DNA of 64,000 nucleotides from Flagellimonas alvinocaridis. GTDB lineage: Bacteria > Bacteroidota > Bacteroidia > Flavobacteriales > Flavobacteriaceae. The notes under the pieces were generated by a model that saw only the letters and a program-made list of their open reading frames with translations, had not been told where the DNA came from and did not search any database. Each line of letters opens with the position of its first letter. Positions within the stretch are counted from its first letter, which is position 1. Below, piece after piece: positions 1 to 64,000 of this stretch. The stretch spans positions 62,001-126,000 of the forward strand of contig NZ_SNTZ01000002.1 in NCBI RefSeq assembly GCF_004916895.1, written 5' to 3'. The position numbers were made by a program, and so were the translations under genes.

Positions 1-1
1 C

Positions 2-1057
2 GGTAAAAAAGAGCGTATCTCCAGAATCTATCAGATGCACTCCAATAAACAAAATGCCATCGATTATATTGAGGCTGGTGATATTGGTGCTGCTGTAGGA
101 TTTAAAGATATCAAGACTGGTGACACCATGTCTGCTGAGAACGCTCCTATCGTTCTTGAGAGTATGAACTTCCCTGATCCCGTTATCGGTATCGCGGTTG
201 AGCCAAAAACCAAGGCTGATGTGGATAAATTGGGTATGGCTTTGGCTAAATTGGCCGAGGAAGATCCTACTTTCCAAGTAAAAACTGATGAAGCTTCAGG
301 GCAGACAATCATCTCAGGTATGGGTGAGCTTCACTTGGACATTATCGTGGATCGTTTGAGACGTGAGTTCAAAGTGGAAGTAAATCAAGGTCAGCCTCAG
401 GTGGAGTACAAAGAAGCACTTACTGCTACTGCCGACCACAGAGAAACATACAAGAAACAAACTGGTGGTCGTGGTAAATTCGCTGATATCGTATTTACTA
501 TGGAACCTGCAAGTGAGGAGACAAAAGCTGGATTGGAGTTTGTTAACGAAATTAAAGGTGGTAACATTCCTAAAGAATATGTTCCATCTGTTGAGAAAGG
601 TTTCAGGGAGGCCATGAAAAACGGTCCTTTGGCTGGTTTTGAAATGGACAGCATGAAGATTACCCTTAAGGATGGATCGTTCCACCCTGTGGATTCTGAT
701 TCCTTGTCCTTTGAATTGGCTGCTAAACTTGGTTACAAAGTAGCTGCCAAGAAAGCCCGTGCTGTATTGATGGAGCCTATCATGAAGTTGGAGGTATTGA
801 CTCCAGAAGAAAACATGGGTGATATTGTTGGTGACTTGAACCGAAGAAGGGGTCAGGTGAACAACATGGATGATAGGGCAGGTGCAAAAGTTGTAAAAGC
901 TGTTGTGCCGTTATCGGAAATGTTTGGATATGTAACTTCCTTGAGGACACTGTCTTCAGGTAGGGCTACATCCACCATGGAATTTTCACACTATGCAGAA
1001 ACTCCTTCCAATATTGCGGAAGAGGTGATTAAAGCAGCTAAAGGAGTAACCGCTTAA
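2..1057 (+). CDS. fusA: Elongation factor G, C-terminal part (cut by window start)
   Basis: EF-G is the GTPase that moves tRNA and mRNA through the ribosome after each peptide bond. Only its C-terminal half is here: the frame is open from base 2, so the GTPase domain lies upstream of the window. Domain IV is visible around the [11 protein letters not shown] stretch, and domain V around [11 protein letters not shown] and [10 protein letters not shown], which is near-invariant in EF-G. It is followed after 10 bp by rpsJ, the usual str-operon order, so rpsL and rpsG are expected just upstream. Identity is certain; the true start is not visible. Confidence 0.98.
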
Positions 1058-1067
1058 TTTCAGCAAG

Positions 1068-1373
1068 ATGAGTCAAAAAATTAGAATAAAATTGAAATCT
1101 TACGATCACAATTTGGTGGACAAATCTGCTGAAAAGATCGTGAAAACAGTAAAAACGACCGGTGCTGTGGTAACTGGACCCATTCCATTGCCTACGCACA
1201 AGAAGATATTCACGGTTTTGCGTTCACCCCACGTGAACAAAAAATCAAGAGAGCAGTTCCAATTAAGTTCTTACAAAAGACTATTGGATATTTACAGTTC
1301 TTCATCAAAAACCATCGATGCCCTTATGAAGCTTGAGCTTCCCAGTGGTGTTGAGGTTGAGATTAAGGTCTGA
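1068..1373 (+). CDS. rpsJ: 30S ribosomal protein S10 (NusE)
   Basis: This is a head protein of the small subunit that also acts with NusB in transcription antitermination. It has 101 residues, the normal length. The N-terminus [13 protein letters not shown] and the central loop [23 protein letters not shown] are diagnostic; the loop is the extended arm that enters the 30S head. It starts 10 bp after fusA and is followed by an unusually long 225-bp gap before rplC, so it is the last gene before a likely regulatory leader. Confidence 0.98.
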
Positions 1374-1598
1374 TAAAAGTTATAAGTGTTGAGTTTTAAG
1401 TTTTGAATTTCGTTATCGATCATTTATAACTTTCAACTTAACACTTAGAACTAAAAAAGTACATGTCCTGAACGATGGTTTAGGAAAAACGGTGAAAGAA
1501 AAAAATCTGGGTCAGAGCAGAATGTTTTTCTTGACCCAATTTTTTTGCCAAGAAATTGGCGTAAATAAAAAAAGTAAACAATTAATAATTAGTTAAAT
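1374..1598 (+). promoter_or_regulatory. Structured leader between rpsJ and rplC
   Basis: This 225-bp gap sits inside an operon where other gaps are mostly 0-20 bp. I see four possible hairpins in order: a long imperfect one (1383-1395 with 1435-1447, one G-U); TCCTGAAC/GTTTAGGA (1466-1485, loop GATG, one G-U); TGGGTCA/TGACCCA (1508-1514 with 1532-1538) followed by seven T (1540-1546); and GCCAA-GAAA-TTGGC with a GNRA loop (1547-1560). CCAATTT (1536-1542) can instead pair with AAATTGG (1553-1559), which would break the third and fourth hairpins. This is the layout of a ribosomal-protein attenuator, inferred from structure alone. Confidence 0.55.
1508..1546 (+). terminator. Terminator-like hairpin ahead of rplC
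   Basis: A 7-bp perfect stem TGGGTCA/TGACCCA with a 17-nt loop is followed by one A and seven T. It stands about 50 bp before rplC in mid-operon, so it can only be a conditional (attenuating) terminator. Competing pairings exist: TTTCTTG 1527-1533 with CAAGAAA 1549-1555, and CCAATTT with AAATTGG. Confidence 0.45.
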
Positions 1599-2216
1599 AT
1601 GTCTGGGTTAATAGGAAGAAAAATCGGTATGACCAGCATCTTCGACGAGAATGGAAAGAACGTTCCATGTACCGTTATCGAAGCTGGACCATGCGTGGTT
1701 ACCCAAGTCAGAACCGAAGAGGTTGACGGGTACAGTGCCCTTCAGCTTGGTTTCGATGACAAGGCAGAAAAACGTGCTAACAAGGCCGAAACAGGTCACT
1801 TTAAGAAAGCAGGTACTTCTCCAAAGAAACAAGTCGTTGAATTCCAAGATTTTGAAGGTGAATACAAATTAGGGGACATCGTTGGTGCCGACCTATTTGT
1901 AGAAGGTGAATTTGTTGATGTGATTGGCACATCAAAAGGAAAAGGATTCCAAGGAGTTGTTAAGCGTCACGGCTTTGGTGGAGTTGGTCAAGCAACACAT
2001 GGTCAGCACAACAGATTGAGGGCTCCTGGTTCCATTGGAGCTGCATCATACCCTGCCCGAGTTTTCAAAGGAATGAAAATGGCCGGTAGAATGGGTGGCG
2101 AAAGAGTAACAGTCCAAAACTTGAGAGTATTGAAAGTGGTTCCTGAGAAAAACCTTATCGTAGTGAAAGGTTGTGTTCCAGGTCACAAAAATGCTTACGT
2201 AACAATTGAGAAGTAA
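1599..2216 (+). CDS. rplC: 50S ribosomal protein L3
   Basis: L3 is an early assembly protein whose long loop reaches the peptidyl-transferase centre. It has 205 aa, the normal length. The start [18 protein letters not shown] and the loop [20 protein letters not shown] are the family hallmarks; the residue often N5-methylated in proteobacteria lies in this loop. It is first in the group behind the structured leader, and its TAA overlaps the rplD ATG by one base (TAATG). Confidence 0.98.
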
Positions 2217-2845
2217 TGAAGGTTGCAGTTTTAGATATTAAAGGAAAAGAAACCGGAAGAAAGGTAGACCTTTCTGACGATGTTTTCGCCATAGAGCCCA
2301 ATGAGCATGCCATCTATTTGGATGTGAAGCAGTATTTGGCGCATCAAAGACAAGGAACCCACAAAGCTAAAGAAAGAGCTGAGATTGCCGGGAGTACCCG
2401 TAAGATCAAAAAACAAAAAGGAACTGGTACCGCAAGGGCCGGTAGCATTAAGTCTCCTGTGTTTAGGGGTGGAGGTAGAATTTTTGGTCCAAGACCAAAG
2501 GACTACACTCAAAAGTTGAACAAGAATCTAAAGCGATTGGCCCGTAAATCTGCCTTGAGTCTTAAGACCAAGGAGAAATCTGTGGTGGTTGTAGAGGATT
2601 TCAATTTTGAAACTCCCAAGACCAAAGATTTTGTGGCTTTCCTTACCTCTTTGGGTCTGGAAAATAAAAAGTCTCTTATTGTGTTGGGCGATACAAATAA
2701 TAACGTATATTTGTCGTCGCGTAATTTGGAGCGCTCCGAAGTTGTAACTAACTCAGAATTAAACACTTACAAAATAGTTAACGCTAATAGTTTGGTTCTT
2801 ATGGAAAGTGCTTTGGAAGGAATTGAATCGAACCTAAAGAAATAG
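2216..2845 (+). CDS. rplD: 50S ribosomal protein L4
   Basis: L4 lines the exit tunnel through an extended loop; in Proteobacteria it also represses the S10 operon by acting on its leader. It has 209 aa, and the tunnel loop is visible as [19 protein letters not shown] with [11 protein letters not shown] after it. It is translationally coupled to rplC by the one-base overlap. If the leader before rplC is regulatory, L4 is the first effector to test, by analogy with E. coli. Confidence 0.98.
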
Positions 2846-2852
2846 AAGTATC

Positions 2853-3143
2853 ATGAGTGTGTTGATAAGACCGATAATTACGGAAAAAATGACCGCTGAT
2901 AGCGAGCTTTTCAATCGTTATGGTTTCTATGTTGACCCTAAGGCCAACAAATTGGAAATCAAAGAGGCAATTGAAGCTACTTATGGTGTTTCTGTGGAGA
3001 AGGTGAGAACCATGAACTACGGTCCAAATCGTAAGAGTCGCTATACAAAAACTGGAATCCAACATGGAAAAACAAATGCTTTGAAAAAAGCAATTGTTGA
3101 TGTGGCCGAAGGTGATATTATTGATTTTTACAGTAATCTATAA
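2853..3143 (+). CDS. rplW: 50S ribosomal protein L23
   Basis: L23 sits at the tunnel exit and is the docking site for trigger factor and the signal recognition particle. It has 96 aa. SVLIRPIITEKM at the N-terminus and YGVSVEKVRTMNYGPN are typical of the family. It lies 7 bp after rplD and 9 bp before rplB. Confidence 0.97.
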   Translation: MSVLIRPIITEKMTADSELFNRYGFYVDPKANKLEIKEAIEATYGVSVEKVRTMNYGPNRKSRYTKTGIQHGKTNALKKAIVDVAEGDIIDFYSNL

Positions 3144-3152
3144 AGACGAGAA

Positions 3153-3977
3153 ATGTCAGTTAGAAAATTAAAACCGATAACCCCTGGGCAGCGTTTTAGA
3201 GTAGTGAACGGATTTGACGCGATCACTACTGATAAGCCGGAGAAAAGCTTGCTTGCTCCGTTAAAAAAGTCAGGTGGTAGGAACAGTCAAGGAAAAATGA
3301 CCATGCGCCATAGAGGTGGAGGTCATAAAAGAAGATATCGAATTATCGATTTCAAAAGGGATAAGCAAGGTGTTGAGGCTACAGTGGTCTCTATCCAGTA
3401 TGATCCCAATAGAACTGCATTTATCGCCTTGGTAGAATACAAGGATGGAGAAAAAAGATATGTGGTTGCCCAAAATGGTCTGCAGGTAGGACAGGCTATC
3501 CAATCTGGAACAGGTTCTGCTCCTGAAATTGGAAATGCCCTTCCGTTGAGTGAGATTCCATTGGGTACTATTATCTCTTGCATAGAATTGAGACCTGGTC
3601 AGGGAGCTATCATGGCTCGAAGCGCCGGTACGTTTGCCCAGTTGATGGCCAAGGATGGTAAGTTCGTTACCGTTAAATTGCCTTCTGGGGAAACCCGTAT
3701 GATTTTAGCAACTTGTTTGGCTACAATCGGTGCGGTATCCAACTCCGATCATCAATTGTTGGTATCTGGTAAAGCAGGTAGAAGCAGATGGTTGGGTAGA
3801 AGACCAAGAACTAGGCCAGTGGCCATGAACCCTGTGGATCACCCAATGGGTGGTGGTGAAGGAAGGGCTTCCGGAGGTCACCCAAGATCTAAGAACGGTA
3901 TTCCTGCAAAAGGATTCAGAACCCGTTCCAAGACCAAGGACACCAATAGATACATCATAGAACGTAGAAAGAAATAA
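3153..3977 (+). CDS. rplB: 50S ribosomal protein L2
   Basis: L2 is a core 23S-binding protein near the peptidyl-transferase centre. It has 274 aa, full length. [16 protein letters not shown] at the start is typical of Bacteroidetes, and the C-terminal [17 protein letters not shown] carries the conserved His-Gly-rich segment. It ends 12 bp before rpsS. Confidence 0.98.
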
Positions 3978-3989
3978 AAGAAAAAGTAA

Positions 3990-4268
3990 ATGGCACGTTC
4001 GTTAAAAAAAGGACCATTCGTTCATCATAGCCTGGAGAGAAAAGTCCAAGCTAATATAGAATCAGGAAAGAAAACGGTTATCAAGACTTGGTCTAGAGCC
4101 TCTATGATAACCCCCGATTTCGTGGGACAGACCATCGCGGTACACAATGGGAAGCAATTTGTTCCAGTGTATGTTACCGAGAATATGGTAGGCCACAAAC
4201 TTGGAGAATTTTCGCCAACAAGATCTTTTAGAGGTCATGCTGGAGCTAAAAACAAAGGAAAAAAGTAA
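3990..4268 (+). CDS. rpsS: 30S ribosomal protein S19
   Basis: S19 is a head protein that pairs with S13 and contacts the A-site tRNA. It has 92 aa. [18 protein letters not shown] and [18 protein letters not shown] are diagnostic. It is preceded by an A-rich stretch rather than a Shine-Dalgarno site, which is common in this phylum. Confidence 0.98.
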
Positions 4269-4275
4269 GTAAGCT

Positions 4276-4683
4276 ATGGGAGTTCGTAAAAGACAAATGG
4301 CCGAAAGGTTAAAGGAAGAGAAAAAGCAACTTGCTATTGCAAAGCTTAACAACTGTCCAACATCTCCAAGAAAGATGCGTTTGGTGGCAGACTTGGTAAG
4401 AGGAAAGCAAATTGAAATGGCTTTGGCCATTCTACGGTTTAACTCAAAAGAGGCTTCCAGGAAGATGGAAAAGCTTTTGCTTTCCGCAATTGCCAACTGG
4501 GAAGCTAAAAATGAGGATTCCAGTATCGAGGAGGCTGATTTGTATATCAAGGAAATCCGTGTAGATGGTGGAACTATGTTGAAGCGTTTGCGACCTGCTC
4601 CTCAAGGAAGGGCACACAGAATTAGAAAGCGTTCCAACCACGTGACCATGATTTTGGAATCCAATAACAACGTTCAAAGCTAG
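4276..4683 (+). CDS. rplV: 50S ribosomal protein L22
   Basis: L22 lines the exit tunnel through a beta-hairpin, visible here as the basic segment around [19 protein letters not shown]. It has 135 aa, longer than the E. coli protein because of a charged N-terminal extension ([17 protein letters not shown]), as is usual in Bacteroidetes. The start 7 bp after rpsS keeps this extension. Confidence 0.97.
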
Positions 4684-4693
4684 AAAATAGAAT

Positions 4694-5413
4694 ATGGGAC
4701 AGAAGACCAATCCAATAGGAAATCGCTTAGGAATTATCAGAGGATGGGAATCCAACTGGTACGGAGGAAACGATTACGGCGATAAGCTGGCTGAGGACGA
4801 TAAAATCAGAAAATACGTCCATGCGCGTTTGGCAAAAGCTAGCGTGTCTAGGGTGATTATAGAAAGAACCTTGAAATTGATCACCATTACCATTACCACC
4901 GCAAGGCCAGGTATCATTATTGGTAAAGGAGGGCAAGAGGTAGATAAACTTAAGGAAGAGCTTAAGAAGATTACCAACAAAGAGGTTCAAATCAATATTC
5001 ATGAAATCAAAAGACCTGAGCTTGATGCAAATTTGGTTGCTGCCAGCGTAGCAAGGCAGATTGAGAGCAGGATTTCATATCGTAGAGCCATTAAAATGGC
5101 CATTGCGGCTGCAATGCGTATGAACGCTGAAGGGATAAAGATTCAGATTTCTGGACGTTTGAACGGAGCTGAGATGGCGCGTTCAGAGTCTTATAAGGAA
5201 GGAAGGATTCCATTGTCCACTTTCCGTGCCGATGTTGACTATGCCTTGCATGAAGCGCACACTACCTACGGTAGGCTTGGGATCAAGGTTTGGATCATGA
5301 AGGGAGAAGTTTATGGTAAAAGAGAGCTTTCCCCATTGGTAGGATTGAGCAAGAGTCAAGGAGGAAAAGGCGGTAAACAAGATGGTGGTAAAAAGCCACG
5401 CCGTAGAAAGTAA
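4694..5413 (+). CDS. rpsC: 30S ribosomal protein S3
   Basis: S3 forms part of the mRNA entry site and helicase. It has 239 aa. The KH domain [20 protein letters not shown] lies in the N-terminal half, and [14 protein letters not shown] plus [14 protein letters not shown] in the C-terminal domain. A Gly/Lys-rich tail ends in KKPRRRK. Confidence 0.98.
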
Positions 5414-5432
5414 TAAGATAAAGTAAGGTAAG

Positions 5433-5852
5433 ATGTTACAGCCAAAAAGAACAAAATTTCGTAAGGCCCAGAAGGGGCGTATGAAGGGTAACTCACAGAG
5501 AGGGCACCAACTTTCCAATGGAATGTTCGGTATCAAGTCCATGGATTCCCACTTCATTACTTCCCGTCAGATAGAGGCTGCGCGTATTGCTGCGACAAGG
5601 TACATGAAAAGACAAGGTCAGTTGTGGATCAAAATATTCCCGGACAAACCCATTACCAAAAAGCCTCTTGAGGTACGTATGGGTAAAGGTAAGGGTGCTC
5701 CAGAATATTGGGTAGCTGTTGTGAAACCTGGAAGAATCATGTTCGAAGTTGCCGGGGTACCAATGGATGTGGCCAAAGAAGCCCTTAGGCTAGCGGCCCA
5801 GAAATTGCCGGTCAAAACCAAGTTTATCGTAGCTAGGGATTATTCCGCTTAA
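5433..5852 (+). CDS. rplP: 50S ribosomal protein L16
   Basis: L16 organises the A-site region of the large subunit. It has 139 aa. [18 protein letters not shown] at the start and [19 protein letters not shown] in the middle are near-invariant. It is followed 19 bp later by rpmC. Confidence 0.98.
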
Positions 5853-5871
5853 TTTTTAATTGAGAAGAAAG

Positions 5872-6063
5872 ATGAGACAATCAGAAGTAAAAGAACTTTC
5901 AATTGAAGAGCTAAAGGAGAAGTTGGCCGAGTTCAAAAAACAGCATGCCGACCTTAAAATGGCCCATGCCGTTACTCCTTTGGAAAATCCTTTACAGATC
6001 AGAAAAGCAAGAAGGACGGTAGCACGACTTGCAACAGAATTAACTAAAAGGGAATTACAATAA
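5872..6063 (+). CDS. rpmC: 50S ribosomal protein L29
   Basis: L29 sits beside L23 at the tunnel exit. It has 63 aa from the ATG at 5872, preceded by GAAGAAAG. An in-frame TTG at 5860 would add four residues (MRRK) but has no support. [19 protein letters not shown] starts the two-helix fold, and [19 protein letters not shown] is the conserved second helix. Confidence 0.95.
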
Positions 6064-6076
6064 TTGGTTCTGCCTT

Positions 6077-6334
6077 ATGGAAAACAGAAATTTAAGAAAA
6101 GAAAGAATAGGCGTTGTTACCAGCAACAAAATGGAGAAATCAATTGTGGTTTCTGAGGTGAAGCGAGTAAAGCACCCTATGTACGGTAAATTCGTTTTGA
6201 AGACCAAGAAATATGTTGCCCATGATGAAAAGAATGATTGCAACGAAGGCGATACCGTTAAAATAATGGAAACCAGGCCATTGAGCAAAACCAAATGCTG
6301 GAGGTTGGTAGAAATCCTTGAAAGAGCTAAATAA
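6077..6334 (+). CDS. rpsQ: 30S ribosomal protein S17
   Basis: S17 is a primary 16S-binding OB-fold protein. It has 85 aa. [19 protein letters not shown] and [22 protein letters not shown] (in two blocks) match the family throughout. Its stop is separated from the rplN ATG by only 2 bp. Confidence 0.97.
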
Positions 6335-6336
6335 TT

Positions 6337-6705
6337 ATGGTACAGCAAGAATCACGATTAAAGGTTGCGGACAATACTGGAGCGAAAGAAGTTCTGACTA
6401 TCCGCGTACTCGGAGGAACAAAAAGAAGGTATGCTTCGTTGGGTGACAAAATTGTTGTTACCGTAAAGGAAGCTACTCCAAACGGTACTGTAAAGAAAGG
6501 TTCTGTTTCCACTGCTGTGGTTGTTCGAACCAAAAAAGAGGTCAGAAGACCTGACGGTTCTTACATCCGTTTTGATGACAATGCTTGCGTATTGTTAAAC
6601 CCTACTGGTGAGATGAGAGGAACCCGTGTCTTTGGACCGGTTGCAAGGGAGCTTAGGGACAAGCAGTTTATGAAGATTGTTTCATTGGCACCCGAAGTGC
6701 TGTAA
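6337..6705 (+). CDS. rplN: 50S ribosomal protein L14
   Basis: L14 makes an intersubunit bridge and is the target site of the RsfS silencing factor. It has 122 aa. [19 protein letters not shown] and [18 protein letters not shown] are diagnostic. Confidence 0.98.
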
Positions 6706-6721
6706 AAGAAATACCAGAGAG

Positions 6722-7033
6722 ATGAAGTTGAAAATAAAAACAGGGGATACGGTAAGAGTCATTGCGGGCGACCACAAAGGCAGCGAAGGAAAAGTGCTTC
6801 GTGTAGACCGTGAAAAGAACAAAGCTGTAGTGGAAGGCATCAATATGGTGTCCAAACACGAAAAGCCAAGTGCAAACAACCCTCAAGGAGGCATAACAAA
6901 AAAGGAAGCCCCCATGCATATTTCAAACCTTTCTTTGATCGATCCAAAATCTGGAGACACTGCCAGAGTTGGCTACGAAGTAAGGGATGGAAAGAAAGTA
7001 AGGTTTTCCAAAAAATCCAATGAAGTAATTTAG
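6722..7033 (+). CDS. rplX: 50S ribosomal protein L24
   Basis: L24 is an assembly initiator on 23S rRNA. It has 103 aa from the ATG at 6722. An earlier in-frame start at 6677 lies inside rplN and is rejected because homologous proteins begin at [10 protein letters not shown]. The KOW motif [20 protein letters not shown] is clear. It ends 2 bp before rplE. Confidence 0.96.
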
Positions 7034-7035
7034 TC

Positions 7036-7587
7036 ATGAGTTATATACCAAGATTAAAGCAGGAATATAAAGAGCGTGTAGTAAAGGCGCTTACCGAAGA
7101 ATTCGGTTACAATAACGTAATGCAGGTTCCCAAGTTGGAAAAAATTGTTGTAAGCCGTGGGGTTGGAGCAGCTGTTTCCGATAAAAAGCTTATTGACCAT
7201 GCTGTTGACGAGCTTACCAATATTACTGGCCAAAAGGCAGTCTCTACTCTATCAAAGAAAGACGTTGCCACGTTTAAATTGAGAAAGGGAATGCCAATCG
7301 GTGCCAAAGTGACATTGAGAGGGGAGCGCATGTACGAATTTTTGGATAGACTGATTACATCTGCCCTTCCTAGGGTAAGAGATTTCCAAGGTGTTAAAGC
7401 TACTGGTTTTGACGGTAGGGGAAATTACAATCTAGGAATCACAGAGCAGATTATTTTCCCAGAGATCAACATTGATAGAATCAATAGAATCAACGGGATG
7501 GATATTACATTTGTTACTTCGGCCCAAACCGATAAAGAAGCAAAATCATTGTTAACCGAACTGGGAGTACCCTTTAAAAAGAATTAA
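7036..7587 (+). CDS. rplE: 50S ribosomal protein L5
   Basis: L5 belongs to the central protuberance and carries 5S rRNA. It has 183 aa. [17 protein letters not shown] and [20 protein letters not shown] are typical, with [18 protein letters not shown] near the C-terminus. Confidence 0.98.
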
Positions 7588-7588
7588 T

Positions 7589-7858
7589 ATGGCCAAGGAA
7601 TCAATGAAAGCCCGCGAAAGAAAAAGGGCAAAGATGGTTGCAAAATATGCCGAGAAAAGAAAGGCGCTAAAGGAGGCTGGAGATTACGAAGCTCTTCAGA
7701 AGTTGCCTAAGAATGCATCTCCGGTACGTATGCGTAACCGTTGTAAATTGACAGGAAGACCAAGAGGTTATATGAGAACTTTTGGAATATCAAGGGTTAC
7801 TTTCAGGGAGATGGCCAATCAAGGTTTGATACCAGGAGTTAAAAAGGCAAGTTGGTAA
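7589..7858 (+). CDS. rpsN: 30S ribosomal protein S14, zinc-free type
   Basis: S14 is a head protein of the small subunit. It has 89 aa, the long form, and contains a single Cys in [17 protein letters not shown]. The two CxxC pairs of the short zinc-binding form are therefore absent. [18 protein letters not shown] near the end is conserved. It begins one base after the rplE stop. Confidence 0.97.
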
Positions 7859-7876
7859 TTTAGATAAAGAAAAGAA

Positions 7877-8275
7877 ATGCTTACAGATCCAATTTCAGAT
7901 TATTTGACCAGAATCAGAAATGCCAACATGGCAGGTCATAGGGTAGTGGACGTTCCCGCTTCCAATCTAAAGAAACAAATTACCAAAATATTGTTCGATC
8001 AAGGCTATATTTTGAGTTACAAGTTCGAGGATGACGGTGCACAAGGGAACATCAAGATAGCCCTTAAGTACGATAAGTTTACCAAGGAGCCAATTATTAA
8101 AAAACTGCAGAGGGTGAGTAAGCCGGGTCTGCGTAAATATGCAGGTTCAGGTGAATTGCCAAGGGTCTTGAACGGCTTGGGTATTGCCATTGTATCTACA
8201 TCACACGGTGTAATGACCAGCAAGCAGGCCAAACAAGAGAATGTTGGTGGTGAGGTATTGTGCTACGTATATTAA
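7877..8275 (+). CDS. rpsH: 30S ribosomal protein S8
   Basis: S8 binds the central domain of 16S rRNA; in E. coli it also represses the spc operon by binding at the rplE start. It has 132 aa. [19 protein letters not shown] and [20 protein letters not shown] mark it. I do not see an obvious copy of the S8-binding helix near rplE. Confidence 0.98.
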
Positions 8276-8293
8276 TAGAGAAAAGAGAAGAAA

Positions 8294-8836
8294 ATGTCAA
8301 GAATAGGTAACAGTCCAGTTGCAATTCCAGAAGGGGTCACCGTAGAGGTGAAAGAAGCCTTGGTTACCGTTAAAGGTAAAATGGGAGAGCTTTCCCAAGA
8401 TTTCGCTGGGGTTGACGTAAAGGTTGAGGATGGCAATGTTTTGGTAGAAAGACCCTCCGATTCCAAAGAACACAAAGCAAAGCATGGGTTATATCGTGCC
8501 CTTATTGCCAATATGGTAAAAGGAGTCTCTGAAGGATGGATCAAGGAATTGGAACTTGTAGGTGTTGGATACAGAGCCAGCAACCAAGGTCAAAAATTGG
8601 ACTTGGCACTAGGATTCTCCCACAATATCATTTTGGACATTGCTCCAGAAGTGAAGGTAGAGACCATTTCTGAAAAAGGGAAAAACCCTATCGTAAAACT
8701 AACTTCCCATGATAAACAATTGGTAGGTCAGGTTGCCGCCAAGATACGATCCTTCCGTAAGCCAGAGCCTTACAAAGGAAAAGGTGTCAAGTTTGTGGGT
8801 GAACAATTGAGAAGAAAAGCAGGTAAATCAGCTTAA
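8294..8836 (+). CDS. rplF: 50S ribosomal protein L6
   Basis: L6 lies near the factor-binding site. It has 180 aa with two related domains. [18 protein letters not shown] is at the start, and the C-terminal [20 protein letters not shown] is the signature of the second domain. Confidence 0.98.
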
Positions 8837-8847
8837 TAATTAAGACT

Positions 8848-9201
8848 ATGGGATTATCTAAGACTGAAAGAAAGTTACGCATCCGAAGAAGAATACGAAA
8901 AGTATCGTTCGGAACTGAGGCAAGACCAAGGTTGTCTGTCTTTAGAAGCAATAAAGAAATATATGCCCAGTTGATCGATGACAACAAAGGGGTTACCTTG
9001 GCAGCAGCCTCATCGAGAGATAAGGATGTTGATGCCAAAGGAACAAAAACCGAAGTTGCCAGCACAGTGGGTAAGGCCATAGCGGAAAAAGCCCTAAAAT
9101 TGGGGATTGAGACCGTAGCTTTTGATAGAGGTGGAAACCTATATCACGGAAGAGTTAAATCATTGGCTGAAGGAGCTAGGGAAGCAGGACTAAAATTCTA
9201 A
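8848..9201 (+). CDS. rplR: 50S ribosomal protein L18
   Basis: L18 anchors 5S rRNA with L5. It has 117 aa. Its basic N-terminus ([18 protein letters not shown]) precedes [19 protein letters not shown], and [20 protein letters not shown] near the end is conserved. Confidence 0.98.
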
Positions 9202-9208
9202 TAAGACT

Positions 9209-9733
9209 ATGTACCAGAATTACAAGAACGTAGAGATAGTAAAGCCAGGAGGACTTGAGTTGAAAGACCGTTTGGTTGGTGTACAACGGGTTACCAAAGT
9301 AACCAAGGGTGGTAGAGCTTTTGGTTTTTCAGCGATAGTTGTTGTTGGTGATGAAAACGGTGTTGTTGGACATGGTTTAGGGAAATCCAAAGAAGTTGCC
9401 ACTGCAATTGCGAAGGCCATTGAGGATGCCAAAAAGAACTTGGTTCGTATTCCTTTGACCAAAGCTACGCTTCCCCACGAACAAAAAGGAAAATATGGCG
9501 GTGCAAGGGTTTTCATTAAGCCTGCATCACACGGTACCGGGGTAATCGCTGGTGGAGCCGTAAGGGCCGTATTGGAAGCTGTTGGGGTACATGACGTATT
9601 GTCCAAATCCCAAGGTTCATCCAACCCACACAATGTGGTAAAAGCTACCTTTGATGCCTTGTTGCAGTTGAGGAGTGCCGATACCGTGGCCAAGCAAAGA
9701 GGAGTTTCTTTGGAAAAAGTCTTTAAAGGATAA
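9209..9733 (+). CDS. rpsE: 30S ribosomal protein S5
   Basis: S5 sits at the mRNA entry site and affects accuracy. It has 174 aa. The dsRNA-binding-like N-terminal domain contains [18 protein letters not shown] and [14 protein letters not shown]; the C-terminal domain has [20 protein letters not shown]. It is followed by rpmD 13 bp later. Confidence 0.98.
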
Positions 9734-9746
9734 ACACGAGGATATT

Positions 9747-9926
9747 ATGTCAAAGATTAAGGTTACACAAGTAAAGAGCGCTATCAAAAGGACACAGGAC
9801 CAAAAAAGGACTTTGGAGGCCCTAGGACTGCGCAAGATTGGGCATGTTGTTGAACACGAAGCAACACCCAGTATCCTTGGAATGGTAAATAAGGTAAAAC
9901 ACTTGGTTTCCACAGAGGAAGCTTAA
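9747..9926 (+). CDS. rpmD: 50S ribosomal protein L30
   Basis: L30 is a small peripheral protein of the large subunit. It has 59 aa from the ATG at 9747, the usual length. A longer in-frame start at 9675 lies within rpsE and would add 24 unrelated residues. KIKVTQVKSAIKRTQDQKR and LRKIGHVVEHEATPSILGM are typical. Confidence 0.95.
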   Translation: MSKIKVTQVKSAIKRTQDQKRTLEALGLRKIGHVVEHEATPSILGMVNKVKHLVSTEEA

Positions 9927-9939
9927 AATATAACGGAAC

Positions 9940-10392
9940 ATGGATTTACACAATCTTAAACCAGCGGATGGCGCTGTTCACAAAGAGGGAAAACGCTTAG
10001 GTAGAGGAGAAGGCTCCGGTAAAGGAGGTACTGCTGCCCGTGGACACAAAGGTGCCAAGTCCAGATCAGGATATTCCAAAAAGATTGGTTTTGAAGGAGG
10101 TCAAATGCCTTTGCAAAGACGTGTCCCCAAGTTTGGGTTCAAAAACATCAACAGAAAGGAATATAGAGGAATCAATCTTGGAAAACTACAAGAATTGGTG
10201 GACAATGGTACTGTGAAAAAAGAAGTTACTTTGGACACTCTTGTAGAAAACGGATTGGCCCACAAAAATGACTTGGTTAAGATTTTGGGTGACGGTGAAT
10301 TGAAAGCCGGCCTAAAAGTATCTGTACATAAATTTACGGCTTCCGCCAAAGCTGCCATAGAAGCTGCCGGAGGAGAAGCAATAAATTTATAA
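9940..10392 (+). CDS. rplO: 50S ribosomal protein L15
   Basis: L15 is a late-assembly core protein with a long disordered, basic N-terminal arm. It has 150 aa. GRGEGSGKGGTAARGHKGAK and FEGGQMPLQRRVPKFGF are hallmarks. It precedes secY by 13 bp. Confidence 0.98.
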   Translation: MDLHNLKPADGAVHKEGKRLGRGEGSGKGGTAARGHKGAKSRSGYSKKIGFEGGQMPLQRRVPKFGFKNINRKEYRGINLGKLQELVDNGTVKKEVTLDTLVENGLAHKNDLVKILGDGELKAGLKVSVHKFTASAKAAIEAAGGEAINL

Positions 10393-10405
10393 GCAATAGT
10401 ATAGC

Positions 10406-11749
10406 ATGAAGAAATTTATTGAGACCATATCGAATATCTGGAAAATCGATGAGCTGAGACAACGTATCATCCTTACCCTTGGGTTGTTGTTGGTATACCG
10501 TTTCGGTACCCGAATTGTACTTCCTGGTATTGATACAGCCCAATTGACCCAGTTGGCCTCGAGTACCGATTCAGGTATTTTGGGAATTCTTAATGCTTTT
10601 ACTGGAGGTGCTTTTGCCAATGCATCCGTTTTTGCATTGGGGATTATGCCCTACATCTCCGCATCCATTGTGGTGCAGTTGATGGGGATTGCCATTCCTT
10701 ACCTGCAAAAATTGCAGAAAGAAGGAGAAAGTGGTAGAAAGACCATCAACCAAATTACACGGTGGTTGACCATAGGTATATGTATCGTTCAAGCTCCGGC
10801 ATACTTGTACGGACTTGGTGCTCTTGGGGTTCCAGATAGTGCCTTTGTATTGGGTAAAGGTTTGGACTTTATTGTTCCAGCTGTGATTATTTTGGTAACT
10901 GGATGTGTTTTTGCCATGTGGTTGGGTGAAAAAATCACTGATAAAGGTATCGGAAACGGTATCTCCCTATTGATTATGATTGGTATTATCGCTACCATGC
11001 CACAGTCCTTTGTTCAAGAATTTATTTCAAGGACTACCAATAACACAGGAGGTATCATGTTTATGTTGATCGAGGTAATTGTATGGTTCTTGGTCATCTT
11101 GGCGAGCGTCCTTTTGGTGATGGCGGTAAGACAGATTCCAGTACAATATGCAAGAAGAACAGCTTCAGGTGGATACGAGAAAAACGTAATGGGAGCACGC
11201 CAGTACATTCCTTTAAAATTGAATGCCTCTGGAGTAATGCCTATCATTTTTGCCCAAGCGATTATGTTTGCACCCAGTTTGTTGGGTAGAACATTTAACA
11301 ATACAGCCGTGGGACAATGGATGGAGGTTCAGTTTGCTGATATTTTCGGTTTGGCCTACAACATCCTATTTGGAGTATTGATCATCATTTTCACATACTT
11401 CTATACAGCTATCACCGTGCCTACCAATAAAATGGCCGATGATTTGAAAAGAAGTGGTGGTTTCATTCCCGGTATAAGACCTGGAAAGGAAACAGGGGAT
11501 TATTTAGACAAGATCATGTCTTTGATTACCCTTCCAGGATCTGTATTTTTGGCACTTTTGGCAGTGTTGCCAGCGGTTGTGGTAAAGTTGATGGATGTTC
11601 AGGCTGGATGGGCACTGTTCTACGGAGGAACATCGTTGTTGATCATGGTAGGTGTGGCAATAGATACCGTACAGCAAGTGAACTCGTATTTGTTGAATAG
11701 ACATTACGACGGTTTGATGAAAACCGGAAAGAATAGAAAAGTAGCATAA
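10406..11749 (+). CDS. secY: Protein translocase subunit SecY
   Basis: SecY is the channel of the Sec translocon in the inner membrane. It has 447 aa with ten predicted hydrophobic spans. Signatures are YRFGTRIVLPGID at the first span, GIMPYISASIVVQLM (plug and second span), and the cytosolic loop GGFIPGIRPGKETGDYLD before the last spans. It lies in the spc operon between rplO and infA, as in most bacteria. Confidence 0.98.
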   Translation: MKKFIETISNIWKIDELRQRIILTLGLLLVYRFGTRIVLPGIDTAQLTQLASSTDSGILGILNAFTGGAFANASVFALGIMPYISASIVVQLMGIAIPYLQKLQKEGESGRKTINQITRWLTIGICIVQAPAYLYGLGALGVPDSAFVLGKGLDFIVPAVIILVTGCVFAMWLGEKITDKGIGNGISLLIMIGIIATMPQSFVQEFISRTTNNTGGIMFMLIEVIVWFLVILASVLLVMAVRQIPVQYARRTASGGYEKNVMGARQYIPLKLNASGVMPIIFAQAIMFAPSLLGRTFNNTAVGQWMEVQFADIFGLAYNILFGVLIIIFTYFYTAITVPTNKMADDLKRSGGFIPGIRPGKETGDYLDKIMSLITLPGSVFLALLAVLPAVVVKLMDVQAGWALFYGGTSLLIMVGVAIDTVQQVNSYLLNRHYDGLMKTGKNRKVA

Positions 11750-11752
11750 TTT

Positions 11753-11968
11753 ATGGCAAAGCAGCCAGCAATAGAACAAGACGGATCTATCATTGAAGCA
11801 TTGTCAAACGCAATGTTCAGGGTAGAATTGGAAAACGGGCACGTGGTAACGGCACACATCTCCGGAAAAATGAGAATGCACTACATCAAGTTGCTTCCCG
11901 GGGACAAGGTAAAGTTGGAAATGAGTCCATACGATTTAACGAAAGCAAGAATTACTTATAGATACTAA
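11753..11968 (+). CDS. infA: Translation initiation factor IF-1
   Basis: IF-1 occupies the A site of the 30S subunit during initiation. It has 71 aa. Its OB-fold includes [20 protein letters not shown] and [18 protein letters not shown]. It starts 3 bp after secY and is followed 5 bp later by rpmJ. Confidence 0.98.
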
Positions 11969-11973
11969 TTACG

Positions 11974-12090
11974 ATGAAAGTAAGAGCATCAATAAAGAAG
12001 AGGAGTGCCGAATGCAAGATAGTTCGCAGAAAAGGCAGATTGTACGTAATCAACAAAAAGAATCCTAGATTTAAACAAAGACAAGGGTAA
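11974..12090 (+). CDS. rpmJ: 50S ribosomal protein L36, zinc-free type
   Basis: This 38-residue protein of the large subunit is read from ATG 11974 to TAA 12090. It begins [19 protein letters not shown] and ends in PRFKQRQG, the invariant L36 tail. Compared with the zinc-binding form (Cys11, Cys14, Cys27, His33), only Cys14 remains; the other positions are Ser11, Asn27 and Phe33. It is thus a C-minus L36 that should not bind zinc. It lies between infA and rpsM as usual. Confidence 0.96.
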
Positions 12091-12092
12091 TT

Positions 12093-12467
12093 ATGGCAAG
12101 AATTGCAGGTGTAGATATACCTAAACAAAAGCGTGGCGTTATTGCACTTACCTACATCTTCGGAGTAGGTAAAAGTAGGGCGCAAGAGATTTTGAAGACC
12201 GCCCAAGTAAGTGAGGATACAAAAGTTTCGGAATGGAACGATGATGAAATCGGTCGTATCAGGGAAGCTGTTTCCGCTTATACCATTGAAGGTGAACTTC
12301 GCTCAGAGACCCAATTGAACATCAAACGATTGATGGACATCGGTTGTTACCGTGGAATTCGCCACAGAGCCGGATTGCCGCTTAGGGGTCAACGTACCAA
12401 GAACAACTCTAGGACCAGAAAAGGAAAAAGAAAAACAGTTGCCAACAAGAAGAAAGCAACTAAATAA
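12093..12467 (+). CDS. rpsM: 30S ribosomal protein S13
   Basis: S13 in the head contacts the P-site tRNA and the large subunit. It has 124 aa. [20 protein letters not shown] and the C-terminal [19 protein letters not shown] are diagnostic. It starts 2 bp after the rpmJ stop. Confidence 0.98.
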
Positions 12468-12574
12468 TAAGCAGATATAGTCATTAGTTAGTATTTAGAC
12501 GTTAGAAGAATCTGTTTGAAATGTAAAAGTCTAGGATTCCAATAACTAAGAGCTAACACTAGAAACTAAAAAAT
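12468..12574 (+). repeat. Imperfect palindromic element between rpsM and rpsK
   Basis: This 107-bp gap is filled by an AT-rich imperfect inverted repeat built from recurring TTAG/CTAA words (about 12480-12505 against 12540-12570). It resembles in style the elements at 1383-1447, 39245-39340 and 43156-43240. It would form a long weak hairpin in the mRNA. No gene is seen. Confidence 0.5.
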
Positions 12575-12967
12575 ATGGCAAAGGCAAGTACCAAAACAAC
12601 AAAAAAGCGTAAGGTTATCGTCGAATCTACCGGCGAAGCACACGTTGTTGCATCTTTCAATAACATCATCATATCGCTTACCAATAAAAAAGGTGATGTG
12701 ATTTCATGGTCTTCCGCAGGAAAAATGGGATTCCGTGGTTCCAAAAAGAATACTCCATATGCTGCTCAGGTGGCTGCAGAGGATTGTTCCAAGATTGCCC
12801 ATGAAGCAGGGTTGCGCAAAGTTAAGGTGTATGTAAAGGGACCAGGAAATGGTAGAGAGTCTGCCATCCGTTCCATCCACAATTCAGGTATTGAAGTTAC
12901 CGAGATTGTAGATGTTACCCCACTTCCACACAACGGTTGTAGACCTCCTAAAAGAAGAAGAGTTTAA
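12575..12967 (+). CDS. rpsK: 30S ribosomal protein S11
   Basis: S11 lies on the platform near the Shine-Dalgarno pairing site. It has 130 aa. [20 protein letters not shown] and the C-terminal [18 protein letters not shown] are near-invariant. Confidence 0.98.
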
Positions 12968-13070
12968 TTTTAAGTATATTCAACGGCCCAATAGGGTCTT
13001 CACTGAAGGTGCAGTTAGATTATCGAAGGATAAGCCTTAATTCATAATCGCACTTTCCAATTTAAAGAAG
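12968..13070 (+). promoter_or_regulatory. Structured gap ahead of rpsD
   Basis: The 103-bp gap contains three short hairpins in a row: CCC-AATA-GGG (12987-12996), CTTC-ACT-GAAG (12999-13009), and a nested one, GATTAT (13018-13023) with ATAATC (13044-13049), enclosing AAGG (13026-13029) with CCTT (13035-13038). S4, the next product, is an autogenous repressor in Proteobacteria and Firmicutes. A comparable leader here is an inference; no sequence match to a known S4 site was recognised. Confidence 0.4.
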
Positions 13071-13676
13071 ATGGCAAGATACACAGGACCAAAAACAAAG
13101 ATCGCTAGAAAATTTGGAGAAGCGATTTTCGGGGACGACAAGTCTTTTGAAAAGAAAAATTATCCTCCAGGACAACACGGTAACAACAGACGCCGTGGTA
13201 AAAAATCAGAATACGCCATTCAGTTGGCAGAAAAGCAAAAAGCCAAGTATACCTACGGCATTTTGGAACGTCAGTTCCGTAATCTGTTTACAGAGGCCAA
13301 AAGAAAAGAAGGGGTAACGGGTGAAATACTTTTACAACTATGTGAATCCCGTCTGGATAACGTTGTGTACAGATTGGGTATTGCCCCATCAAGAAGGGGA
13401 GCTCGCCAGTTGGTATCTCACCGTCATATTACCGTTAACGGTAATGTGGTAAATATTCCTTCCTACTCCCTTAAAGCAGGCGATGTAGTGGGAGTTAGGG
13501 AAAAATCAAAATCCGTTCAGGCTATCGAAGATTCTTTGGCCAACAACAGCAGTGTATACGAGTGGATGACTTGGAATTCCGAAAAGAAAGAAGGAACCTA
13601 TGTTTCCATTCCGGAAAGAATCCAAATCCCTGAAAATATCAAGGAGCAATTGATCGTCGAATTGTACTCTAAATAA
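13071..13676 (+). CDS. rpsD: 30S ribosomal protein S4
   Basis: S4 is a primary 16S binder that nucleates 30S assembly and restrains decoding errors. It has 201 aa. [19 protein letters not shown] at the start is the Bacteroidetes form. The S4 RNA-binding domain covers about 93-155, with [20 protein letters not shown] followed by [13 protein letters not shown]. Confidence 0.98.
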
Positions 13677-13697
13677 GAATTCAACATTAATCCAATT

Positions 13698-14690
13698 ATG
13701 GCATTACTTAATTTTCAGAAGCCCGATAAAGTTATAATGATCGATTCAACAGATTTCGAAGGGAAATTTGAATTCCGCCCTTTGGAACCTGGCTATGGAT
13801 TAACAGTTGGGAATGCGCTGAGAAGGGTATTGCTTTCCTCTTTGGAAGGTTTTGCCATCACTTCTGTGCGCATAGATGGAGTTGAACATGAGTTTTCTGT
13901 TATCCCAGGCGTTGTTGAAGACGTAACTGAAATCATTTTGAACCTTAAGCAGGTTCGTTTTAAAAGACAGATTGATGATGTTGAGAGCGAGACTGTTTCC
14001 ATTTCCGTTAGCGGAAAGGAACAATTGACCGCCGGTGATTTCCAAAAATTCATCTCAGGATACCAAGTGCTCAACCCAGAGTTGGTGATCTGTAACATGG
14101 ATCCCAAAGTGAGCATCAACCTTGAGATCGTTATAGAAAAAGGACGTGGTTACGTTCCTGCCGAGGAAAACAAAAAATCCAATGCACCTTTGGGAAGCAT
14201 TGCCGTGGATTCCGTTTACACTCCGGTGAAAAACGTAAAATACAGCATTGAGAACTTCAGGGTAGAGCAAAAGACCGATTACGAAAAATTGGTTTTCGAG
14301 ATTCTTACCGATGGTTCCATCCACCCAAAAGATGCTTTGACCGAAGCTGCCAAAGTTTTGATCCATCACTTTATGTTGTTCTCCGATGAGCGCATCACCC
14401 TTGAGGCTGATGAAATTGCACAAACAGAGACCTACGATGAGGAATCTTTGCACATGCGTCAGTTGTTGAAGACCAAATTGGTAGACATGGACCTTTCCGT
14501 AAGGGCCTTGAACTGCCTTAAAGCTGCCGAAGTGGATACTTTGGGAGACTTGGTTTCCTTCAACAAGAACGATTTGATGAAGTTCAGGAACTTTGGTAAA
14601 AAATCCTTGACCGAATTGGAGGAGTTGGTCATCAACAAAGGCCTACAATTTGGCATGGACCTTTCCAAATACAAATTAGATAAAGATTAA
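13698..14690 (+). CDS. rpoA: RNA polymerase alpha subunit
   Basis: RpoA dimerises to nucleate RNA polymerase and contacts activators and promoter DNA. It has 330 aa. The N-terminal domain contains [19 protein letters not shown] (dimer interface). After a linker near 240, the C-terminal domain contains [19 protein letters not shown] and [16 protein letters not shown], the helix-hairpin-helix DNA-binding region. Confidence 0.98.
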
Positions 14691-14751
14691 TAATCATATT
14701 TTGCTCTCCCAATAACGTAGGGATTTGGTAGCAAGATGATAAATTGAAACA
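14691..14751 (+). promoter_or_regulatory. Hairpin in the rpoA-rplQ gap
   Basis: A two-step hairpin is visible: TTGCT (14701-14705) with AGCAA (14730-14734), enclosing TCCC (14707-14710) with GGGA (14720-14723). The apex AATAACGTA begins like the CCC-AATA-GGG hairpin before rpsD. It could set the relative yield of RpoA and L17 or bind a ribosomal protein. The evidence is structural only. Confidence 0.3.
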
Positions 14752-15252
14752 ATGAGACACGGAAAGAAGTTTAATCACTTAGGAAGAAAATCGGCCCACA
14801 GAAAGGCCATGTTGGCCAATATGGCTTGCTCACTAATAGAGCACAAGAGAATCAACACCACAGTTGCCAAGGCCAAGGCTTTGAAACAGTTTGTTGAGCC
14901 CTTGATCACCAAGGCCAAGACAGAGAACAACCAAACTGCCGAAAAAGGCATGCACAACAGAAGGATTGTTTTCAGCAGCCTAAGAAACAAGGAGGCCATT
15001 ACAGAACTTTTTGGAAGCGTAGCTGAAAAAGTTGCTGATAGACCAGGAGGATATACCCGAATCATCAAATTGGGTAACCGTCTAGGGGATAACGCCGATA
15101 TGGCCATGATAGAGTTGGTAGATTTCAATGAGCTATACAACGCAGGTCAGCCTAAGAAGAAAACCACAAGAAGAAGTAGAAGGGGAGGAACTAAGAAAGC
15201 TGAGCCTGTTGCGCCAGTGGCCGAAACCAAAACCGACGATTCTGAAGAATAA
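14752..15252 (+). CDS. rplQ: 50S ribosomal protein L17 with C-terminal extension
   Basis: L17 is a large-subunit protein near the tunnel exit. The core ([20 protein letters not shown] to about residue 127) matches the family. It is followed by a tail of about 40 residues that is first Lys/Arg-rich ([15 protein letters not shown]), then Ala/Pro/Glu-rich and acidic, giving 166 aa. Such tails are common in this phylum. It is the last gene of the superoperon. Confidence 0.97.
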
Positions 15253-15282
15253 GAAGAATGTTATTAACTATTGTATTAGTGG

Positions 15283-15314
15283 AAAAAGGATAAGTGAGAA
15301 CTTATCCTTTTTTT
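15283..15314 (+). terminator. Intrinsic terminator of the ribosomal superoperon
   Basis: The stem AAAAAGGATAAG (15283-15294) pairs with CTTATCCTTTTT (15301-15312) around the loop TGAGAA and runs into further T. It lies 30 bp after rplQ and ends the superoperon before carA. Confidence 0.9.
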
Positions 15315-15350
15315 ATGTTTTTTTGTCAAAACTGAAATTAGAGCACACAA

Positions 15351-16463
15351 ATGAAGTATCACGCGAAAAAAAGAGCATTACTATTGTTGGCCGATGGAAC
15401 CATTTTTTATGGTAAGGCCGTGGGAGGAAAAGAAGGCACCGCTGTAGGAGAGGTATGTTTTAATACCGGGATGACCGGTTATCAGGAAATTTTCACAGAC
15501 CCCTCTTATTTTGGGCAACTTATGGTGACCACCAATGCCCACATTGGAAACTATGGCACACATGCCGATGAGATCGAGTCTGACTCCGTAAAGATTGCCG
15601 GCCTTATCTGTAAAAATTTCAGTTATGAATACTCCAGGCCCAGCGCCAATATGAGTCTATTGGAGTTCTTGGACAAGAACAACCTTTTGGCCATTTCGGA
15701 TGTGGATACCCGTGCTTTGGTAAGTTACATCAGGGACCATGGAGCCATGAACGCTTTGATATCTACCCGTGTGGATGAAATAGATGCCCTAAAGGAAGAG
15801 TTGAAGAGCGTTCCAAGTATGGAGGGTTTGGAACTTTCCTCCAAAGTCTCCACCAAAGAGCCGTATTACTATGGCGATGAGAATTCAACATACAAAATAT
15901 CCGCTTTGGATATCGGGATCAAAAAGAACATATTGCGAAACTTGGCGAAAAGAGGAGCTTACATCAAAGTTTTTCCATACAACACCTCTTTTGAGGAAAT
16001 GAAGGAATGGAACCCAGATGGGTATTTCATCTCCAACGGACCTGGTGATCCAGAACCGTTGACGGATGCCATTGCCGCAGCCAAGAAAATGATTAATTCA
16101 GATAAACCACTCTTTGGGATTTGTTTGGGGCACCAAGTATTGGCCTTGGCCAATGGGGTTTCCACCTATAAAATGTACAACGGGCACAGGGGTATCAACC
16201 ATCCTATCCTTAATTTGGTGACTGGGAAAGGGGAAATCACTTCGCAAAACCACGGTTTTGCCATCAACAGGGAGGAGACCGAGGCCCATCCGGATTTGGA
16301 GATTACCCACACCCATTTGAACGACCAAACGGTGGCAGGGATTCGGATGAAGGACAAAGAGGTTTTCTCGGTACAATATCACCCAGAAGCCAGCCCAGGA
16401 CCACATGATGCCGATTATCTTTTCGACCAGTTTTTTGATGCAATCAAGACTGGGAAAAACTAA
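15351..16463 (+). CDS. carA: Carbamoyl-phosphate synthase small subunit
   Basis: CarA hydrolyses glutamine and channels ammonia to CarB for carbamoyl phosphate, the precursor of arginine and pyrimidines. It has 370 aa. The CPSase-specific N-terminal domain contains FNTGMTGYQEIFTDPSYFGQ. The class-I glutamine amidotransferase domain has its nucleophile in FGICLGHQ (Cys258), with His344 and Glu346 in VQYHPEASPGP. carB is not adjacent: eno follows. Identity is secure. Confidence 0.97.
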   Translation: MKYHAKKRALLLLADGTIFYGKAVGGKEGTAVGEVCFNTGMTGYQEIFTDPSYFGQLMVTTNAHIGNYGTHADEIESDSVKIAGLICKNFSYEYSRPSANMSLLEFLDKNNLLAISDVDTRALVSYIRDHGAMNALISTRVDEIDALKEELKSVPSMEGLELSSKVSTKEPYYYGDENSTYKISALDIGIKKNILRNLAKRGAYIKVFPYNTSFEEMKEWNPDGYFISNGPGDPEPLTDAIAAAKKMINSDKPLFGICLGHQVLALANGVSTYKMYNGHRGINHPILNLVTGKGEITSQNHGFAINREETEAHPDLEITHTHLNDQTVAGIRMKDKEVFSVQYHPEASPGPHDADYLFDQFFDAIKTGKN

Positions 16464-16575
16464 AACGTTATAGTTTATTTTTAGGTTATTTAGTACGTTT
16501 TATGGGCCTTGAGATAGGGTTAAAGGGACTCCTTTTTGTATCTTAGCCCAATTAATAGAAACCACAAACATTTAG

Positions 16576-17874
<1,299 letters not shown>

Positions 17875-17895
17875 ATCATAATGTTTTTTTAGCAT

Positions 17896-17930
17896 AAAAA
17901 AGCCTTTCTCGACAGAGAAAGGCTTTTTAT
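17896..17930 (+). terminator. Terminator after eno
   Basis: AAAAAGCCTTTCTC pairs with GAGAAAGGCTTTTT around the tetraloop GACA, with A- and T-runs on both sides. It is a strong Rho-independent terminator 22 bp after eno. Confidence 0.92.
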
Positions 17931-17992
17931 TTGTAACAGTAGCAAACTTTCTATAAATTAATGTTTGAAACTAATCAAACTAAAATGGACCT

Positions 17993-19534
17993 ATGAACAA
18001 CTTCCTTTTTGTTGCAGCGGAAAATGATGGACTGGCCAATTGCAAGGCTGGCGGAATGGGCGATGTGGTACGGGATGTGCCACGGATGATTTCTGAACGT
18101 GGAGATAAGGTGCATGTTATCGTTCCTTCCTACGGGAGGCTACATCAAGGGGGATTGCTCAAGACAAACCTGAATTTCAGCTTACGGGGCTTGGGGTATA
18201 TGGCAGAGCTGTATGAGGTGAAGCCAAAAAAGGAATATCCAAATATTGTGCACTATGTGTTGCACCACCCAGAGATTGAGGCTGGGGATATCGCCCATAT
18301 TTACCACAACGATCCAGAAGAACCTTTTTACACCGATGCCATAAAGTACTTCATTTTCTGTACCGCAGTGGCCGAAGCCATTAAAAAAGGAGCTTTTGGG
18401 GATTTGGATGTGGTGCACTTGCACGATTGGCATTCCAGCCTTCTGTTGTTTTTAAGACAATATCACCCTGAGTACAAGAATCTAAAGGATATTCGGTTTG
18501 TGTATAGCATCCATAATCTGGCCATTCAGGGAATACGCCCCTTTGATGATAATTATTCTTCAGTTAAAAACTGGTTTCCCAATGTACCCATAGATTATAA
18601 AGGGCTCATGGATTATCGGTACAAGGACTGTATCAATCTTATGGCTGTAGGAATCCGTTTTGCCGATGCGGTGCATACGGTTTCTCCCTCGTACAAGGAA
18701 GATATTTTATTGCCAAGTTCGCCCCCAGAATTTATAGGAGGTGAAGGATTGGAAAGAGATTTGCAAAAGGCCGATGAGGAAGGAAGGCTGTTTGGAATCC
18801 TCAATGGATGCAATTACAAGAACATCAACCAAGAGTCAAAAGGGTTCATATACAGGAACACGGTAAAAGCCTTGTTTAAATGGCTACAAGAAGAGTCCAA
18901 AAAATACAAGGCAGATTTTCTGGCCCATACGGGGGAGAAAATCATGGAATATGTAGATAATAGACCCAAGTTCATTGCATCAAGTGTGGCCCGGTTAACG
19001 GAGCAAAAGTTCTATTTCTTTATGAGGTCTCCTGAAGCCTTTGTGGAAGTCCTTAAGAAACTGGAAAAAGTGGATGGCATTTTTATGTTGCTGGGGACTG
19101 GTGCACCGGAATATGAAGAACTCTTCAGAAAATTGAGCTACGAGCACAAAAACTTCATTTTTACCAATGGGCAATCTGAAAATTTGATTGACTCCATTTA
19201 TTTGGAATCTGACCTTTATTTTATGCCCAGTCTTTTTGAGCCCTGTGGTATAAGCCAGATGTTGGCCATGCGCAACGGAAACCCCTGTTTGGTACACAAT
19301 ACAGGAGGGTTGAAGGATACGGTAAAACATATGAAGACAGGTTTCAGCTTTGATGGTGAAAACTATGATGAAAAAATAAAGAACATGTTGGATGTGCTAG
19401 ATGAGGCACTGGATGTTTATGTAAACGATAAACCAACCTGGAAGAAAATCCAGGCTTCAGCCAAACGTATGCGATTTACTTGGAAGAAGTCGGTGGATGA
19501 GTATTATAAGGTCTTGTATCGATTAGATTCATAA
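17993..19534 (+). CDS. glgA: GT5-type glycogen/starch synthase-like glycosyltransferase
   Basis: Enzymes of this family extend alpha-1,4-glucan from ADP- or UDP-glucose. It has 513 aa with the GT-B layout. KAGGMGDV (18-25) matches the N-terminal KxGGL nucleotide-binding motif, HDWH is at 144-147, RLTEQK (334-339) holds the conserved Arg and Lys, and FEPCGISQM (from 415) with NTGGL (436-440) forms the C-terminal donor site. No glgB or glgC is adjacent, so the product (storage glucan or another polymer) is not fixed by context. The gene lies between the eno terminator and gltA. Confidence 0.85.
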   Translation: MNNFLFVAAENDGLANCKAGGMGDVVRDVPRMISERGDKVHVIVPSYGRLHQGGLLKTNLNFSLRGLGYMAELYEVKPKKEYPNIVHYVLHHPEIEAGDIAHIYHNDPEEPFYTDAIKYFIFCTAVAEAIKKGAFGDLDVVHLHDWHSSLLLFLRQYHPEYKNLKDIRFVYSIHNLAIQGIRPFDDNYSSVKNWFPNVPIDYKGLMDYRYKDCINLMAVGIRFADAVHTVSPSYKEDILLPSSPPEFIGGEGLERDLQKADEEGRLFGILNGCNYKNINQESKGFIYRNTVKALFKWLQEESKKYKADFLAHTGEKIMEYVDNRPKFIASSVARLTEQKFYFFMRSPEAFVEVLKKLEKVDGIFMLLGTGAPEYEELFRKLSYEHKNFIFTNGQSENLIDSIYLESDLYFMPSLFEPCGISQMLAMRNGNPCLVHNTGGLKDTVKHMKTGFSFDGENYDEKIKNMLDVLDEALDVYVNDKPTWKKIQASAKRMRFTWKKSVDEYYKVLYRLDS

Positions 19535-19597
19535 CAATTTTTTGGCAATTGATATTTTACTGTTAATACCAACACAAATGGTCATTGTAAATTGTTA
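19532..19597. repeat. Small inverted repeat upstream of gltA
   Basis: TAACAATTT (19532-19540) and AAATTGTTA (19589-19597) are perfect inverted copies. They are made of the same AAT/TTG/TTA words as the palindromic elements at 27441-27480 and 39245-39340. The left copy covers the stop codon of the preceding gene. Confidence 0.4.
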
Positions 19598-19656
19598 ATG
19601 ATTCCGCTTTTTCGTATTTTTCCACTTCTATTTTTACTAATCTATTAAAACATAAA

Positions 19657-20940
19657 ATGTCGGATACAGCTATACTCGAATATGGAGGGAAACGGTATGA
19701 ATTTCCCGTGGTGAAAGGTACTGAAGATGAATTGGCAATTGATATAAAAAGCTTGAGGGCAGAAAGTGGGATAGTGACTCTGGACCCAGGGTACAAGAAT
19801 ACAGGATCCTGCGAAAGTGCCATCACCTTTTTGGACGGAGAAAAAGGGATTCTAAGGTATCGTGGGTACTCCATTGAAGAGCTGGCAGAAAAGGCCGACT
19901 TTTTGGAAGTGGCATATCTGTTAATTTTTGGCGAATTGCCCAATAAAGAACAGTTAGAAAAATTCCATAGTGATATCAAAGAGGAATCACAAGTGGATGA
20001 AGAGATGAAGAAAATCTTGGACGGCTTTCCAAAATCCGCCCATCCAATGGGGGTGCTATCATCACTTACCAGTGCCTTGGTAGCTTTTAATCCTAGCTCG
20101 GTGGATGTCTCTTCCGAAAGCGCCATGTACAACTCCATTGTACGTATTTTGGCAAAGTTTCCAGTGCTAGTGGCATGGACCCAGCGTAAGAAAAAGGGAT
20201 TGCCATTGGACTATGGTGATGACACTTTGGGATATGTAGAGAATATTCACAAGATGATGTTCAAAAGACCCAATCAAGAGTATAAAAAAGACCTTATCGC
20301 CATTAATGCATTAGATAAGTTGTTGATTTTGCATGCAGACCATGAACAGAACTGTTCTACATCAACTGTTCGTATAGTTGGATCATCTCATGCAGGTCTC
20401 TTTGCGTCACTTTCAGCAGGGATTTCTGCCCTTTGGGGACCACTGCACGGTGGGGCCAATCAAGCTGTTTTGGAAATGTTGGAAGCCATTCAGGAAGATG
20501 GAGGTGATACTAAAAAATACATGGCCAAGGCCAAGGATAAGAACGACCCTTTCAGATTGATGGGTTTTGGGCACCGAGTGTACAAAAATTTTGATCCAAG
20601 AGCAAGGATCATCAAAAAAGCTGCGGACGAGGTGTTGGGCAACTTAGGGATAGATGATCCCATTTTGGACATTGCCAAAGGATTGGAAAAAGAAGCGTTG
20701 GAGGATAAATACTTTGTGGACCGCAAGTTATACCCCAATGTGGACTTTTACTCAGGAATCATTTATCGCGCTTTGGGAATCCCTACCGAAATGTTCACCG
20801 TTATGTTTGCCTTGGGTAGATTACCTGGTTGGATTGCACAATGGAGAGAAATGCGATTACGCAAGGAACCTATAGGAAGACCCCGACAGGTGTATATAGG
20901 CGAAAACTTGAGGTCTTTTGTGCCATTGGAGAAAAGATAA
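19657..20940 (+). CDS. gltA: Citrate synthase
   Basis: Citrate synthase condenses oxaloacetate and acetyl-CoA, the entry step of the TCA cycle. It has 427 aa. The catalytic His regions are visible as HADHEQNCSTSTVR and GFGHRVYKNFDPRA, and FTVMFALGRLPGWIAQWRE ends the active site. The roughly 50-residue N-terminal domain indicates the hexameric (type II) form. The gap to the gene before is 122 bp and holds an inverted repeat TAACAATTT/AAATTGTTA. Confidence 0.97.
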   Translation: MSDTAILEYGGKRYEFPVVKGTEDELAIDIKSLRAESGIVTLDPGYKNTGSCESAITFLDGEKGILRYRGYSIEELAEKADFLEVAYLLIFGELPNKEQLEKFHSDIKEESQVDEEMKKILDGFPKSAHPMGVLSSLTSALVAFNPSSVDVSSESAMYNSIVRILAKFPVLVAWTQRKKKGLPLDYGDDTLGYVENIHKMMFKRPNQEYKKDLIAINALDKLLILHADHEQNCSTSTVRIVGSSHAGLFASLSAGISALWGPLHGGANQAVLEMLEAIQEDGGDTKKYMAKAKDKNDPFRLMGFGHRVYKNFDPRARIIKKAADEVLGNLGIDDPILDIAKGLEKEALEDKYFVDRKLYPNVDFYSGIIYRALGIPTEMFTVMFALGRLPGWIAQWREMRLRKEPIGRPRQVYIGENLRSFVPLEKR

Positions 20941-20961
20941 AAACAGAAGGATATCGAAAAT

Positions 20962-20998
20962 AAAAAAGGCGATTGAATTATTTCAATCGCCTTTTTTC
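20962..20998. terminator. Bidirectional terminator between gltA and a convergent gene
   Basis: GGCGATTGAA (20968-20977) pairs with TTCAATCGCC (20982-20991) around TTAT, with six A before and six T after. It can serve both gltA (+) and the exported protein gene on the - strand. Confidence 0.9.
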
Positions 20999-21010
20999 TT
21001 GGGACTTTTT

Positions 21011-21472
21011 TCAGGGGGCACCAATGTCGGAATCAAGGTTTAACAATCTATCATTCTCATAGCATAATCGCATAATTTCACGATGGTAGTGTTCTTGTAT
21101 TTCAGATATTTCATGGTTCAAAATCAAATCCTTGGAGTGTTGAAATTGTTTGTGCAAAAAATCATGAGCATCTATATAGCTTAAATTTTTAAGTGTGGAA
21201 TCCAAAGAGGAACCATACTTTTTAATGGATGCTTCAACCTTTTCCATATCCCGGCCGCTTTCCTTAAAAGCGTTGACAAACTTTGTAACTGCCTTTACGG
21301 GAAAATCCTCCTCGGCAATACATTCCTTAAATTTGGCGGAATATACCATAGGCTGTTGTTGTCCGGAGTTTGGACGACTTGTAAAAAGGTCTCCATAATG
21401 CGCTGCGTTGATCTGGCCAAGGACCGCGATCAAACCAGCAATCAAAACGGAAGAAAATACAATTCTTTTCAT
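21011..21472 (-). CDS. Exported hypothetical protein
   Basis: The product has 153 aa from the ATG at 21472. A longer in-frame start at 21523 would place a second hydrophobic stretch ahead and is less likely. The first 25 or so residues (KRIVFSSVLIAGLIAVLGQ) form a signal peptide. The rest is soluble and helical, rich in Glu, Lys and His, with few Cys. I recognise no domain. It is a single gene that converges on gltA. Confidence 0.7.
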   Translation of the reverse strand: MKRIVFSSVLIAGLIAVLGQINAAHYGDLFTSRPNSGQQQPMVYSAKFKECIAEEDFPVKAVTKFVNAFKESGRDMEKVEASIKKYGSSLDSTLKNLSYIDAHDFLHKQFQHSKDLILNHEISEIQEHYHREIMRLCYENDRLLNLDSDIGAP

Positions 21473-21757
21473 TTGTAAGAAAAATCTTAATACAAATGTA
21501 ATAATAAAAAAGGTAATATCCACATTTATTCATTAAAAAAGAACATTAAGAGGTAGGTTTTAATGACATGATAATCAAAGTATTGTGATTTTTTAAGATT
21601 GTTGATCCCTATTGGGAAAAACATATAGAGTGGTTAGGCTTTTTTTCTTTTCCTACAAATGGGAAATAGGTAGTAAAACACTAGATTTGCCTTAAATTTT
21701 TTATGGAAAAACCCCATTTGCCTTGATGTATATGGAGGTAGAATAGTGAAAATCGGT

Positions 21758-22672
21758 ATGATGCAATTGAACATTGTTGATGAAACCAGCCCATTAAAGG
21801 CAGTGATTTTAGGAACAGCTAAGAGCTGCGGACCTGTGCCCAGCCCAGATGAGGCATATGACCCAAAATCCTTGGAGCATATTTTAGCAGGAACATATCC
21901 TAAAGAAGCAGATATGGAAAAGGAGATGGATGCCTTTGCCAAGGTATTCCAAAAGTATGGTGTGGAGGTATATCGCCCAGAGATATTGCAGAACTGCAAT
22001 CAGATTTTTGCCCGTGACATTGCTTTTGTGATTGAGGATAAGCTTTTTCACGCCAATATCCTTCCCGATCGCGAACGGGAGTTTGTGGCCATTCATGAGG
22101 TGTTGGACAAGATAGACCCCAACAAGGTCATTCGCCCTCCGGAAGAAGTCCATATTGAAGGAGGGGATGTAATGCCCTGGAACGATTATATCTTTATCGG
22201 AACTTATACCGGACCGGATTACCCGGATTATATCACTGCACGTACCAACAGGGAAGCCGTGGAGTACATCCGAAGGATGTTTCCCTACAAAACCGTAAAG
22301 TCTTTTGAACTACGAAAATCCAACACCGACCCAAAGGAAAATGCCCTGCATTTGGACTGCTGTTTTCAGCCTGTGGGAAAGGATAAGGCCATTTTGCACC
22401 GAAATGGATTTCTGTTGGAAGAGGAATACCAATGGTTGGTAGACCATTTTGGAAAGGACAATGTTTTTGAGATTAACAAAGACGAGATGTACCAAATGTT
22501 CAGCAACGTATTTTCCATTTCCCCCGAAGTGGTGGTATCCGAAAAAGGATTTACCCGACTCAACAACTGGTTACGGGAACAAGGTTTTACGGTAGAGGAA
22601 ATCCCCTATGCCGAAATCGCCAAACAAGAGGGACTACTTCGGTGCAGTACCATGCCTTTGATTCGGGAATAA
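21758..22672 (+). CDS. Guanidine-modifying enzyme (amidinotransferase/DDAH superfamily)
   Basis: This is a beta/alpha-propeller enzyme of the superfamily that attacks guanidino groups (arginine deiminase, dimethylarginine hydrolase, amidinotransferase). Visible active-site blocks are FARDIAFVIED, EGGDVMPW (acidic), HLDCCFQPV (His) and a C-terminal Cys in LLRCSTMPL. It has 304 aa from ATG 21758, where family members begin; GTG 21746 has a GGAGG 7 bp ahead (21734-21738) and is an alternative. The exact substrate is unknown. It is followed 37 bp later by ctlX, so the two probably act on arginine-type compounds together. Confidence 0.8.
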   Translation: MMQLNIVDETSPLKAVILGTAKSCGPVPSPDEAYDPKSLEHILAGTYPKEADMEKEMDAFAKVFQKYGVEVYRPEILQNCNQIFARDIAFVIEDKLFHANILPDREREFVAIHEVLDKIDPNKVIRPPEEVHIEGGDVMPWNDYIFIGTYTGPDYPDYITARTNREAVEYIRRMFPYKTVKSFELRKSNTDPKENALHLDCCFQPVGKDKAILHRNGFLLEEEYQWLVDHFGKDNVFEINKDEMYQMFSNVFSISPEVVVSEKGFTRLNNWLREQGFTVEEIPYAEIAKQEGLLRCSTMPLIRE

Positions 22673-22709
22673 TACCCACCTTTGTCTAGAAAACTTAACA
22701 AAACAAGCA

Positions 22710-23645
22710 TTGAGAACACAGATTACCAATACCATTCTCATGATTCGTCCGGTGGCTTTCCGGATGAACGAACAAACGGCCGTCAACAATTATTTTCAGG
22801 AAGACCTTGACCTAAAGAACACAGAAATAAACCAGAAAGCTCAACAGGAGTTTGATGCTTTTGTGCAAGAACTTCGGAATCACGGGGTCCATGTCGTCGT
22901 GGTGGACGATATCAAGGAACAGGACACCCCGGATTCCATTTTTCCGAACAACTGGGTTTCCTTTCATGAAGACGGAACGGTTTGCGTATATCCCATGTTT
23001 GCTGAAAACCGAAGAAAGGAACGCCGGGAAGACATTTTGGACATTCTGGAGCAGCAAGGCTTTGCCATCAACAATGTCATGGACTATACCGAAGCGGAGG
23101 AAGAGGGCGTGTTTTTGGAGGGAACAGGGAGTATCCTTTTGGACCGTGTTAATCAAAAGGCGTATTGTGCGCTGTCCGAACGGGCCCATGAGGAACTTTT
23201 TATTGAGTTCTGTGAGGATTTTGACTGTTTCCCTGTCATTTTTACGGCTAATCAGACCGTGGACGGGCAGCGTTTGCCCATTTACCACACCAATGTGATG
23301 ATGGCCATGGCCGAGACCTTTGCGGTGATTTGTTTGGCTACTATCGATGACAAAAAGGAACGCAAGAATGTAGTAGACCATCTTAAGATGGACGGTAAGG
23401 AAATCATCGACATTACCGAGGAACAGATGTACCACTTTGCTGGGAACATGCTCCAAGTAATAGGGGCCAATGACCAACGTTTTATGGTGATGAGTTCAGC
23501 CGCCTACAACAGTCTTCGTGATAATCAAATCAAGACCATTGAAAAGCATTGCGCCATCATTCACAGTCCGTTGGATACTATCGAGACCTGCGGTGGTGGC
23601 AGTGCCCGTTGCATGATGGCGGAGGTTTTTTTGCCAAAGAAGTAG
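22710..23645 (+). CDS. ctlX: CtlX-type arginine deiminase-related hydrolase
   Basis: CtlX-like proteins are guanidino- or ureido-hydrolases linked to citrulline use. It has 311 aa. IRPVAFRMNEQTAVNNYFQ at the start, FPNNWVSFHEDG, EGTGSILLDR, the His region YHTNVMMAM and the C-terminal catalytic Cys in GGGSARCMMAEVF are present. The start is TTG at 22710: the ATG at 22740 would remove the conserved QITNTIL segment. Its stop is followed directly by a repeat cluster. Confidence 0.85.
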   Translation: MRTQITNTILMIRPVAFRMNEQTAVNNYFQEDLDLKNTEINQKAQQEFDAFVQELRNHGVHVVVVDDIKEQDTPDSIFPNNWVSFHEDGTVCVYPMFAENRRKERREDILDILEQQGFAINNVMDYTEAEEEGVFLEGTGSILLDRVNQKAYCALSERAHEELFIEFCEDFDCFPVIFTANQTVDGQRLPIYHTNVMMAMAETFAVICLATIDDKKERKNVVDHLKMDGKEIIDITEEQMYHFAGNMLQVIGANDQRFMVMSSAAYNSLRDNQIKTIEKHCAIIHSPLDTIETCGGGSARCMMAEVFLPKK

Positions 23646-23650
23646 CCGTC

Positions 23651-23671
23651 ACCCTGAACTCGTTTCAGGGT
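23651..23671 (+). repeat. Hairpin just after ctlX
   Basis: ACCCTGAA (23651-23658) pairs with TTCAGGGT (23664-23671). It begins 6 bp after the ctlX stop and opens the repeat cluster. The same half-sites recur at about 27313-27367, where a second GC-rich hairpin is nested between them. It lacks a proper T-run. Confidence 0.6.
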
Positions 23672-23700
23672 CGCATCTCTTATGATGTTAGTTTTTATTT

Positions 23701-24306
23701 GTCATTCTGAGCAAAGCGAAGAATCTCTTCTGAGGTTTTGACACGAATGGCACCAATTTTCTCGAATGCTCTGGGTCATTTCGAACCAATGTGAGAAATC
23801 TCCTTTTGGGGTTTGACACGAATTACACGAATTTTCTCAAAAACCTTATGTCATTTCGAGCGCAGTCGAGAAATCTATTTTGGTTTGACAAGAATTGCAC
23901 CAATTTCCTCGAATGCTCTTTGTCATTTCGAACCTTGTCCTGAGGGTGGCCGAAGGAGCTGTGGGAAATTATTTTGGTTTGACACGAATGACACGAATTA
24001 TCTCTAATGCCCTATGTCATTCTGAGCCCTGTCCTGAGACTATGGCGAAGGAGCTGCGAAGAATCTCATCTTGGATGGGATTTCTCAATCAATGCTTTGC
24101 ATCTCATATCGAAATGACGTTTTGCATGGTTTTGTCATTTCGAGTGCATGCGAGAAATCTATTTTGGGTTGACACGAATGGAACGAATTTTCACGAATCC
24201 CCAATGTCATTCTGAACCCTGCCCTGAACATAAGGCGAAGGAGCTGTGAGAAATCTGTTGGATGGGATTTCTCAATCGATGCGCTGCATCTCATTTCGAA
24301 ATGACC
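23701..24306. repeat. Intergenic palindromic repeat cluster 1
   Basis: Between ctlX and the DUF2306 gene lie seven units starting with GTCATTTCGA or GTCATTCTGA at 23701, 23775, 23850, 23922, 24016, 24134 and 24206. Each continues through a variable insert to GAGAAATCT or GAAGAATCT. Units are joined by a linker containing TTTGACACGAATG, CACGAATTTTC and TCGAATGC. Where only the left half is present, the spacing is 72-75 bp. Two units carry the right arm GATTTCTC...TCGAAATGA and form complete hairpins. Short open frames within are repeat sequence, not genes. Confidence 0.9.
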
Positions 24307-24323
24307 AATGACTGGATTGGAGT

Positions 24324-24980
24324 TTATTTTCTTGAAGTTTTCAGCAGCTTCTTCAATTGAGGCCGCCAGCTCAAAAAGAACTCAGTAATCATCAAAGGGT
24401 ATACCCAACAAATCCATTCGTAAATGGTATACCGCATGGTTTCGTCCTCAATAAAACTAAAGATTCCGGTAAAGTAATCAACCTCTGGCAGCAATCGGAT
24501 AAAAACAAAGGCAAGCCCGCAAACATAACTACGGATCATAAATTCTTTATGCACCTTCACATTGCGTTTTCGGATGCTGATATAGGCCATGATTGTGGTA
24601 AAGATCCAGATAGTGGCCAATAAGGCCAAGGATGGAATGGCACCGGGTAAAGAATAGGTGGTCACCAAAAGCACATATACTGTTAGTGCGGAAACCAGCG
24701 ACCCGATAATATAGATTTTGCCAGAAATCCTATGAAACTTTAAAAATCGGTTTCGGATGTAAGGTATAAATTGCAGGGGGCCGAGAAAAAGGGTAGTTGC
24801 AGCTGGAGCAAAATGTGCAACCAGCCACCATTTGTATTTTAATTTTACTTCGCTTACTTCAGACGGGTTATAGAAAATATAACTTTCAACATTGGTAAGG
24901 TAATAATAGGTCGATACAAGGAGTACAATGCCCCAGAAAAATAAGTTCCCCAACAGTATTTTACGCTTTCTCGTTAACAT
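24324..24980 (-). CDS. DUF2306 integral membrane protein
   Basis: The product has 218 aa and about six to seven hydrophobic spans. HFAPAATTLFLGPLQFIP, KFHRISGKIYIIGSL and NVKVHKEFMIRSYVCGLAF, with their conserved His/Arg residues at membrane edges, are typical of DUF2306. The function is unknown; the His positions suggest a redox or heme-like role, but that is speculative. It stands alone between two repeat clusters. A second, diverged member lies at 44420-45046. Confidence 0.8.
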   Translation of the reverse strand: MLTRKRKILLGNLFFWGIVLLVSTYYYLTNVESYIFYNPSEVSEVKLKYKWWLVAHFAPAATTLFLGPLQFIPYIRNRFLKFHRISGKIYIIGSLVSALTVYVLLVTTYSLPGAIPSLALLATIWIFTTIMAYISIRKRNVKVHKEFMIRSYVCGLAFVFIRLLPEVDYFTGIFSFIEDETMRYTIYEWICWVYPLMITEFFLSWRPQLKKLLKTSRK

Positions 24981-24992
24981 ATTTAAAAGTAT

Positions 24993-25004
24993 TAGGTTAA
25001 CCTA
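24993..25004. promoter_or_regulatory. 12-bp palindrome upstream of the DUF2306 gene
   Basis: TAGGTTAACCTA is a perfect palindrome 13 bp before the ATG of the DUF2306 gene (- strand). The size and place fit a repressor or activator operator. No regulator gene is adjacent. Confidence 0.35.
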
Positions 25005-25045
25005 GCGGGGAACTTCTTTAAATATACAATAATTAGTATGCCAGT

Positions 25046-26596
25046 TTATCCTTTCTTTCGAAACGAGCTCAAAAAAACTGTAGCCATAAACACCATAAAA
25101 AAAGCGAAGGGCAGGGAAGTGATGATGAGCAGTTTCTGAACGGCAGTAAGTACATCAATGTCTGGTTTGGCATTGCCTAGGAGAATGAGCGCCAAGGTCG
25201 CCAACAAAATAAAGATGGACCAGATAAGTCGATGTTTTTTCTGAGGATTGGGATTGCCCTTGTCCGTGAACATGCTCAATACAAATACGGCAGAATCCAC
25301 GGAAGTGACCAAAAAGCTCACCAAAAGCAAAATGGTGATTCCGTTTAGCAGTCCCGAAAACGGATATTCCCCAAAAAAGATGAAGATGGACGAGAACACA
25401 CTGCCAAACTCATTGTTGTAACTGCCCCAACTTTCAATAATTTCAAAGGCCGAAGTGCCAAAGACTGAAAACCAAAAGAAAGTTCCGAGCGAAGGGATGA
25501 TCAACACCCCCAACAACATTTGCCGCAAGGTGCGCCCTCGTGAAATCCGGGCGATGAAAATACCGGTAAAGGGAGCCCAGGCCAACCAGAAGGCCCAATA
25601 GTAAAATGTCCAATCGGTGAGGAATTCAATGCCGGGGTTGTAGCGCCCCACCGCGATGCTCATCGGAACAAAATCCATGAGGTAGTACCAAGAGGCCTTT
25701 CCGAAGGAAAGCAGGATATCCCCCATATTGCTATTGACGAACACAAAGGCCAATAACAGCAGCGTTACCAAAATATTGAATTTGGAAATCCGTTTGATGC
25801 CCTTGTCCACCCCCAACCACACCGAGACAAACGCAATGGCGGAAATCAAAATGGCCAGCAGTAAAGTAATCGTTACCCCAAATTCAGGCTGAAACACATG
25901 GTTGAGACCTCCGGTAATTTGGGCGGTGCCCAGACCTATGGCGGCGATCAATCCAAAAACGGTGGTGATGATGGCCAGAATATCCACCGCATTGGCGCGT
26001 TTGGTACCCTTGAATTTTTGAGGGATGGAACTGCTCACCAGTACTTTTTGCTTTTTGGCAAAGAGCGCATGGCCAATGATCAGGGCAAACAATCCATAAA
26101 AGGCCCAAGCGGTAAAGCCCCACTGGTAAAAGGTGAACTCCAACGCCAAGATTTCTGGGGTGGTTTTGGAGGCAAAAGGTGGGTTTTGCTGCATAAAAAT
26201 GGGTTCCTGCACCGCCCTGAGCAAAATTCCGGCCCCCATGCCCGTGCTGTAGAGCATACTGGCCCACGCCCAAGTGGAATGTTCTGGTTTTTCGTTGGGC
26301 TTACCCAATTTGAGCTTCCCCCATGGCGATACAGCAATGCCCAAGAGCAACAACACGCAACCGAGGCCCAGATACAGGTAAAAATACCCGAAGTGGCTCC
26401 GCACCCAGAGCGAGAGCATCTCAATGGATTGGTAGCTCCACTCCGTAAACAGGAACACCACTGCCGAGAACAGCAACAGCAGCCCGGTGGAGACGGCCAA
26501 TAGTGGGTTGTTTTTTAGGAAGTTGTAAATGACTTTTGTTTTTCCCGAAGATAATAGGAAATCTGCACTTGTAATTTCTAGCCTTGTCCTGAGCAT
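25046..26596 (-). CDS. BCCT-family transporter (betaine/carnitine/choline type)
   Basis: This is a sodium- or proton-coupled uptake carrier for a quaternary-ammonium osmolyte such as glycine betaine. About 516 aa and twelve spans. Signatures: TGMGAGILLRAVQEP (substrate/sodium region) and DWTFYYWAFWLAWAPFTG (the Trp-rich BCCT box), then ARISRGRT. The start is uncertain: the only in-frame ATGs, 26647 and 26596, both lie inside repeat sequence. Homology begins near residue 20 of this form (FLKNNPLLAVST), where no ATG exists. It is a single gene and is downstream of repeat cluster 2 on its own strand. Confidence 0.85.
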   Translation of the reverse strand: MLRTRLEITSADFLLSSGKTKVIYNFLKNNPLLAVSTGLLLLFSAVVFLFTEWSYQSIEMLSLWVRSHFGYFYLYLGLGCVLLLLGIAVSPWGKLKLGKPNEKPEHSTWAWASMLYSTGMGAGILLRAVQEPIFMQQNPPFASKTTPEILALEFTFYQWGFTAWAFYGLFALIIGHALFAKKQKVLVSSSIPQKFKGTKRANAVDILAIITTVFGLIAAIGLGTAQITGGLNHVFQPEFGVTITLLLAILISAIAFVSVWLGVDKGIKRISKFNILVTLLLLAFVFVNSNMGDILLSFGKASWYYLMDFVPMSIAVGRYNPGIEFLTDWTFYYWAFWLAWAPFTGIFIARISRGRTLRQMLLGVLIIPSLGTFFWFSVFGTSAFEIIESWGSYNNEFGSVFSSIFIFFGEYPFSGLLNGITILLLVSFLVTSVDSAVFVLSMFTDKGNPNPQKKHRLIWSIFILLATLALILLGNAKPDIDVLTAVQKLLIITSLPFAFFMVFMATVFLSSFRKKG

Positions 26597-27440
26597 AAAG
26601 TGAAGGAGCTGCGAGAAATCTATTTTGGTTTGACACGAATGGCACAAATTTTCACGAATGCTCTAGGTCATTTAGAACGAATCTGAGAAATCTATGGGTG
26701 GGTTGAGATTTCTCAATCGTCCCAGGGGCTATTGGGACTCATGTCGAAATGACGTTTTGCATGGTTTTGTCATTTCGAGCGCCCGCCTGACCGGACGGGC
26801 AGGCATGTGAGAAATCTTTTATGGTTTGACACAAACTCCACGAATTATTTCGAATGCCTTATGTCATTTCGAACCTTGTCCTGAGAGTAGTCGAAGGAGC
26901 TGTGAGAAATCTGTTGGTGGATGGGATTTCTCAATCGATGCTTTGCATTTCATATCGAAATGACGTTTTGCCTGGTTCTGTCATTTCGAACGCCCGCCTG
27001 ACCGGACGGGCAGGCATGTGAGAAATCTACTTTGGTTTGACACGAATAACACAAATTTTCTCGAATACTCTAGGTCATTTCGAACCTTGTCCTGAGAGTA
27101 GTCGAAGGAGCTGTGAGAAATCTATGGGCGGGTCGGGATTTCTCAATCGTCCCGCGGGCTATCGGGACTCATATCGAAATGACTACTGGCTGGCCTTGTC
27201 ATCTTGAGCGGAGTCGAAAGGTAGACAGGGCATCTCGACTGTCCGTCCGAACGGACAGGCATGCGAGAAATCTCTTTTCGGAGTTTGACACGAATGGCAC
27301 GGATTTTCTCGAAAGCACCGTCACCCTGAACCCGCCTAATCGGACGGGCAGGCTTGTTTCAGGGTCTTATGCTTTGGGATGGGATGCCGAAACGAGCCCG
27401 CCTGTACTATTCGGGCAGGTTCGGCATGACGCAGGATAGA
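26575..27440. repeat. Intergenic palindromic repeat cluster 2
   Basis: This cluster has units with GTCATTTCGA-type or degenerate starts at 26667, 26769, 26863, 26980, 27074 and 27198. Complete units read GTCATTTCGA, variable insert, GAGAAATC, short loop, GATTTCTC, second insert, TCGAAATGAC. Inserts are themselves hairpins and are exchanged between units: GATGC-TTT-GCAT type or GTCCCG...CGGGAC type on the right. On the left they are GCCCGCC...GGGCAGGC or a CCTTGTCCTGAG...CGAAGG block. The far end (about 27313-27431) is more degenerate and GC-rich. There is no gene inside. Confidence 0.9.
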
Positions 27441-27480
27441 CATTGTTCATTGTAAATTGCTAATTGTACATTGTAATAAG
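27441..27480. repeat. Short AT-rich word repeat
   Basis: The run CATTGTTCATTGTAAATTGC followed by TAATTGTACATTGTAATA is made of ATTGT and TACAAT words and is partly self-complementary. It closes repeat cluster 2 and matches in style the longer element at 39245-39340. Confidence 0.5.
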
Positions 27481-27602
27481 CTTTCTCGCTATGCCTTGTA
27501 AGATATTTTGGTAAAAAATATTATATTGGGTTGATTTTTAGAAGTTTCCCTCCCCTTAATTTTACTTCAATAGGACTCTTTAATTATTAAATAAATCATC
27601 GG
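27481..27602 (+). promoter_or_regulatory. AT-rich region before the orphan nuclease gene
   Basis: These 122 bp between the repeats and the 614-aa gene are strongly AT-rich and should hold its promoter. TATTGGGTTG and TTGATTTTTAG are seen, but no exact TAnnTTTG box. Nothing else is recognised. Confidence 0.3.
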
Positions 27603-29447
27603 ATGAGGTTAGAGAAAATACTAGATAAACTCGGCTCAATTGAAAAAAACTCTTTCATTAAAATCATAGATAGTATCATATCTAAGAATCCAAAAAACAA
27701 AAAGGAAATTAATGAGATTCTGATTACATCAGATAAGGGATTGAAATCTGTTGATAGTCAGAACATTGCTAATATTTTTACTCTGATTTCTAGTGAATTC
27801 AAAGAGCATATTAAATCTGAATTTCAAGAGATTACATCACAGTTGGACATCTTAATTGATATAATAATTAAAGATGGAAACTGCATAATGAAACAAGATT
27901 GGTTCTCGCGGCTATATGAAGCGGAAATCAAAAACTTAAATTCAAAAATTAAATCACTAAATGCTGACTTTGAGAACGAAAAATCTGATTTAAGTGAGAT
28001 AAGAAAACGAGATTATCAAATATACAAGTCTTGTCTTTATACAGCATATAAGAATGATGTGGAAAGTAATAGAGACCCAAGAATAACATCAGATGAGCTA
28101 TCAATATTACTAACCCTATCCAAGCAACTAGGGCTTTCTCAGGAGGAGATTAAATTGATTAATTACTCAATACTCCCAATTAAGAAAAAGGATATTCAAG
28201 ACGTCATTAAAGAGTTAAAGAACATTGGAGTTATATTTTATTCTAACAAAGAGAATACGATTTATGTGGCGGATGAAATGGTTAGGATATTGAGAGAAGT
28301 TCGAGAAAAAGAAGTTGCAGAAAAGTTCTATCGTAGAACGCTCAAATTATTGAGAGAGCCCATAATAAATCAAATAGCAAGGGAGCATAACATTGATAGA
28401 AACCATACATTTTCTCAAAAAATTGAAGGAATAATAAAAGAGGGAGTTCCATTCACAAATTTATTGCTCTCAAAAATTTACAAATCAGATAGCACTCTAA
28501 CCCAAAGGAAAAAGATACTTAATGAATTATGCGAAAAAGGATTAAATATTAAGAATCTAAAAGGAGCTACGTTAGATGAAAAAATTGAAAGCCTGATCAA
28601 GTACTTTGATAATGTTGAGCGTGATGAGAAAGTGGGAATTTCTTTGGATGGCTTTGACAAGCTCTTGTCTGAACTCAACGTAACTCTTCCAAAACTGAAT
28701 ATGCAGATAAGGGAACAATTCCAATTTCAAGAAGAACATGTTCTGAAAGCTGATTTTCTGCTTGACTATAACATAAAGCCTAGAGATATTCTTGATTTGA
28801 TTTCCAAGGAGGACCTCAAAATGTTTATCAGGGAAAATGGAATTAAACAACGAGGGGATGACATACTTAATATTCTTGAATTTTATAAAGATGTAGAAAA
28901 CCTTTACTTGGAGAATTATGAAAACGTGGCTTATCGTGATTTAAATCAACTGAAGGAAAATGGGATTGCAATTAAGGAAAGCGAACTTGGATTAAAATTT
29001 GAAGAACTGACTAAAGTTATTTTCAAAGGACTAGGTTTTAATGTGGATGATAAGTTTAGAAATCAACTAAATACAAAAAAGGATATGATGGATATTCTTT
29101 TGAACCTAGGTAACGATGAAATAATTATAGTTGAATGTAAATCGGTTAAAGAAAGAGGTTATAACAAATTTAGTACAGTATCTAGGCAGTTAAAGTCTTA
29201 TCAAAATCTCGCTATCAAAAATAACCTGAGAATTGCTAAGATATTACTTGTATCACCTGAATTTAGCGATGACTTTATAGCGGACTGTGAACTGGATACT
29301 GAAATGAACCTATCACTTGTTCCAGCAGCATCACTTCGTAATATTTTTGAAGCATTTAAAGATTCCACATATCAAGAGTTTCCATATGTTTTGTTCAGAG
29401 ATATTGTAATCAATGAGGAAAGGATTCTTAAAGCTCTTCGGAAGTAA
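27603..29447 (+). CDS. Orphan nuclease with C-terminal Mrr-like PD-(D/E)XK domain
   Basis: 614 aa. The last 150 residues show the restriction-endonuclease fold: a helix LKFEELTKVIFKGLGFNV (464-481), Asp497 in MMDILL, and the Glu511-x-Lys513 pair in IIIVECKSV, as in Mrr-type enzymes. Residues 250-430 contain three segments I read as SAP-like helix-turn-helices (about 254-281, 303-333 and 401-428). Residues 160-235 may be a winged helix and 105-135 a coiled coil. It has no partner methylase, helicase or ATPase. The gene is visibly AT-richer than all neighbours and is next to a repeat cluster, suggesting transfer. Likely a stand-alone DNA-cleaving defence protein; the target is unknown. Confidence 0.7.
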   Translation: MRLEKILDKLGSIEKNSFIKIIDSIISKNPKNKKEINEILITSDKGLKSVDSQNIANIFTLISSEFKEHIKSEFQEITSQLDILIDIIIKDGNCIMKQDWFSRLYEAEIKNLNSKIKSLNADFENEKSDLSEIRKRDYQIYKSCLYTAYKNDVESNRDPRITSDELSILLTLSKQLGLSQEEIKLINYSILPIKKKDIQDVIKELKNIGVIFYSNKENTIYVADEMVRILREVREKEVAEKFYRRTLKLLREPIINQIAREHNIDRNHTFSQKIEGIIKEGVPFTNLLLSKIYKSDSTLTQRKKILNELCEKGLNIKNLKGATLDEKIESLIKYFDNVERDEKVGISLDGFDKLLSELNVTLPKLNMQIREQFQFQEEHVLKADFLLDYNIKPRDILDLISKEDLKMFIRENGIKQRGDDILNILEFYKDVENLYLENYENVAYRDLNQLKENGIAIKESELGLKFEELTKVIFKGLGFNVDDKFRNQLNTKKDMMDILLNLGNDEIIIVECKSVKERGYNKFSTVSRQLKSYQNLAIKNNLRIAKILLVSPEFSDDFIADCELDTEMNLSLVPAASLRNIFEAFKDSTYQEFPYVLFRDIVINEERILKALRK

Positions 29448-29466
29448 GTGGTAAAAAAGCATTGGA

Positions 29467-29691
29467 CTAAACCCTCAATTCAATCACAATCCCCTTCATT
29501 GCCTCCACTACATCTTGCACTTCCCTTCGGGAGAAGGTGTCTTCTTCCAAAAAGAACAACATAAAAATTCCCATCTCTAAAATTTGGGCCAATTTTTCTG
29601 GAGAGCCGTAGCCATCTTCAATCCATTCTTTAAAAGTCTCGTCTTTTTCCATAATAGGAGCAAGAAAAGCGTTTTTCGGCAACGGGTACAT
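29467..29691 (-). CDS. Small hypothetical acidic protein
   Basis: The 74-aa product is read from the ATG at 29691 (YPLPKNAFLAPIMEKDETF...). The in-frame region further upstream enters the previous gene. It is acidic, with a hydrophobic stretch GIFMLFFLEEDTF. I recognise no domain. It follows the CarboxypepD_reg protein by 74 bp on the same strand and converges on the nuclease gene with 19 bp between. A perfect 14-bp palindrome overlaps its start codon. Whether it is translated is uncertain. Confidence 0.45.
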   Translation of the reverse strand: MYPLPKNAFLAPIMEKDETFKEWIEDGYGSPEKLAQILEMGIFMLFFLEEDTFSRREVQDVVEAMKGIVIELRV

Positions 29692-29704
29692 GTCATATAT
29701 GACA
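29691..29704. promoter_or_regulatory. Perfect 14-bp palindrome at a start codon
   Basis: TGTCATATATGACA reads the same on both strands. Its left-most base is the A of the - strand ATG at 29691. It could be an operator, or a hairpin masking initiation in the mRNA. Confidence 0.4.
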
Positions 29705-29765
29705 AGAGGGGTAAAAGATGTTGGGTGAAAGGTGAACCTGAAAACTAAAAACTCAACCCTTACAA

Positions 29766-31262
29766 CTATTCTTCCACAGTAAACTCCCGTATGGCTTGGT
29801 TGGGCTCCATAATGGTATGGCCCTGCCAAAATCCGGGGTCGTAGGTGGGCATATAGGTGGCGCGTGCGGTCTTGTCCTCTTTAAAGTTGGTAAACCGGGC
29901 TTCGGGCACCACTTCTTGGTCAAACACCACCAGTTCCCATTTTTGGGTGGGGCTCATCCTAAAATCTATGTTCAGGGAGAGTTCGTTCTGCTTGCGGCGG
30001 CCCTTTACGTGCTTGTTCTTTTCAATCACTTTTAGGGGGCGGTCCACGGCAAAATAGCGGCCAAAGGTAAAGTCCATAAAGCGGAGGTCGTACTTGCCAT
30101 TGGGCAGTTGGGCAAAGCGCATGGTGCCCTTGTAGAGCACTTCGCGGTAGGTAATGCCCAGCAGCCTAAAATTGCGCAGGCGCTCGGTGTTCTGCACATC
30201 CAGCCGCATAATGGCAAAGTCGGAGATGTTTATATAGAGGCGGCCCTTGAACTCGGCACTGCCCCGCTTGGGCTCGTAGTCGATCACGTAGACCCCGGCA
30301 TCGTCCATTTCGGCATAGCCGGCCAGGGTAAAGGCGTACTTTCGGGTCTTTCGGGTAAGGTCCAGCTTGCTGTCCTCTTGGTAGTAGAGTTCGTTCAGCA
30401 GTTCCTTGAACGCGCTTCGTTGGGCATCCACCAGACCGGAGATGGTGTCTTTTTCCACTTCGTCCTGTAGGTTTTGGGCCTCTTCCTCCGCCATTTCGCT
30501 GAGGATGGAATCTACCTGCACCTTTTGGCTAAAAATGCCCGATTTGATTTTCAGGTAGGAGTCCGGTTTTATGTTCTGCGTAAAAATGGTCTGCATGCGC
30601 TCGCCCAGTTCCTCAAAGGAGCCTACTTGGTTCTTGTCGTACAGGTCGGCCGCCTTGATGATGTCCAGTTTGTATGTGCCATTGTGTTTGTAGAGGTCGC
30701 CCAGACTTTCGGTATAGGTTTTGGCATTTTTGGGGATGCTTGCCGCAATGCTGTCCATGAGCCCCTTGTTGAGCTCCGGAATGCTGGATTCCTCAAACCC
30801 GAAGTCCACCTTGGTAATGGTGGCCAACTCGGACTGCCTCAAAAAGAAGCGCTGTTTCACGGGTTCCTTGTTGATGTTCTGCGGAAGGCGCTCCACCATT
30901 TTTTCGATGATCTCGTCCACGGTAAGCTCCTTATCGAACACGTACACGCCGCTAAGTTCTATGGCCTTGGGTTGAAGGAGCACCACACTGTCCTGCAATT
31001 GGGCAAGGGCAAAGCCCTGTTTGGCGTACCCCATGGAGGAGATGTAAATGGAATCGGGTGCGGAGGTGGCTTCCAAGGTAAAGCTGAAACGGCCTTCATC
31101 GTTGGTGATCGTACCTTGGTGTTCGCCGTACTGCACCGTGGCATACGGAATGCCTTTTTGGGTCTTGGCATCCACCAGTCGAGAGCTGATGGTCTGGGCG
31201 GTCATGGGCAGGGCCATGAGGAAAAGTAACACTGGGAAGATCTTGGTGTTGGACAAGGTCAT
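29766..31262 (-). CDS. Exported CarboxypepD_reg-like domain protein
   Basis: The product has 498 aa from the ATG at 31262 (TLSNTKIFPVLLFLMALPMT is a signal peptide); an upstream in-frame start at 31301 would bury it. A carboxypeptidase-regulatory-like beta-sandwich follows at about 25-105 (LVDAKTQKGIPYATVQYGE, TNDEGRFSFTLEA, ISSMGY), as in TonB-receptor N-termini. The remainder is a long unannotated region, with no barrel end seen. Its role is probably at the cell envelope; it is not a receptor itself. Its base composition is clearly GC-richer than the nuclease gene beside it. Confidence 0.75.
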   Translation of the reverse strand: MTLSNTKIFPVLLFLMALPMTAQTISSRLVDAKTQKGIPYATVQYGEHQGTITNDEGRFSFTLEATSAPDSIYISSMGYAKQGFALAQLQDSVVLLQPKAIELSGVYVFDKELTVDEIIEKMVERLPQNINKEPVKQRFFLRQSELATITKVDFGFEESSIPELNKGLMDSIAASIPKNAKTYTESLGDLYKHNGTYKLDIIKAADLYDKNQVGSFEELGERMQTIFTQNIKPDSYLKIKSGIFSQKVQVDSILSEMAEEEAQNLQDEVEKDTISGLVDAQRSAFKELLNELYYQEDSKLDLTRKTRKYAFTLAGYAEMDDAGVYVIDYEPKRGSAEFKGRLYINISDFAIMRLDVQNTERLRNFRLLGITYREVLYKGTMRFAQLPNGKYDLRFMDFTFGRYFAVDRPLKVIEKNKHVKGRRKQNELSLNIDFRMSPTQKWELVVFDQEVVPEARFTNFKEDKTARATYMPTYDPGFWQGHTIMEPNQAIREFTVEE

Positions 31263-31359
31263 CTGTTCGTTTTTGATGTGTTTTCTATAAAGACAGGGCA
31301 ACTGCTAAAAGGTTGCACACGGGTTAGACGATTTAAGAGGGGATTTGTAACAAACATAC

Positions 31360-32095
31360 CTAAGTCTTGTCACATCGAGCGCAGTCGAGATGTTTTGTCC
31401 ACCTTTCGACTGCGCTCAAGATGACAAAACACGTAATGGTTTGACACGAATGCCACGAATTTACTTGAATCCTCTATGTCATTTCGAACGAATGTGAGAA
31501 ATCTATGGGTGGTTTGGATTTCTCAATCGATGCTTTGCATCTTATGTCGAAATGATGTTTTTTTTTGTTGGACACGAATGATACGAATTTACTCGAATGT
31601 TCTATGTCATTTCGAACGAATGTGAGAAATCTATGGTTGGTTTGGATTTCTCAATCGATGCTTTGCATCTTATGTCGAAATGACTTTTTTTGGTTTGACA
31701 CGAATGTCACGAATTTTCTCCAATGTCTTATGTCATTTCGAACGAATGTGAGAAATCTATGGGTGGTTGGGATTTCTCAATCGATGCTTTGCATCTCATA
31801 TCGAAATGACGCTTTGCCTGTTGTTGTCATTTCGAGCGCCCGCCTGACCGGACGGGCAGGCATGTGAGAAATCTCTTTTGGTTTGACACGAATGCCACGG
31901 ATTTTCTCCAATGTCTTATGTCATTTCGAACGAATGTGAGAAATCTATGGGTTGGTTGGGATTTCTCAATCGTCCCGACAGTTTTCGGGACTCATGTCGA
32001 AATGACGTTTTGCCTGTTGCTGTCATTTCAAGCGCAGTCGAGAAATCTCTTTTTGTTTGACACGAATGTCACGGATTTACTCGAATGCCCTATGC
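31360..32095. repeat. Intergenic palindromic repeat cluster 3
   Basis: It begins with a hairpin GAGCGCAGTCGA...TCGACTGCGCTC (about 31377-31409). Units starting GTCATTTCGA or GTCATTTCA follow at 31478, 31606, 31732, 31826, 31920 and 32022. The first two intervals are 128 and 126 bp: a complete hairpin of about 80 bp plus the roughly 46-bp GACACGAAT linker. Later units show the exchanged GCCCGCC or GTCCCG...CGGGAC inserts. Open frames on the + strand here are translations of the repeat and not genes. Confidence 0.9.
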
Positions 32096-32108
32096 CCAAA
32101 CTTTGAAT

Positions 32109-32633
32109 TTAGACCTGCTCTCTTGCCACCACTACCATTTTGTAGACGTAGTATAGGGGTATAAGGCCATTGAGTACCCATAATCCAATAAGTAACTGAA
32201 CATCTGCAGTATTGATCCAGCCTTTTATTTTTAAAAGAATGATTCCGGTGGTAATCAAAAAGGCCATTACAAAACAGAAGTTCATTACTGAAAGCATTCG
32301 CAATGCCAATGGGTATAGTTTGGGGGCATTTTCCTCGGTGACTTTTACGGGATAGTTCATGAGCCACGGTTTTAATTTGGTGGCAATTAGGCCCATGGCA
32401 AGGTACAGTCCAGCACTGAGCATGGGAATGGCCCACAAGGTAGATTTAGGTCCATAACCATCTACCCGCCCCTGAAAGTTGAAGTGCGTGGGGATGGTTT
32501 CGGGGAGATCAAAATAGACTCCCAGTACCAAAAAGACATTGAAGGCCACGACCATCCACCCCGCGCGATACAGTTTTTGATCTGTTGGGGAAGGTTTTAC
32601 CTCAATTTTTGGTTGTTTTTTAAACAGGCTCAT
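32109..32633 (-). CDS. DUF1648/SdpI-like membrane protein
   Basis: The product has 174 aa and about four spans. The periplasmic loop DLPETIPTHFNFQGRVDGYG followed by KSTLWAIP is the DUF1648 signature; relatives include the immunity region of SdpI and general membrane proteins. Its ATG overlaps the stop of the upstream 141-aa gene by four bases (ATGA), so the two are translationally coupled. A specific toxin partner is not visible. Confidence 0.75.
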   Translation of the reverse strand: MSLFKKQPKIEVKPSPTDQKLYRAGWMVVAFNVFLVLGVYFDLPETIPTHFNFQGRVDGYGPKSTLWAIPMLSAGLYLAMGLIATKLKPWLMNYPVKVTEENAPKLYPLALRMLSVMNFCFVMAFLITTGIILLKIKGWINTADVQLLIGLWVLNGLIPLYYVYKMVVVAREQV

Positions 32634-33055
32634 AGGTCTTCAATGGAGGTTGGTGTATTGTTCGCTTTCTGGTCCAATAATTTCTTGAAGAATTTCTGAA
32701 CGGCCTTGGTGTCCGATATAACTTTGATATAGTGATGGTCCATATGGATGGAGTGCACGGCCATGTCTCCTTTGTACAGCGTTAATTTGTAATAGGGGAT
32801 AACGAGTCCGTAGGTTTCCAATAGCGACCTAAACCGTACAATGATGCCCTTGGGCCTGAGTTCTATGTTGCAACTGTTCAGGTTGTTGTCCAAAATAAGC
32901 AGGTTCTGGATTTCCACACTGGTCTCGGTGATAAAGAGTTTTGGGGAGCCAATCCCGTCCATGGCGAATCTTTCCCTTAAGGGAAAAGGTTTTCCTACCG
33001 AAGCATCAATTTTTCGGGTAATGTCTTTATCGGAATAAGAGACGTTCAGAAGCAT
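32630..33055 (-). CDS. Conserved hypothetical cytosolic protein
   Basis: The product has 141 aa and no signal peptide or membrane span. It is a mixed alpha/beta sequence with VEIQNLLILDNN and HSIHMDHHYIKVISDTKAV; I recognise no domain. It is first of a two-gene unit with the DUF1648 protein and is divergent from argS across 106 bp. Confidence 0.65.
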   Translation of the reverse strand: MLLNVSYSDKDITRKIDASVGKPFPLRERFAMDGIGSPKLFITETSVEIQNLLILDNNLNSCNIELRPKGIIVRFRSLLETYGLVIPYYKLTLYKGDMAVHSIHMDHHYIKVISDTKAVQKFFKKLLDQKANNTPTSIEDL

Positions 33056-33133
33056 GCCTAAAAATACTCAAAATTGTGTGGATGTGTAATGCTGCGTGGC
33101 AGAAATAGTAAAACAAAAGCGCAAAAAAATGTG

Positions 33134-33141
33134 TAGTTTTG
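33134..33141 (+). promoter_or_regulatory. -7 box TAGTTTTG for argS
   Basis: It is an exact match to the Bacteroidetes TAnnTTTG element, 20 bp before the argS ATG, which gives a leader of roughly 14 nt. No clear TTG -33 element was found at the usual distance. Confidence 0.65.
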
Positions 33142-33161
33142 CGGGCTGAAATGCTTTTGAG

Positions 33162-34940
33162 ATGAGTTTGCAGAACGATTTGAGCCTTAAGGTCATTGCG
33201 GCCGTAAAAGAACTGTACCAAGTAGAACTGCCTACGGTGGAATTTCAACCTACCCGTAAGGATTTTGAGGGAGATATTACCGTGGTGGTATTTCCTATGT
33301 TACGCTACGTGAAGGGGAATCCGGTACAGATCGGTAGCCAAATCGGTGATTATTTGCAGGAGCATGTAGATGAAGTGGCCAAATGCAATGTGGTACAAGG
33401 TTTTCTAAACATCGTTATTGAAGATAGTTACTATCTCAATTTTTTCAATGGCATTAAAAAGGAGACAAACTACGGGTATGTAAAAACACTTTTGGATGGT
33501 GCGGTAATGGTGGAATATTCTTCTCCCAATACCAACAAACCCTTGCACTTGGGACATATCCGAAACAACTTGTTGGGGTATTCCGTAGCTGAGATTTTAA
33601 AGGCATCGGGACGAAAAGTGTACAAAACCCAGATTATCAACGATCGTGGCATCCATATCTGCAAAAGCATGTTGGCTTGGCAGAAATTTGGGGAAGGTGA
33701 GACTCCAGAATCCACCGGATTAAAAGGCGATCATTTGGTGGGGAAATACTATGTGGCCTTTGACAAGGCTTACAAGGAGCAAATTGCAGCATTGGTTGCC
33801 AGTGGAATTGACAAGGACCAAGCTGAAAAGGAAGCACCCATTTTATTGGAAGCCCAAGAAATGCTCCGCAAATGGGAAGCGGGAGATGCTGAGGTAGTGT
33901 CCCTTTGGAAGAAAATGAACGCTTGGGTATATGCTGGTTTTGATACCACCTATAAAAACCTTGGAGTAGATTTTGATAAACTTTACTATGAGAGCGACAC
34001 TTATCTGTTGGGTCGGGATGTAGTCAAGGAAGGTCTGGAGAAGGGGGTCTTCTTTAAAAAAGAAGATGGCAGCGTGTGGATCGATCTTACCGAAGAGGGA
34101 CTGGATGAGAAAATTGTGTTGCGTTCCGATGGTACCGCCGTCTATATGACCCAAGATATTGGAACGGCCATTCAGAGGGTAACGGATTTCCCGGATATCA
34201 ATGGGATGGTCTATACCGTTGGAAATGAGCAGGACTACCACTTTAAAGTGTTGTTCCTCATCCTAAAGAAATTGGGGTATACTTGGGCGGAACAATTGTA
34301 CCATTTGAGTTACGGTATGGTGGACCTCCCCAGCGGAAAGATGAAGAGTAGGGAAGGTACCGTTGTAGATGCGGATGACCTCATCACCAACATGGAGGAG
34401 ACTGCAGAGGCCATTTCGGTAGAATTGGGCAAACTGGAAGGCTATACCGAAGAAGAAAAGCAGCAACTGTACCGAACCATTGGGTTGGGGGCTCTAAAAT
34501 ATTACATCCTAAAAGTGGACCCCAAAAAACGGATTTTGTTCAATCCGGAGGAGTCCGTGGATTTTCAAGGGAACACGGGGCCTTTTATTCAATATACCTA
34601 TGCTAGGATTCAATCCATTCTAAGAAAAGCCAATTTTGATGTCTCGACCGCGCTCGACATGACATTTTCCCTTCATGAAAAGGAGAAGGAGCTGTTAAAG
34701 GGTATTCAGCAGTTTCCAGAAACCATTCAATTGGCTGCTGAAAACTATAGTCCGGCCTTGATTGCCAATTACACCTATGATTTGGTGAAGGAATTCAATT
34801 CCTTTTATCAGCAGGTGTCCATTTTGGGCGAACCTGATGAAACCAAAAAGCAGTTCAGGGTACAACTATCCCAAAAAGTGGCGGAAGTGATTCAATCCGC
34901 TTTTAGATTATTGGGTATAGATGTTCCCGAGCGGATGTAG
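33162..34940 (+). CDS. argS: Arginyl-tRNA synthetase
   Basis: ArgRS charges tRNA-Arg and needs the tRNA for amino-acid activation. It has 592 aa. An N-terminal additional domain covers about 1-110. PNTNKPLHLGHIRNN holds the HIGH motif (HLGH). The KMSKS-like loop is KMKSREGTVVD, and the C-terminal DALR anticodon-binding domain starts near 470 (GPFIQYTYARIQSIL). It ends 2 bp before the next gene's TTG start, so the two are co-transcribed. Confidence 0.98.
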   Translation: MSLQNDLSLKVIAAVKELYQVELPTVEFQPTRKDFEGDITVVVFPMLRYVKGNPVQIGSQIGDYLQEHVDEVAKCNVVQGFLNIVIEDSYYLNFFNGIKKETNYGYVKTLLDGAVMVEYSSPNTNKPLHLGHIRNNLLGYSVAEILKASGRKVYKTQIINDRGIHICKSMLAWQKFGEGETPESTGLKGDHLVGKYYVAFDKAYKEQIAALVASGIDKDQAEKEAPILLEAQEMLRKWEAGDAEVVSLWKKMNAWVYAGFDTTYKNLGVDFDKLYYESDTYLLGRDVVKEGLEKGVFFKKEDGSVWIDLTEEGLDEKIVLRSDGTAVYMTQDIGTAIQRVTDFPDINGMVYTVGNEQDYHFKVLFLILKKLGYTWAEQLYHLSYGMVDLPSGKMKSREGTVVDADDLITNMEETAEAISVELGKLEGYTEEEKQQLYRTIGLGALKYYILKVDPKKRILFNPEESVDFQGNTGPFIQYTYARIQSILRKANFDVSTALDMTFSLHEKEKELLKGIQQFPETIQLAAENYSPALIANYTYDLVKEFNSFYQQVSILGEPDETKKQFRVQLSQKVAEVIQSAFRLLGIDVPERM

Positions 34941-34942
34941 TT

Positions 34943-35746
34943 TTGGGAGTCACTGGGGTTGACATATTTGCCATAGCCTGTATTCTCTTTATACTTTCCT
35001 ATTTGGTTTATATCGTCAACTATGCCATTGACCTCTATGAGCTAAATCCTTTTAATAGACCAAAAGCACTTACCTCAAAGGAGATTTTTATCATCAAGTC
35101 CAAAATTCCTTCCATCAATAGGTTGGATGTGGAGCAGCGTGAAATTTTATTCAAAAGGGTTTCTTGGTTCAGGACAAGAAAGCATTTTACTTTTAGAGGT
35201 CCTGTTGGTCATAAACAGGAATTAAAACTTTTGATCAGTACGGCAAGTTGTTTATTGACTCTGGGGATGAGAAACTATAAATTTCGAAGATCCGTGCACC
35301 GTATAGTGATTTATCCCTCGGAATATTATTCCTTGATCAATAGAAAGCATCATCTTGGGGAGTATAACGTTGGTCTTAAAACTATTGTTTTCGCTGCTGA
35401 TAACCTAGAAAAAGGATTTGAGCAATCAGATGACAATGTTAACCTTGCAATTCATGAATTCTCACATGCACTGTACCATGAAACAAAAGGTAGGAATTCA
35501 TGGGAGTCCTTGAAATTTCAGGCTGGATTCCGAAGGATGGAAAGAATGTTCTCAGATAAACATTTTACTTCAAGGATGGAGTCCACGGGTTACTTTAGGG
35601 ACTATGCCAAGGCGAACATTCTGGAATTTTTTGCGGTGGCCTGTGAAAATTTTATGGAAACCCCGGAACTTTTTAAAAGGGATTTTCCAACACTTTTTGA
35701 AACACTCAAGAAGATGTTCAATCTCGATTTGGACAATCTGGCCTAG
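34943..35746 (+). CDS. M90 (MtfA-like) zinc metallopeptidase, membrane-anchored
   Basis: The product has 267 aa. One N-terminal span (IFAIACILFILSYLVYIVNY) is followed by a cytosolic or periplasmic peptidase domain. The zinc site HEFSH in LAIHEFSHALYHETKG and a downstream Glu in ILEFFAVACENFME match the MtfA/M90 arrangement. The start is TTG 34943; no ATG or GTG occurs between the preceding in-frame stop and the span. Its stop overlaps the stop of the convergent TonB receptor by four bases (CTAG). Confidence 0.8.
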   Translation: MGVTGVDIFAIACILFILSYLVYIVNYAIDLYELNPFNRPKALTSKEIFIIKSKIPSINRLDVEQREILFKRVSWFRTRKHFTFRGPVGHKQELKLLISTASCLLTLGMRNYKFRRSVHRIVIYPSEYYSLINRKHHLGEYNVGLKTIVFAADNLEKGFEQSDDNVNLAIHEFSHALYHETKGRNSWESLKFQAGFRRMERMFSDKHFTSRMESTGYFRDYAKANILEFFAVACENFMETPELFKRDFPTLFETLKKMFNLDLDNLA

Positions 35747-38304
35747 AAACTCACCCTAAAACTCACATTTGGGGTAATGCCCAAGGAAACACTTTCCACA
35801 GCTTCAATTTGGTCTTCATCATTAACACGGTAATACCGGTTTAAACTATTTTTACGGTTGGTCATATTGAGCAATGAAACTCCAGTGGTTGCCCGTATAC
35901 TTCTACCCATATCAAAACTATAGACTGCAGAGGCATCTGCCCTAAAATACTCAGGTAAACGGCTGCTGTTGGGCGATTGATAGTTGATTCGGGCCGGGAA
36001 AAAAGAATTGTCCAAAGCCTCGTCCCCATCCAAGGGTTCGGTGTAGGGCTTTCCAGTACGGTAGTTTATGCCCAAACTCAGTTTTAGATCTTTATAGTTG
36101 TAGGTTCCCGCAAAGGTTATGGTGTGGTGTATGTCCAAATTGTTGGGAAATTTGCTGGGCACCACCGAGTTGAATGTATAATCGTTTTTGTTGTAGGCAT
36201 AGCTCAACCAAGTGCTATAATTGTCCCCTCTTTTATTGATGAGGAATTCAACGCCTTTTACATCATAACTGCCTATTTCCCCGCTAAATTGGTTTTGGTT
36301 CTGAAACCCTTGGGTTCGGGTGCTGATGCCATCCACATTTTTGTAGAAACCTTCAAGGCCTAGATAAAAATTATTTCGTTCATAATTAATGCCTAAGGAG
36401 CCTTGTTTGCTCTGGGTGATGGGTAAGGTGTCGTCATCCGATAAGGTCCATCGGCGTTTTTCTATACCTAAAAAATTTTGTTCCAAATCTATGATCTGGT
36501 GGGTGGTCTGGCTTTTGAACTCCCCCAACAACTCTGCCCGAAGATAATTGGCCAGTTTGAAGTTGAGATTGATACGGGGTTCCACCAAATATTTGTTGAA
36601 TGTACCCAGGTTTTCAATAAAATTGACCCGGGCCCCAACTCTCCCTATGAACTTGTTTTCAGAGGAGTGATATCCAATTTCGGTGTAGGGGGAATGAATA
36701 CGGATAACACCCTTGATATTCGTGTCATAACTGGGTTGGGTAACAAAGGCCCTGTTGATAATGCCGGTTTCTATATATTGAAAACCATTGGTCCATTGTA
36801 GATGATCTGTTAATTTGTATTCGGTGTTCACTTTTACTGCTCTTTCATCCACAATGTTCTTTTGCTCCAGTTGCTGTATCTGATTGTCAAAAATGCTTTG
36901 TGCGTCTAAGTTGTATCTGGAATAATACACGTTGAGTTGGGAAGAAAAGTTGCCGGACCAATCACTCAACAGTTGACCCCCAATGGAGATATTGGTCTGC
37001 TCCAAGATGCTTTGGGTGGTCTCATCATTGGTTTGGTCGGTTTCAATATAATTTAAATTGTTGTTGATGTGGATCGCACTGAATCGCAGTTTATGAAAAT
37101 CATTGATGTCGTACAGCAATTTTCCCGAAAAATCATAGAAATAGAAATCTTCATCCCTTGAAATGTTCTCATCAACGGTAACATTGTTCTCATCGGTCAC
37201 CTTGCTATCTTGAAAGGCCCGGTCGAAAAACTTATTGTAGGTGGGCGTGTTCAGAAAATCGGTTGTGGAGCGCCTTGCCGAAAACTGAAATCCCAATTTG
37301 TTGCTCAAGGGAAACTGGCCAAAGATATCCCCACTGATGAAATTGAAACCTGCCCCACCTTGAAAGGTGTCGGCAATTTGGTTGCTTGTCTCCATTTGTA
37401 TAACGCTGCTCACCCCATCACCAAAGGCAGCAGGGGTACCATTTTTAATAACAGAAACTTTATCTGTCAAATAAGGATTGAAAGCTGATATCAGCCCAAA
37501 AAAATGTCCAAACTGATACATTTTTATGCCGTTCCACAACACAAGGTTTTGATCGTTGGTGCCCCCTCTTACATTGATGTCAGATACGGTCTCGTCTATA
37601 CTTTTTATCCCGGGTAATGCCTGAACGGTCTGTAGAATGTCGGGTTCTATAAGCCCTGGCAAAATTCCAAATTCTGCAGTGTTCAGTGTAATGCTGGCGT
37701 CCTTCTCTTTGATAAGCCCAGTGGTTAGGTATTTGTATACAATGACCTCGTCCAATTGTTCGTAATGTTGGGCCAATAAAATTTTGGGACATCCTCCTTG
37801 TTGGACAAGGCTTTCAATGGGAATGTACTTGGTAAGGTAGCCTAAATATCGAATTTTGAGCGATGCGCCTCTTGAGACGTTATGCAGCATGAAACCACCG
37901 TTGGAATCTGTGGTCTGCGCAATTTCGGTTCCCAAGACTTCCACTGTGGCCCCGGGAATGGTGTTCTCGGCAAAATTGTCCAACACAGTTCCGCAGAGGG
38001 TTATGCTCGTGCTTTTGGTCAGCGTATAATAGCGGTCATTGAGTTTTTCGGTTTGTAGTTGCAATCGTGACTCAATATAATCGAGTATATCATTTAGGGC
38101 CACCAAATTTTCTGGAATGCTTATGGTGAAATCATCCAAGTCCTCGTTGAGGTATGAAAACTTGATGTTAAAACGCTCTTCCAAGGTTTTTAGGTAGGGA
38201 ATAAGACCTATGGAATTTTGCTGTTCTTGGGCATGAAAGGTATGGAAGAACAGCAAGAAGCCCAGAATAAGGCAGAAATGACTATGGCGTAGTGTTCCCA
38301 GCAT
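35743..38304 (-). CDS. TonB-dependent receptor with STN and CarboxypepD_reg domains
   Basis: This is an outer-membrane active importer of the FecA kind that can signal to an anti-sigma factor. About 853 aa from the ATG at 38304; in-frame ATGs at 38328 and 38316 overlap fecR further. The order is signal peptide, STN domain (about 25-85), CarboxypepD_reg domain (95-180), plug with VRGGTNDQNLVLWNG (about 255), and a 22-strand barrel ending in Phe (SFRVSF). It is the last gene of the sigma/FecR/receptor operon. The substrate is unknown; no SusD-like partner is present. Confidence 0.9.
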   Translation of the reverse strand: MLGTLRHSHFCLILGFLLFFHTFHAQEQQNSIGLIPYLKTLEERFNIKFSYLNEDLDDFTISIPENLVALNDILDYIESRLQLQTEKLNDRYYTLTKSTSITLCGTVLDNFAENTIPGATVEVLGTEIAQTTDSNGGFMLHNVSRGASLKIRYLGYLTKYIPIESLVQQGGCPKILLAQHYEQLDEVIVYKYLTTGLIKEKDASITLNTAEFGILPGLIEPDILQTVQALPGIKSIDETVSDINVRGGTNDQNLVLWNGIKMYQFGHFFGLISAFNPYLTDKVSVIKNGTPAAFGDGVSSVIQMETSNQIADTFQGGAGFNFISGDIFGQFPLSNKLGFQFSARRSTTDFLNTPTYNKFFDRAFQDSKVTDENNVTVDENISRDEDFYFYDFSGKLLYDINDFHKLRFSAIHINNNLNYIETDQTNDETTQSILEQTNISIGGQLLSDWSGNFSSQLNVYYSRYNLDAQSIFDNQIQQLEQKNIVDERAVKVNTEYKLTDHLQWTNGFQYIETGIINRAFVTQPSYDTNIKGVIRIHSPYTEIGYHSSENKFIGRVGARVNFIENLGTFNKYLVEPRINLNFKLANYLRAELLGEFKSQTTHQIIDLEQNFLGIEKRRWTLSDDDTLPITQSKQGSLGINYERNNFYLGLEGFYKNVDGISTRTQGFQNQNQFSGEIGSYDVKGVEFLINKRGDNYSTWLSYAYNKNDYTFNSVVPSKFPNNLDIHHTITFAGTYNYKDLKLSLGINYRTGKPYTEPLDGDEALDNSFFPARINYQSPNSSRLPEYFRADASAVYSFDMGRSIRATTGVSLLNMTNRKNSLNRYYRVNDEDQIEAVESVSLGITPNVSFRVSF

Positions 38305-39196
38305 AGAAAAGTACATTATCACCCTCAACTTTGTATTGGATTTGGGATGGGGTACTTATACTTTTTAACGCCATATTTAGGTCTGTGTTGTTGAAGCTGC
38401 CCGTAAAAAGCAACTCGGTGTTTATATTTTTTGTTGTCACACGGAGGTTAAACTGCCTTTCCAATTCAGCGAAGACAAATTGGAGGGGTATACTTTCAAA
38501 GCTACTTTCGTTGTTCATCCATGTGGGTTGATTGTCTTTGGGTTCCGCCGTTTTTACAAGTTTTCCATCAATGACCAAAAACGATGAACCCGCTGGCAAT
38601 TTGGTTTCTTGGTCATTAAAAGTAACGCTTACCAAACCTTCGTAACAAGTTACTTCAAAAAAACCTTTTCTATTTTCTACATTGAATTGGGTTCCGAGCA
38701 CTGCAACAGTTCCGTGGTCTGTTTGCACGGTGAATTTTTTTCCTTTGGCCACTTTAAAGAAAGCTTCTCCTTTCAGGGTTATATTTCGTTCTTGATCCCA
38801 CTTTTTCTTGCTAAAGGAGACATGTGAATCTGCATTTAGGAATACTTCGGAATTGTCGGGAAGAATCACTTCGGAACGTTCTGCTAGCGAAGTGCCAACA
38901 GATTCATCCAGTGTGTTCAGGTAGAAATAAGAACCAGCCAGCATAATGGCTATGACGGCGGCAACACGAAGGAATTTCTTGAACGGATTCAGGGTGATCA
39001 CCTTTGGTGCTTGGCCAAAATGTTGCTGTTTGATCAGTTCAAAAGCACTGTCCATATCAAATTCTGGAGACTTCAAAGTGCTTGAGATCTCTTTGAGCTT
39101 TTGATAGGAAGCATACTCTTCGGACTTTTTAAATTCCGCAAGCTCCTTTTCGGAAAGCTCTCCACTGAGCCATTTTGCCAAGTAATTTTCCTGCAT
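38282..39196 (-). CDS. FecR-family anti-sigma factor
   Basis: The product has 304 aa. A cytosolic N-terminus (LAKWLSGELSEKELAEFKKS) that binds sigma is followed by one span (FLRVAAVIAIMLAGSYFYLN, about 75-95), a periplasmic FecR domain with ILPDNSEVFLNADS, and a C-terminal DUF4974 domain (FTGSFNNTDLNMALKSI). It holds the ECF sigma factor until the receptor reports substrate. Its 3' end overlaps the receptor start by 23 bp or more. Confidence 0.92.
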   Translation of the reverse strand: MQENYLAKWLSGELSEKELAEFKKSEEYASYQKLKEISSTLKSPEFDMDSAFELIKQQHFGQAPKVITLNPFKKFLRVAAVIAIMLAGSYFYLNTLDESVGTSLAERSEVILPDNSEVFLNADSHVSFSKKKWDQERNITLKGEAFFKVAKGKKFTVQTDHGTVAVLGTQFNVENRKGFFEVTCYEGLVSVTFNDQETKLPAGSSFLVIDGKLVKTAEPKDNQPTWMNNESSFESIPLQFVFAELERQFNLRVTTKNINTELLFTGSFNNTDLNMALKSISTPSQIQYKVEGDNVLFYAGNTTP

Positions 39197-39339
39197 GGTT
39201 TCTATGCTTTACCTTATTGTAACAACTATATTCTAAAAAACCCTACTTTATCAATTAACAATGTTCAATTAGCAATATTCAATAAATGGTTAACGGCAAT
39301 TGATTATTGCTAATTATAAATTGTCCATTATACATTGTA
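39197..39339 (-). repeat. Long imperfect palindrome between sigma and anti-sigma genes
   Basis: The 143-bp gap is almost filled by two arms of about 30-40 bp (about 39253-39286 and 39298-39338) made of AATTAACAATG / ATTGCTAATT / CATTGT words. They are largely complementary with mismatches. In the operon mRNA this would fold between the sigma and fecR cistrons and could change their ratio. Confidence 0.6.
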
Positions 39340-39840
39340 TCATAAGCCATCTATTTGTTCCCTCAGACTTTTTAGGGCCAAATGCATCCGTTTTTCAATG
39401 GCTTTTACACTAACACCTTCCATTTCGGCGATCTCGGCATATTTTTTTCCATCGATTCTGTTCAATAAAAAAGTGGTCCGTTGATTTTCGGGAAGCGCGT
39501 TAAGGGCATTTTCCAACTTTTCTTTGTACTGCTTTTCTTCCATCAAAAATTCTGGCGAAAGATTGGAAGATTGTTCATTTACGGAATTAGCGTACTTCAA
39601 CCGTACCTTTTCAGCCTTTATTACATTTAAATAGAGGTTATTGGCAATGGTGTACACATAGGACTTTGCTTTCTCCGGGCTCACCTTTGCGCAGTTCTCC
39701 CAAAGCTTTACAAAAGCTTCCTGTACTGCATCATTTGCTTTTTCCGCGTTTCCAAATTTATAATAGATATAATTGAAAACCGTTTTGGAATTGGACTTGA
39801 ATATGGAACTGAAGACTTGTTCTTCACAAACGTTGCTCAT
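39340..39840 (-). CDS. ECF RNA polymerase sigma factor
   Basis: The product has 166 aa. Region 2 is seen in NAEKANDAVQEAFVKLWENC and SYVYTIANNLYLNVIK; region 4 in LNALPENQRTTFLLNRIDGK and YAEIAEMEGVSVKAIEKRMH. This is the FecI-like type common in Bacteroidetes. It is the first gene of an operon with FecR and a TonB receptor, so it should switch on receptor genes in answer to an external ligand. It is divergent from the acidic lipoprotein gene, with 114 bp between the starts. Confidence 0.93.
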   Translation of the reverse strand: MSNVCEEQVFSSIFKSNSKTVFNYIYYKFGNAEKANDAVQEAFVKLWENCAKVSPEKAKSYVYTIANNLYLNVIKAEKVRLKYANSVNEQSSNLSPEFLMEEKQYKEKLENALNALPENQRTTFLLNRIDGKKYAEIAEMEGVSVKAIEKRMHLALKSLREQIDGL

Positions 39841-39954
39841 GGAAAAAGGTTTGTTTCCGTTTCAAAGATATTTTAAAAAAAATTAAGATTTGGTAGGGTT
39901 TTTTTTAACGCAGTTGTTTTAGGATTGAATTCTAACCCCAAAATTCAAATTGTT
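39841..39954. promoter_or_regulatory. Divergent promoter region, sigma operon / acidic lipoprotein
   Basis: These 114 bp are shared by two divergent starts, with A- and T-runs (39880-39906) but no exact TAnnTTTG box. This is compatible with an alternative (ECF) promoter on either side. Confidence 0.35.
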
Positions 39955-41718
39955 ATGAAAAAGTTGATGCACAACTTCTTATACGTAGGCCTTTTACTTG
40001 CGGGCCTTAATTTTACTGCTTGCCAAGATGAGTTTGAGGAAATTGGCGGCGTTGAAGATCAGGAAACCATTATTGCCAACTCCAATACGGCACAACTGAT
40101 CGAGAAAACATCTTCCCAAGATGGTTCTTATGACAATATTGTGGACAAAGCAAGCTGTTTTGCCGTTAAGTTTCCCTATACCGTTGAGGTGAATGGAATC
40201 CAAATCACAATAGATTCCAAAGAAGACTTGCACACCATAGAGGAAATCTTTGATGAAATAGATGACGATGACGACATTCTTGATATCATCTTCCCCATTA
40301 CGATTACCCTTTCGGATTTTAGTGAAATCGTTATTGAAAACTTTGACCAATTGGAAGAAATGGCAAGAGATTGCCTAGAAGGAGGAGACGATGATGATAT
40401 TGAATGTATCGATTTTGTATACCCCATTACCTTGTTCAATTTTGATGTGAACAACCAAGTATCAGGAGAGGTTAAGATTGAAAGCGATGAGCAAATGAGA
40501 AAGTTCTTTGCAGAACTTGAGGATGATGCCTTGGTGAGTATTGACTTTCCCATCACCCTAAAAAAATACGATGGTACCGAAATCGTAGTTGAAAACAATG
40601 CCTCACTTGCTGCTGCGTTGAGCAATGCCAAGGACGATTGTGACGAAGATGACGATGATGATTATAATGATGATGATTTTAGCAAAGAACGATTGGACGC
40701 TTATTTGGTGGAATGCCCATGGGAAGTAAGAGAAGTAATCCGCAATGAAGTGGACCAGACCGGTCAATATTTTGAATACTTGATGACTTTTTCCGAAGAT
40801 GGTGCCGTAGTAGTAAAAGTTGCCAGCGGAAATACACTTAACGGTACTTGGAGTACAACTCAGTCTGACCATGGACCAGTTCTGGCCTTGGAGTTCGACA
40901 CCTTGGTTGACTTTAATTTGGAATGGGTGGTATACGAAGTCGGAGAAGGTAAAATCAAGCTATATGCCGAAAGTGCCAACAGGATCATACTTAAGCAACG
41001 ATGTGATATCAATCCTGGAGAAGAACCAGACCCTGATACGTTGAGAGCTATCCTTGGTGAATGCGAATGGATCATTAAAAAAGTGAAAAACCAAGGCGAA
41101 GAGATTGAAAGATTGTTGGGCTATGAATTCAAGTTTATGGCAGAGGGTGTGGTTACCTTGAGCAATGGTGTGTCAACTTCCGAAGGTACTTGGGAAATAG
41201 GCCTTAACAGCCAGTTGGTCATGTCACTTATGATTACCATGGGAGATGAACCCGGGGTTAACTTCGAATGGCCTTTAAGAGATCTTGCCAATGACAGACT
41301 TAAATTTGAAGTGGAAGATATTGGCTACGAACTAATCTTACAGCGTGTTTGTGATGATAATGCTGATGATGAAGATGTAGCGGAAATTAGGAATATTATG
41401 ATGGGTGGACCATGGATGGTTGCGCAGTATACGGAAAACAATGAAGACCTTACCAGTGAATATGCTACTATGGAATTCAATTTCGATACCATGCACCAAG
41501 TAGGAGTATCTATAAATGATGATTCAATTGCAGAAGGACTGTGGAGGGTGTTGAGAAACCATGATGGAGTGCTGAAATTCTATTTGAATTTAGGTGCAGA
41601 AGGCTCTTTGGGAGAGCTTACCGAAGATTGGTATATCAACATGGTTGAGGCCAACAGAATTGAATTGGTACATGAACAAGAGAACTCAACGGAGATATTG
41701 GTCTTTGAAAAACCATAA
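39955..41718 (+). CDS. Acidic lipoprotein made of two sets of internal repeats
   Basis: 587 aa from ATG 39955 (an in-frame ATG 30 bp earlier would hide the signal). The lipobox is LNFTAC. The first half has about three or four modules of about 65 aa with a shared core (VKFPYTVEVNG, IIFPITITLSD, FVYPITLFNFD, IDFPITLKKYDG), separated by Asp/Glu clusters such as DDDDD. The second half has three modules of about 95 aa starting ECPWEV, ECEWII and GGPWMV, with GTW and ending in a C or E-rich turn; these look lipocalin-like. The acidic loops could bind calcium. It faces the sigma operon, so it may be a member of that regulon. The function is unknown. Confidence 0.8.
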   Translation: MKKLMHNFLYVGLLLAGLNFTACQDEFEEIGGVEDQETIIANSNTAQLIEKTSSQDGSYDNIVDKASCFAVKFPYTVEVNGIQITIDSKEDLHTIEEIFDEIDDDDDILDIIFPITITLSDFSEIVIENFDQLEEMARDCLEGGDDDDIECIDFVYPITLFNFDVNNQVSGEVKIESDEQMRKFFAELEDDALVSIDFPITLKKYDGTEIVVENNASLAAALSNAKDDCDEDDDDDYNDDDFSKERLDAYLVECPWEVREVIRNEVDQTGQYFEYLMTFSEDGAVVVKVASGNTLNGTWSTTQSDHGPVLALEFDTLVDFNLEWVVYEVGEGKIKLYAESANRIILKQRCDINPGEEPDPDTLRAILGECEWIIKKVKNQGEEIERLLGYEFKFMAEGVVTLSNGVSTSEGTWEIGLNSQLVMSLMITMGDEPGVNFEWPLRDLANDRLKFEVEDIGYELILQRVCDDNADDEDVAEIRNIMMGGPWMVAQYTENNEDLTSEYATMEFNFDTMHQVGVSINDDSIAEGLWRVLRNHDGVLKFYLNLGAEGSLGELTEDWYINMVEANRIELVHEQENSTEILVFEKP

Positions 41719-41741
41719 AATTTCCCCAATCTGTTAGTTTG

Positions 41742-41776
41742 AAAAGGACGGCTCTCCCCAAAGCCGTCCTTTTCTT
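41742..41776 (+). terminator. Terminator after the acidic lipoprotein
   Basis: AAAAGGACGGCT (41742-41753) pairs with AGCCGTCCTTTT (41762-41773) around CTCCCCAA and continues into T-rich sequence. The ffh promoter starts directly after it. Confidence 0.92.
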
Positions 41777-41788
41777 TTTAATTATTCT

Positions 41789-41796
41789 TAAATTTG
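41789..41796 (+). promoter_or_regulatory. -7 box TAAATTTG for ffh
   Basis: An exact TAnnTTTG match 26 bp before the ffh ATG, just behind the preceding terminator. Confidence 0.6.
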
Positions 41797-41822
41797 TCCC
41801 TCTTTTAAACTGAAGTAAGAAC

Positions 41823-43151
41823 ATGTTCGACAATTTAAGCGATAAACTGGATAAGGCGCTCCACGTCCTCAAAGGACATGGACAGATTACGGAGATCAAT
41901 GTGGCGGAAACCCTTAAGGAAGTTCGTAGGGCCCTATTGGATGCCGATGTCAACTTTAAGATAGCCAAGGAATTTACCAATACCGTAAAGGAAAAGGCAT
42001 TGGGTCAGAACGTACTGACCACCCTTCAGCCCGGCCAACTTATGGTCAAGATTGTCAAGGACGAGCTTACGCAACTTATGGGAGGCGATGCCGAGGATAT
42101 CGACCTGTCAGGAAACCCATCCGTGATTTTGATGTCCGGTCTACAAGGTTCCGGTAAGACCACCTTCTCCGGAAAATTGGCCAATTACCTTAAAAACAAG
42201 AAAACCAAAAAACCATTATTGGTGGCCTGTGATGTGTATCGTCCCGCGGCGATTGACCAGTTGCATGTGGTTGGCGAACAAATTGGGGTTGAGGTGTATT
42301 CCGATCGGGAGAACAATGATCCCGTGGCCATTGCCAAAGCTGGTATAAAACACGCCAAAAGTTTAGGTTGCAATGTGGTGATCGTGGATACCGCTGGTCG
42401 TTTGGCCGTGGATGAACAAATGATGACCGAGATTGCCAACATCCATAAAGCCATTGAGCCCCAGGAGACTCTTTTTGTGGTGGATTCCATGACGGGTCAG
42501 GATGCGGTGAATACGGCCAAGGCCTTCAACGATGTACTCAACTTTGATGGGGTTATCCTGACCAAATTGGATGGAGATACCCGTGGGGGTGCAGCCATTT
42601 CCATTAAATCTGTGGTGGACAAACCCATTAAGTTCATCGGTACCGGTGAAAAAATGGAAGCCATCGATGTTTTCCACCCTTCAAGGATGGCCGATCGTAT
42701 TTTGGGGATGGGAGATGTGGTTTCCTTGGTAGAACGTGCCCAAGAGCAGTTCGACGAGGAGCAGGCCCGTAAAATCCAAAAGAAAATTGCCAAGAACAAG
42801 TTTGGTTTTGACGACTTCCTAAGCCAGATTCAACAAATCAAACGGATGGGGAACATGAAAGACCTTATGGGAATGATTCCCGGTGCGGGAAAGGCCCTTA
42901 AAGGCTTGGATATTGATGACGATGCCTTTAAGCATATTGAGGCCATTATCCACTCCATGACCCCTGATGAACGTTCTACACCATCCAAACTCAATGCCAG
43001 TAGAAAAAAGCGTATCGCAGCTGGTAGTGGCACTTCCATCCAAGAAGTGAATCAATTGCTAAAACAGTTTGACCAAATGAGCAAAATGATGAAGATGATG
43101 CAAGGTGGAGGTGGCAAAAAGATGATGCAGATGATGCAGAACATGCGATAA
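41823..43151 (+). CDS. ffh: Signal recognition particle protein Ffh (SRP54)
   Basis: Ffh binds signal sequences on the ribosome and delivers them to FtsY and SecY. It has 442 aa. The N domain is followed by the G domain with P-loop GLQGSGKTTFSGKLA, DTAGRLAVDEQMM and TKLDGDTRGGAA. The Met-rich M domain carries the RNA-binding helices and ends in a Met/Gly tail (MMKMMQGGGGKKMMQ). Confidence 0.98.
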   Translation: MFDNLSDKLDKALHVLKGHGQITEINVAETLKEVRRALLDADVNFKIAKEFTNTVKEKALGQNVLTTLQPGQLMVKIVKDELTQLMGGDAEDIDLSGNPSVILMSGLQGSGKTTFSGKLANYLKNKKTKKPLLVACDVYRPAAIDQLHVVGEQIGVEVYSDRENNDPVAIAKAGIKHAKSLGCNVVIVDTAGRLAVDEQMMTEIANIHKAIEPQETLFVVDSMTGQDAVNTAKAFNDVLNFDGVILTKLDGDTRGGAAISIKSVVDKPIKFIGTGEKMEAIDVFHPSRMADRILGMGDVVSLVERAQEQFDEEQARKIQKKIAKNKFGFDDFLSQIQQIKRMGNMKDLMGMIPGAGKALKGLDIDDDAFKHIEAIIHSMTPDERSTPSKLNASRKKRIAAGSGTSIQEVNQLLKQFDQMSKMMKMMQGGGGKKMMQMMQNMR

Positions 43152-43260
43152 TTTTGTCAGACAACAGACATCGGACACTAGACTTCAGAAATCAGATATC
43201 TGAAATCAGACAATAGATAACAGAACCACTATTTAATTACCAGAAAACCAAAGCCAGACC
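43152..43260. repeat. Word-repeat palindrome between ffh and folD
   Basis: The region from about 43156 to 43226 consists of variants of CAGACA, CAGAAATC and AGACTTCAG. It includes the perfect palindrome CAGATATCTG and the inverted pair TTCAGA/TCTGAA. It is another member of the AT-rich word-palindrome type. The remaining bases up to folD show nothing clear. Confidence 0.55.
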
Positions 43261-44148
43261 ATGGAAATCCTTGACGGAAAAAAAATATCAAACCAAATCA
43301 AAGAAGAAATCGCCGTTGAGGTGGCGCAAATGAAAGAAAGAGGGGAAAAAGTACCCCATTTGGCCGCTGTTTTGGTGGGGAACGATGGTGCTAGCCTAAC
43401 CTATGTGGGCAGTAAAGTACGTTCCTGTAAAAAAATAGGTTTCGAATCCACCTTGATCCATCTTCCTGAAGACACCACAGAGGATGCCCTGTTGAAGCAG
43501 GTAGCGGAGCTTAATGCCAATCCAGATATTGACGGATATATTGTTCAGTTGCCCCTGCCCAAGCATATTGATGAGGAAAAAGTGCTACTGGCTGTTGACC
43601 CAGATAAGGATGTTGATGGTTTTCATCCCACCAATTTTGGAAAAATGGCCCTTGACATGGAGTCGTTCATTCCTGCTACTCCCTTTGGTATTATGGAATT
43701 GCTGCGTAGATACAATGTTGAAACTTCAGGCAAGCACACTGTAGTGATCGGTAGAAGCCATATTGTGGGAAGGCCTATCAGTATTTTGATGAGCCAGAAA
43801 GGAAAAGCGGCCGATGCCACGGTTACCCTAACCCATAGTAGGACCAAGGATCTTAAATCACTTACCTTGCAAGCCGATATTGTGGTCTCGGCATTGGGAG
43901 TTCCCAATTTCCTTAAAGCCGATATGGTCAAGGATGGGGTGGTCATCATAGATGTGGGTATTACCCGCGTTCCCGATGAAACCAAGGAACGGGGATACTA
44001 CATCACTGGGGACGTCGATTTTGAAAATGTGGGCAAAAAAGCCTCTTACATCACGCCAGTTCCTGGTGGCGTAGGTCCTATGACCATTGCCATGTTGCTA
44101 AAAAACACCTTGTTGGCTAGAGGAAGACACAAAAACAAGAAAAATTAG
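43261..44148 (+). CDS. folD: Methylenetetrahydrofolate dehydrogenase/cyclohydrolase
   Basis: FolD makes 10-formyl-THF from 5,10-methylene-THF with NADP. It has 295 aa. [19 protein letters not shown] holds the Tyr and Lys of the active site; [20 protein letters not shown] and [17 protein letters not shown] (Rossmann turn) follow, with [18 protein letters not shown] at the end. Its stop overlaps by four bases with a convergent lipoprotein gene. Confidence 0.97.
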
Positions 44149-44300
44149 TTCACTTTTTCCTGCTCCATCCTATCTAAAAGGGCTTGTTGCTCCTCTTCAG
44201 GAGTAATGTGGTCAAACTCAGTCTCTCCTTCGTCATTGGTGCAACTTGTTACTGCCATTGATGAAAAAAATATGGTAATTAGGAGTAGAATTATTTTCAT
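44145..44300 (-). CDS. Very small lipoprotein
   Basis: The 51-aa product is read from the ATG at 44300 (an upstream in-frame ATG at 44339 would add 13 charged residues before the signal). [19 protein letters not shown] is a signal peptide with lipobox; the mature part is about 32 residues and highly acidic ([16 protein letters not shown]). No function is recognised. Confidence 0.6.
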
Positions 44301-44419
44301 GATGATGCGATTTGGGAGGCTTAATGGCCGGTTCATCAACCTATATAACGATTAAGATTTTTGATTCTTGTTTTTTCACCCAAATATTCGATAACTTACC
44401 TATCTGAAAATCAAAGTAT

Positions 44420-45046
44420 ATGGCCGGTATGGTTAGAAACAGGGTAGCTTGGATTGTGTTCGCCTTTTTGGCCATGGCCATTGGAATATATCCCTTGGCT
44501 TATTTATTTTCCTCTGGTGATTTTGGTCTTCTGGCCGGAAAATCAAAGGAACTATTGGCCAATCAAGTTTGGCGTGCTGCTTTCTACGGACATATTTCCT
44601 TTGGAGGATTGGCCTTGTTATTGGGGTGGTCGCAGTTTAGTAAAAAGTTACGTTCCAAGTACTTAAAACTACACCGAAACCTTGGGAAAGTTTATGTAGG
44701 GGCAGCTTTCATCAGTGGAATCTTTGGAGTATATCTGGGATTTTTCGCAACAGGGGGTATTGTTCCGGCACTAGGATTTATAGGGTTGGGATTGATATGG
44801 TTATACACCACGGGATGGGCATATTGGGCTATCAGAAAAAAAGACCTGTCCTTGCATCAGGGAATGATGATCTACAGCTACGCGGCCTGTTTTGCAGCAG
44901 TTACACTTCGCATTTGGCTACCTTTGCTAACAATGGTTTTTGGCGAATTTTTAATTGCCTACAAGATTGTGGCATGGCTTTGTTGGGTGCCCAACATGGT
45001 ATTTGCCCATTTGTGGGTAAGAAGAAAAGGGCTCACTTTGGAATGA
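44420..45046 (+). CDS. DUF2306 integral membrane protein, second copy
   Basis: The product has 208 aa and about six to seven spans. HISFGGLALLLGWSQFS, LKLHRNLGKVYVGAAFISG and LSLHQGMMIYSYAACFAAV align with HFAPAATTLFLG, LKFHRISGKIYIIG and VKVHKEFMIRSYVCG of the copy at 24324-24980. The two are old paralogues, not a recent duplication. The function is unknown. Confidence 0.8.
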   Translation: MAGMVRNRVAWIVFAFLAMAIGIYPLAYLFSSGDFGLLAGKSKELLANQVWRAAFYGHISFGGLALLLGWSQFSKKLRSKYLKLHRNLGKVYVGAAFISGIFGVYLGFFATGGIVPALGFIGLGLIWLYTTGWAYWAIRKKDLSLHQGMMIYSYAACFAAVTLRIWLPLLTMVFGEFLIAYKIVAWLCWVPNMVFAHLWVRRKGLTLE

Positions 45047-45050
45047 GTTC

Positions 45051-45866
45051 TTACTCGTCAAGAATCTTTAACGCCACTTTCCTAAAATCTATGGCTTGAC
45101 CTTCACTTTGAAGCGCAATGAATCCTTCTTTTAGAGGGGTCCCATCAATTTTAATGGATTCGTCATAGCGATTGGCCACCCCACCACCAATCTGGGGCTT
45201 GCTGTATTCCAGTACCTTTTTGCCATTGATGATATGGGTAATCAACGAATCGGTATGTACAATCAGCTCTGCACGTACCCATTCCCCAACAGGATAGGTG
45301 TCGCTGGAAGAACTAATGCAGTGTCTAGGGTCAATCTGTCCTTCATAAACCACATCTGTCCCTGGTGAACACATGTTTCCGGTTGGTCTGGATTCTCCTT
45401 TGTTTACTTCCGCAAGAAACTGCATCTCCACAGAAATGGGCCAATCTTGCTCCTTGGGCATGGTTCTGGGGTCTTGGGAGTGGAACATGACCCCACTGTT
45501 TAGCAATGTATAATCTGGTGCAGTCTCGTACCATCCCTCCACAAACCGATATTCCACAACCAAATGATAGTTGGAAAAAGGTTGGTCGTAATACAAATGA
45601 CCATAGCGTTCATTGAAATGGCCTTCATAGTTATCGTACCTCACCTGGAGAATACTATCTTTTACTCTAAAAGTGTCCCCAAAATTATCCCCAACCTCAT
45701 AGTGGTGAATTTTTACGGTCCAATTGTCCAAATTTGCCCCGTTGAACAGTTGAATCCATTCACTTTGGTCTTTTCCAGTTTCCTTGTTTTTTTGCTTGCA
45801 GCCGAGGGTGAATACTGTTATTGCCAGTGTAGAAGCTAGCAGAAAAATAGGCTTTACGTTTTTCAT
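45051..45866 (-). CDS. DUF1080 (3-keto-disaccharide hydrolase-like) lipoprotein
   Basis: The product has 271 aa. The signal ends in TVFTLGC (lipobox). The laminarinase-like jelly roll is recognisable from WIQLFNGANLDNWTVKI at the start, NSGVMFHSQDPR and VEMQFLAEVN in the middle, and GFIALQSEGQAIDFRKVAL at the end. Members act on glycosides in the periplasm or on the cell surface. It lies 9 bp from the VOC gene on the same strand. Confidence 0.88.
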   Translation of the reverse strand: MKNVKPIFLLASTLAITVFTLGCKQKNKETGKDQSEWIQLFNGANLDNWTVKIHHYEVGDNFGDTFRVKDSILQVRYDNYEGHFNERYGHLYYDQPFSNYHLVVEYRFVEGWYETAPDYTLLNSGVMFHSQDPRTMPKEQDWPISVEMQFLAEVNKGESRPTGNMCSPGTDVVYEGQIDPRHCISSSSDTYPVGEWVRAELIVHTDSLITHIINGKKVLEYSKPQIGGGVANRYDESIKIDGTPLKEGFIALQSEGQAIDFRKVALKILDE

Positions 45867-45875
45867 GGTTGACTT

Positions 45876-46298
45876 CTATTTGGCGAACAATTGGTCCATA
45901 TCCTTAAAAGCTTTAAATTCAAGGGCGTTTCCGGCAGGGTCTAAAAAGAACATGGTGGCCTGTTCCCCAACTTCGCCTTTAAAACGGATATAGGGTTCGA
46001 TGACAAATTCAACTCCTTTTTTCTTCAAGTTTTCAGAAAAAGACTCAAAAGTTTCCCAAGGTAGTACCACACCATAATGTGGCACGGGAACGTTTTTACC
46101 ATCTACAGGATTGGTGTGGAGCGTTTCTTCAGATTTTGGTTTGTAATGAATCACCAATTGATGCCCGAATAGGTTAAAATCTACCCAATGATCACTACTG
46201 CGACCTTCTTCGCATTCTAGGATGTCCCTATAAAAAGTTCGGCATTCATCTAAATTGTGAACGGGAATGGCAACATGGAAGGGAGTAATCTGCTTCAT
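45876..46298 (-). CDS. VOC-superfamily (glyoxalase/dioxygenase-like) protein
   Basis: The product has 140 aa with two beta-alpha-beta-beta-beta units. [20 protein letters not shown] carries the first metal His, GHQLVIHY the second, and [15 protein letters not shown] the C-terminal Glu. The substrate is not clear. It is upstream of the DUF1080 gene and is preceded by the alpha/beta hydrolase gene on the same strand 32 bp away, so the three may be one transcript. Confidence 0.85.
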
Positions 46299-46330
46299 GA
46301 TGATTTTTTAGGAAATTTAAGATTTCTCCC

Positions 46331-47170
46331 CTAGGCATCCAAAAAATCTATGATTTGATTGTTTACGTCATCTTGATGCATGGAGTGTCCCAAGCCTTCA
46401 GTACTTACCAAAGTGCTGCCTGACCATTGGGCATGGACTTCTTTTGACGCTTTGTACGGAGCTATTGCATCGTGTACATCGTGGAACAATAATCCTTTTT
46501 TTGTGTTGGATTGGGCAAATTTGGATGTGGAAAATTCCCGTATTTGGAATCCAAACCGATCAAGGATGTAATTGTCCAAAGATTTCATGACACGGTCGTT
46601 GAATTTTAATATGTTTTGAAAATGACCCATGATTTCATGGAACTCGGAAGGGGACCCAATGGTGATAATCTTCTCAACCTTTGGATTTGGATTTTTGTAT
46701 TCATTGTACATCAATGTCATACCGCCAACGGAATGCCCAATGAGGTGTTTAGGATTGTATTTGTTCACCATGTGGTGCACAGCCTGTTCGTAGAGAGGTA
46801 CATAGAGCAACTTACCCGAAGAATATCCGTGGGAGGGGGCATCAAAAGCAATGATGTTAAAATTGGCTTCCCGGAGTTTTTTGATGAGATTTCTCCAGCG
46901 AAAGGTATTGCTCTCCCATCCATGGACCAACAATACGGTTTCTTTGTCACCGGGCCAATGATAGGATTGTAATTGATGTCCGGCTACTTCTTCAACCTCG
47001 TGTTTTGCATCTTTCAAATATTCTTCCTGCTGGGGTTGTACCCTTCCTTTCCGAACGGTGCAAAACAAACAGAAAGCTCTGTGCGCTGCTTTTTTTGGGG
47101 CTACCAGCGTATAGACGTTAAAATATTGTCCGTAGGCCAATGGAGCTATTTTATTCAACAGTTTTTTCAT
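46331..47170 (-). CDS. Alpha/beta hydrolase
   Basis: The product has 279 aa, no signal peptide. The oxyanion region is VHGWESNTFRW, the nucleophile Ser is in LIGHSVGGMTL, and the Asp and His are in FHDVHDAIAPY and EGLGHSMHQDD. The substrate is unknown. It is divergent from the HxlR regulator and carries an inverted repeat in its 5' region, so it is the likely regulated target. Confidence 0.88.
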   Translation of the reverse strand: MKKLLNKIAPLAYGQYFNVYTLVAPKKAAHRAFCLFCTVRKGRVQPQQEEYLKDAKHEVEEVAGHQLQSYHWPGDKETVLLVHGWESNTFRWRNLIKKLREANFNIIAFDAPSHGYSSGKLLYVPLYEQAVHHMVNKYNPKHLIGHSVGGMTLMYNEYKNPNPKVEKIITIGSPSEFHEIMGHFQNILKFNDRVMKSLDNYILDRFGFQIREFSTSKFAQSNTKKGLLFHDVHDAIAPYKASKEVHAQWSGSTLVSTEGLGHSMHQDDVNNQIIDFLDA

Positions 47171-47174
47171 ATCG

Positions 47175-47189
47175 GTTACTTTTTGTAAC
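47175..47189. promoter_or_regulatory. Candidate HxlR operator
   Basis: GTTAC-TTTTT-GTAAC, followed by a second TTAC half, lies 5 bp outside the hydrolase ATG in the 92-bp gap shared with the HxlR gene. Dyads of this size suit a dimeric winged-helix regulator. Confidence 0.5.
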
Positions 47190-47262
47190 TTACTCTTATT
47201 TAGAAACTAAAATTACATATTCATTTTTAAAGAAAAAAGAAGTCACCAAACCCCAACTAAGT

Positions 47263-47691
47263 ATGGAAACAGAAACTATTACTGAAAATCAGAAAGTTAG
47301 CATGGCAAAAAAGTTGGAAAAAATGTTCGGGCATATAGATTATAAAAACCCACCTGAACTATGCCCTGTCAGAGATGTTATGTCAGTAGCCTCGGACCAA
47401 TGGAGTGCCCTGATTCTTCTTTGGTTGGGTTACTTTCCAGTTTTGCGATTTAACAAGCTTAAGAAGTTTGTTTATGGTATTTCCAATAAGGTACTGAGTC
47501 AACGGTTGAAAGTATTGGAGGCCGATGGGTACATTTCTCGAAATGCTTATGCTGAAGTCCCCATTAGGGTTGAATACAGCCTTACCGAGTTTGGGCAATC
47601 CTATGTTGAAAAATTACTGGAACTGACCGAATGGATGCAGACCAACAGTCCAAAAGTAATTGCCAATCGGGAACGCTATGGTCTAATCTAA
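47263..47691 (+). CDS. HxlR-family winged-helix transcription regulator
   Basis: The product has 142 aa from ATG 47263; the frame is open 123 bp further up, but that part crosses into the hydrolase gene. The N-terminal Cys in ELCPVRDVMSVASDQWS is the conserved redox or aldehyde-sensing Cys of many members. The winged helix follows (FNKLKKFVYGISNKVLSQRL, then LEADGYISRNAY). It probably controls the divergent hydrolase operon. Confidence 0.9.
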   Translation: METETITENQKVSMAKKLEKMFGHIDYKNPPELCPVRDVMSVASDQWSALILLWLGYFPVLRFNKLKKFVYGISNKVLSQRLKVLEADGYISRNAYAEVPIRVEYSLTEFGQSYVEKLLELTEWMQTNSPKVIANRERYGLI

Positions 47692-47702
47692 AAAACCTAA
47701 GA

Positions 47703-48248
47703 TTACTCCCAACCGAGCATCAAGTATTTTATTTTAGCCTCATGCGGAATCTGGACAGCTTCTATATCTGTCCTCGTGAATCGTAGATCAGCAGGCAATT
47801 CTTCCTTATCAATGGTAAAATACAGGTTGCTTTCTTTTGGAAAGATGACAATGCTGGACAGAGTCGTCACAATTTTTTTTATAGGATATTGCTTTTGAAT
47901 ATCCCCAAACGTGCTTTTTAGACTAATGCCTTTCTCGGTTTTGTAGCGGGAATCCATGATACGCACATTGGTTATCGTTGGGATGCTATCGGTATTTGGG
48001 GTGAGCGTTAACAAATGTTGTCCTCCCTTCTCAAAAATTTCCACTTTCGTATTGTTTGCCCCAATTTGAGCCATGGCAGTATCCCTTACAATGGAGTCTG
48101 CAGCAAAAAGGGCATCCAAATCAGAGGTTGGTGTGGACTTTGCCAATGGCCCCACACTATTTTCGGTGATAAGAAAAGTGGTTTCTTTTTCACAAGATAA
48201 AAATACCAAAGCACCAAGGATGCTCAAGGTGCACAACGCTTTTTTCAT
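47703..48248 (-). CDS. Lipoprotein of unknown function
   Basis: The product has 181 aa, lipobox LVFLSC at residues 14-19. The mature part begins with a low-complexity linker and has a beta-rich segment (TNVRIMDSRYKTEKGISLKS, YPIKKIVTTLSSIVIFPKES) that may bind a ligand. I recognise no domain. It lies just downstream of the HerA-like gene on the same strand. Confidence 0.65.
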   Translation of the reverse strand: MKKALCTLSILGALVFLSCEKETTFLITENSVGPLAKSTPTSDLDALFAADSIVRDTAMAQIGANNTKVEIFEKGGQHLLTLTPNTDSIPTITNVRIMDSRYKTEKGISLKSTFGDIQKQYPIKKIVTTLSSIVIFPKESNLYFTIDKEELPADLRFTRTDIEAVQIPHEAKIKYLMLGWE

Positions 48249-48254
48249 AAAATT

Positions 48255-49766
48255 TTATCGGATTACTTTTTTTAATACTCCCAGGACTCCCCTTATGAAC
48301 GTGGCACTGGTAAGTACTTTTACCACTGGGTTCATCCTTGTACTTCGTCTGGTTGAAGAGGATTTTCTTGAAGTAGTTTTTTCTTCTTTTTCCTTTTCGG
48401 CCTCTTGTTCGGCCTTTTCAATTTTCTCGTTAAGGATTTCGTAGGCACTTTCCCTATCGATTTCCTCATTGTATTTTTTGATCAATCTGGATTTGCCTAA
48501 AACGTCTTTGAGCTCGGCATCCGTTAGAATATCCATTCGGCTCATGGGTGCGCGCATCATGGTGGCGGCCAAAGGGGTGGGCCGCCCCTTTTCGTCCAAT
48601 GCAGAGACCAAGGCTTCCCCGGTTCCCAATGAGGTGAGGACTTCAGCCGTATCATAAAACTCCGAAATGGGATAGTTTTGTGCGGTGAGTTTTATGGCCT
48701 TTCTATCTTTGGCGGTAAATGCACGTAGGGCATGCTGTACTTTAAGGCCTAACTGGGCAAGTACATCATCGGGTACATCGGTGGGGTTTTGGGTTACAAA
48801 ATAAAGCCCTATGCCCTTGGAGCGAATCAATTTTACAATACTTTCTATCTGGTCCAACAGTGCTTTGGAGGCATTATCAAATATTAAGTGGGCTTCATCA
48901 ATAAAAAGGACCAACTCAGGTCTTTCGCTATCACCCTGTTCAGGAAAAGTGGAATATATTTCGGCCAATAGGCTCAACATAAATGTTGAAAACAATTTAG
49001 GTCGGTCTTGGATATCTGTTAGTCTGATGATGTTTACATAACCTCTGCCATTTTCATCAATGCGCACCAAATCTTCAACATCAAAGGATTTCTCACCAAA
49101 GAAAAGGTCGGCGCCCTGTTGCTCCAATTCTATGATTTTGCGAAGAATGGTTCCTGTGGAACTGGTAGAAATACGTCCGTAGGCTTTCTGGAACTCCTCT
49201 TTACCTTCTCCTGTAGCATATTGAAGGACTTTTTTAAAATCCTTTAGATCCAATAAGGGTAGTTTATTATCGTCGCAATATTTAAAGACCACGGCCACGA
49301 TTCCTTCTTGTGTGACCGAAAGATCTAAGATTCTGGACAATAAAACGGGTCCAAACTCTGAGACAGTAGCCCGAAGACGAACTCCGTCCTGCTCAGAAAG
49401 TGACAATATTTCAACGGGAAATCCCTTTGCTTCAAATGGGAGTCCAATTTTTTCATGGCGCTCATCAATTTTTGGATGGCCAGGACTGGGTTGGGCAATT
49501 CCACTAAGGTCACCTTTAAGGTCCATAAGCAACACTGGGATGCCTTTATCCGATAGGTTTTCAGCAAGCACTTGTAGGGTTTTGGTCTTGCCCGTTCCTG
49601 TTGCCCCGGCAATAAGGCCATGGCGGTTAAGGGTTTTTAAGGGAATTTTGATATAGGCATTGGTAATGGTCTCGCCGCCCAACATACCTGCTCCAACGGT
49701 AATGTAATCCCCTTTGGTGGTGTAACCTTGTTCTATAAGGCCAAAGAATTTTTCTTTGTTGTCCAT
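48255..49766 (-). CDS. HerA-like ATPase (DUF853, YjgR type)
   Basis: The product has 503 aa. Walker A GATGTGKT is at 54-61; Walker B is LVLFIDEAHLIF; the segment GIGLYFVTQNPTDVPDDVLA is typical of HerA/FtsK-like hexameric ATPases. A coiled, charged C-terminus (EKAEQEAEKEKEEKTTSRKS) precedes a hydrophobic tail. Its role in cells is poorly defined; it is not next to a nuclease as in HerA-NurA or HerA-Sir2 systems. Confidence 0.9.
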   Translation of the reverse strand: MDNKEKFFGLIEQGYTTKGDYITVGAGMLGGETITNAYIKIPLKTLNRHGLIAGATGTGKTKTLQVLAENLSDKGIPVLLMDLKGDLSGIAQPSPGHPKIDERHEKIGLPFEAKGFPVEILSLSEQDGVRLRATVSEFGPVLLSRILDLSVTQEGIVAVVFKYCDDNKLPLLDLKDFKKVLQYATGEGKEEFQKAYGRISTSSTGTILRKIIELEQQGADLFFGEKSFDVEDLVRIDENGRGYVNIIRLTDIQDRPKLFSTFMLSLLAEIYSTFPEQGDSERPELVLFIDEAHLIFDNASKALLDQIESIVKLIRSKGIGLYFVTQNPTDVPDDVLAQLGLKVQHALRAFTAKDRKAIKLTAQNYPISEFYDTAEVLTSLGTGEALVSALDEKGRPTPLAATMMRAPMSRMDILTDAELKDVLGKSRLIKKYNEEIDRESAYEILNEKIEKAEQEAEKEKEEKTTSRKSSSTRRSTRMNPVVKVLTSATFIRGVLGVLKKVIR

Positions 49767-49890
49767 CGCGATGAATTTGCGATAAAAATAGGGGAATTTT
49801 AAGCAAAACAGAAAACCGCATTAAGAAACCTTCTTTACGGGAAGCTAGAGAGGCAGACATGCAGGGCCATCATACTTTGAAACGGTAAGC
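49767..49890. other. Gap between DUF4386 and HerA-like genes
   Basis: 124 bp. TATTTTTA just upstream of the HerA-like ATG on the - strand is a near match to the -7 box (one mismatch). Nothing else is recognised. Confidence 0.3.
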
Positions 49891-50574
49891 TCAGACTTCT
49901 TTTGGTTTTTCCTTGGCCCCAAAAATGACCAGCCAAAGGCAGGTTCCAATCTCCCCAATACTGGCGGGGATGGTCATGTACCCTGATAAAGCAAAATCCG
50001 AGTAATTGGGAAAAGCGATCTTTCCCAAAAAATCCAAGTAATATCCAAGACTGCCCACCATCAAAAAAATACCGAGCAACTTGGGAAGGTAACCTGATTT
50101 AAAAACTAAATATCCAAAAGGAAAAAGCCATAGGGCCCAAAAATTTTGACCTAAGAGGTTTCCGTCGCCATATTGTCCCAAATGGAACAGAATCTGTTCT
50201 GGAATGGGCCAAGATGGATTTTCAGGAGCATGAATCAATGACAGAACGGCAAATTTATGCAAAAGGATGCTAAAGAAAATAGGGACGGTAGGCAGGGCCA
50301 GGGCCACCATGGCCACAGAAAAAGTTTTGTTCACGGTATGAAAGAGCTTGTATAGCACCAATGGCAATAATAGAAAAGCAGTAAAACTGATGGTTTCCGC
50401 CACCATGCCAAGCCGAAACAAACTTTCGGAATTCTGAATGTTCTCCAAAGTTTGTTGGGCGTTCTTCCATTCAATAAGTTGAGAAGGGACATACAATAGG
50501 GAAAAAATTCCAGCAAGGACCACTATTAAATATAGAAATCCGGCCAAACGGGCAGTACTTTTATGGGTTTTCAC
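49891..50574 (-). CDS. DUF4386 integral membrane protein
   Basis: The product has 227 aa and about six spans. TARLAGFLYLIVVLAGIFSL at the N-terminus and GYLPKLLGIFLMVGSLGYYL near 170 are typical of DUF4386. The function is unknown. It is transcribed away from queE. Confidence 0.85.
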   Translation of the reverse strand: MKTHKSTARLAGFLYLIVVLAGIFSLLYVPSQLIEWKNAQQTLENIQNSESLFRLGMVAETISFTAFLLLPLVLYKLFHTVNKTFSVAMVALALPTVPIFFSILLHKFAVLSLIHAPENPSWPIPEQILFHLGQYGDGNLLGQNFWALWLFPFGYLVFKSGYLPKLLGIFLMVGSLGYYLDFLGKIAFPNYSDFALSGYMTIPASIGEIGTCLWLVIFGAKEKPKEV

Positions 50575-50653
50575 GGTAAAGGTTTAGAGGTAAGACGATT
50601 AAAAAGAAAAGTTGTTACAGTTTCATATGATGTGTGTTAAGTCTATTTAACTG

Positions 50654-50661
50654 TATCTTTG
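50654..50661 (+). promoter_or_regulatory. -7 box TATCTTTG for queE
   Basis: An exact TAnnTTTG match ending only 4 bp before the first ATG (50666), so the predicted transcript start falls at or beside that ATG. Confidence 0.65.
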
Positions 50662-50665
50662 CGCC

Positions 50666-51298
50666 ATGGTAAAGAACAATGTTATGGATTTGGTGGACAA
50701 GGGTTTGATGCTTCCCTTGATGGAAGAGTTTTATACCATTCAGGGTGAAGGCTTCCATAAAGGAACCGCAGCATATTTTATAAGGGTAGGAGGCTGTGAT
50801 GTTGGATGTCATTGGTGCGATGTTAAGGAAAGCTGGAATGCTGAGACCCATCCCCCCACGGCAATTGATCAAATTGTGGACAACGCCGAAAAATATTCCA
50901 ATACCATTGTGGTTACAGGGGGTGAGCCTTTGACTTGGGATATGGGGCCGTTGACCACTGGCTTAAAGTCCAGAAATTTACAAACCCATATTGAAACTTC
51001 CGGTGCATATCCTTTGACAGGTGTTTGGGACTGGATTTGTCTATCACCAAAAAAGAACAAGCTGCCTGAGGACGAAATCTACAAAAGGGCAGATGAGCTT
51101 AAAATTATAGTGTACAACAAGCACGATTTTATCTTTGCCGAGGAGCAGGCCGCCAAGGTTAAGGGGGATTGTATCTTGTATTTACAGCCAGAATGGAGTG
51201 TCCGGGAAAAGATGGTTCCTCTTATTGTGGATTATGTGATGCAACATCCCAAATGGAAGGTTTCCTTGCAAACACACAAGTACTTAAACATCCCTTAA
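50666..51298 (+). CDS. queE: 7-carboxy-7-deazaguanine synthase (radical SAM)
   Basis: QueE ring-contracts carboxytetrahydropterin in queuosine synthesis. It has 210 aa. EFYTIQGEGFHKGTAAYFIR leads to the cluster motif GGCDVGCHWCDVKESW, whose Cys residues bind the 4Fe-4S. VTGGEPLTWD is the GGEP SAM motif. The start may be ATG 50666 (leaderless) or ATG 50684, since the -7 box is 4 bp upstream of the former. Other queuosine genes are not nearby. Confidence 0.93.
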   Translation: MVKNNVMDLVDKGLMLPLMEEFYTIQGEGFHKGTAAYFIRVGGCDVGCHWCDVKESWNAETHPPTAIDQIVDNAEKYSNTIVVTGGEPLTWDMGPLTTGLKSRNLQTHIETSGAYPLTGVWDWICLSPKKNKLPEDEIYKRADELKIIVYNKHDFIFAEEQAAKVKGDCILYLQPEWSVREKMVPLIVDYVMQHPKWKVSLQTHKYLNIP

Positions 51299-51310
51299 GG
51301 TAAGATATTA

Positions 51311-52138
51311 TTATCGCCCCCCGTTAGATTGAAGGTCCAAGATGCACTCAGCATCCAATTGCGGGATTGCAGTCAAACCTTTGGAAACATTACTCCGCAT
51401 CATTTTGGCCAAGGAACCTCCAAACTGTAGTTCGGCACGCATAAGACAACCTTCCCCATTGCAATGGTTGTTGCCTATTTCGCCCTCTTCCTCGTCAATT
51501 TCGGTATCCTCATGGTCTGCATTGACAGGGGTGGTGCCAAGATTTACAAGGCCCAATAAGTGTCCAAATTCGTGGTTTAGGGTAGCTGCCTCTACATCAG
51601 CAACAGAAATGAGTGTGCTGTTCCCCACCAGTTCACGTATAGTAGCCTCGTAGATGACCATGGACGTATTTCTATACACAGCTCCAAGGGTCACCAAACC
51701 TTCACTTTCATCATCATTTTCAGAAGGGGCATCCGCAAAATAAATATAGATGGCCAATGTGGTTCCATTGTTATAAGCTGTTCTATGTTCACTTTCCAAT
51801 TTGGCTATCTCTTCGTTGGTAAGGGTCTCTTCATTGGGAGAGGTAAGTGCTTGATAACTGAACTCCACACTTTCCTTAAAGGTCCGCGCCCTTAAAAATT
51901 CCTCAAAAGTGGCTATGGCCTCTGCAGTAGGACGAAAACCCGAAACAAAGCCTATTTCAATCAAAAGTTTGTCATAGTTGGAATTGGACAATAGATCATT
52001 GGCCGATGCACCAGTAGCCAATAAATTTGAGGTTTTGTTTACTCCATTGGGACCAGTCTCATTGTTTTCAGCATCTTTGGAACAACCCAAGAATAAAAAC
52101 AATACCGAGAAAAAATAATAGGTGATTCTCTTCTTCAT
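51311..52138 (-). CDS. Exported metzincin-like zinc metalloprotease lipoprotein
   Basis: The product has 275 aa. The signal ends in LFLFLGC (lipobox). The zinc-binding helix NHEFGHLLGLVNLG gives HExxHxxGxxN; the third ligand is probably in the following acidic, His-containing loop NADHED. The C-terminus has Cys pairs (NHCNGEGCLMR). It is predicted to be a lipid-anchored protease; the substrate is unknown. It forms a single unit convergent with queE. Confidence 0.82.
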   Translation of the reverse strand: MKKRITYYFFSVLFLFLGCSKDAENNETGPNGVNKTSNLLATGASANDLLSNSNYDKLLIEIGFVSGFRPTAEAIATFEEFLRARTFKESVEFSYQALTSPNEETLTNEEIAKLESEHRTAYNNGTTLAIYIYFADAPSENDDESEGLVTLGAVYRNTSMVIYEATIRELVGNSTLISVADVEAATLNHEFGHLLGLVNLGTTPVNADHEDTEIDEEEGEIGNNHCNGEGCLMRAELQFGGSLAKMMRSNVSKGLTAIPQLDAECILDLQSNGGR

Positions 52139-52181
52139 AATGGTGAATATAAGATAAAACGTACTATATCAGGTTCTAGTA

Positions 52182-52889
52182 TCATTTTTTGGTTAGCCTT
52201 GCCAGATAATCATAGTGTTCGCCAGAACTTACCAATTCACATACCAAACCATTGCTTAGACATGCATTGAACAACGTATTGTAGTCTAGGTAAAGCCACT
52301 CAAAAGGAATACTCTTTTGTTTTTTATATTCTAATGTAAAAGTGACTTCTCCATAATATTTGCCACTATCGGGAATCCAATATCCCCCATCCTCATCTTG
52401 GTCAAACATATAAATGATGTCACTTGAATCCAACAGTATCTGACCATTGGGCCGCAATAATGAGGCCAAATGCTGTAAAAAGGAACTCAAATTGTCCAAG
52501 GTCCCTGCCAGACCTATGCCGTTCATCAATAAAAGTAGTGTGTCAAAAGAGTCTCCCTTAAAATCTTCGATGGAACTATTTACTGTTGATTTTAACCCTC
52601 TTTCTTTACAAACTGTAATGACCCCCGCGGAGCTGTCCAGTCCAGTAACATCCATACCTTTCTTTTGAAGATATAGTGAATGTACTCCTGCACAACAACC
52701 AATATCCAAGACTCTGCCCTTGGCCAATGCAAGCGCCTTTCGCTCCAAAATGGGCATTTGGTCATAATCCCGGAACAAATACGGCAGTGGAATACTGTCT
52801 TTTTCATCCAAGGAAGAATAGGTGGTGATGTCCTCAGTATACTTTCCTTGATGATAATCCTGCAATGCTTTTCCAAAAACATCAGCCAT
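52182..52889 (-). CDS. Class I SAM-dependent methyltransferase
   Basis: The product has 235 aa from the ATG at 52889; a TTG 21 bp upstream overlaps the probable -7 box (CACCTTTG, 52915-52908) and is rejected. Motif I is VLDIGCCAGVHSLYLQKKG, followed by VTGLDSSAG (acidic SAM ribose binder). The acceptor is unknown. It is divergent from the YkgJ-like gene. Confidence 0.88.
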   Translation of the reverse strand: MADVFGKALQDYHQGKYTEDITTYSSLDEKDSIPLPYLFRDYDQMPILERKALALAKGRVLDIGCCAGVHSLYLQKKGMDVTGLDSSAGVITVCKERGLKSTVNSSIEDFKGDSFDTLLLLMNGIGLAGTLDNLSSFLQHLASLLRPNGQILLDSSDIIYMFDQDEDGGYWIPDSGKYYGEVTFTLEYKKQKSIPFEWLYLDYNTLFNACLSNGLVCELVSSGEHYDYLARLTKK

Positions 52890-52924
52890 ATTGGGGTTTC
52901 TTTGGTGCAAAGGTGTGACAATAA

Positions 52925-52956
52925 TTGCAGACTAAGGTTTAAAATGGATAAGTTTG
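52925..52956 (+). promoter_or_regulatory. Promoter of the YkgJ-like gene (TTG ... TAAGTTTG)
   Basis: TTG at 52925-52927 and TAAGTTTG at 52949-52956 are separated by 21 bp, the best -33/-7 pair seen in this window. The ATG at 52963 is only 6 bp after it, so the mRNA is probably leaderless or nearly so. Confidence 0.65.
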
Positions 52957-52962
52957 TGTGTT

Positions 52963-53457
52963 ATGATTGATGATCTTGAAGAACTTCCCCAAAAGGCTAG
53001 GGAAAAACATACGGAGAACAAAAAGTTTTTCGCAAAATTAAAGAAGAGAGTACCCAAGGATTTGGACTATGTTATGCAGCAATTGCATGTGGAGGAATTT
53101 GAGCGAACAGATTGCCTTACCTGTGCCAACTGCTGTAAAACTACAGGCCCTCTTTTCACCAATACGGACATAGAGCGCATTGCCAAGCATTTTAGAATGC
53201 GGCCTTCCCAGTTTATTGATCAATACCTTAGGGTCGATGAGGAAAATGATTATGTTTTGCAGGAAGTACCCTGTGCTTTTTTAGGAGCGGACAACTATTG
53301 CTCCATTTACGATGTCCGGCCCAAGGCATGCCGTGAATTTCCACACACGGACCGAAAAAAGTTTCAACAAATCAGTAATCTTACCTTGAAGAATGTGGCC
53401 ATTTGTCCGGCTGCCTTCAATATTGTGGAAGAAATGAAAAGGCGTATCAAGCTTTGA
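52963..53457 (+). CDS. YkgJ-type Cys-cluster protein
   Basis: The product has 164 aa from ATG 52963; a TTG 9 bp earlier lies in the promoter. Cys clusters CLTCANCCKTTGP and CAFLGADNYCSIYDVRPKAC followed by REFPHT are the hallmark of this family (Fe-S or zinc). The function is unknown. It is co-oriented with a sterol-desaturase-like gene 22 bp downstream. Confidence 0.88.
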   Translation: MIDDLEELPQKAREKHTENKKFFAKLKKRVPKDLDYVMQQLHVEEFERTDCLTCANCCKTTGPLFTNTDIERIAKHFRMRPSQFIDQYLRVDEENDYVLQEVPCAFLGADNYCSIYDVRPKACREFPHTDRKKFQQISNLTLKNVAICPAAFNIVEEMKRRIKL

Positions 53458-53479
53458 TGATTTTTCATATCTTGGGAAT

Positions 53480-54310
53480 ATGGAACAGTTAATGGCCTAT
53501 TTTGAAACCATCCCTTCTTGGCATCGAAGCCTTATTTTGGTGGGTGGAATTACCTTTTTCTGGATTTTGGAGGGCATTATGCCCCTTTTTAGCGTACCGT
53601 ATAAAAAATGGCGGCACTCCGTTCCCAATTTTTTCTTTACCATGACCACCATTTTGGTGAACTTTCCTTTGGCTTTTTTACTCCTGAAAACTTCGGATTG
53701 GGCCGTGACCAATAATTTTGGAATCATCAATTGGCTTCCGGAGATGCCCTTATGGCTCTATGTGGCACTTGGGGTCATGTTCATGGATTTGATCGGTGCC
53801 TACACCGCCCATTGGGTGGAGCATAAGGTAAAGCCACTTTGGATGGTCCATTTGGTGCACCATTCGGACCATAATGTAGATACCACTACGGCCAACAGAC
53901 ACCATCCTTTGGAAAGTTTGATTCGGTATACATTCACCTTAATCGGAGTTTTTGTTGTTGGCGCTCCCATTGGCATCATCATGTTGTACCAAAGCTTATC
54001 CGTGGTGCTTTCGCAGTTCAACCATGCCAATATTAGACTGCCCAAAAAAGTAGATTCAATCATTAGCTGGGTCATCGTGAGCCCGGATATGCACAAAGTG
54101 CACCATCACTACAAATTGCCTTACACCGATTCCAACTACGGAAATATTTTCTCCATTTGGGACCGTTTGTTCGGCACCTATATGACCATGGACACCGACC
54201 AAATTGTGTATGGCGTGGATACCTTCCCGAATGAAAAGGAGAACAGTAGTATTAAAGGATTGCTAAAGCAACCTTTTCATAAATACAGGCGACCTACTAC
54301 TGAAGGTTAA
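53480..54310 (+). CDS. Fatty acid hydroxylase/sterol desaturase-family membrane protein
   Basis: The product has 276 aa with four or so spans and the eight-His di-iron motifs HWVEH, HLVHHSDHN, NRHHPLES and MHKVHHHYKLPYTDSNYGN. It is likely an oxygen-dependent hydroxylase of a lipid, such as a carotenoid or fatty acid; the substrate is not fixed. Its stop overlaps the convergent DUF1343 gene by four bases. Confidence 0.88.
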   Translation: MEQLMAYFETIPSWHRSLILVGGITFFWILEGIMPLFSVPYKKWRHSVPNFFFTMTTILVNFPLAFLLLKTSDWAVTNNFGIINWLPEMPLWLYVALGVMFMDLIGAYTAHWVEHKVKPLWMVHLVHHSDHNVDTTTANRHHPLESLIRYTFTLIGVFVVGAPIGIIMLYQSLSVVLSQFNHANIRLPKKVDSIISWVIVSPDMHKVHHHYKLPYTDSNYGNIFSIWDRLFGTYMTMDTDQIVYGVDTFPNEKENSSIKGLLKQPFHKYRRPTTEG

Positions 54311-55533
54311 TCGTAAATCAAATATTTTTCCCGGATTTTTTTGAAAGCGGTAAGGTCATCTTGCCATGTGGCCTTGATTTCAGCTTCGGAGAGGCCTTGC
54401 TCAATTTGCTGTTGAAGTAAAGGTGTACCTGCATGTTTGGTAAACCCACTGGTAAGGAAAAACTTGGATTTGTCCAATGTATTGTTGTAAGCATCCATGA
54501 CCCATTGCACGGAAACCTCGTTCATCCGTTCCATTTTGGAAAGGTCTTTTCCATAACAGGTTTTTCCATCTTCCTTAGGGGTTTTGGACCCAAAATTGGG
54601 GGCCGGAACATAGCTGAAATCATATTTGGTACTGTCCATAAAAGAAGCTCCATACCGTTGAAATTGGAATTCCGTTCCCCTGCCTGCATTGACGTTGGTG
54701 CCCTCAAAAAGTCCTAAACTGGGGTATAGGGTAATGGCCACATCGCTAGGAAGGTTGGGGGAAGGCCGTATAGGGAGGTGGTAATCGGACTCGTGGGTAT
54801 AGTTTTCAAGGGTGATAACGGTTAAATCGGCCTTTCTTCCACCTTCCAGCCAATTTTCCCCGTTCAACATTTGAGCGTATTCCCCTATGGTCATTCCATA
54901 TACTAGCGGAATGGGATTAAGGCCCAAATAGCTTTTGTGTTCTTTCATCAGGGTAGGCCCATCAACGTAATGTCCGTTGGGATTGGGTCTATCCAGTACA
55001 ATGATGGGGGTGTTGTGTTCAGCGCAGGCTTCCATTACCAGTTGTAGGGTGGCAATATAGGTGTAGAACCTGACTCCCACATCCTGGATGTCAAAAACCA
55101 TTACATCCAATTGGTCCAATTGCTCTTTGGAAGGCTTTCTGTTTTTGCCATACAGGGAAATAATGGGAAGCCCGGTCTTGGCATCGACCCCGTCCGTGAC
55201 ATGTTCACCGGCATCCGCCTCACCCCTAAATCCGTGTTCGGGGGCAAAGGCTTGTTTTACATCAACCCCAAGTGAAAGTAAGGAATCCACCAAATGGGTG
55301 TGCCCTTTATCATTGAAGACCACACTGGTTTGGTTGGCCACGACCCCTACCTTTTTGCCTTGGAGCAAAGGCAGGTAAACTTCCGTTCTATTGGCAGCTA
55401 CCTTGATTTCCGGGACAGGCTCCGTTTGAACCGTTGCGACTTCGGAATTCTCTTTTTTTTGCTGTTCCCTACAGGAGGAAAGCACCAAAACCAACAATAA
55501 AACTGTACTTTTGAAAATGGATAAAATGGGCAT
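54307..55533 (-). CDS. DUF1343 exo-beta-N-acetylmuramidase-like lipoprotein (NamZ type)
   Basis: Members characterised elsewhere (NamZ) release terminal MurNAc from peptidoglycan fragments. It has 408 aa. The lipobox is VLVLSSC. KVGVVANQTSVVFNDKGHTH opens the catalytic Rossmann-like domain, then FAPEHGFRGEADAGEHV, VFDIQDVGVRFYTYIATL and DRPNPNGHYVDGPTL. All are conserved. Its ATG is 3 bp from the divergent permease start. Confidence 0.9.
   Translation of the reverse strand: MPILSIFKSTVLLLVLVLSSCREQQKKENSEVATVQTEPVPEIKVAANRTEVYLPLLQGKKVGVVANQTSVVFNDKGHTHLVDSLLSLGVDVKQAFAPEHGFRGEADAGEHVTDGVDAKTGLPIISLYGKNRKPSKEQLDQLDVMVFDIQDVGVRFYTYIATLQLVMEACAEHNTPIIVLDRPNPNGHYVDGPTLMKEHKSYLGLNPIPLVYGMTIGEYAQMLNGENWLEGGRKADLTVITLENYTHESDYHLPIRPSPNLPSDVAITLYPSLGLFEGTNVNAGRGTEFQFQRYGASFMDSTKYDFSYVPAPNFGSKTPKEDGKTCYGKDLSKMERMNEVSVQWVMDAYNNTLDKSKFFLTSGFTKHAGTPLLQQQIEQGLSEAEIKATWQDDLTAFKKIREKYLIYD
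55506..55513 (+). promoter_or_regulatory. -7 box TACTTTTG for the FtsX/LolE permease
   Basis: An exact TAnnTTTG match inside the signal-peptide coding part of the divergent DUF1343 gene. It ends 23 bp before the TTG start at 55537. Confidence 0.55.
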
Positions 55534-55536
55534 TCG

Positions 55537-56778
55537 TTGAATTTAGAATTGTTTATTACTAAGCGCCTGATCACAGGGAAAGAAGATAAAATTAGCATTT
55601 CTGCCCCTATAATAAAAATTGCCATTGCCGCAATTGCCATTGGCGTGGTCATGATGCTCATTGCTTTGGCTACTGGCGTTGGATTGAAACGCAAGATACG
55701 GGAAAAGGTGGCGGCATTCAATGGTCATATCCAAATTTCCAATTACGACAACAATATTTCGGAGGTTTCCCTTTCACCCATACCACTCCAGCAGGATTTT
55801 TACCCCGAGTTCAAGAATGTGGAAGGGGTAAGGCATGTGCAGGCCGTGGCTACCAAAGGAGGTATCATCCGTACCGAGGATACCTTTGAGGGAATGTTGG
55901 CCAAGGGTGTGGGCAAGGATTACGATTGGTCGGTTTTTGCAGAATATATTGTAGATGGCAGGTTACCTAATTTTACTGGAAAGCTTAATGAGGAAGCCTT
56001 GGTCTCGAGGACCATGGCCAATCGCCTGCAACTGAAAGTGGGTGACTCCTTCTTTTCTTTTTTCTTGAAGGATGGGGATGCCAATCAAGTACCCAACAAC
56101 AGAAAGTTTGAAGTTGTTGGAATTTATGACAGCGGTTTTGAAGAGTTCGATGCCACCTACGTTTTTGTGGATATCCGGCACATCCAACGCATGAACAAAT
56201 GGGATGGGGATCAAATTGGCAATTTTGAGGTCTTTCTCGAAGATTTTGATCAACTAGAAGAAAAGAGTAACGAAATTTATGGAAAAACGCTTTCCAGTTT
56301 GGACACCCAAAACATAAAGGTCAAATACTATCGCATTTTTGAATGGATTGGACTTTTTGACTTTAACATCGCCCTAATCATAGGCATTATGATCATCGTG
56401 GGCGGAATAAACATGATCACGGCCCTTTTGGTACTGATTTTGGAGCGTACCCAAATGATCGGGATTCTAAAGGCATTGGGATCCGCCAACTGGAGCATCC
56501 GAAAAGTGTTTTTGTACAATGCCGCCTATTTAATCACCATTGGATTGTTATGGGGCAATGTGATCGGACTCGGTGTTTTGTTCCTTCAGAACAAATACCG
56601 CATGTTCAAGTTTCCCAATCCCGAAGAGTACTATATCGACTACATTCCTGTGTATATGGACGGATCTATGGTTGTATTGTTGAATTTGGGGGTTATGGCA
56701 TTGTGTCTGCTGATGCTGTTGGTTCCCTCATACATCATCACCAAGATTACTCCAGTAAAAGCCATTAAGTTCGAGTAA
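55537..56778 (+). CDS. FtsX/LolE-type ABC transporter permease
   Basis: The product has 413 aa. One N-terminal span (IIKIAIAAIAIGVVMMLIAL) is followed by a large periplasmic domain (about 55-265) and three C-terminal spans (IALIIGIMIIVGGINMITAL and on). It resembles LolE, which extracts lipoproteins from the inner membrane. The start is TTG 55537: ELFITKRLITGKEDKISISA follows at once, and no ATG lies upstream in frame. No ATPase gene is adjacent. Confidence 0.88.
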   Translation: MNLELFITKRLITGKEDKISISAPIIKIAIAAIAIGVVMMLIALATGVGLKRKIREKVAAFNGHIQISNYDNNISEVSLSPIPLQQDFYPEFKNVEGVRHVQAVATKGGIIRTEDTFEGMLAKGVGKDYDWSVFAEYIVDGRLPNFTGKLNEEALVSRTMANRLQLKVGDSFFSFFLKDGDANQVPNNRKFEVVGIYDSGFEEFDATYVFVDIRHIQRMNKWDGDQIGNFEVFLEDFDQLEEKSNEIYGKTLSSLDTQNIKVKYYRIFEWIGLFDFNIALIIGIMIIVGGINMITALLVLILERTQMIGILKALGSANWSIRKVFLYNAAYLITIGLLWGNVIGLGVLFLQNKYRMFKFPNPEEYYIDYIPVYMDGSMVVLLNLGVMALCLLMLLVPSYIITKITPVKAIKFE

Positions 56779-56834
56779 GGCAGCCTATTTTTTTGCAACT
56801 AAAGGTGCAAAGTGCGAAGGACTATCCAAAAACC

Positions 56835-56842
56835 TATCTTTG
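56835..56842 (+). promoter_or_regulatory. -7 box TATCTTTG for the cysteine-synthase-like gene
   Basis: An exact TAnnTTTG match, 8 bp before the ATG at 56851, so the leader should be only a few bases. Confidence 0.6.
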
Positions 56843-56850
56843 TGTTGACT

Positions 56851-57831
56851 ATGGATTATGCAAACAACATTCTTGAAACTATTGGAAATACCCCTTTGGT
56901 GAAACTGAACACGTTGGTGTCGGAATTGCCCTGTCTGGTCTTGGCCAAATACGAGACCTTTAATCCCGGAAATTCAGTCAAAGATCGTATGGCCCTCCAG
57001 ATGGTGGAAGATGCCGAGGCTTCTGGAATCTTGAAACCTGGCGGGACCATCATTGAAGGTACTTCTGGGAATACGGGAATGGGGTTGGCCATGGCCGCAG
57101 TCATAAAAGGGTATAAAATGATCTGTGTGATCAGCGATAAGCAATCCAAGGAGAAGATAGATATCCTTAAGGCCATGGGTAGTGAAGTACACGTTTGCCC
57201 AACAGATGTGGCCCCCGAAGATCCTCGAAGCTATTATTCTACAGCAAAGCGCCTGTCCACCGAAATTCCTAATTCGTGGTATGTGAATCAGTATGACAAC
57301 CCGAGTAATACAAAGGCTCATTATTTAACCACCGGACCTGAAATCTGGAAACAGACCAATGGCAAGATCACCCATTTTGTGGTGGGCGTGGGAACAGGAG
57401 GTACCATTTCAGGAGTGGGGAAATACCTCAAGGAACAAAACCCAGATATCAAGGTTTGGGGGGTGGATACCTATGGTTCGGTCTTTAAAAAATACCACGA
57501 GACCGGCATTTTTGATGAGAACGAAATCTATCCATACATTACCGAAGGGATAGGGGAGGATATCCTTCCCAAGAATGTGGATTTTGACATTATTGACGGT
57601 TTCACCAAGGTAACGGACAAGGACGCGGCCATATACACCCGTCGTTTAGCTCGCGAAGAAGGGATGTTTTTGGGCAATTCTGCCGGAGCAGCCATCAAAG
57701 GAGTACTGCAATTACAGGAACACTTTACCAAAGATGACGTGGTAGTGGTGCTCTTCCATGATCATGGAAGTAGGTATGTGGGCAAAATGTTCAATGACGA
57801 TTGGATGCGCGAAAAAGGGTTTATCGAGTAA
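56851..57831 (+). CDS. PLP-dependent cysteine synthase / cystathionine beta-synthase-like enzyme
   Basis: The product has 326 aa from ATG 56851; an in-frame start at 56812 falls before the promoter. NPGNSVKDRMALQ holds the PLP-binding Lys, GTSGNTGMGLAM binds the substrate carboxylate, and GVGTGGTISGVG holds the PLP phosphate. It has no C-terminal CBS domains. It forms cysteine from O-acetylserine or cystathionine from serine; the sequence does not decide. The M20 peptidase follows. Confidence 0.9.
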   Translation: MDYANNILETIGNTPLVKLNTLVSELPCLVLAKYETFNPGNSVKDRMALQMVEDAEASGILKPGGTIIEGTSGNTGMGLAMAAVIKGYKMICVISDKQSKEKIDILKAMGSEVHVCPTDVAPEDPRSYYSTAKRLSTEIPNSWYVNQYDNPSNTKAHYLTTGPEIWKQTNGKITHFVVGVGTGGTISGVGKYLKEQNPDIKVWGVDTYGSVFKKYHETGIFDENEIYPYITEGIGEDILPKNVDFDIIDGFTKVTDKDAAIYTRRLAREEGMFLGNSAGAAIKGVLQLQEHFTKDDVVVVLFHDHGSRYVGKMFNDDWMREKGFIE

Positions 57832-57863
57832 AAATTGATAAATTCGGGGCAAAACATCATATT

Positions 57864-59159
57864 ATGTGGCTCAAGCATCTAATAACCTCAATTGCCCTTA
57901 TCGTAACATGTTCAATCACTGCACAAAAACTTTCCCGAACCGAAAAGAAGATTGTTTCTTCCATAGAAAAGAATAATTCCGAGGCCATTCAGTTTTTAGA
58001 AAAGGTGGTAAACATTAACAGTGGTACTTTAAATGCCGAAGGGGTCAAGGAAGTAGGTATGGTTTTTAAGGATGCCTTTGATGCCATTGATTTTCAGACC
58101 CAATGGATAGAAATGCCCAATGATATGGACAGGGGCGGCCATCTATTTGCCGAAACCTCGGGCAAAAAGGGCAAAAAATTACTCCTTGTTGGGCATTTAG
58201 ATACGGTTTTTGAGGAAGATAGCCCCTTTCAGACCTTTGAAATGGTAAACGATAGTATTGCTCATGCCCCCGGTGGCAACGATATGAAAGGAGGCGATGT
58301 CATAGTGCTGTATGCCCTCAAAGCCTTGCAGGAAAACGGTCTGTTGAAAGATGCCCAAATCATTGTTGCTTTTACAGGAGATGAAGAAAGTACTGGGAAA
58401 CCCCTGTCCGTCAGTAGAAAGGATTTAGTGGAGGCAGCCAAGCGAAGCGATATCGCCCTTGGTTTTGAAACGTCCACAGGGTTTAACTATGCCACTGTGG
58501 CCAGAAGAGGTGCTTCGGGATGGGCTTTGGAAGTAGAGGGAAAGCGAGCCCATTCGTCCGGAATCTTCAATGAAGATGTGGGTGCTGGCGCCATTTTTGA
58601 AATCTCACGTATTCTACACCAATTTTATACCGATGTGAAAGGAGAGGACCTCCTTACTTTTAACCCTGGGACCCTTTTGGGTGGAACCTTTGTTAATTTT
58701 GATGCTTCCACAAGCAAAGGTGATGTTTTTGGAAAAACCAATGTAGTGGCTCAAAAGGCCATGGTGAGGGGTGGACTCCGATTCATTTCAGAAGAACAGA
58801 AAGAACGCGCCCGAAACAAAATGCGCGAAATTGTGGAGCAAAACCTGCCGCATACTTCGGCAACCATCAATTTTACAGATAGTTACCCCGCCATGAAACC
58901 CACTGAGGGCAATATGCAATTGCTAAATACACTGAACCAAGTAAGCTTGGATTTAAAACAAGGCGAAGTATTGGCCTATGACCCGGGAAGAAGGGGTGCA
59001 GCCGATGTGTCCTTCGTGGCCGAATATGTGGATTGTCTGGATGGTCTGGGTACCATGGGCACAGGAGCCCACACCCCCGAGGAAACCGTCAATCTTAACA
59101 CCATTGAAGCCTTGACCAAGCGCACTGCCATCCTTATTTATCGATTGATAAACCAATAA
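57864..59159 (+). CDS. Exported M20-family zinc peptidase (glutamate carboxypeptidase-like)
   Basis: The product has 431 aa from ATG 57864; the in-frame region upstream overlaps the cysteine-synthase-like gene. WLKHLITSIALIVTCSITAQ is a signal peptide. Zinc ligands are in VGHLDTVFEE (His), PGGNDMKGGDV (Asp), and GDEESTGKP (Glu, with catalytic Glu). It resembles CPG2-type enzymes that remove C-terminal glutamate or act on dipeptides. The downstream epimerase-like gene starts 2 bp later. Confidence 0.88.
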   Translation: MWLKHLITSIALIVTCSITAQKLSRTEKKIVSSIEKNNSEAIQFLEKVVNINSGTLNAEGVKEVGMVFKDAFDAIDFQTQWIEMPNDMDRGGHLFAETSGKKGKKLLLVGHLDTVFEEDSPFQTFEMVNDSIAHAPGGNDMKGGDVIVLYALKALQENGLLKDAQIIVAFTGDEESTGKPLSVSRKDLVEAAKRSDIALGFETSTGFNYATVARRGASGWALEVEGKRAHSSGIFNEDVGAGAIFEISRILHQFYTDVKGEDLLTFNPGTLLGGTFVNFDASTSKGDVFGKTNVVAQKAMVRGGLRFISEEQKERARNKMREIVEQNLPHTSATINFTDSYPAMKPTEGNMQLLNTLNQVSLDLKQGEVLAYDPGRRGAADVSFVAEYVDCLDGLGTMGTGAHTPEETVNLNTIEALTKRTAILIYRLINQ

Positions 59160-59161
59160 TC

Positions 59162-59935
59162 ATGGTCCAGCTTAAAAGTAAAAGTGCCACCGTAGATATA
59201 GATGCAGGTGAATTGGTAAGTTTTTTGGTGGACGGCCATGAGCTCATCCATCAAAAGGGAAGCCCTGGTTGGCGTAATGCAGATACCGAAATGTTTCCCA
59301 TAATTGGGCCGGTAAATGAAGCGGGCTATCATGTTCAGGTGCCGAGGGGAAATGCTGTTCAGGATCAGCATGGATTGCTTCGGGAATTGGAATACCAGCT
59401 GATTTCCCAAGCAGGGGATGCTGCGGTTTTTGTCAAAAAGTATCAAGCGGGTACCCCCGTAAACAATTCAAAATATCCAGAAAAATCCCCCAAACCCCGA
59501 CTTATGTGGCCCTATGGATTTGGGTTTGAAAAATCCTTTTTATTGAAAGGGAACACTTTGGAGATATCCTTTATCATTTCCGGGGAAAGGGATATGCCGT
59601 TTATGTTGGGCTATCACCCTGCATTTAAACTGTACACAAAGACTCCTACGCTGGTTGCAAATGAAAGGGAGATTTCCTTGGATGAGGTATTGGATGTGGG
59701 AAGTAGGGCATATCAGGTAAAGGACTGTACCCGAATTACACTCAAAGATGAGCATGAGTTGACCATAGAGACGGAGGGCTTTGGCCAGTTCATGTGTTGG
59801 ACGGAAGTAAGGAACATGATCTGCATTGAACCCATTTCGTTTTACCCGTATTCGGTAAATCAACGGGAACTTTACTTGGGGTTCCAACATTTAAAAGATA
59901 CTGATGCAGTCTTTAAGGTCCGCATAACAGCTTGA
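59162..59935 (+). CDS. Aldose 1-epimerase (galactose mutarotase)-like protein
   Basis: The product has 257 aa, no signal peptide. A beta-sandwich of the mutarotase type with FMLGYHPAFKLYTK (His) in the middle and a Glu in MICIEPISFYPYS near 220. It is shorter than GalM, closer to the YeaD/LacX-type group. The sugar is unknown. It closes a small unit with the M20 peptidase. Confidence 0.85.
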   Translation: MVQLKSKSATVDIDAGELVSFLVDGHELIHQKGSPGWRNADTEMFPIIGPVNEAGYHVQVPRGNAVQDQHGLLRELEYQLISQAGDAAVFVKKYQAGTPVNNSKYPEKSPKPRLMWPYGFGFEKSFLLKGNTLEISFIISGERDMPFMLGYHPAFKLYTKTPTLVANEREISLDEVLDVGSRAYQVKDCTRITLKDEHELTIETEGFGQFMCWTEVRNMICIEPISFYPYSVNQRELYLGFQHLKDTDAVFKVRITA

Positions 59936-60422
59936 GGTACTTTACCTATTAACTATGGTATCATTTCGAGGGAGCCTGCGACCGAGAAATCTCTTTTCCA
60001 TCTTAGATTTCTCCCATGCGGTCGAAATGACCAAGGAAAACAAGCTGTCATTTCGAAATGAGTCCCGACAGAAAGCGAGACGATTGAGAAATCTCTTTTC
60101 CGTCTTCAGATTTCTCACTCCAGATTTCTCATGTGCACTCGAAATGAAGGTAAGAGCATACAGGCTTATTCGTGCAATCCGTGTCCACCTACTATACTGC
60201 GATGCTGAAACCCGTTCAGCATGACGGTTGAGACAATAACTTAAATCGTGTAGTCCTTGTTCCCATGTCATTTCGAGGGAGCTTGCGACCGAGAAATCTC
60301 TTCCCATCTTAGATTTCTCCCATACGGTCGAAATGACCAAGGAAAACAAGCCGTCATTCCGCACCTGATGCGGAATCCACCGCAATGCCTTTGTGAATAT
60401 TCGTGAAATTCGTGTCAACTCC
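59936..60422. repeat. Intergenic palindromic repeat cluster 4
   Basis: Two near-identical hairpins (59961-60045 and 60267-60351) read TCATTTCGAGGGAGC, then GCGACCGAGAAATCTCTT, loop, AGATTTCTCCCAT, and CGGTCGAAATGACC. Between them is a third, more degenerate unit from 60047, followed by ATTCGTG words and a GCTGAA...TTCAGC hairpin. A last hairpin, ATTCCGCA-CCTGA-TGCGGAAT (about 60356-60376), precedes ATTCGTGAAATTCGTGTC. The insert sequences differ from clusters 1-3 while the outer arms are the same. No gene is inside. Confidence 0.9.
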
Positions 60423-61784
60423 TTACAACACAAAAGACTCCAACTTGGGTAACAAAGCCTCCACAATACGTTGCGTTTCCAAAGTGTGTTTCTGTGGAAT
60501 AATGTGTGCCTCAATATCTTCCAAAGAAGATACCTCCAGCTCTTGGTCAATAAAACCATACCCTTTATACACCCCTTCTGCAATGAGAACCACCGCGCTT
60601 TCCTCTGGATTTCTACCTTTCTCCTTGATGACCCTCACCTCAGATTCCAAGGATTTGGTTTCCAGAATGGCGTTTTTCACTTTTTGGTTGTAATCATCGA
60701 TGGATTCCTCACCCCGACATATTCCCTCGCAACTGGTAATCTCATGATGGGAACAGGCTGATTGCGTTTGTTGCAGATGGCAATACTTGGGGCATAATGC
60801 AAAATTTTTGCACATTTCATGCAAATAGGCCCTACAATCGGTTTGGTTATAAAAAACTTTTATGGGGTTTGGTGCCCCTTTCAAGGAATTATAGGCTAAA
60901 TGGGTAATCCCATTTCTATCCTCGTACTGAAAAATGGCGTATTGCCTAACCGTTCGTTTTTGGGCCCGGTTGTACAAGGGGAACAAACGTTTAATTTCCG
61001 CCGATTCCATAAGTAGTGCCACTAATTCACTGCCCGAAAGTTTAAAATCGATATCGGCCGTTTCACTACAGAGCTGGATTTCCTTGGCACTTTTATCATA
61101 AAAATGGCCGAGTACCCTTTTTTTCAAGTTGATGGCCTTTCCCACATAAATGATTTCCCCATTTTGGTTTTTAAAGTAGTAGATGCCCGGTTGGGCCGGG
61201 ATCTTATTAAAAACCGATTTGGGCAAATGGGGTGGCAAAGTGGCCTCTTGGCTTCGAGCATTGAGAAATTTTTGGAACACAAGTTCCGAATTGGGGGTGT
61301 TCAATAGTTTTTGAAACAACAGGGTGGTAGCATGGGCATCGCCTCGTGCGCGGTGTCGGTCCGTTAACGGAATTTGAATCGCGGAGCAGAGTTTTCCCAA
61401 GCTGTAGGATCGCAATCCGGGAATGAGTTTTCGGGATAAGCGTACTGTGCACAGCTTTTTTCGGGTAAAGTCCATCCCTATGCTCCGAAACTCCTCTTTA
61501 ATCACCCCGTAATCAAAATTCACGGCATGGGCCACAAAGATGCAGTCTTGCGTCAGGGCCAGAACCTTTTCTGCAATTTCAGGGAAAGTGGGAGCATTTT
61601 GCACCATCTGGTCATCAATTCCCGTAAGTCCGGTGATAAAATACGGAATGGGGCATTGCGGATTCACCAAGGAAGTGAATTCCTCCACAATCTGGGTACC
61701 ATCAAACTTAAAAATGGCAATTTCGGTGATTTTGTTCCCCTTGATTCCGTTCCCAGTGGTCTCTATGTCGATGATGGTATACAA
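60423..61784 (-). CDS. DnaQ-like exonuclease fused to a GIY-YIG nuclease domain
   Basis: The product has 453 aa. The DEDDh exonuclease domain (1-165) has Asp6 and Glu8 in IIDIETTG, Asp91, and His144/Asp149 in HRARGDA. The GIY-YIG domain (about 197-275) has GIYYFKNQNGEIIYVGKA and an Arg in LKKRVLGHF. A Cys-rich stretch follows (325-356), like UvrC/Cho. Such fusions exist in many bacteria and are thought to act in DNA repair; the exact role is open. It is a single gene beside repeat cluster 4. Confidence 0.9.
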   Translation of the reverse strand: MYTIIDIETTGNGIKGNKITEIAIFKFDGTQIVEEFTSLVNPQCPIPYFITGLTGIDDQMVQNAPTFPEIAEKVLALTQDCIFVAHAVNFDYGVIKEEFRSIGMDFTRKKLCTVRLSRKLIPGLRSYSLGKLCSAIQIPLTDRHRARGDAHATTLLFQKLLNTPNSELVFQKFLNARSQEATLPPHLPKSVFNKIPAQPGIYYFKNQNGEIIYVGKAINLKKRVLGHFYDKSAKEIQLCSETADIDFKLSGSELVALLMESAEIKRLFPLYNRAQKRTVRQYAIFQYEDRNGITHLAYNSLKGAPNPIKVFYNQTDCRAYLHEMCKNFALCPKYCHLQQTQSACSHHEITSCEGICRGEESIDDYNQKVKNAILETKSLESEVRVIKEKGRNPEESAVVLIAEGVYKGYGFIDQELEVSSLEDIEAHIIPQKHTLETQRIVEALLPKLESFVL

Positions 61785-61850
61785 CTTCGCAAAAGTTCGA
61801 GCATTAAAGTTAGAACTTTTTTAAAGTAAACCCCAAGCAGAAATTTCGGG

Positions 61851-64000
61851 CTATCCTTCGTTTTGTTGTCGTGCCCGGTCCATTTCCTGTTGGATTTCGG
61901 ACTGCCTTCTACGAACCGGCTGTACCGACTGTTTTCCAAATCGCCAAGAAATGGAAAGGGTGGCATAACGGGTGTCCCGGTAGCTAGTGAAGGAATCGTC
62001 CAGATTGCCAAAAGCGGTTCTTCCAGTGGGGTATTGGTTCCAGAAAATATCATTGATGTTGAACCGTAGGGTCATGGCATCCTTGAACAAGTTTTTCTGG
62101 AGTCCCACGGAAAAGGACGAAATGGTCTCTGCCCTCGTAATGCTTCCATAGTGAGGGAAAAGATAAAAGGCCCCGGCCTGCAATCGGTAGCCGTTCCCCA
62201 ATCCAAAACTGTGGTTGGTATTGAGACTTACCACGGGATTGCTGCGGTCAAAATTAAACCCATTGATGTCTCCATCAAAATCATTGATGGATGCGTTAAT
62301 GTTCCAATTGCTCTGCCACCAATTGTTGAACTGTATCGGAAGACTGGCCACAAAGGAGTAGCTCTTCAGCCTATCTATGTTGATGGGACGCACGATGACC
62401 ACCTCTTGGTCTCCATCACGAATAATGGCCATGGTCAAATGATCTTCAGTAATACCTACATTGAAGGCAAAGTAGTAACGCTGCTTAAAGGTATAATTGA
62501 CCTCACTCACCCATGTGAACTGGGGTTGCAGATAGGGGTTCCCCTCACGGTAGGTGTTGGTGTTCACAAAGGTTCGGAAGGGATTGAGCTGGCCATAACC
62601 GGGACGGTCAATACGCCTACCCGCCGATATGCCCAAGGTATGCTTTTCGTTAAAAGTATAGTTGTAGGAAGCCGTGGGAAACAGGTTCAAATAATCCATT
62701 TTGTTGACCGTGTTAGTGGTAACCTGGTTGCCAATAACAGAGGTGTTTTCAGCGCGTAACCCTACTTGCGCATTCCATTTTTCACGGTTGATATTGTAGC
62801 TCACATAGCCCGCATATATATCTTCATCATAGATGAAATGGTTGCTGAGGTTGGTATTTGGGGTGGTGACCCCGTTGTTTTCATTCACATAGGCCAGGTC
62901 GTTATCCGATTTCACCCAAGTGTTTTTCCAACCGGCTTCAAATCGGTCCCCATTTTTTAATGGGAGCTCATAATCCACGGTAATCCCGGTAAGGTTAAGG
63001 AAACCGTCAACATCTCCCAAAAGAATGTCTTGGGCAGTAGTGTTGCTTTCAAAAAAGTCAAAATTGGAGACAAACTTCTGGTCGGACCAATTGCTGTAAC
63101 GGGCATGGTCAAAATTAAAATTGAGGGCACTTTTGTTCGCAAAGTTGTGTCTGGCGTTAAGGTTGGCTGTAAACTGGTTCCATTCGGAGGCAATATCTGT
63201 GTCCGTGTTCTCCTCCGAAATAAGTTCCCAGTCCGTATTGTACCCTAATACATTGCTGGTAGAGATGTTCTCGGTTTTATTGTTGAGTCCAGTGAACAAG
63301 ACCCCGAGCGTGGTCTTGTCACTTACCGTATAGTCAATTCCAAGTCTTCCGGTATGGGTTTTTAAGGGCAGTTCAAAATCGTTTTGAAGGTCATAATAGC
63401 CTTGAGGTTGGTCCCCGTCCAAGAATATCCTATCAATGACAATTTCTTGATATTGGTTGCGGTCGGTATATGAATACTGACCGTAGAGGTTCAATTTTTC
63501 AGTCCTATGGTTAAAGTCCATGGCACTGTTCCATCGGAAATAACGCCCGTATCCCGGACTCAAGGTAAGGCTTCCGTTGGTACCATAAAGTTTCCCTTTT
63601 TTGGTGACTATATTGATGATGCCCGCATTGCCCTGGGCCTCATAACGTACCGAGGGATTGGTGATGATCTCTATTTTCTCGATATTGGAAGAAGGCAGGC
63701 TACGCAGTAAATTGGCCAATTGTTCCCCTTGTAAACGGGTGTCCTTTCCATCCATATAGATTCGTACCCCGGTACGACCACTAAGGGATATGACATCATC
63801 TTGATCTATGATCACCCCTGGGGCCTTTTCCAACAACTCCATGGTGGAGTTTCCCGTGTTAACGATACTGTTCTCTACATTGAGCACCAGCTTGTCCTGT
63901 TCTTTTTGAATGAAGGGTTTTTGACCTACCACGGCAACTTCTTCAAGCGCTTGGGTCTGATCTTCCAAAGTTATGTTTCCCAAATTGGTATTGGACAGGT
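61851..64000 (-). CDS. Outer-membrane beta-barrel receptor, C-terminal part (cut by window end)
   Basis: The frame is open from 64000 on the - strand, so the N-terminus lies beyond the window. The first residues (LSNTNLGNITLEDQTQAL) look like the end of a CarboxypepD_reg domain. A plug domain follows with EEVAVVGQKPFIQKE, GVIIDQDDVISLSGRTGVRI and NAGIINIVTKKG. It is then a long barrel of the OMP_b-brl type. The C-terminus (Gln/Arg/Glu-rich, no final Phe) is typical of this family rather than of FecA-like receptors. Confidence 0.9.
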   Translation of the reverse strand, partial: LSNTNLGNITLEDQTQALEEVAVVGQKPFIQKEQDKLVLNVENSIVNTGNSTMELLEKAPGVIIDQDDVISLSGRTGVRIYMDGKDTRLQGEQLANLLRSLPSSNIEKIEIITNPSVRYEAQGNAGIINIVTKKGKLYGTNGSLTLSPGYGRYFRWNSAMDFNHRTEKLNLYGQYSYTDRNQYQEIVIDRIFLDGDQPQGYYDLQNDFELPLKTHTGRLGIDYTVSDKTTLGVLFTGLNNKTENISTSNVLGYNTDWELISEENTDTDIASEWNQFTANLNARHNFANKSALNFNFDHARYSNWSDQKFVSNFDFFESNTTAQDILLGDVDGFLNLTGITVDYELPLKNGDRFEAGWKNTWVKSDNDLAYVNENNGVTTPNTNLSNHFIYDEDIYAGYVSYNINREKWNAQVGLRAENTSVIGNQVTTNTVNKMDYLNLFPTASYNYTFNEKHTLGISAGRRIDRPGYGQLNPFRTFVNTNTYREGNPYLQPQFTWVSEVNYTFKQRYYFAFNVGITEDHLTMAIIRDGDQEVVIVRPINIDRLKSYSFVASLPIQFNNWWQSNWNINASINDFDGDINGFNFDRSNPVVSLNTNHSFGLGNGYRLQAGAFYLFPHYGSITRAETISSFSVGLQKNLFKDAMTLRFNINDIFWNQYPTGRTAFGNLDDSFTSYRDTRYATLSISWRFGKQSVQPVRRRQSEIQQEMDRARQQNEG

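Follow-up and report, generated by a model that had tools for sequence, protein, structure and literature searches.

A candidate single-gene defence nuclease with a FokI-type domain at a variable site of Flagellimonas alvinocaridis

The 64,000-nucleotide stretch of Flagellimonas alvinocaridis DNA analyzed here (hereafter the window; assembly GCF_004916895.1, contig NZ_SNTZ01000002.1, positions 62,001 to 126,000) carries a gene that, judging from its sequence, probably encodes a hitherto undescribed one-gene defence against viruses. We consider it rather likely that its 614-aa product is a mobile stand-alone DNA nuclease directed against phages (or against mobile elements) and acting by the mechanism outlined below. 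The computed basis of this proposal is an intact FokI-type domain behind a winged-helix/SAP-like part, horizontal movement, the lack of a constant partner and a site that houses defence-type genes. A first-pass annotation had already put the gene forward as a candidate stand-alone defence system, an interpretation supported by its mobility, its occurrence as a lone gene and the nature of its site.

Domain architecture and fold of the protein

By its predicted fold and by catalytic residues present in all 319 aligned homologues, the protein is a member of the PD-(D/E)XK nuclease superfamily (Table 1). These residues form the restriction-endonuclease motif (Asp497, Glu511-x-Lys513) previously read from the sequence, and the fold expected at residues 460-614 was found by structure prediction and search in a domain covering residues 430-605. 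In the structure search, the predicted fold of this domain scored clearly higher against the FokI cleavage domain than against other nucleases. Its nearest nuclease folds were those of FokI and BspD6I, both type IIS enzymes, and Shedu (SduA) and Hna had lower scores than FokI. The match of the whole model to FokI covers 621 columns. Despite this, N-terminal domains common to FokI were rejected: searched alone, the N-terminal part had no match at E ≤0.001 and FokI was absent from its 50 listed matches. The model also had no match at E up to 0.001 in a viral structure library. The winged helix suspected at residues 160-235 was modelled, with a long helical insertion, over residues 94-236. Three SAP-like segments had been proposed between residues 250 and 430; one unit (241-293) stands as SAP-like, whereas those at 299-343 and 393-430 are only possible.

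Table 1. Features of the nuclease gene and its site (window coordinates)
Feature	Position	Strand	Remark
Conserved left border, two amidinotransferase/deiminase-like genes (our reading)	21746..23645	+	tblastn match in 19/20 regions
Left neighbour, BCCT-like transporter (our reading)	25046..26647	-	
Exchanged segment, differs from relatives	27541..29473	.	left edge from G569; right edge 29474-29486 from G569, G579, G580
Nuclease gene	27603..29447	+	614 aa plus stop; GC 31.3%
Residues 1-93, N-terminal helices	27603..27881	+	structure model
Residues 94-236, winged helix with long helical insertion	27882..28310	+	probable DNA-binding part
Residues 241-293, SAP-like unit	28323..28481	+	
Residues 299-343, possible second SAP-like unit	28497..28631	+	pattern from first-pass annotation and helix layout in model
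Residues 393-430, possible third SAP-like unit	28779..28892	+	pattern from first-pass annotation and helix layout in model
Residues 430-605, FokI-type PD-(D/E)XK nuclease domain	28890..29417	+	
Catalytic core: D497 (29091-29093), E511-x-K513 (29133-29141)	29091..29141	+	invariant in 319/319 aligned homologues
R528, Q529, Y533, QxxxY element after the active site	29184..29201	+	invariant in 319/319 aligned homologues
Conserved right border gene	29766..31301	-	match in 70/70 genomes of the genus

Scans of the protein against Pfam, PADLOC and NCBIfam returned no significant family. No PADLOC-DB 2.0.0 family matches it at E up to 1, in line with the earlier impression that this combination is not known from a named system, and none matches a Pseudoalteromonas homologue (L018) at E up to 0.01. 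Searches of PDB sequences by phmmer and by profile gave chance-level matches only. PF09254, which we take to be the FokI C-terminal family, was precomputed on seven of 240 listed homologues, and hmmscan of those seven and of two others found no PF09254 at E up to 0.5. The first-pass annotation had called the nuclease Mrr-like. Mrr_cat matches 22 of 68 family members weakly (E up to 0.1, best 4.7e-4), but it has no match in the window protein itself, whose fold is nearer FokI.

The protein thus resembles several known enzymes. It shares its nuclease fold with FokI and BspD6I, the active site being here E-x-K after D497, and differs from them by SAP-like units in the binding part and by the lack of a companion methylase. 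With the type IV enzymes, among them Mrr and the winged-helix fusion endonucleases (PMC11037411), it has in common a PD-(D/E)XK domain, a winged helix, its occurrence as a stand-alone protein and the lack of a linked methylase. In contrast with them, its nuclease fold is nearer FokI and it has a SAP-like part. It may also resemble FAN1 in combining SAP-like with winged-helix parts; FAN1 differs in being a eukaryotic repair enzyme with a VRR-Nuc domain (PMC4103454). A word search (not a sequence search) of one open-access library found no paper naming this protein family.

Distribution and horizontal movement

At least 2844 homologous proteins exist at a threshold of 1e-3; the 120 best ones, which were listed, are from Bacteroidota. 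A search from the Pseudoalteromonas homologue retrieved at least 390 proteins, mostly from Gammaproteobacteria among those named. Bacteroidota copies are 57-83% identical to the query and gammaproteobacterial ones 31-35%. Database names are "hypothetical" or, for some, "Restriction endonuclease type IV Mrr" (UniProt). Prevalence depends on sampling: 14 of 149 Flavobacteriaceae genomes (one per genus) match, 12 of them with full-length Bacteroidota-type copies, against eight of 393 (six full length) in an order-wide sample and three of 395 (two full length) in a phylum-wide one. Within the genus, only the genome of the window carries the gene (one of 71), in which it is single-copy; an identical protein is recorded at NZ_WELG01000001.1 (Flagellimonas olearia CL-SS4). 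No match was found in 50,697 phage records. The distribution is very patchy and therefore the gene is not a housekeeping one.

Since the 80 named loci were the best among 224 confirmed stretches, their being all intact is a biased observation. Four matches were dropped: L014 (a coiled-coil stretch inside a long unrelated protein) and L016 (a short piece) as spurious, and G905 and G918 of the order-wide sample as short. Another copy (L013/L032, genome G082) is of gammaproteobacterial type (34% identity), has one internal stop and lies beside a REase_MTES_1575 protein and a NERD protein. It comes from an assembly sampled as Flavobacteriaceae and is likely to be on a stray gammaproteobacterial contig; L013 was excluded from alignments.

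The gene has no constant partner and moves alone. A methylase-motif scan of four genes on either side at 80 loci gave four hits, none convincing by eye. Among the 130 immediate neighbours (of 132) long enough for a Pfam survey, no DNA methylase family was among the 25 commonest listed of 130 Pfam families, and Methyltransf_25 occurred in two. PADLOC families were not visibly commoner in the 130 proteins adjoining the gene than in 110 proteins six genes away. The commonest neighbour family within six genes occurs at six of 82 loci. These surveys agree with the earlier remark that no methylase or partner lies beside the gene and with the expectation that homologues would occupy variable rather than fixed, housekeeping loci.

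Furthermore, comparison of sequences indicates that the gene has moved horizontally between bacterial families. A tree of the 80 named copies and two Pseudoalteromonas copies mixes families: Cryomorpha ignava groups with Gelidibacter algens (SH-aLRT 84), Salegentibacter sp. R32 is nested in Mesonia (SH-aLRT 99) and Kaistella gelatinilytica in a Flavobacteriaceae clade (SH-aLRT 96). The only near-identical transfer across orders (L081 and L083, 595 of 614 residues identical) derives from a metagenome-assembled genome, at a contig end. L083 sits between prophage genes, one of which encodes a head maturation protease (phrog_53, 1.3e-55); L115 has a run of tail genes 2.6 kb away. In two phyla, then, homologues appear as cargo carried by a prophage or next to one, and L116 is a third predicted viral contig.

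At eleven of 82 loci the start codon is preceded, at a distance of 38-52 bases, by a GTTAG box and the stop is followed, at 11-20 bases, by a [G/C]CTAAC box, an arrangement that, as read from the sequence, is the layout of an integron cassette. Long complementary arms lie behind the boxes at seven of 77 loci, against three of 817 control genes and none of 770 shuffles, a contrast that is partly post hoc, the detector having been designed after the flanks were inspected. Direct repeats occur at 13 of 77 loci versus six of 152 control genes (p 0.0016). L083 and L114, whose flanks are the same, count once in the box, arm and direct-repeat tallies. Two other attC detectors, which required both end boxes to match each other, found nothing in any locus (the earlier one) and one of 78 loci versus four of 822 control genes (the second). 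Judging by these flanks, the family travels as an integron cassette in a minority only, about a tenth of the fetched loci. Seven cassette-type copies (L039, L041, L048, L050, L053, L060 and L069) fall within a single short-branched clade that covers several genera. PMC12409362 presents integrons as reservoirs of defence genes: of 179 Vibrio cholerae cassettes, at least 16 proved anti-phage upon expression. The present family resembles such genes of Vibrio and mobile integrons, as presented there, in being a compact gene between attC-like sites at about a tenth of loci. It differs in that its hosts are chiefly Bacteroidota and that the window copy (L034) has no detectable attC-like site at its locus or in the window.

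An integron-integrase profile matched in all 17 carrier genomes and also in 13 of 14 control genomes, never over the cut-off, and has little weight alone. Tyrosine recombinases of 376-397 aa match this profile below the cut-off in L181, L184 and L186 (genomes of L083, L057 and L055). Five attC-like sites lie 2-8 kb downstream of recombinases on the same strand in three of six regions, against a background of two in 154,544 bases; two more hits, in L182 and L185, look unlike them. From this layout, L181, L184 and L186 may hold an integron-like platform of Bacteroidota in which the integrase is oriented towards the cassettes. In addition, TACGG..CCGTA palindromes within 600 bases of the gene have about ten times the density seen elsewhere in the loci (21 in 92,636 bases versus 25 in 1,259,193, counted as pattern positions, so that a single palindrome can count twice). 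They occur at L035, L043, L049, L050, L056, L058, L059, L063 and L067, on both sides in L056 and L063, and may be the ends of another kind of cassette.

The variable site in Flagellimonas

The nuclease gene, flanked on both sides by minus-strand genes, is AT-richer than its neighbours, as first noticed from the sequence: its GC content is the lowest among 42 ORFs of at least 200 aa (31.3% against 43.6 ± 3.1%). The repeats reported beside it are present on both sides, with the core of the family at 20 places in the genome. Mobilization of the gene by these repeats was rejected on account of those 20 places and of the comparison of the site with relatives.

The variable site of the genus spans positions 21746-31301 of the window and was compared in 23 other genomes (three plus twenty), with one further contig left out as too short; the same site lies in relatives L148 and L161-L180. 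The left border is missing only in L163, a region ending at a contig edge. The segment that differs from relatives is slightly larger than the nuclease gene. At its right edge, a small ORF (29467-29829, minus strand) is considered part of the constant border because similar short proteins, ending in ...VVGLRG or ...VVGLRS, occupy the same place in relatives.

Between matching borders and in the same orientation, G569 carries a gene for a 562-aa OLD-like ATPase-TOPRIM protein (PADLOC Old, 2.9e-29; Pfam OLD-like_TOPRIM, 4.9e-10). A scan of ten selected cargo genes gave four clear matches, namely putAbiC in G593 (3.2e-25), HSDR_N in G570 (1.5e-13), AbiGi in G561 (1.5e-40) and a HerA-type ATPase in G568 (1.1e-13), and none in the other six. 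A 351-aa gene of G549 has, by eye, nearly the same start as the G570 gene. The readable end of the G580 site codes for the tail of a protein that has VEFK and QVEVY motifs and that we read as another putative PD-(D/E)XK nuclease. In G579 the place is taken by a Big_7 lipoprotein and a small membrane gene. The site of G555 holds a 766-aa gene whose start looks Mrr-like. On the basis of these matches, the site admits many single genes, and a good share of these belong to the defence type.

The Pseudoalteromonas homologues are likewise at a variable site. SIR2 and HerA adjoin the homologue in L019, and the L018 locus includes a metallophosphoesterase, an ORC-CDC6-like ATPase, a DEAD helicase and a nuclease-related protein. 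No genes of these kinds follow the homologue in L017. Both L017 and L018 have an HNH endonuclease and a class I SAM methyltransferase directly upstream.

Proposed mechanism and alternatives

In the proposed mechanism, the winged-helix/SAP part would bind DNA and distinguish invading from own DNA. Binding would pair two nuclease domains, as in FokI, and the paired domains would cut both strands. Since no methylase travels along, the host must be spared in another way. The enzyme might cut only DNA bearing a foreign modification, in a type IV-like manner. We give this reading slightly less than an even chance; it is slightly favoured because the stand-alone winged-helix endonucleases of PMC11037411 were studied as modification-dependent and 87% of them have no methylase in the three adjacent genes on either side. 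Recognition of infection-typical DNA structures or replication intermediates, for which the FAN1-like match speaks, is doubtful, and a nuclease that stays off until an infection signal and then cuts DNA at large is rather unlikely. A more specific proposal is a new single-gene anti-phage nuclease family of marine Bacteroidota and Gammaproteobacteria, carried partly by integron cassettes and sensing the structure of invader DNA, which we judge unlikely. Its winged-helix and SAP reader would, as in FAN1, place FokI-type domains on replication forks, ends or branches. The target would be fast-replicating phage DNA, so that a protective methylase would be superfluous.

Other functions have to be weighed against defence. 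A structure-specific DNA repair or recombination nuclease, using SAP and winged-helix parts as FAN1 does and spread as an accessory repair gene, is improbable given the very patchy distribution and the lack of a conserved locus. Furthermore, exchange at the same site with OLD-like, putAbiC, AbiGi, HSDR_N and HerA genes, as well as carriage in cassettes and prophages, fits defence better. The nearness of the fold to FokI and BspD6I would also suit a type IIS-like restriction enzyme, protected by a methylase whose gene lies at another place in the genome. However, the gene moves alone, with unconvincing methylase-motif hits and no frequent neighbour family, and a roaming toxic nuclease without a linked methylase would kill new hosts; this makes such an enzyme very improbable. 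We did not file the gene as a type IIS system because no convincing methylase was found within four genes at 80 loci.

A single gene in ever-changing places, with cassette borders at some loci, might also belong to a selfish element, for instance as a homing-type or cassette-maintenance nuclease promoting its own spread. There is very little chance of this: integron cassettes are mobilized by an integrase and do not require a nuclease of their own, and the genus site also houses unrelated defence-type genes, suggesting that it is open to many genes. Lastly, a lone, mobile and intact gene could provide the nuclease in a toxin-antitoxin or counter-competitor pair, but no small partner gene recurs beside it in 82 loci and no signal or export domain was recognized in the protein, so that we hold this to be highly improbable.

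If the protein is indeed a mobile stand-alone defence nuclease, thousands of proteins now called hypothetical (at least 2844) would constitute a single-gene defence family missing from PADLOC-DB 2.0.0, and its reader module would be one that FokI does not show. How a FokI-type nuclease spares its host in the absence of a methylase would then be a clear question for biochemistry. The family would also be a large added case of defence genes that spread alone, partly as integron cassettes, among marine Bacteroidota. Moreover, the finding points to a genus-wide, minable defence site in Flagellimonas.
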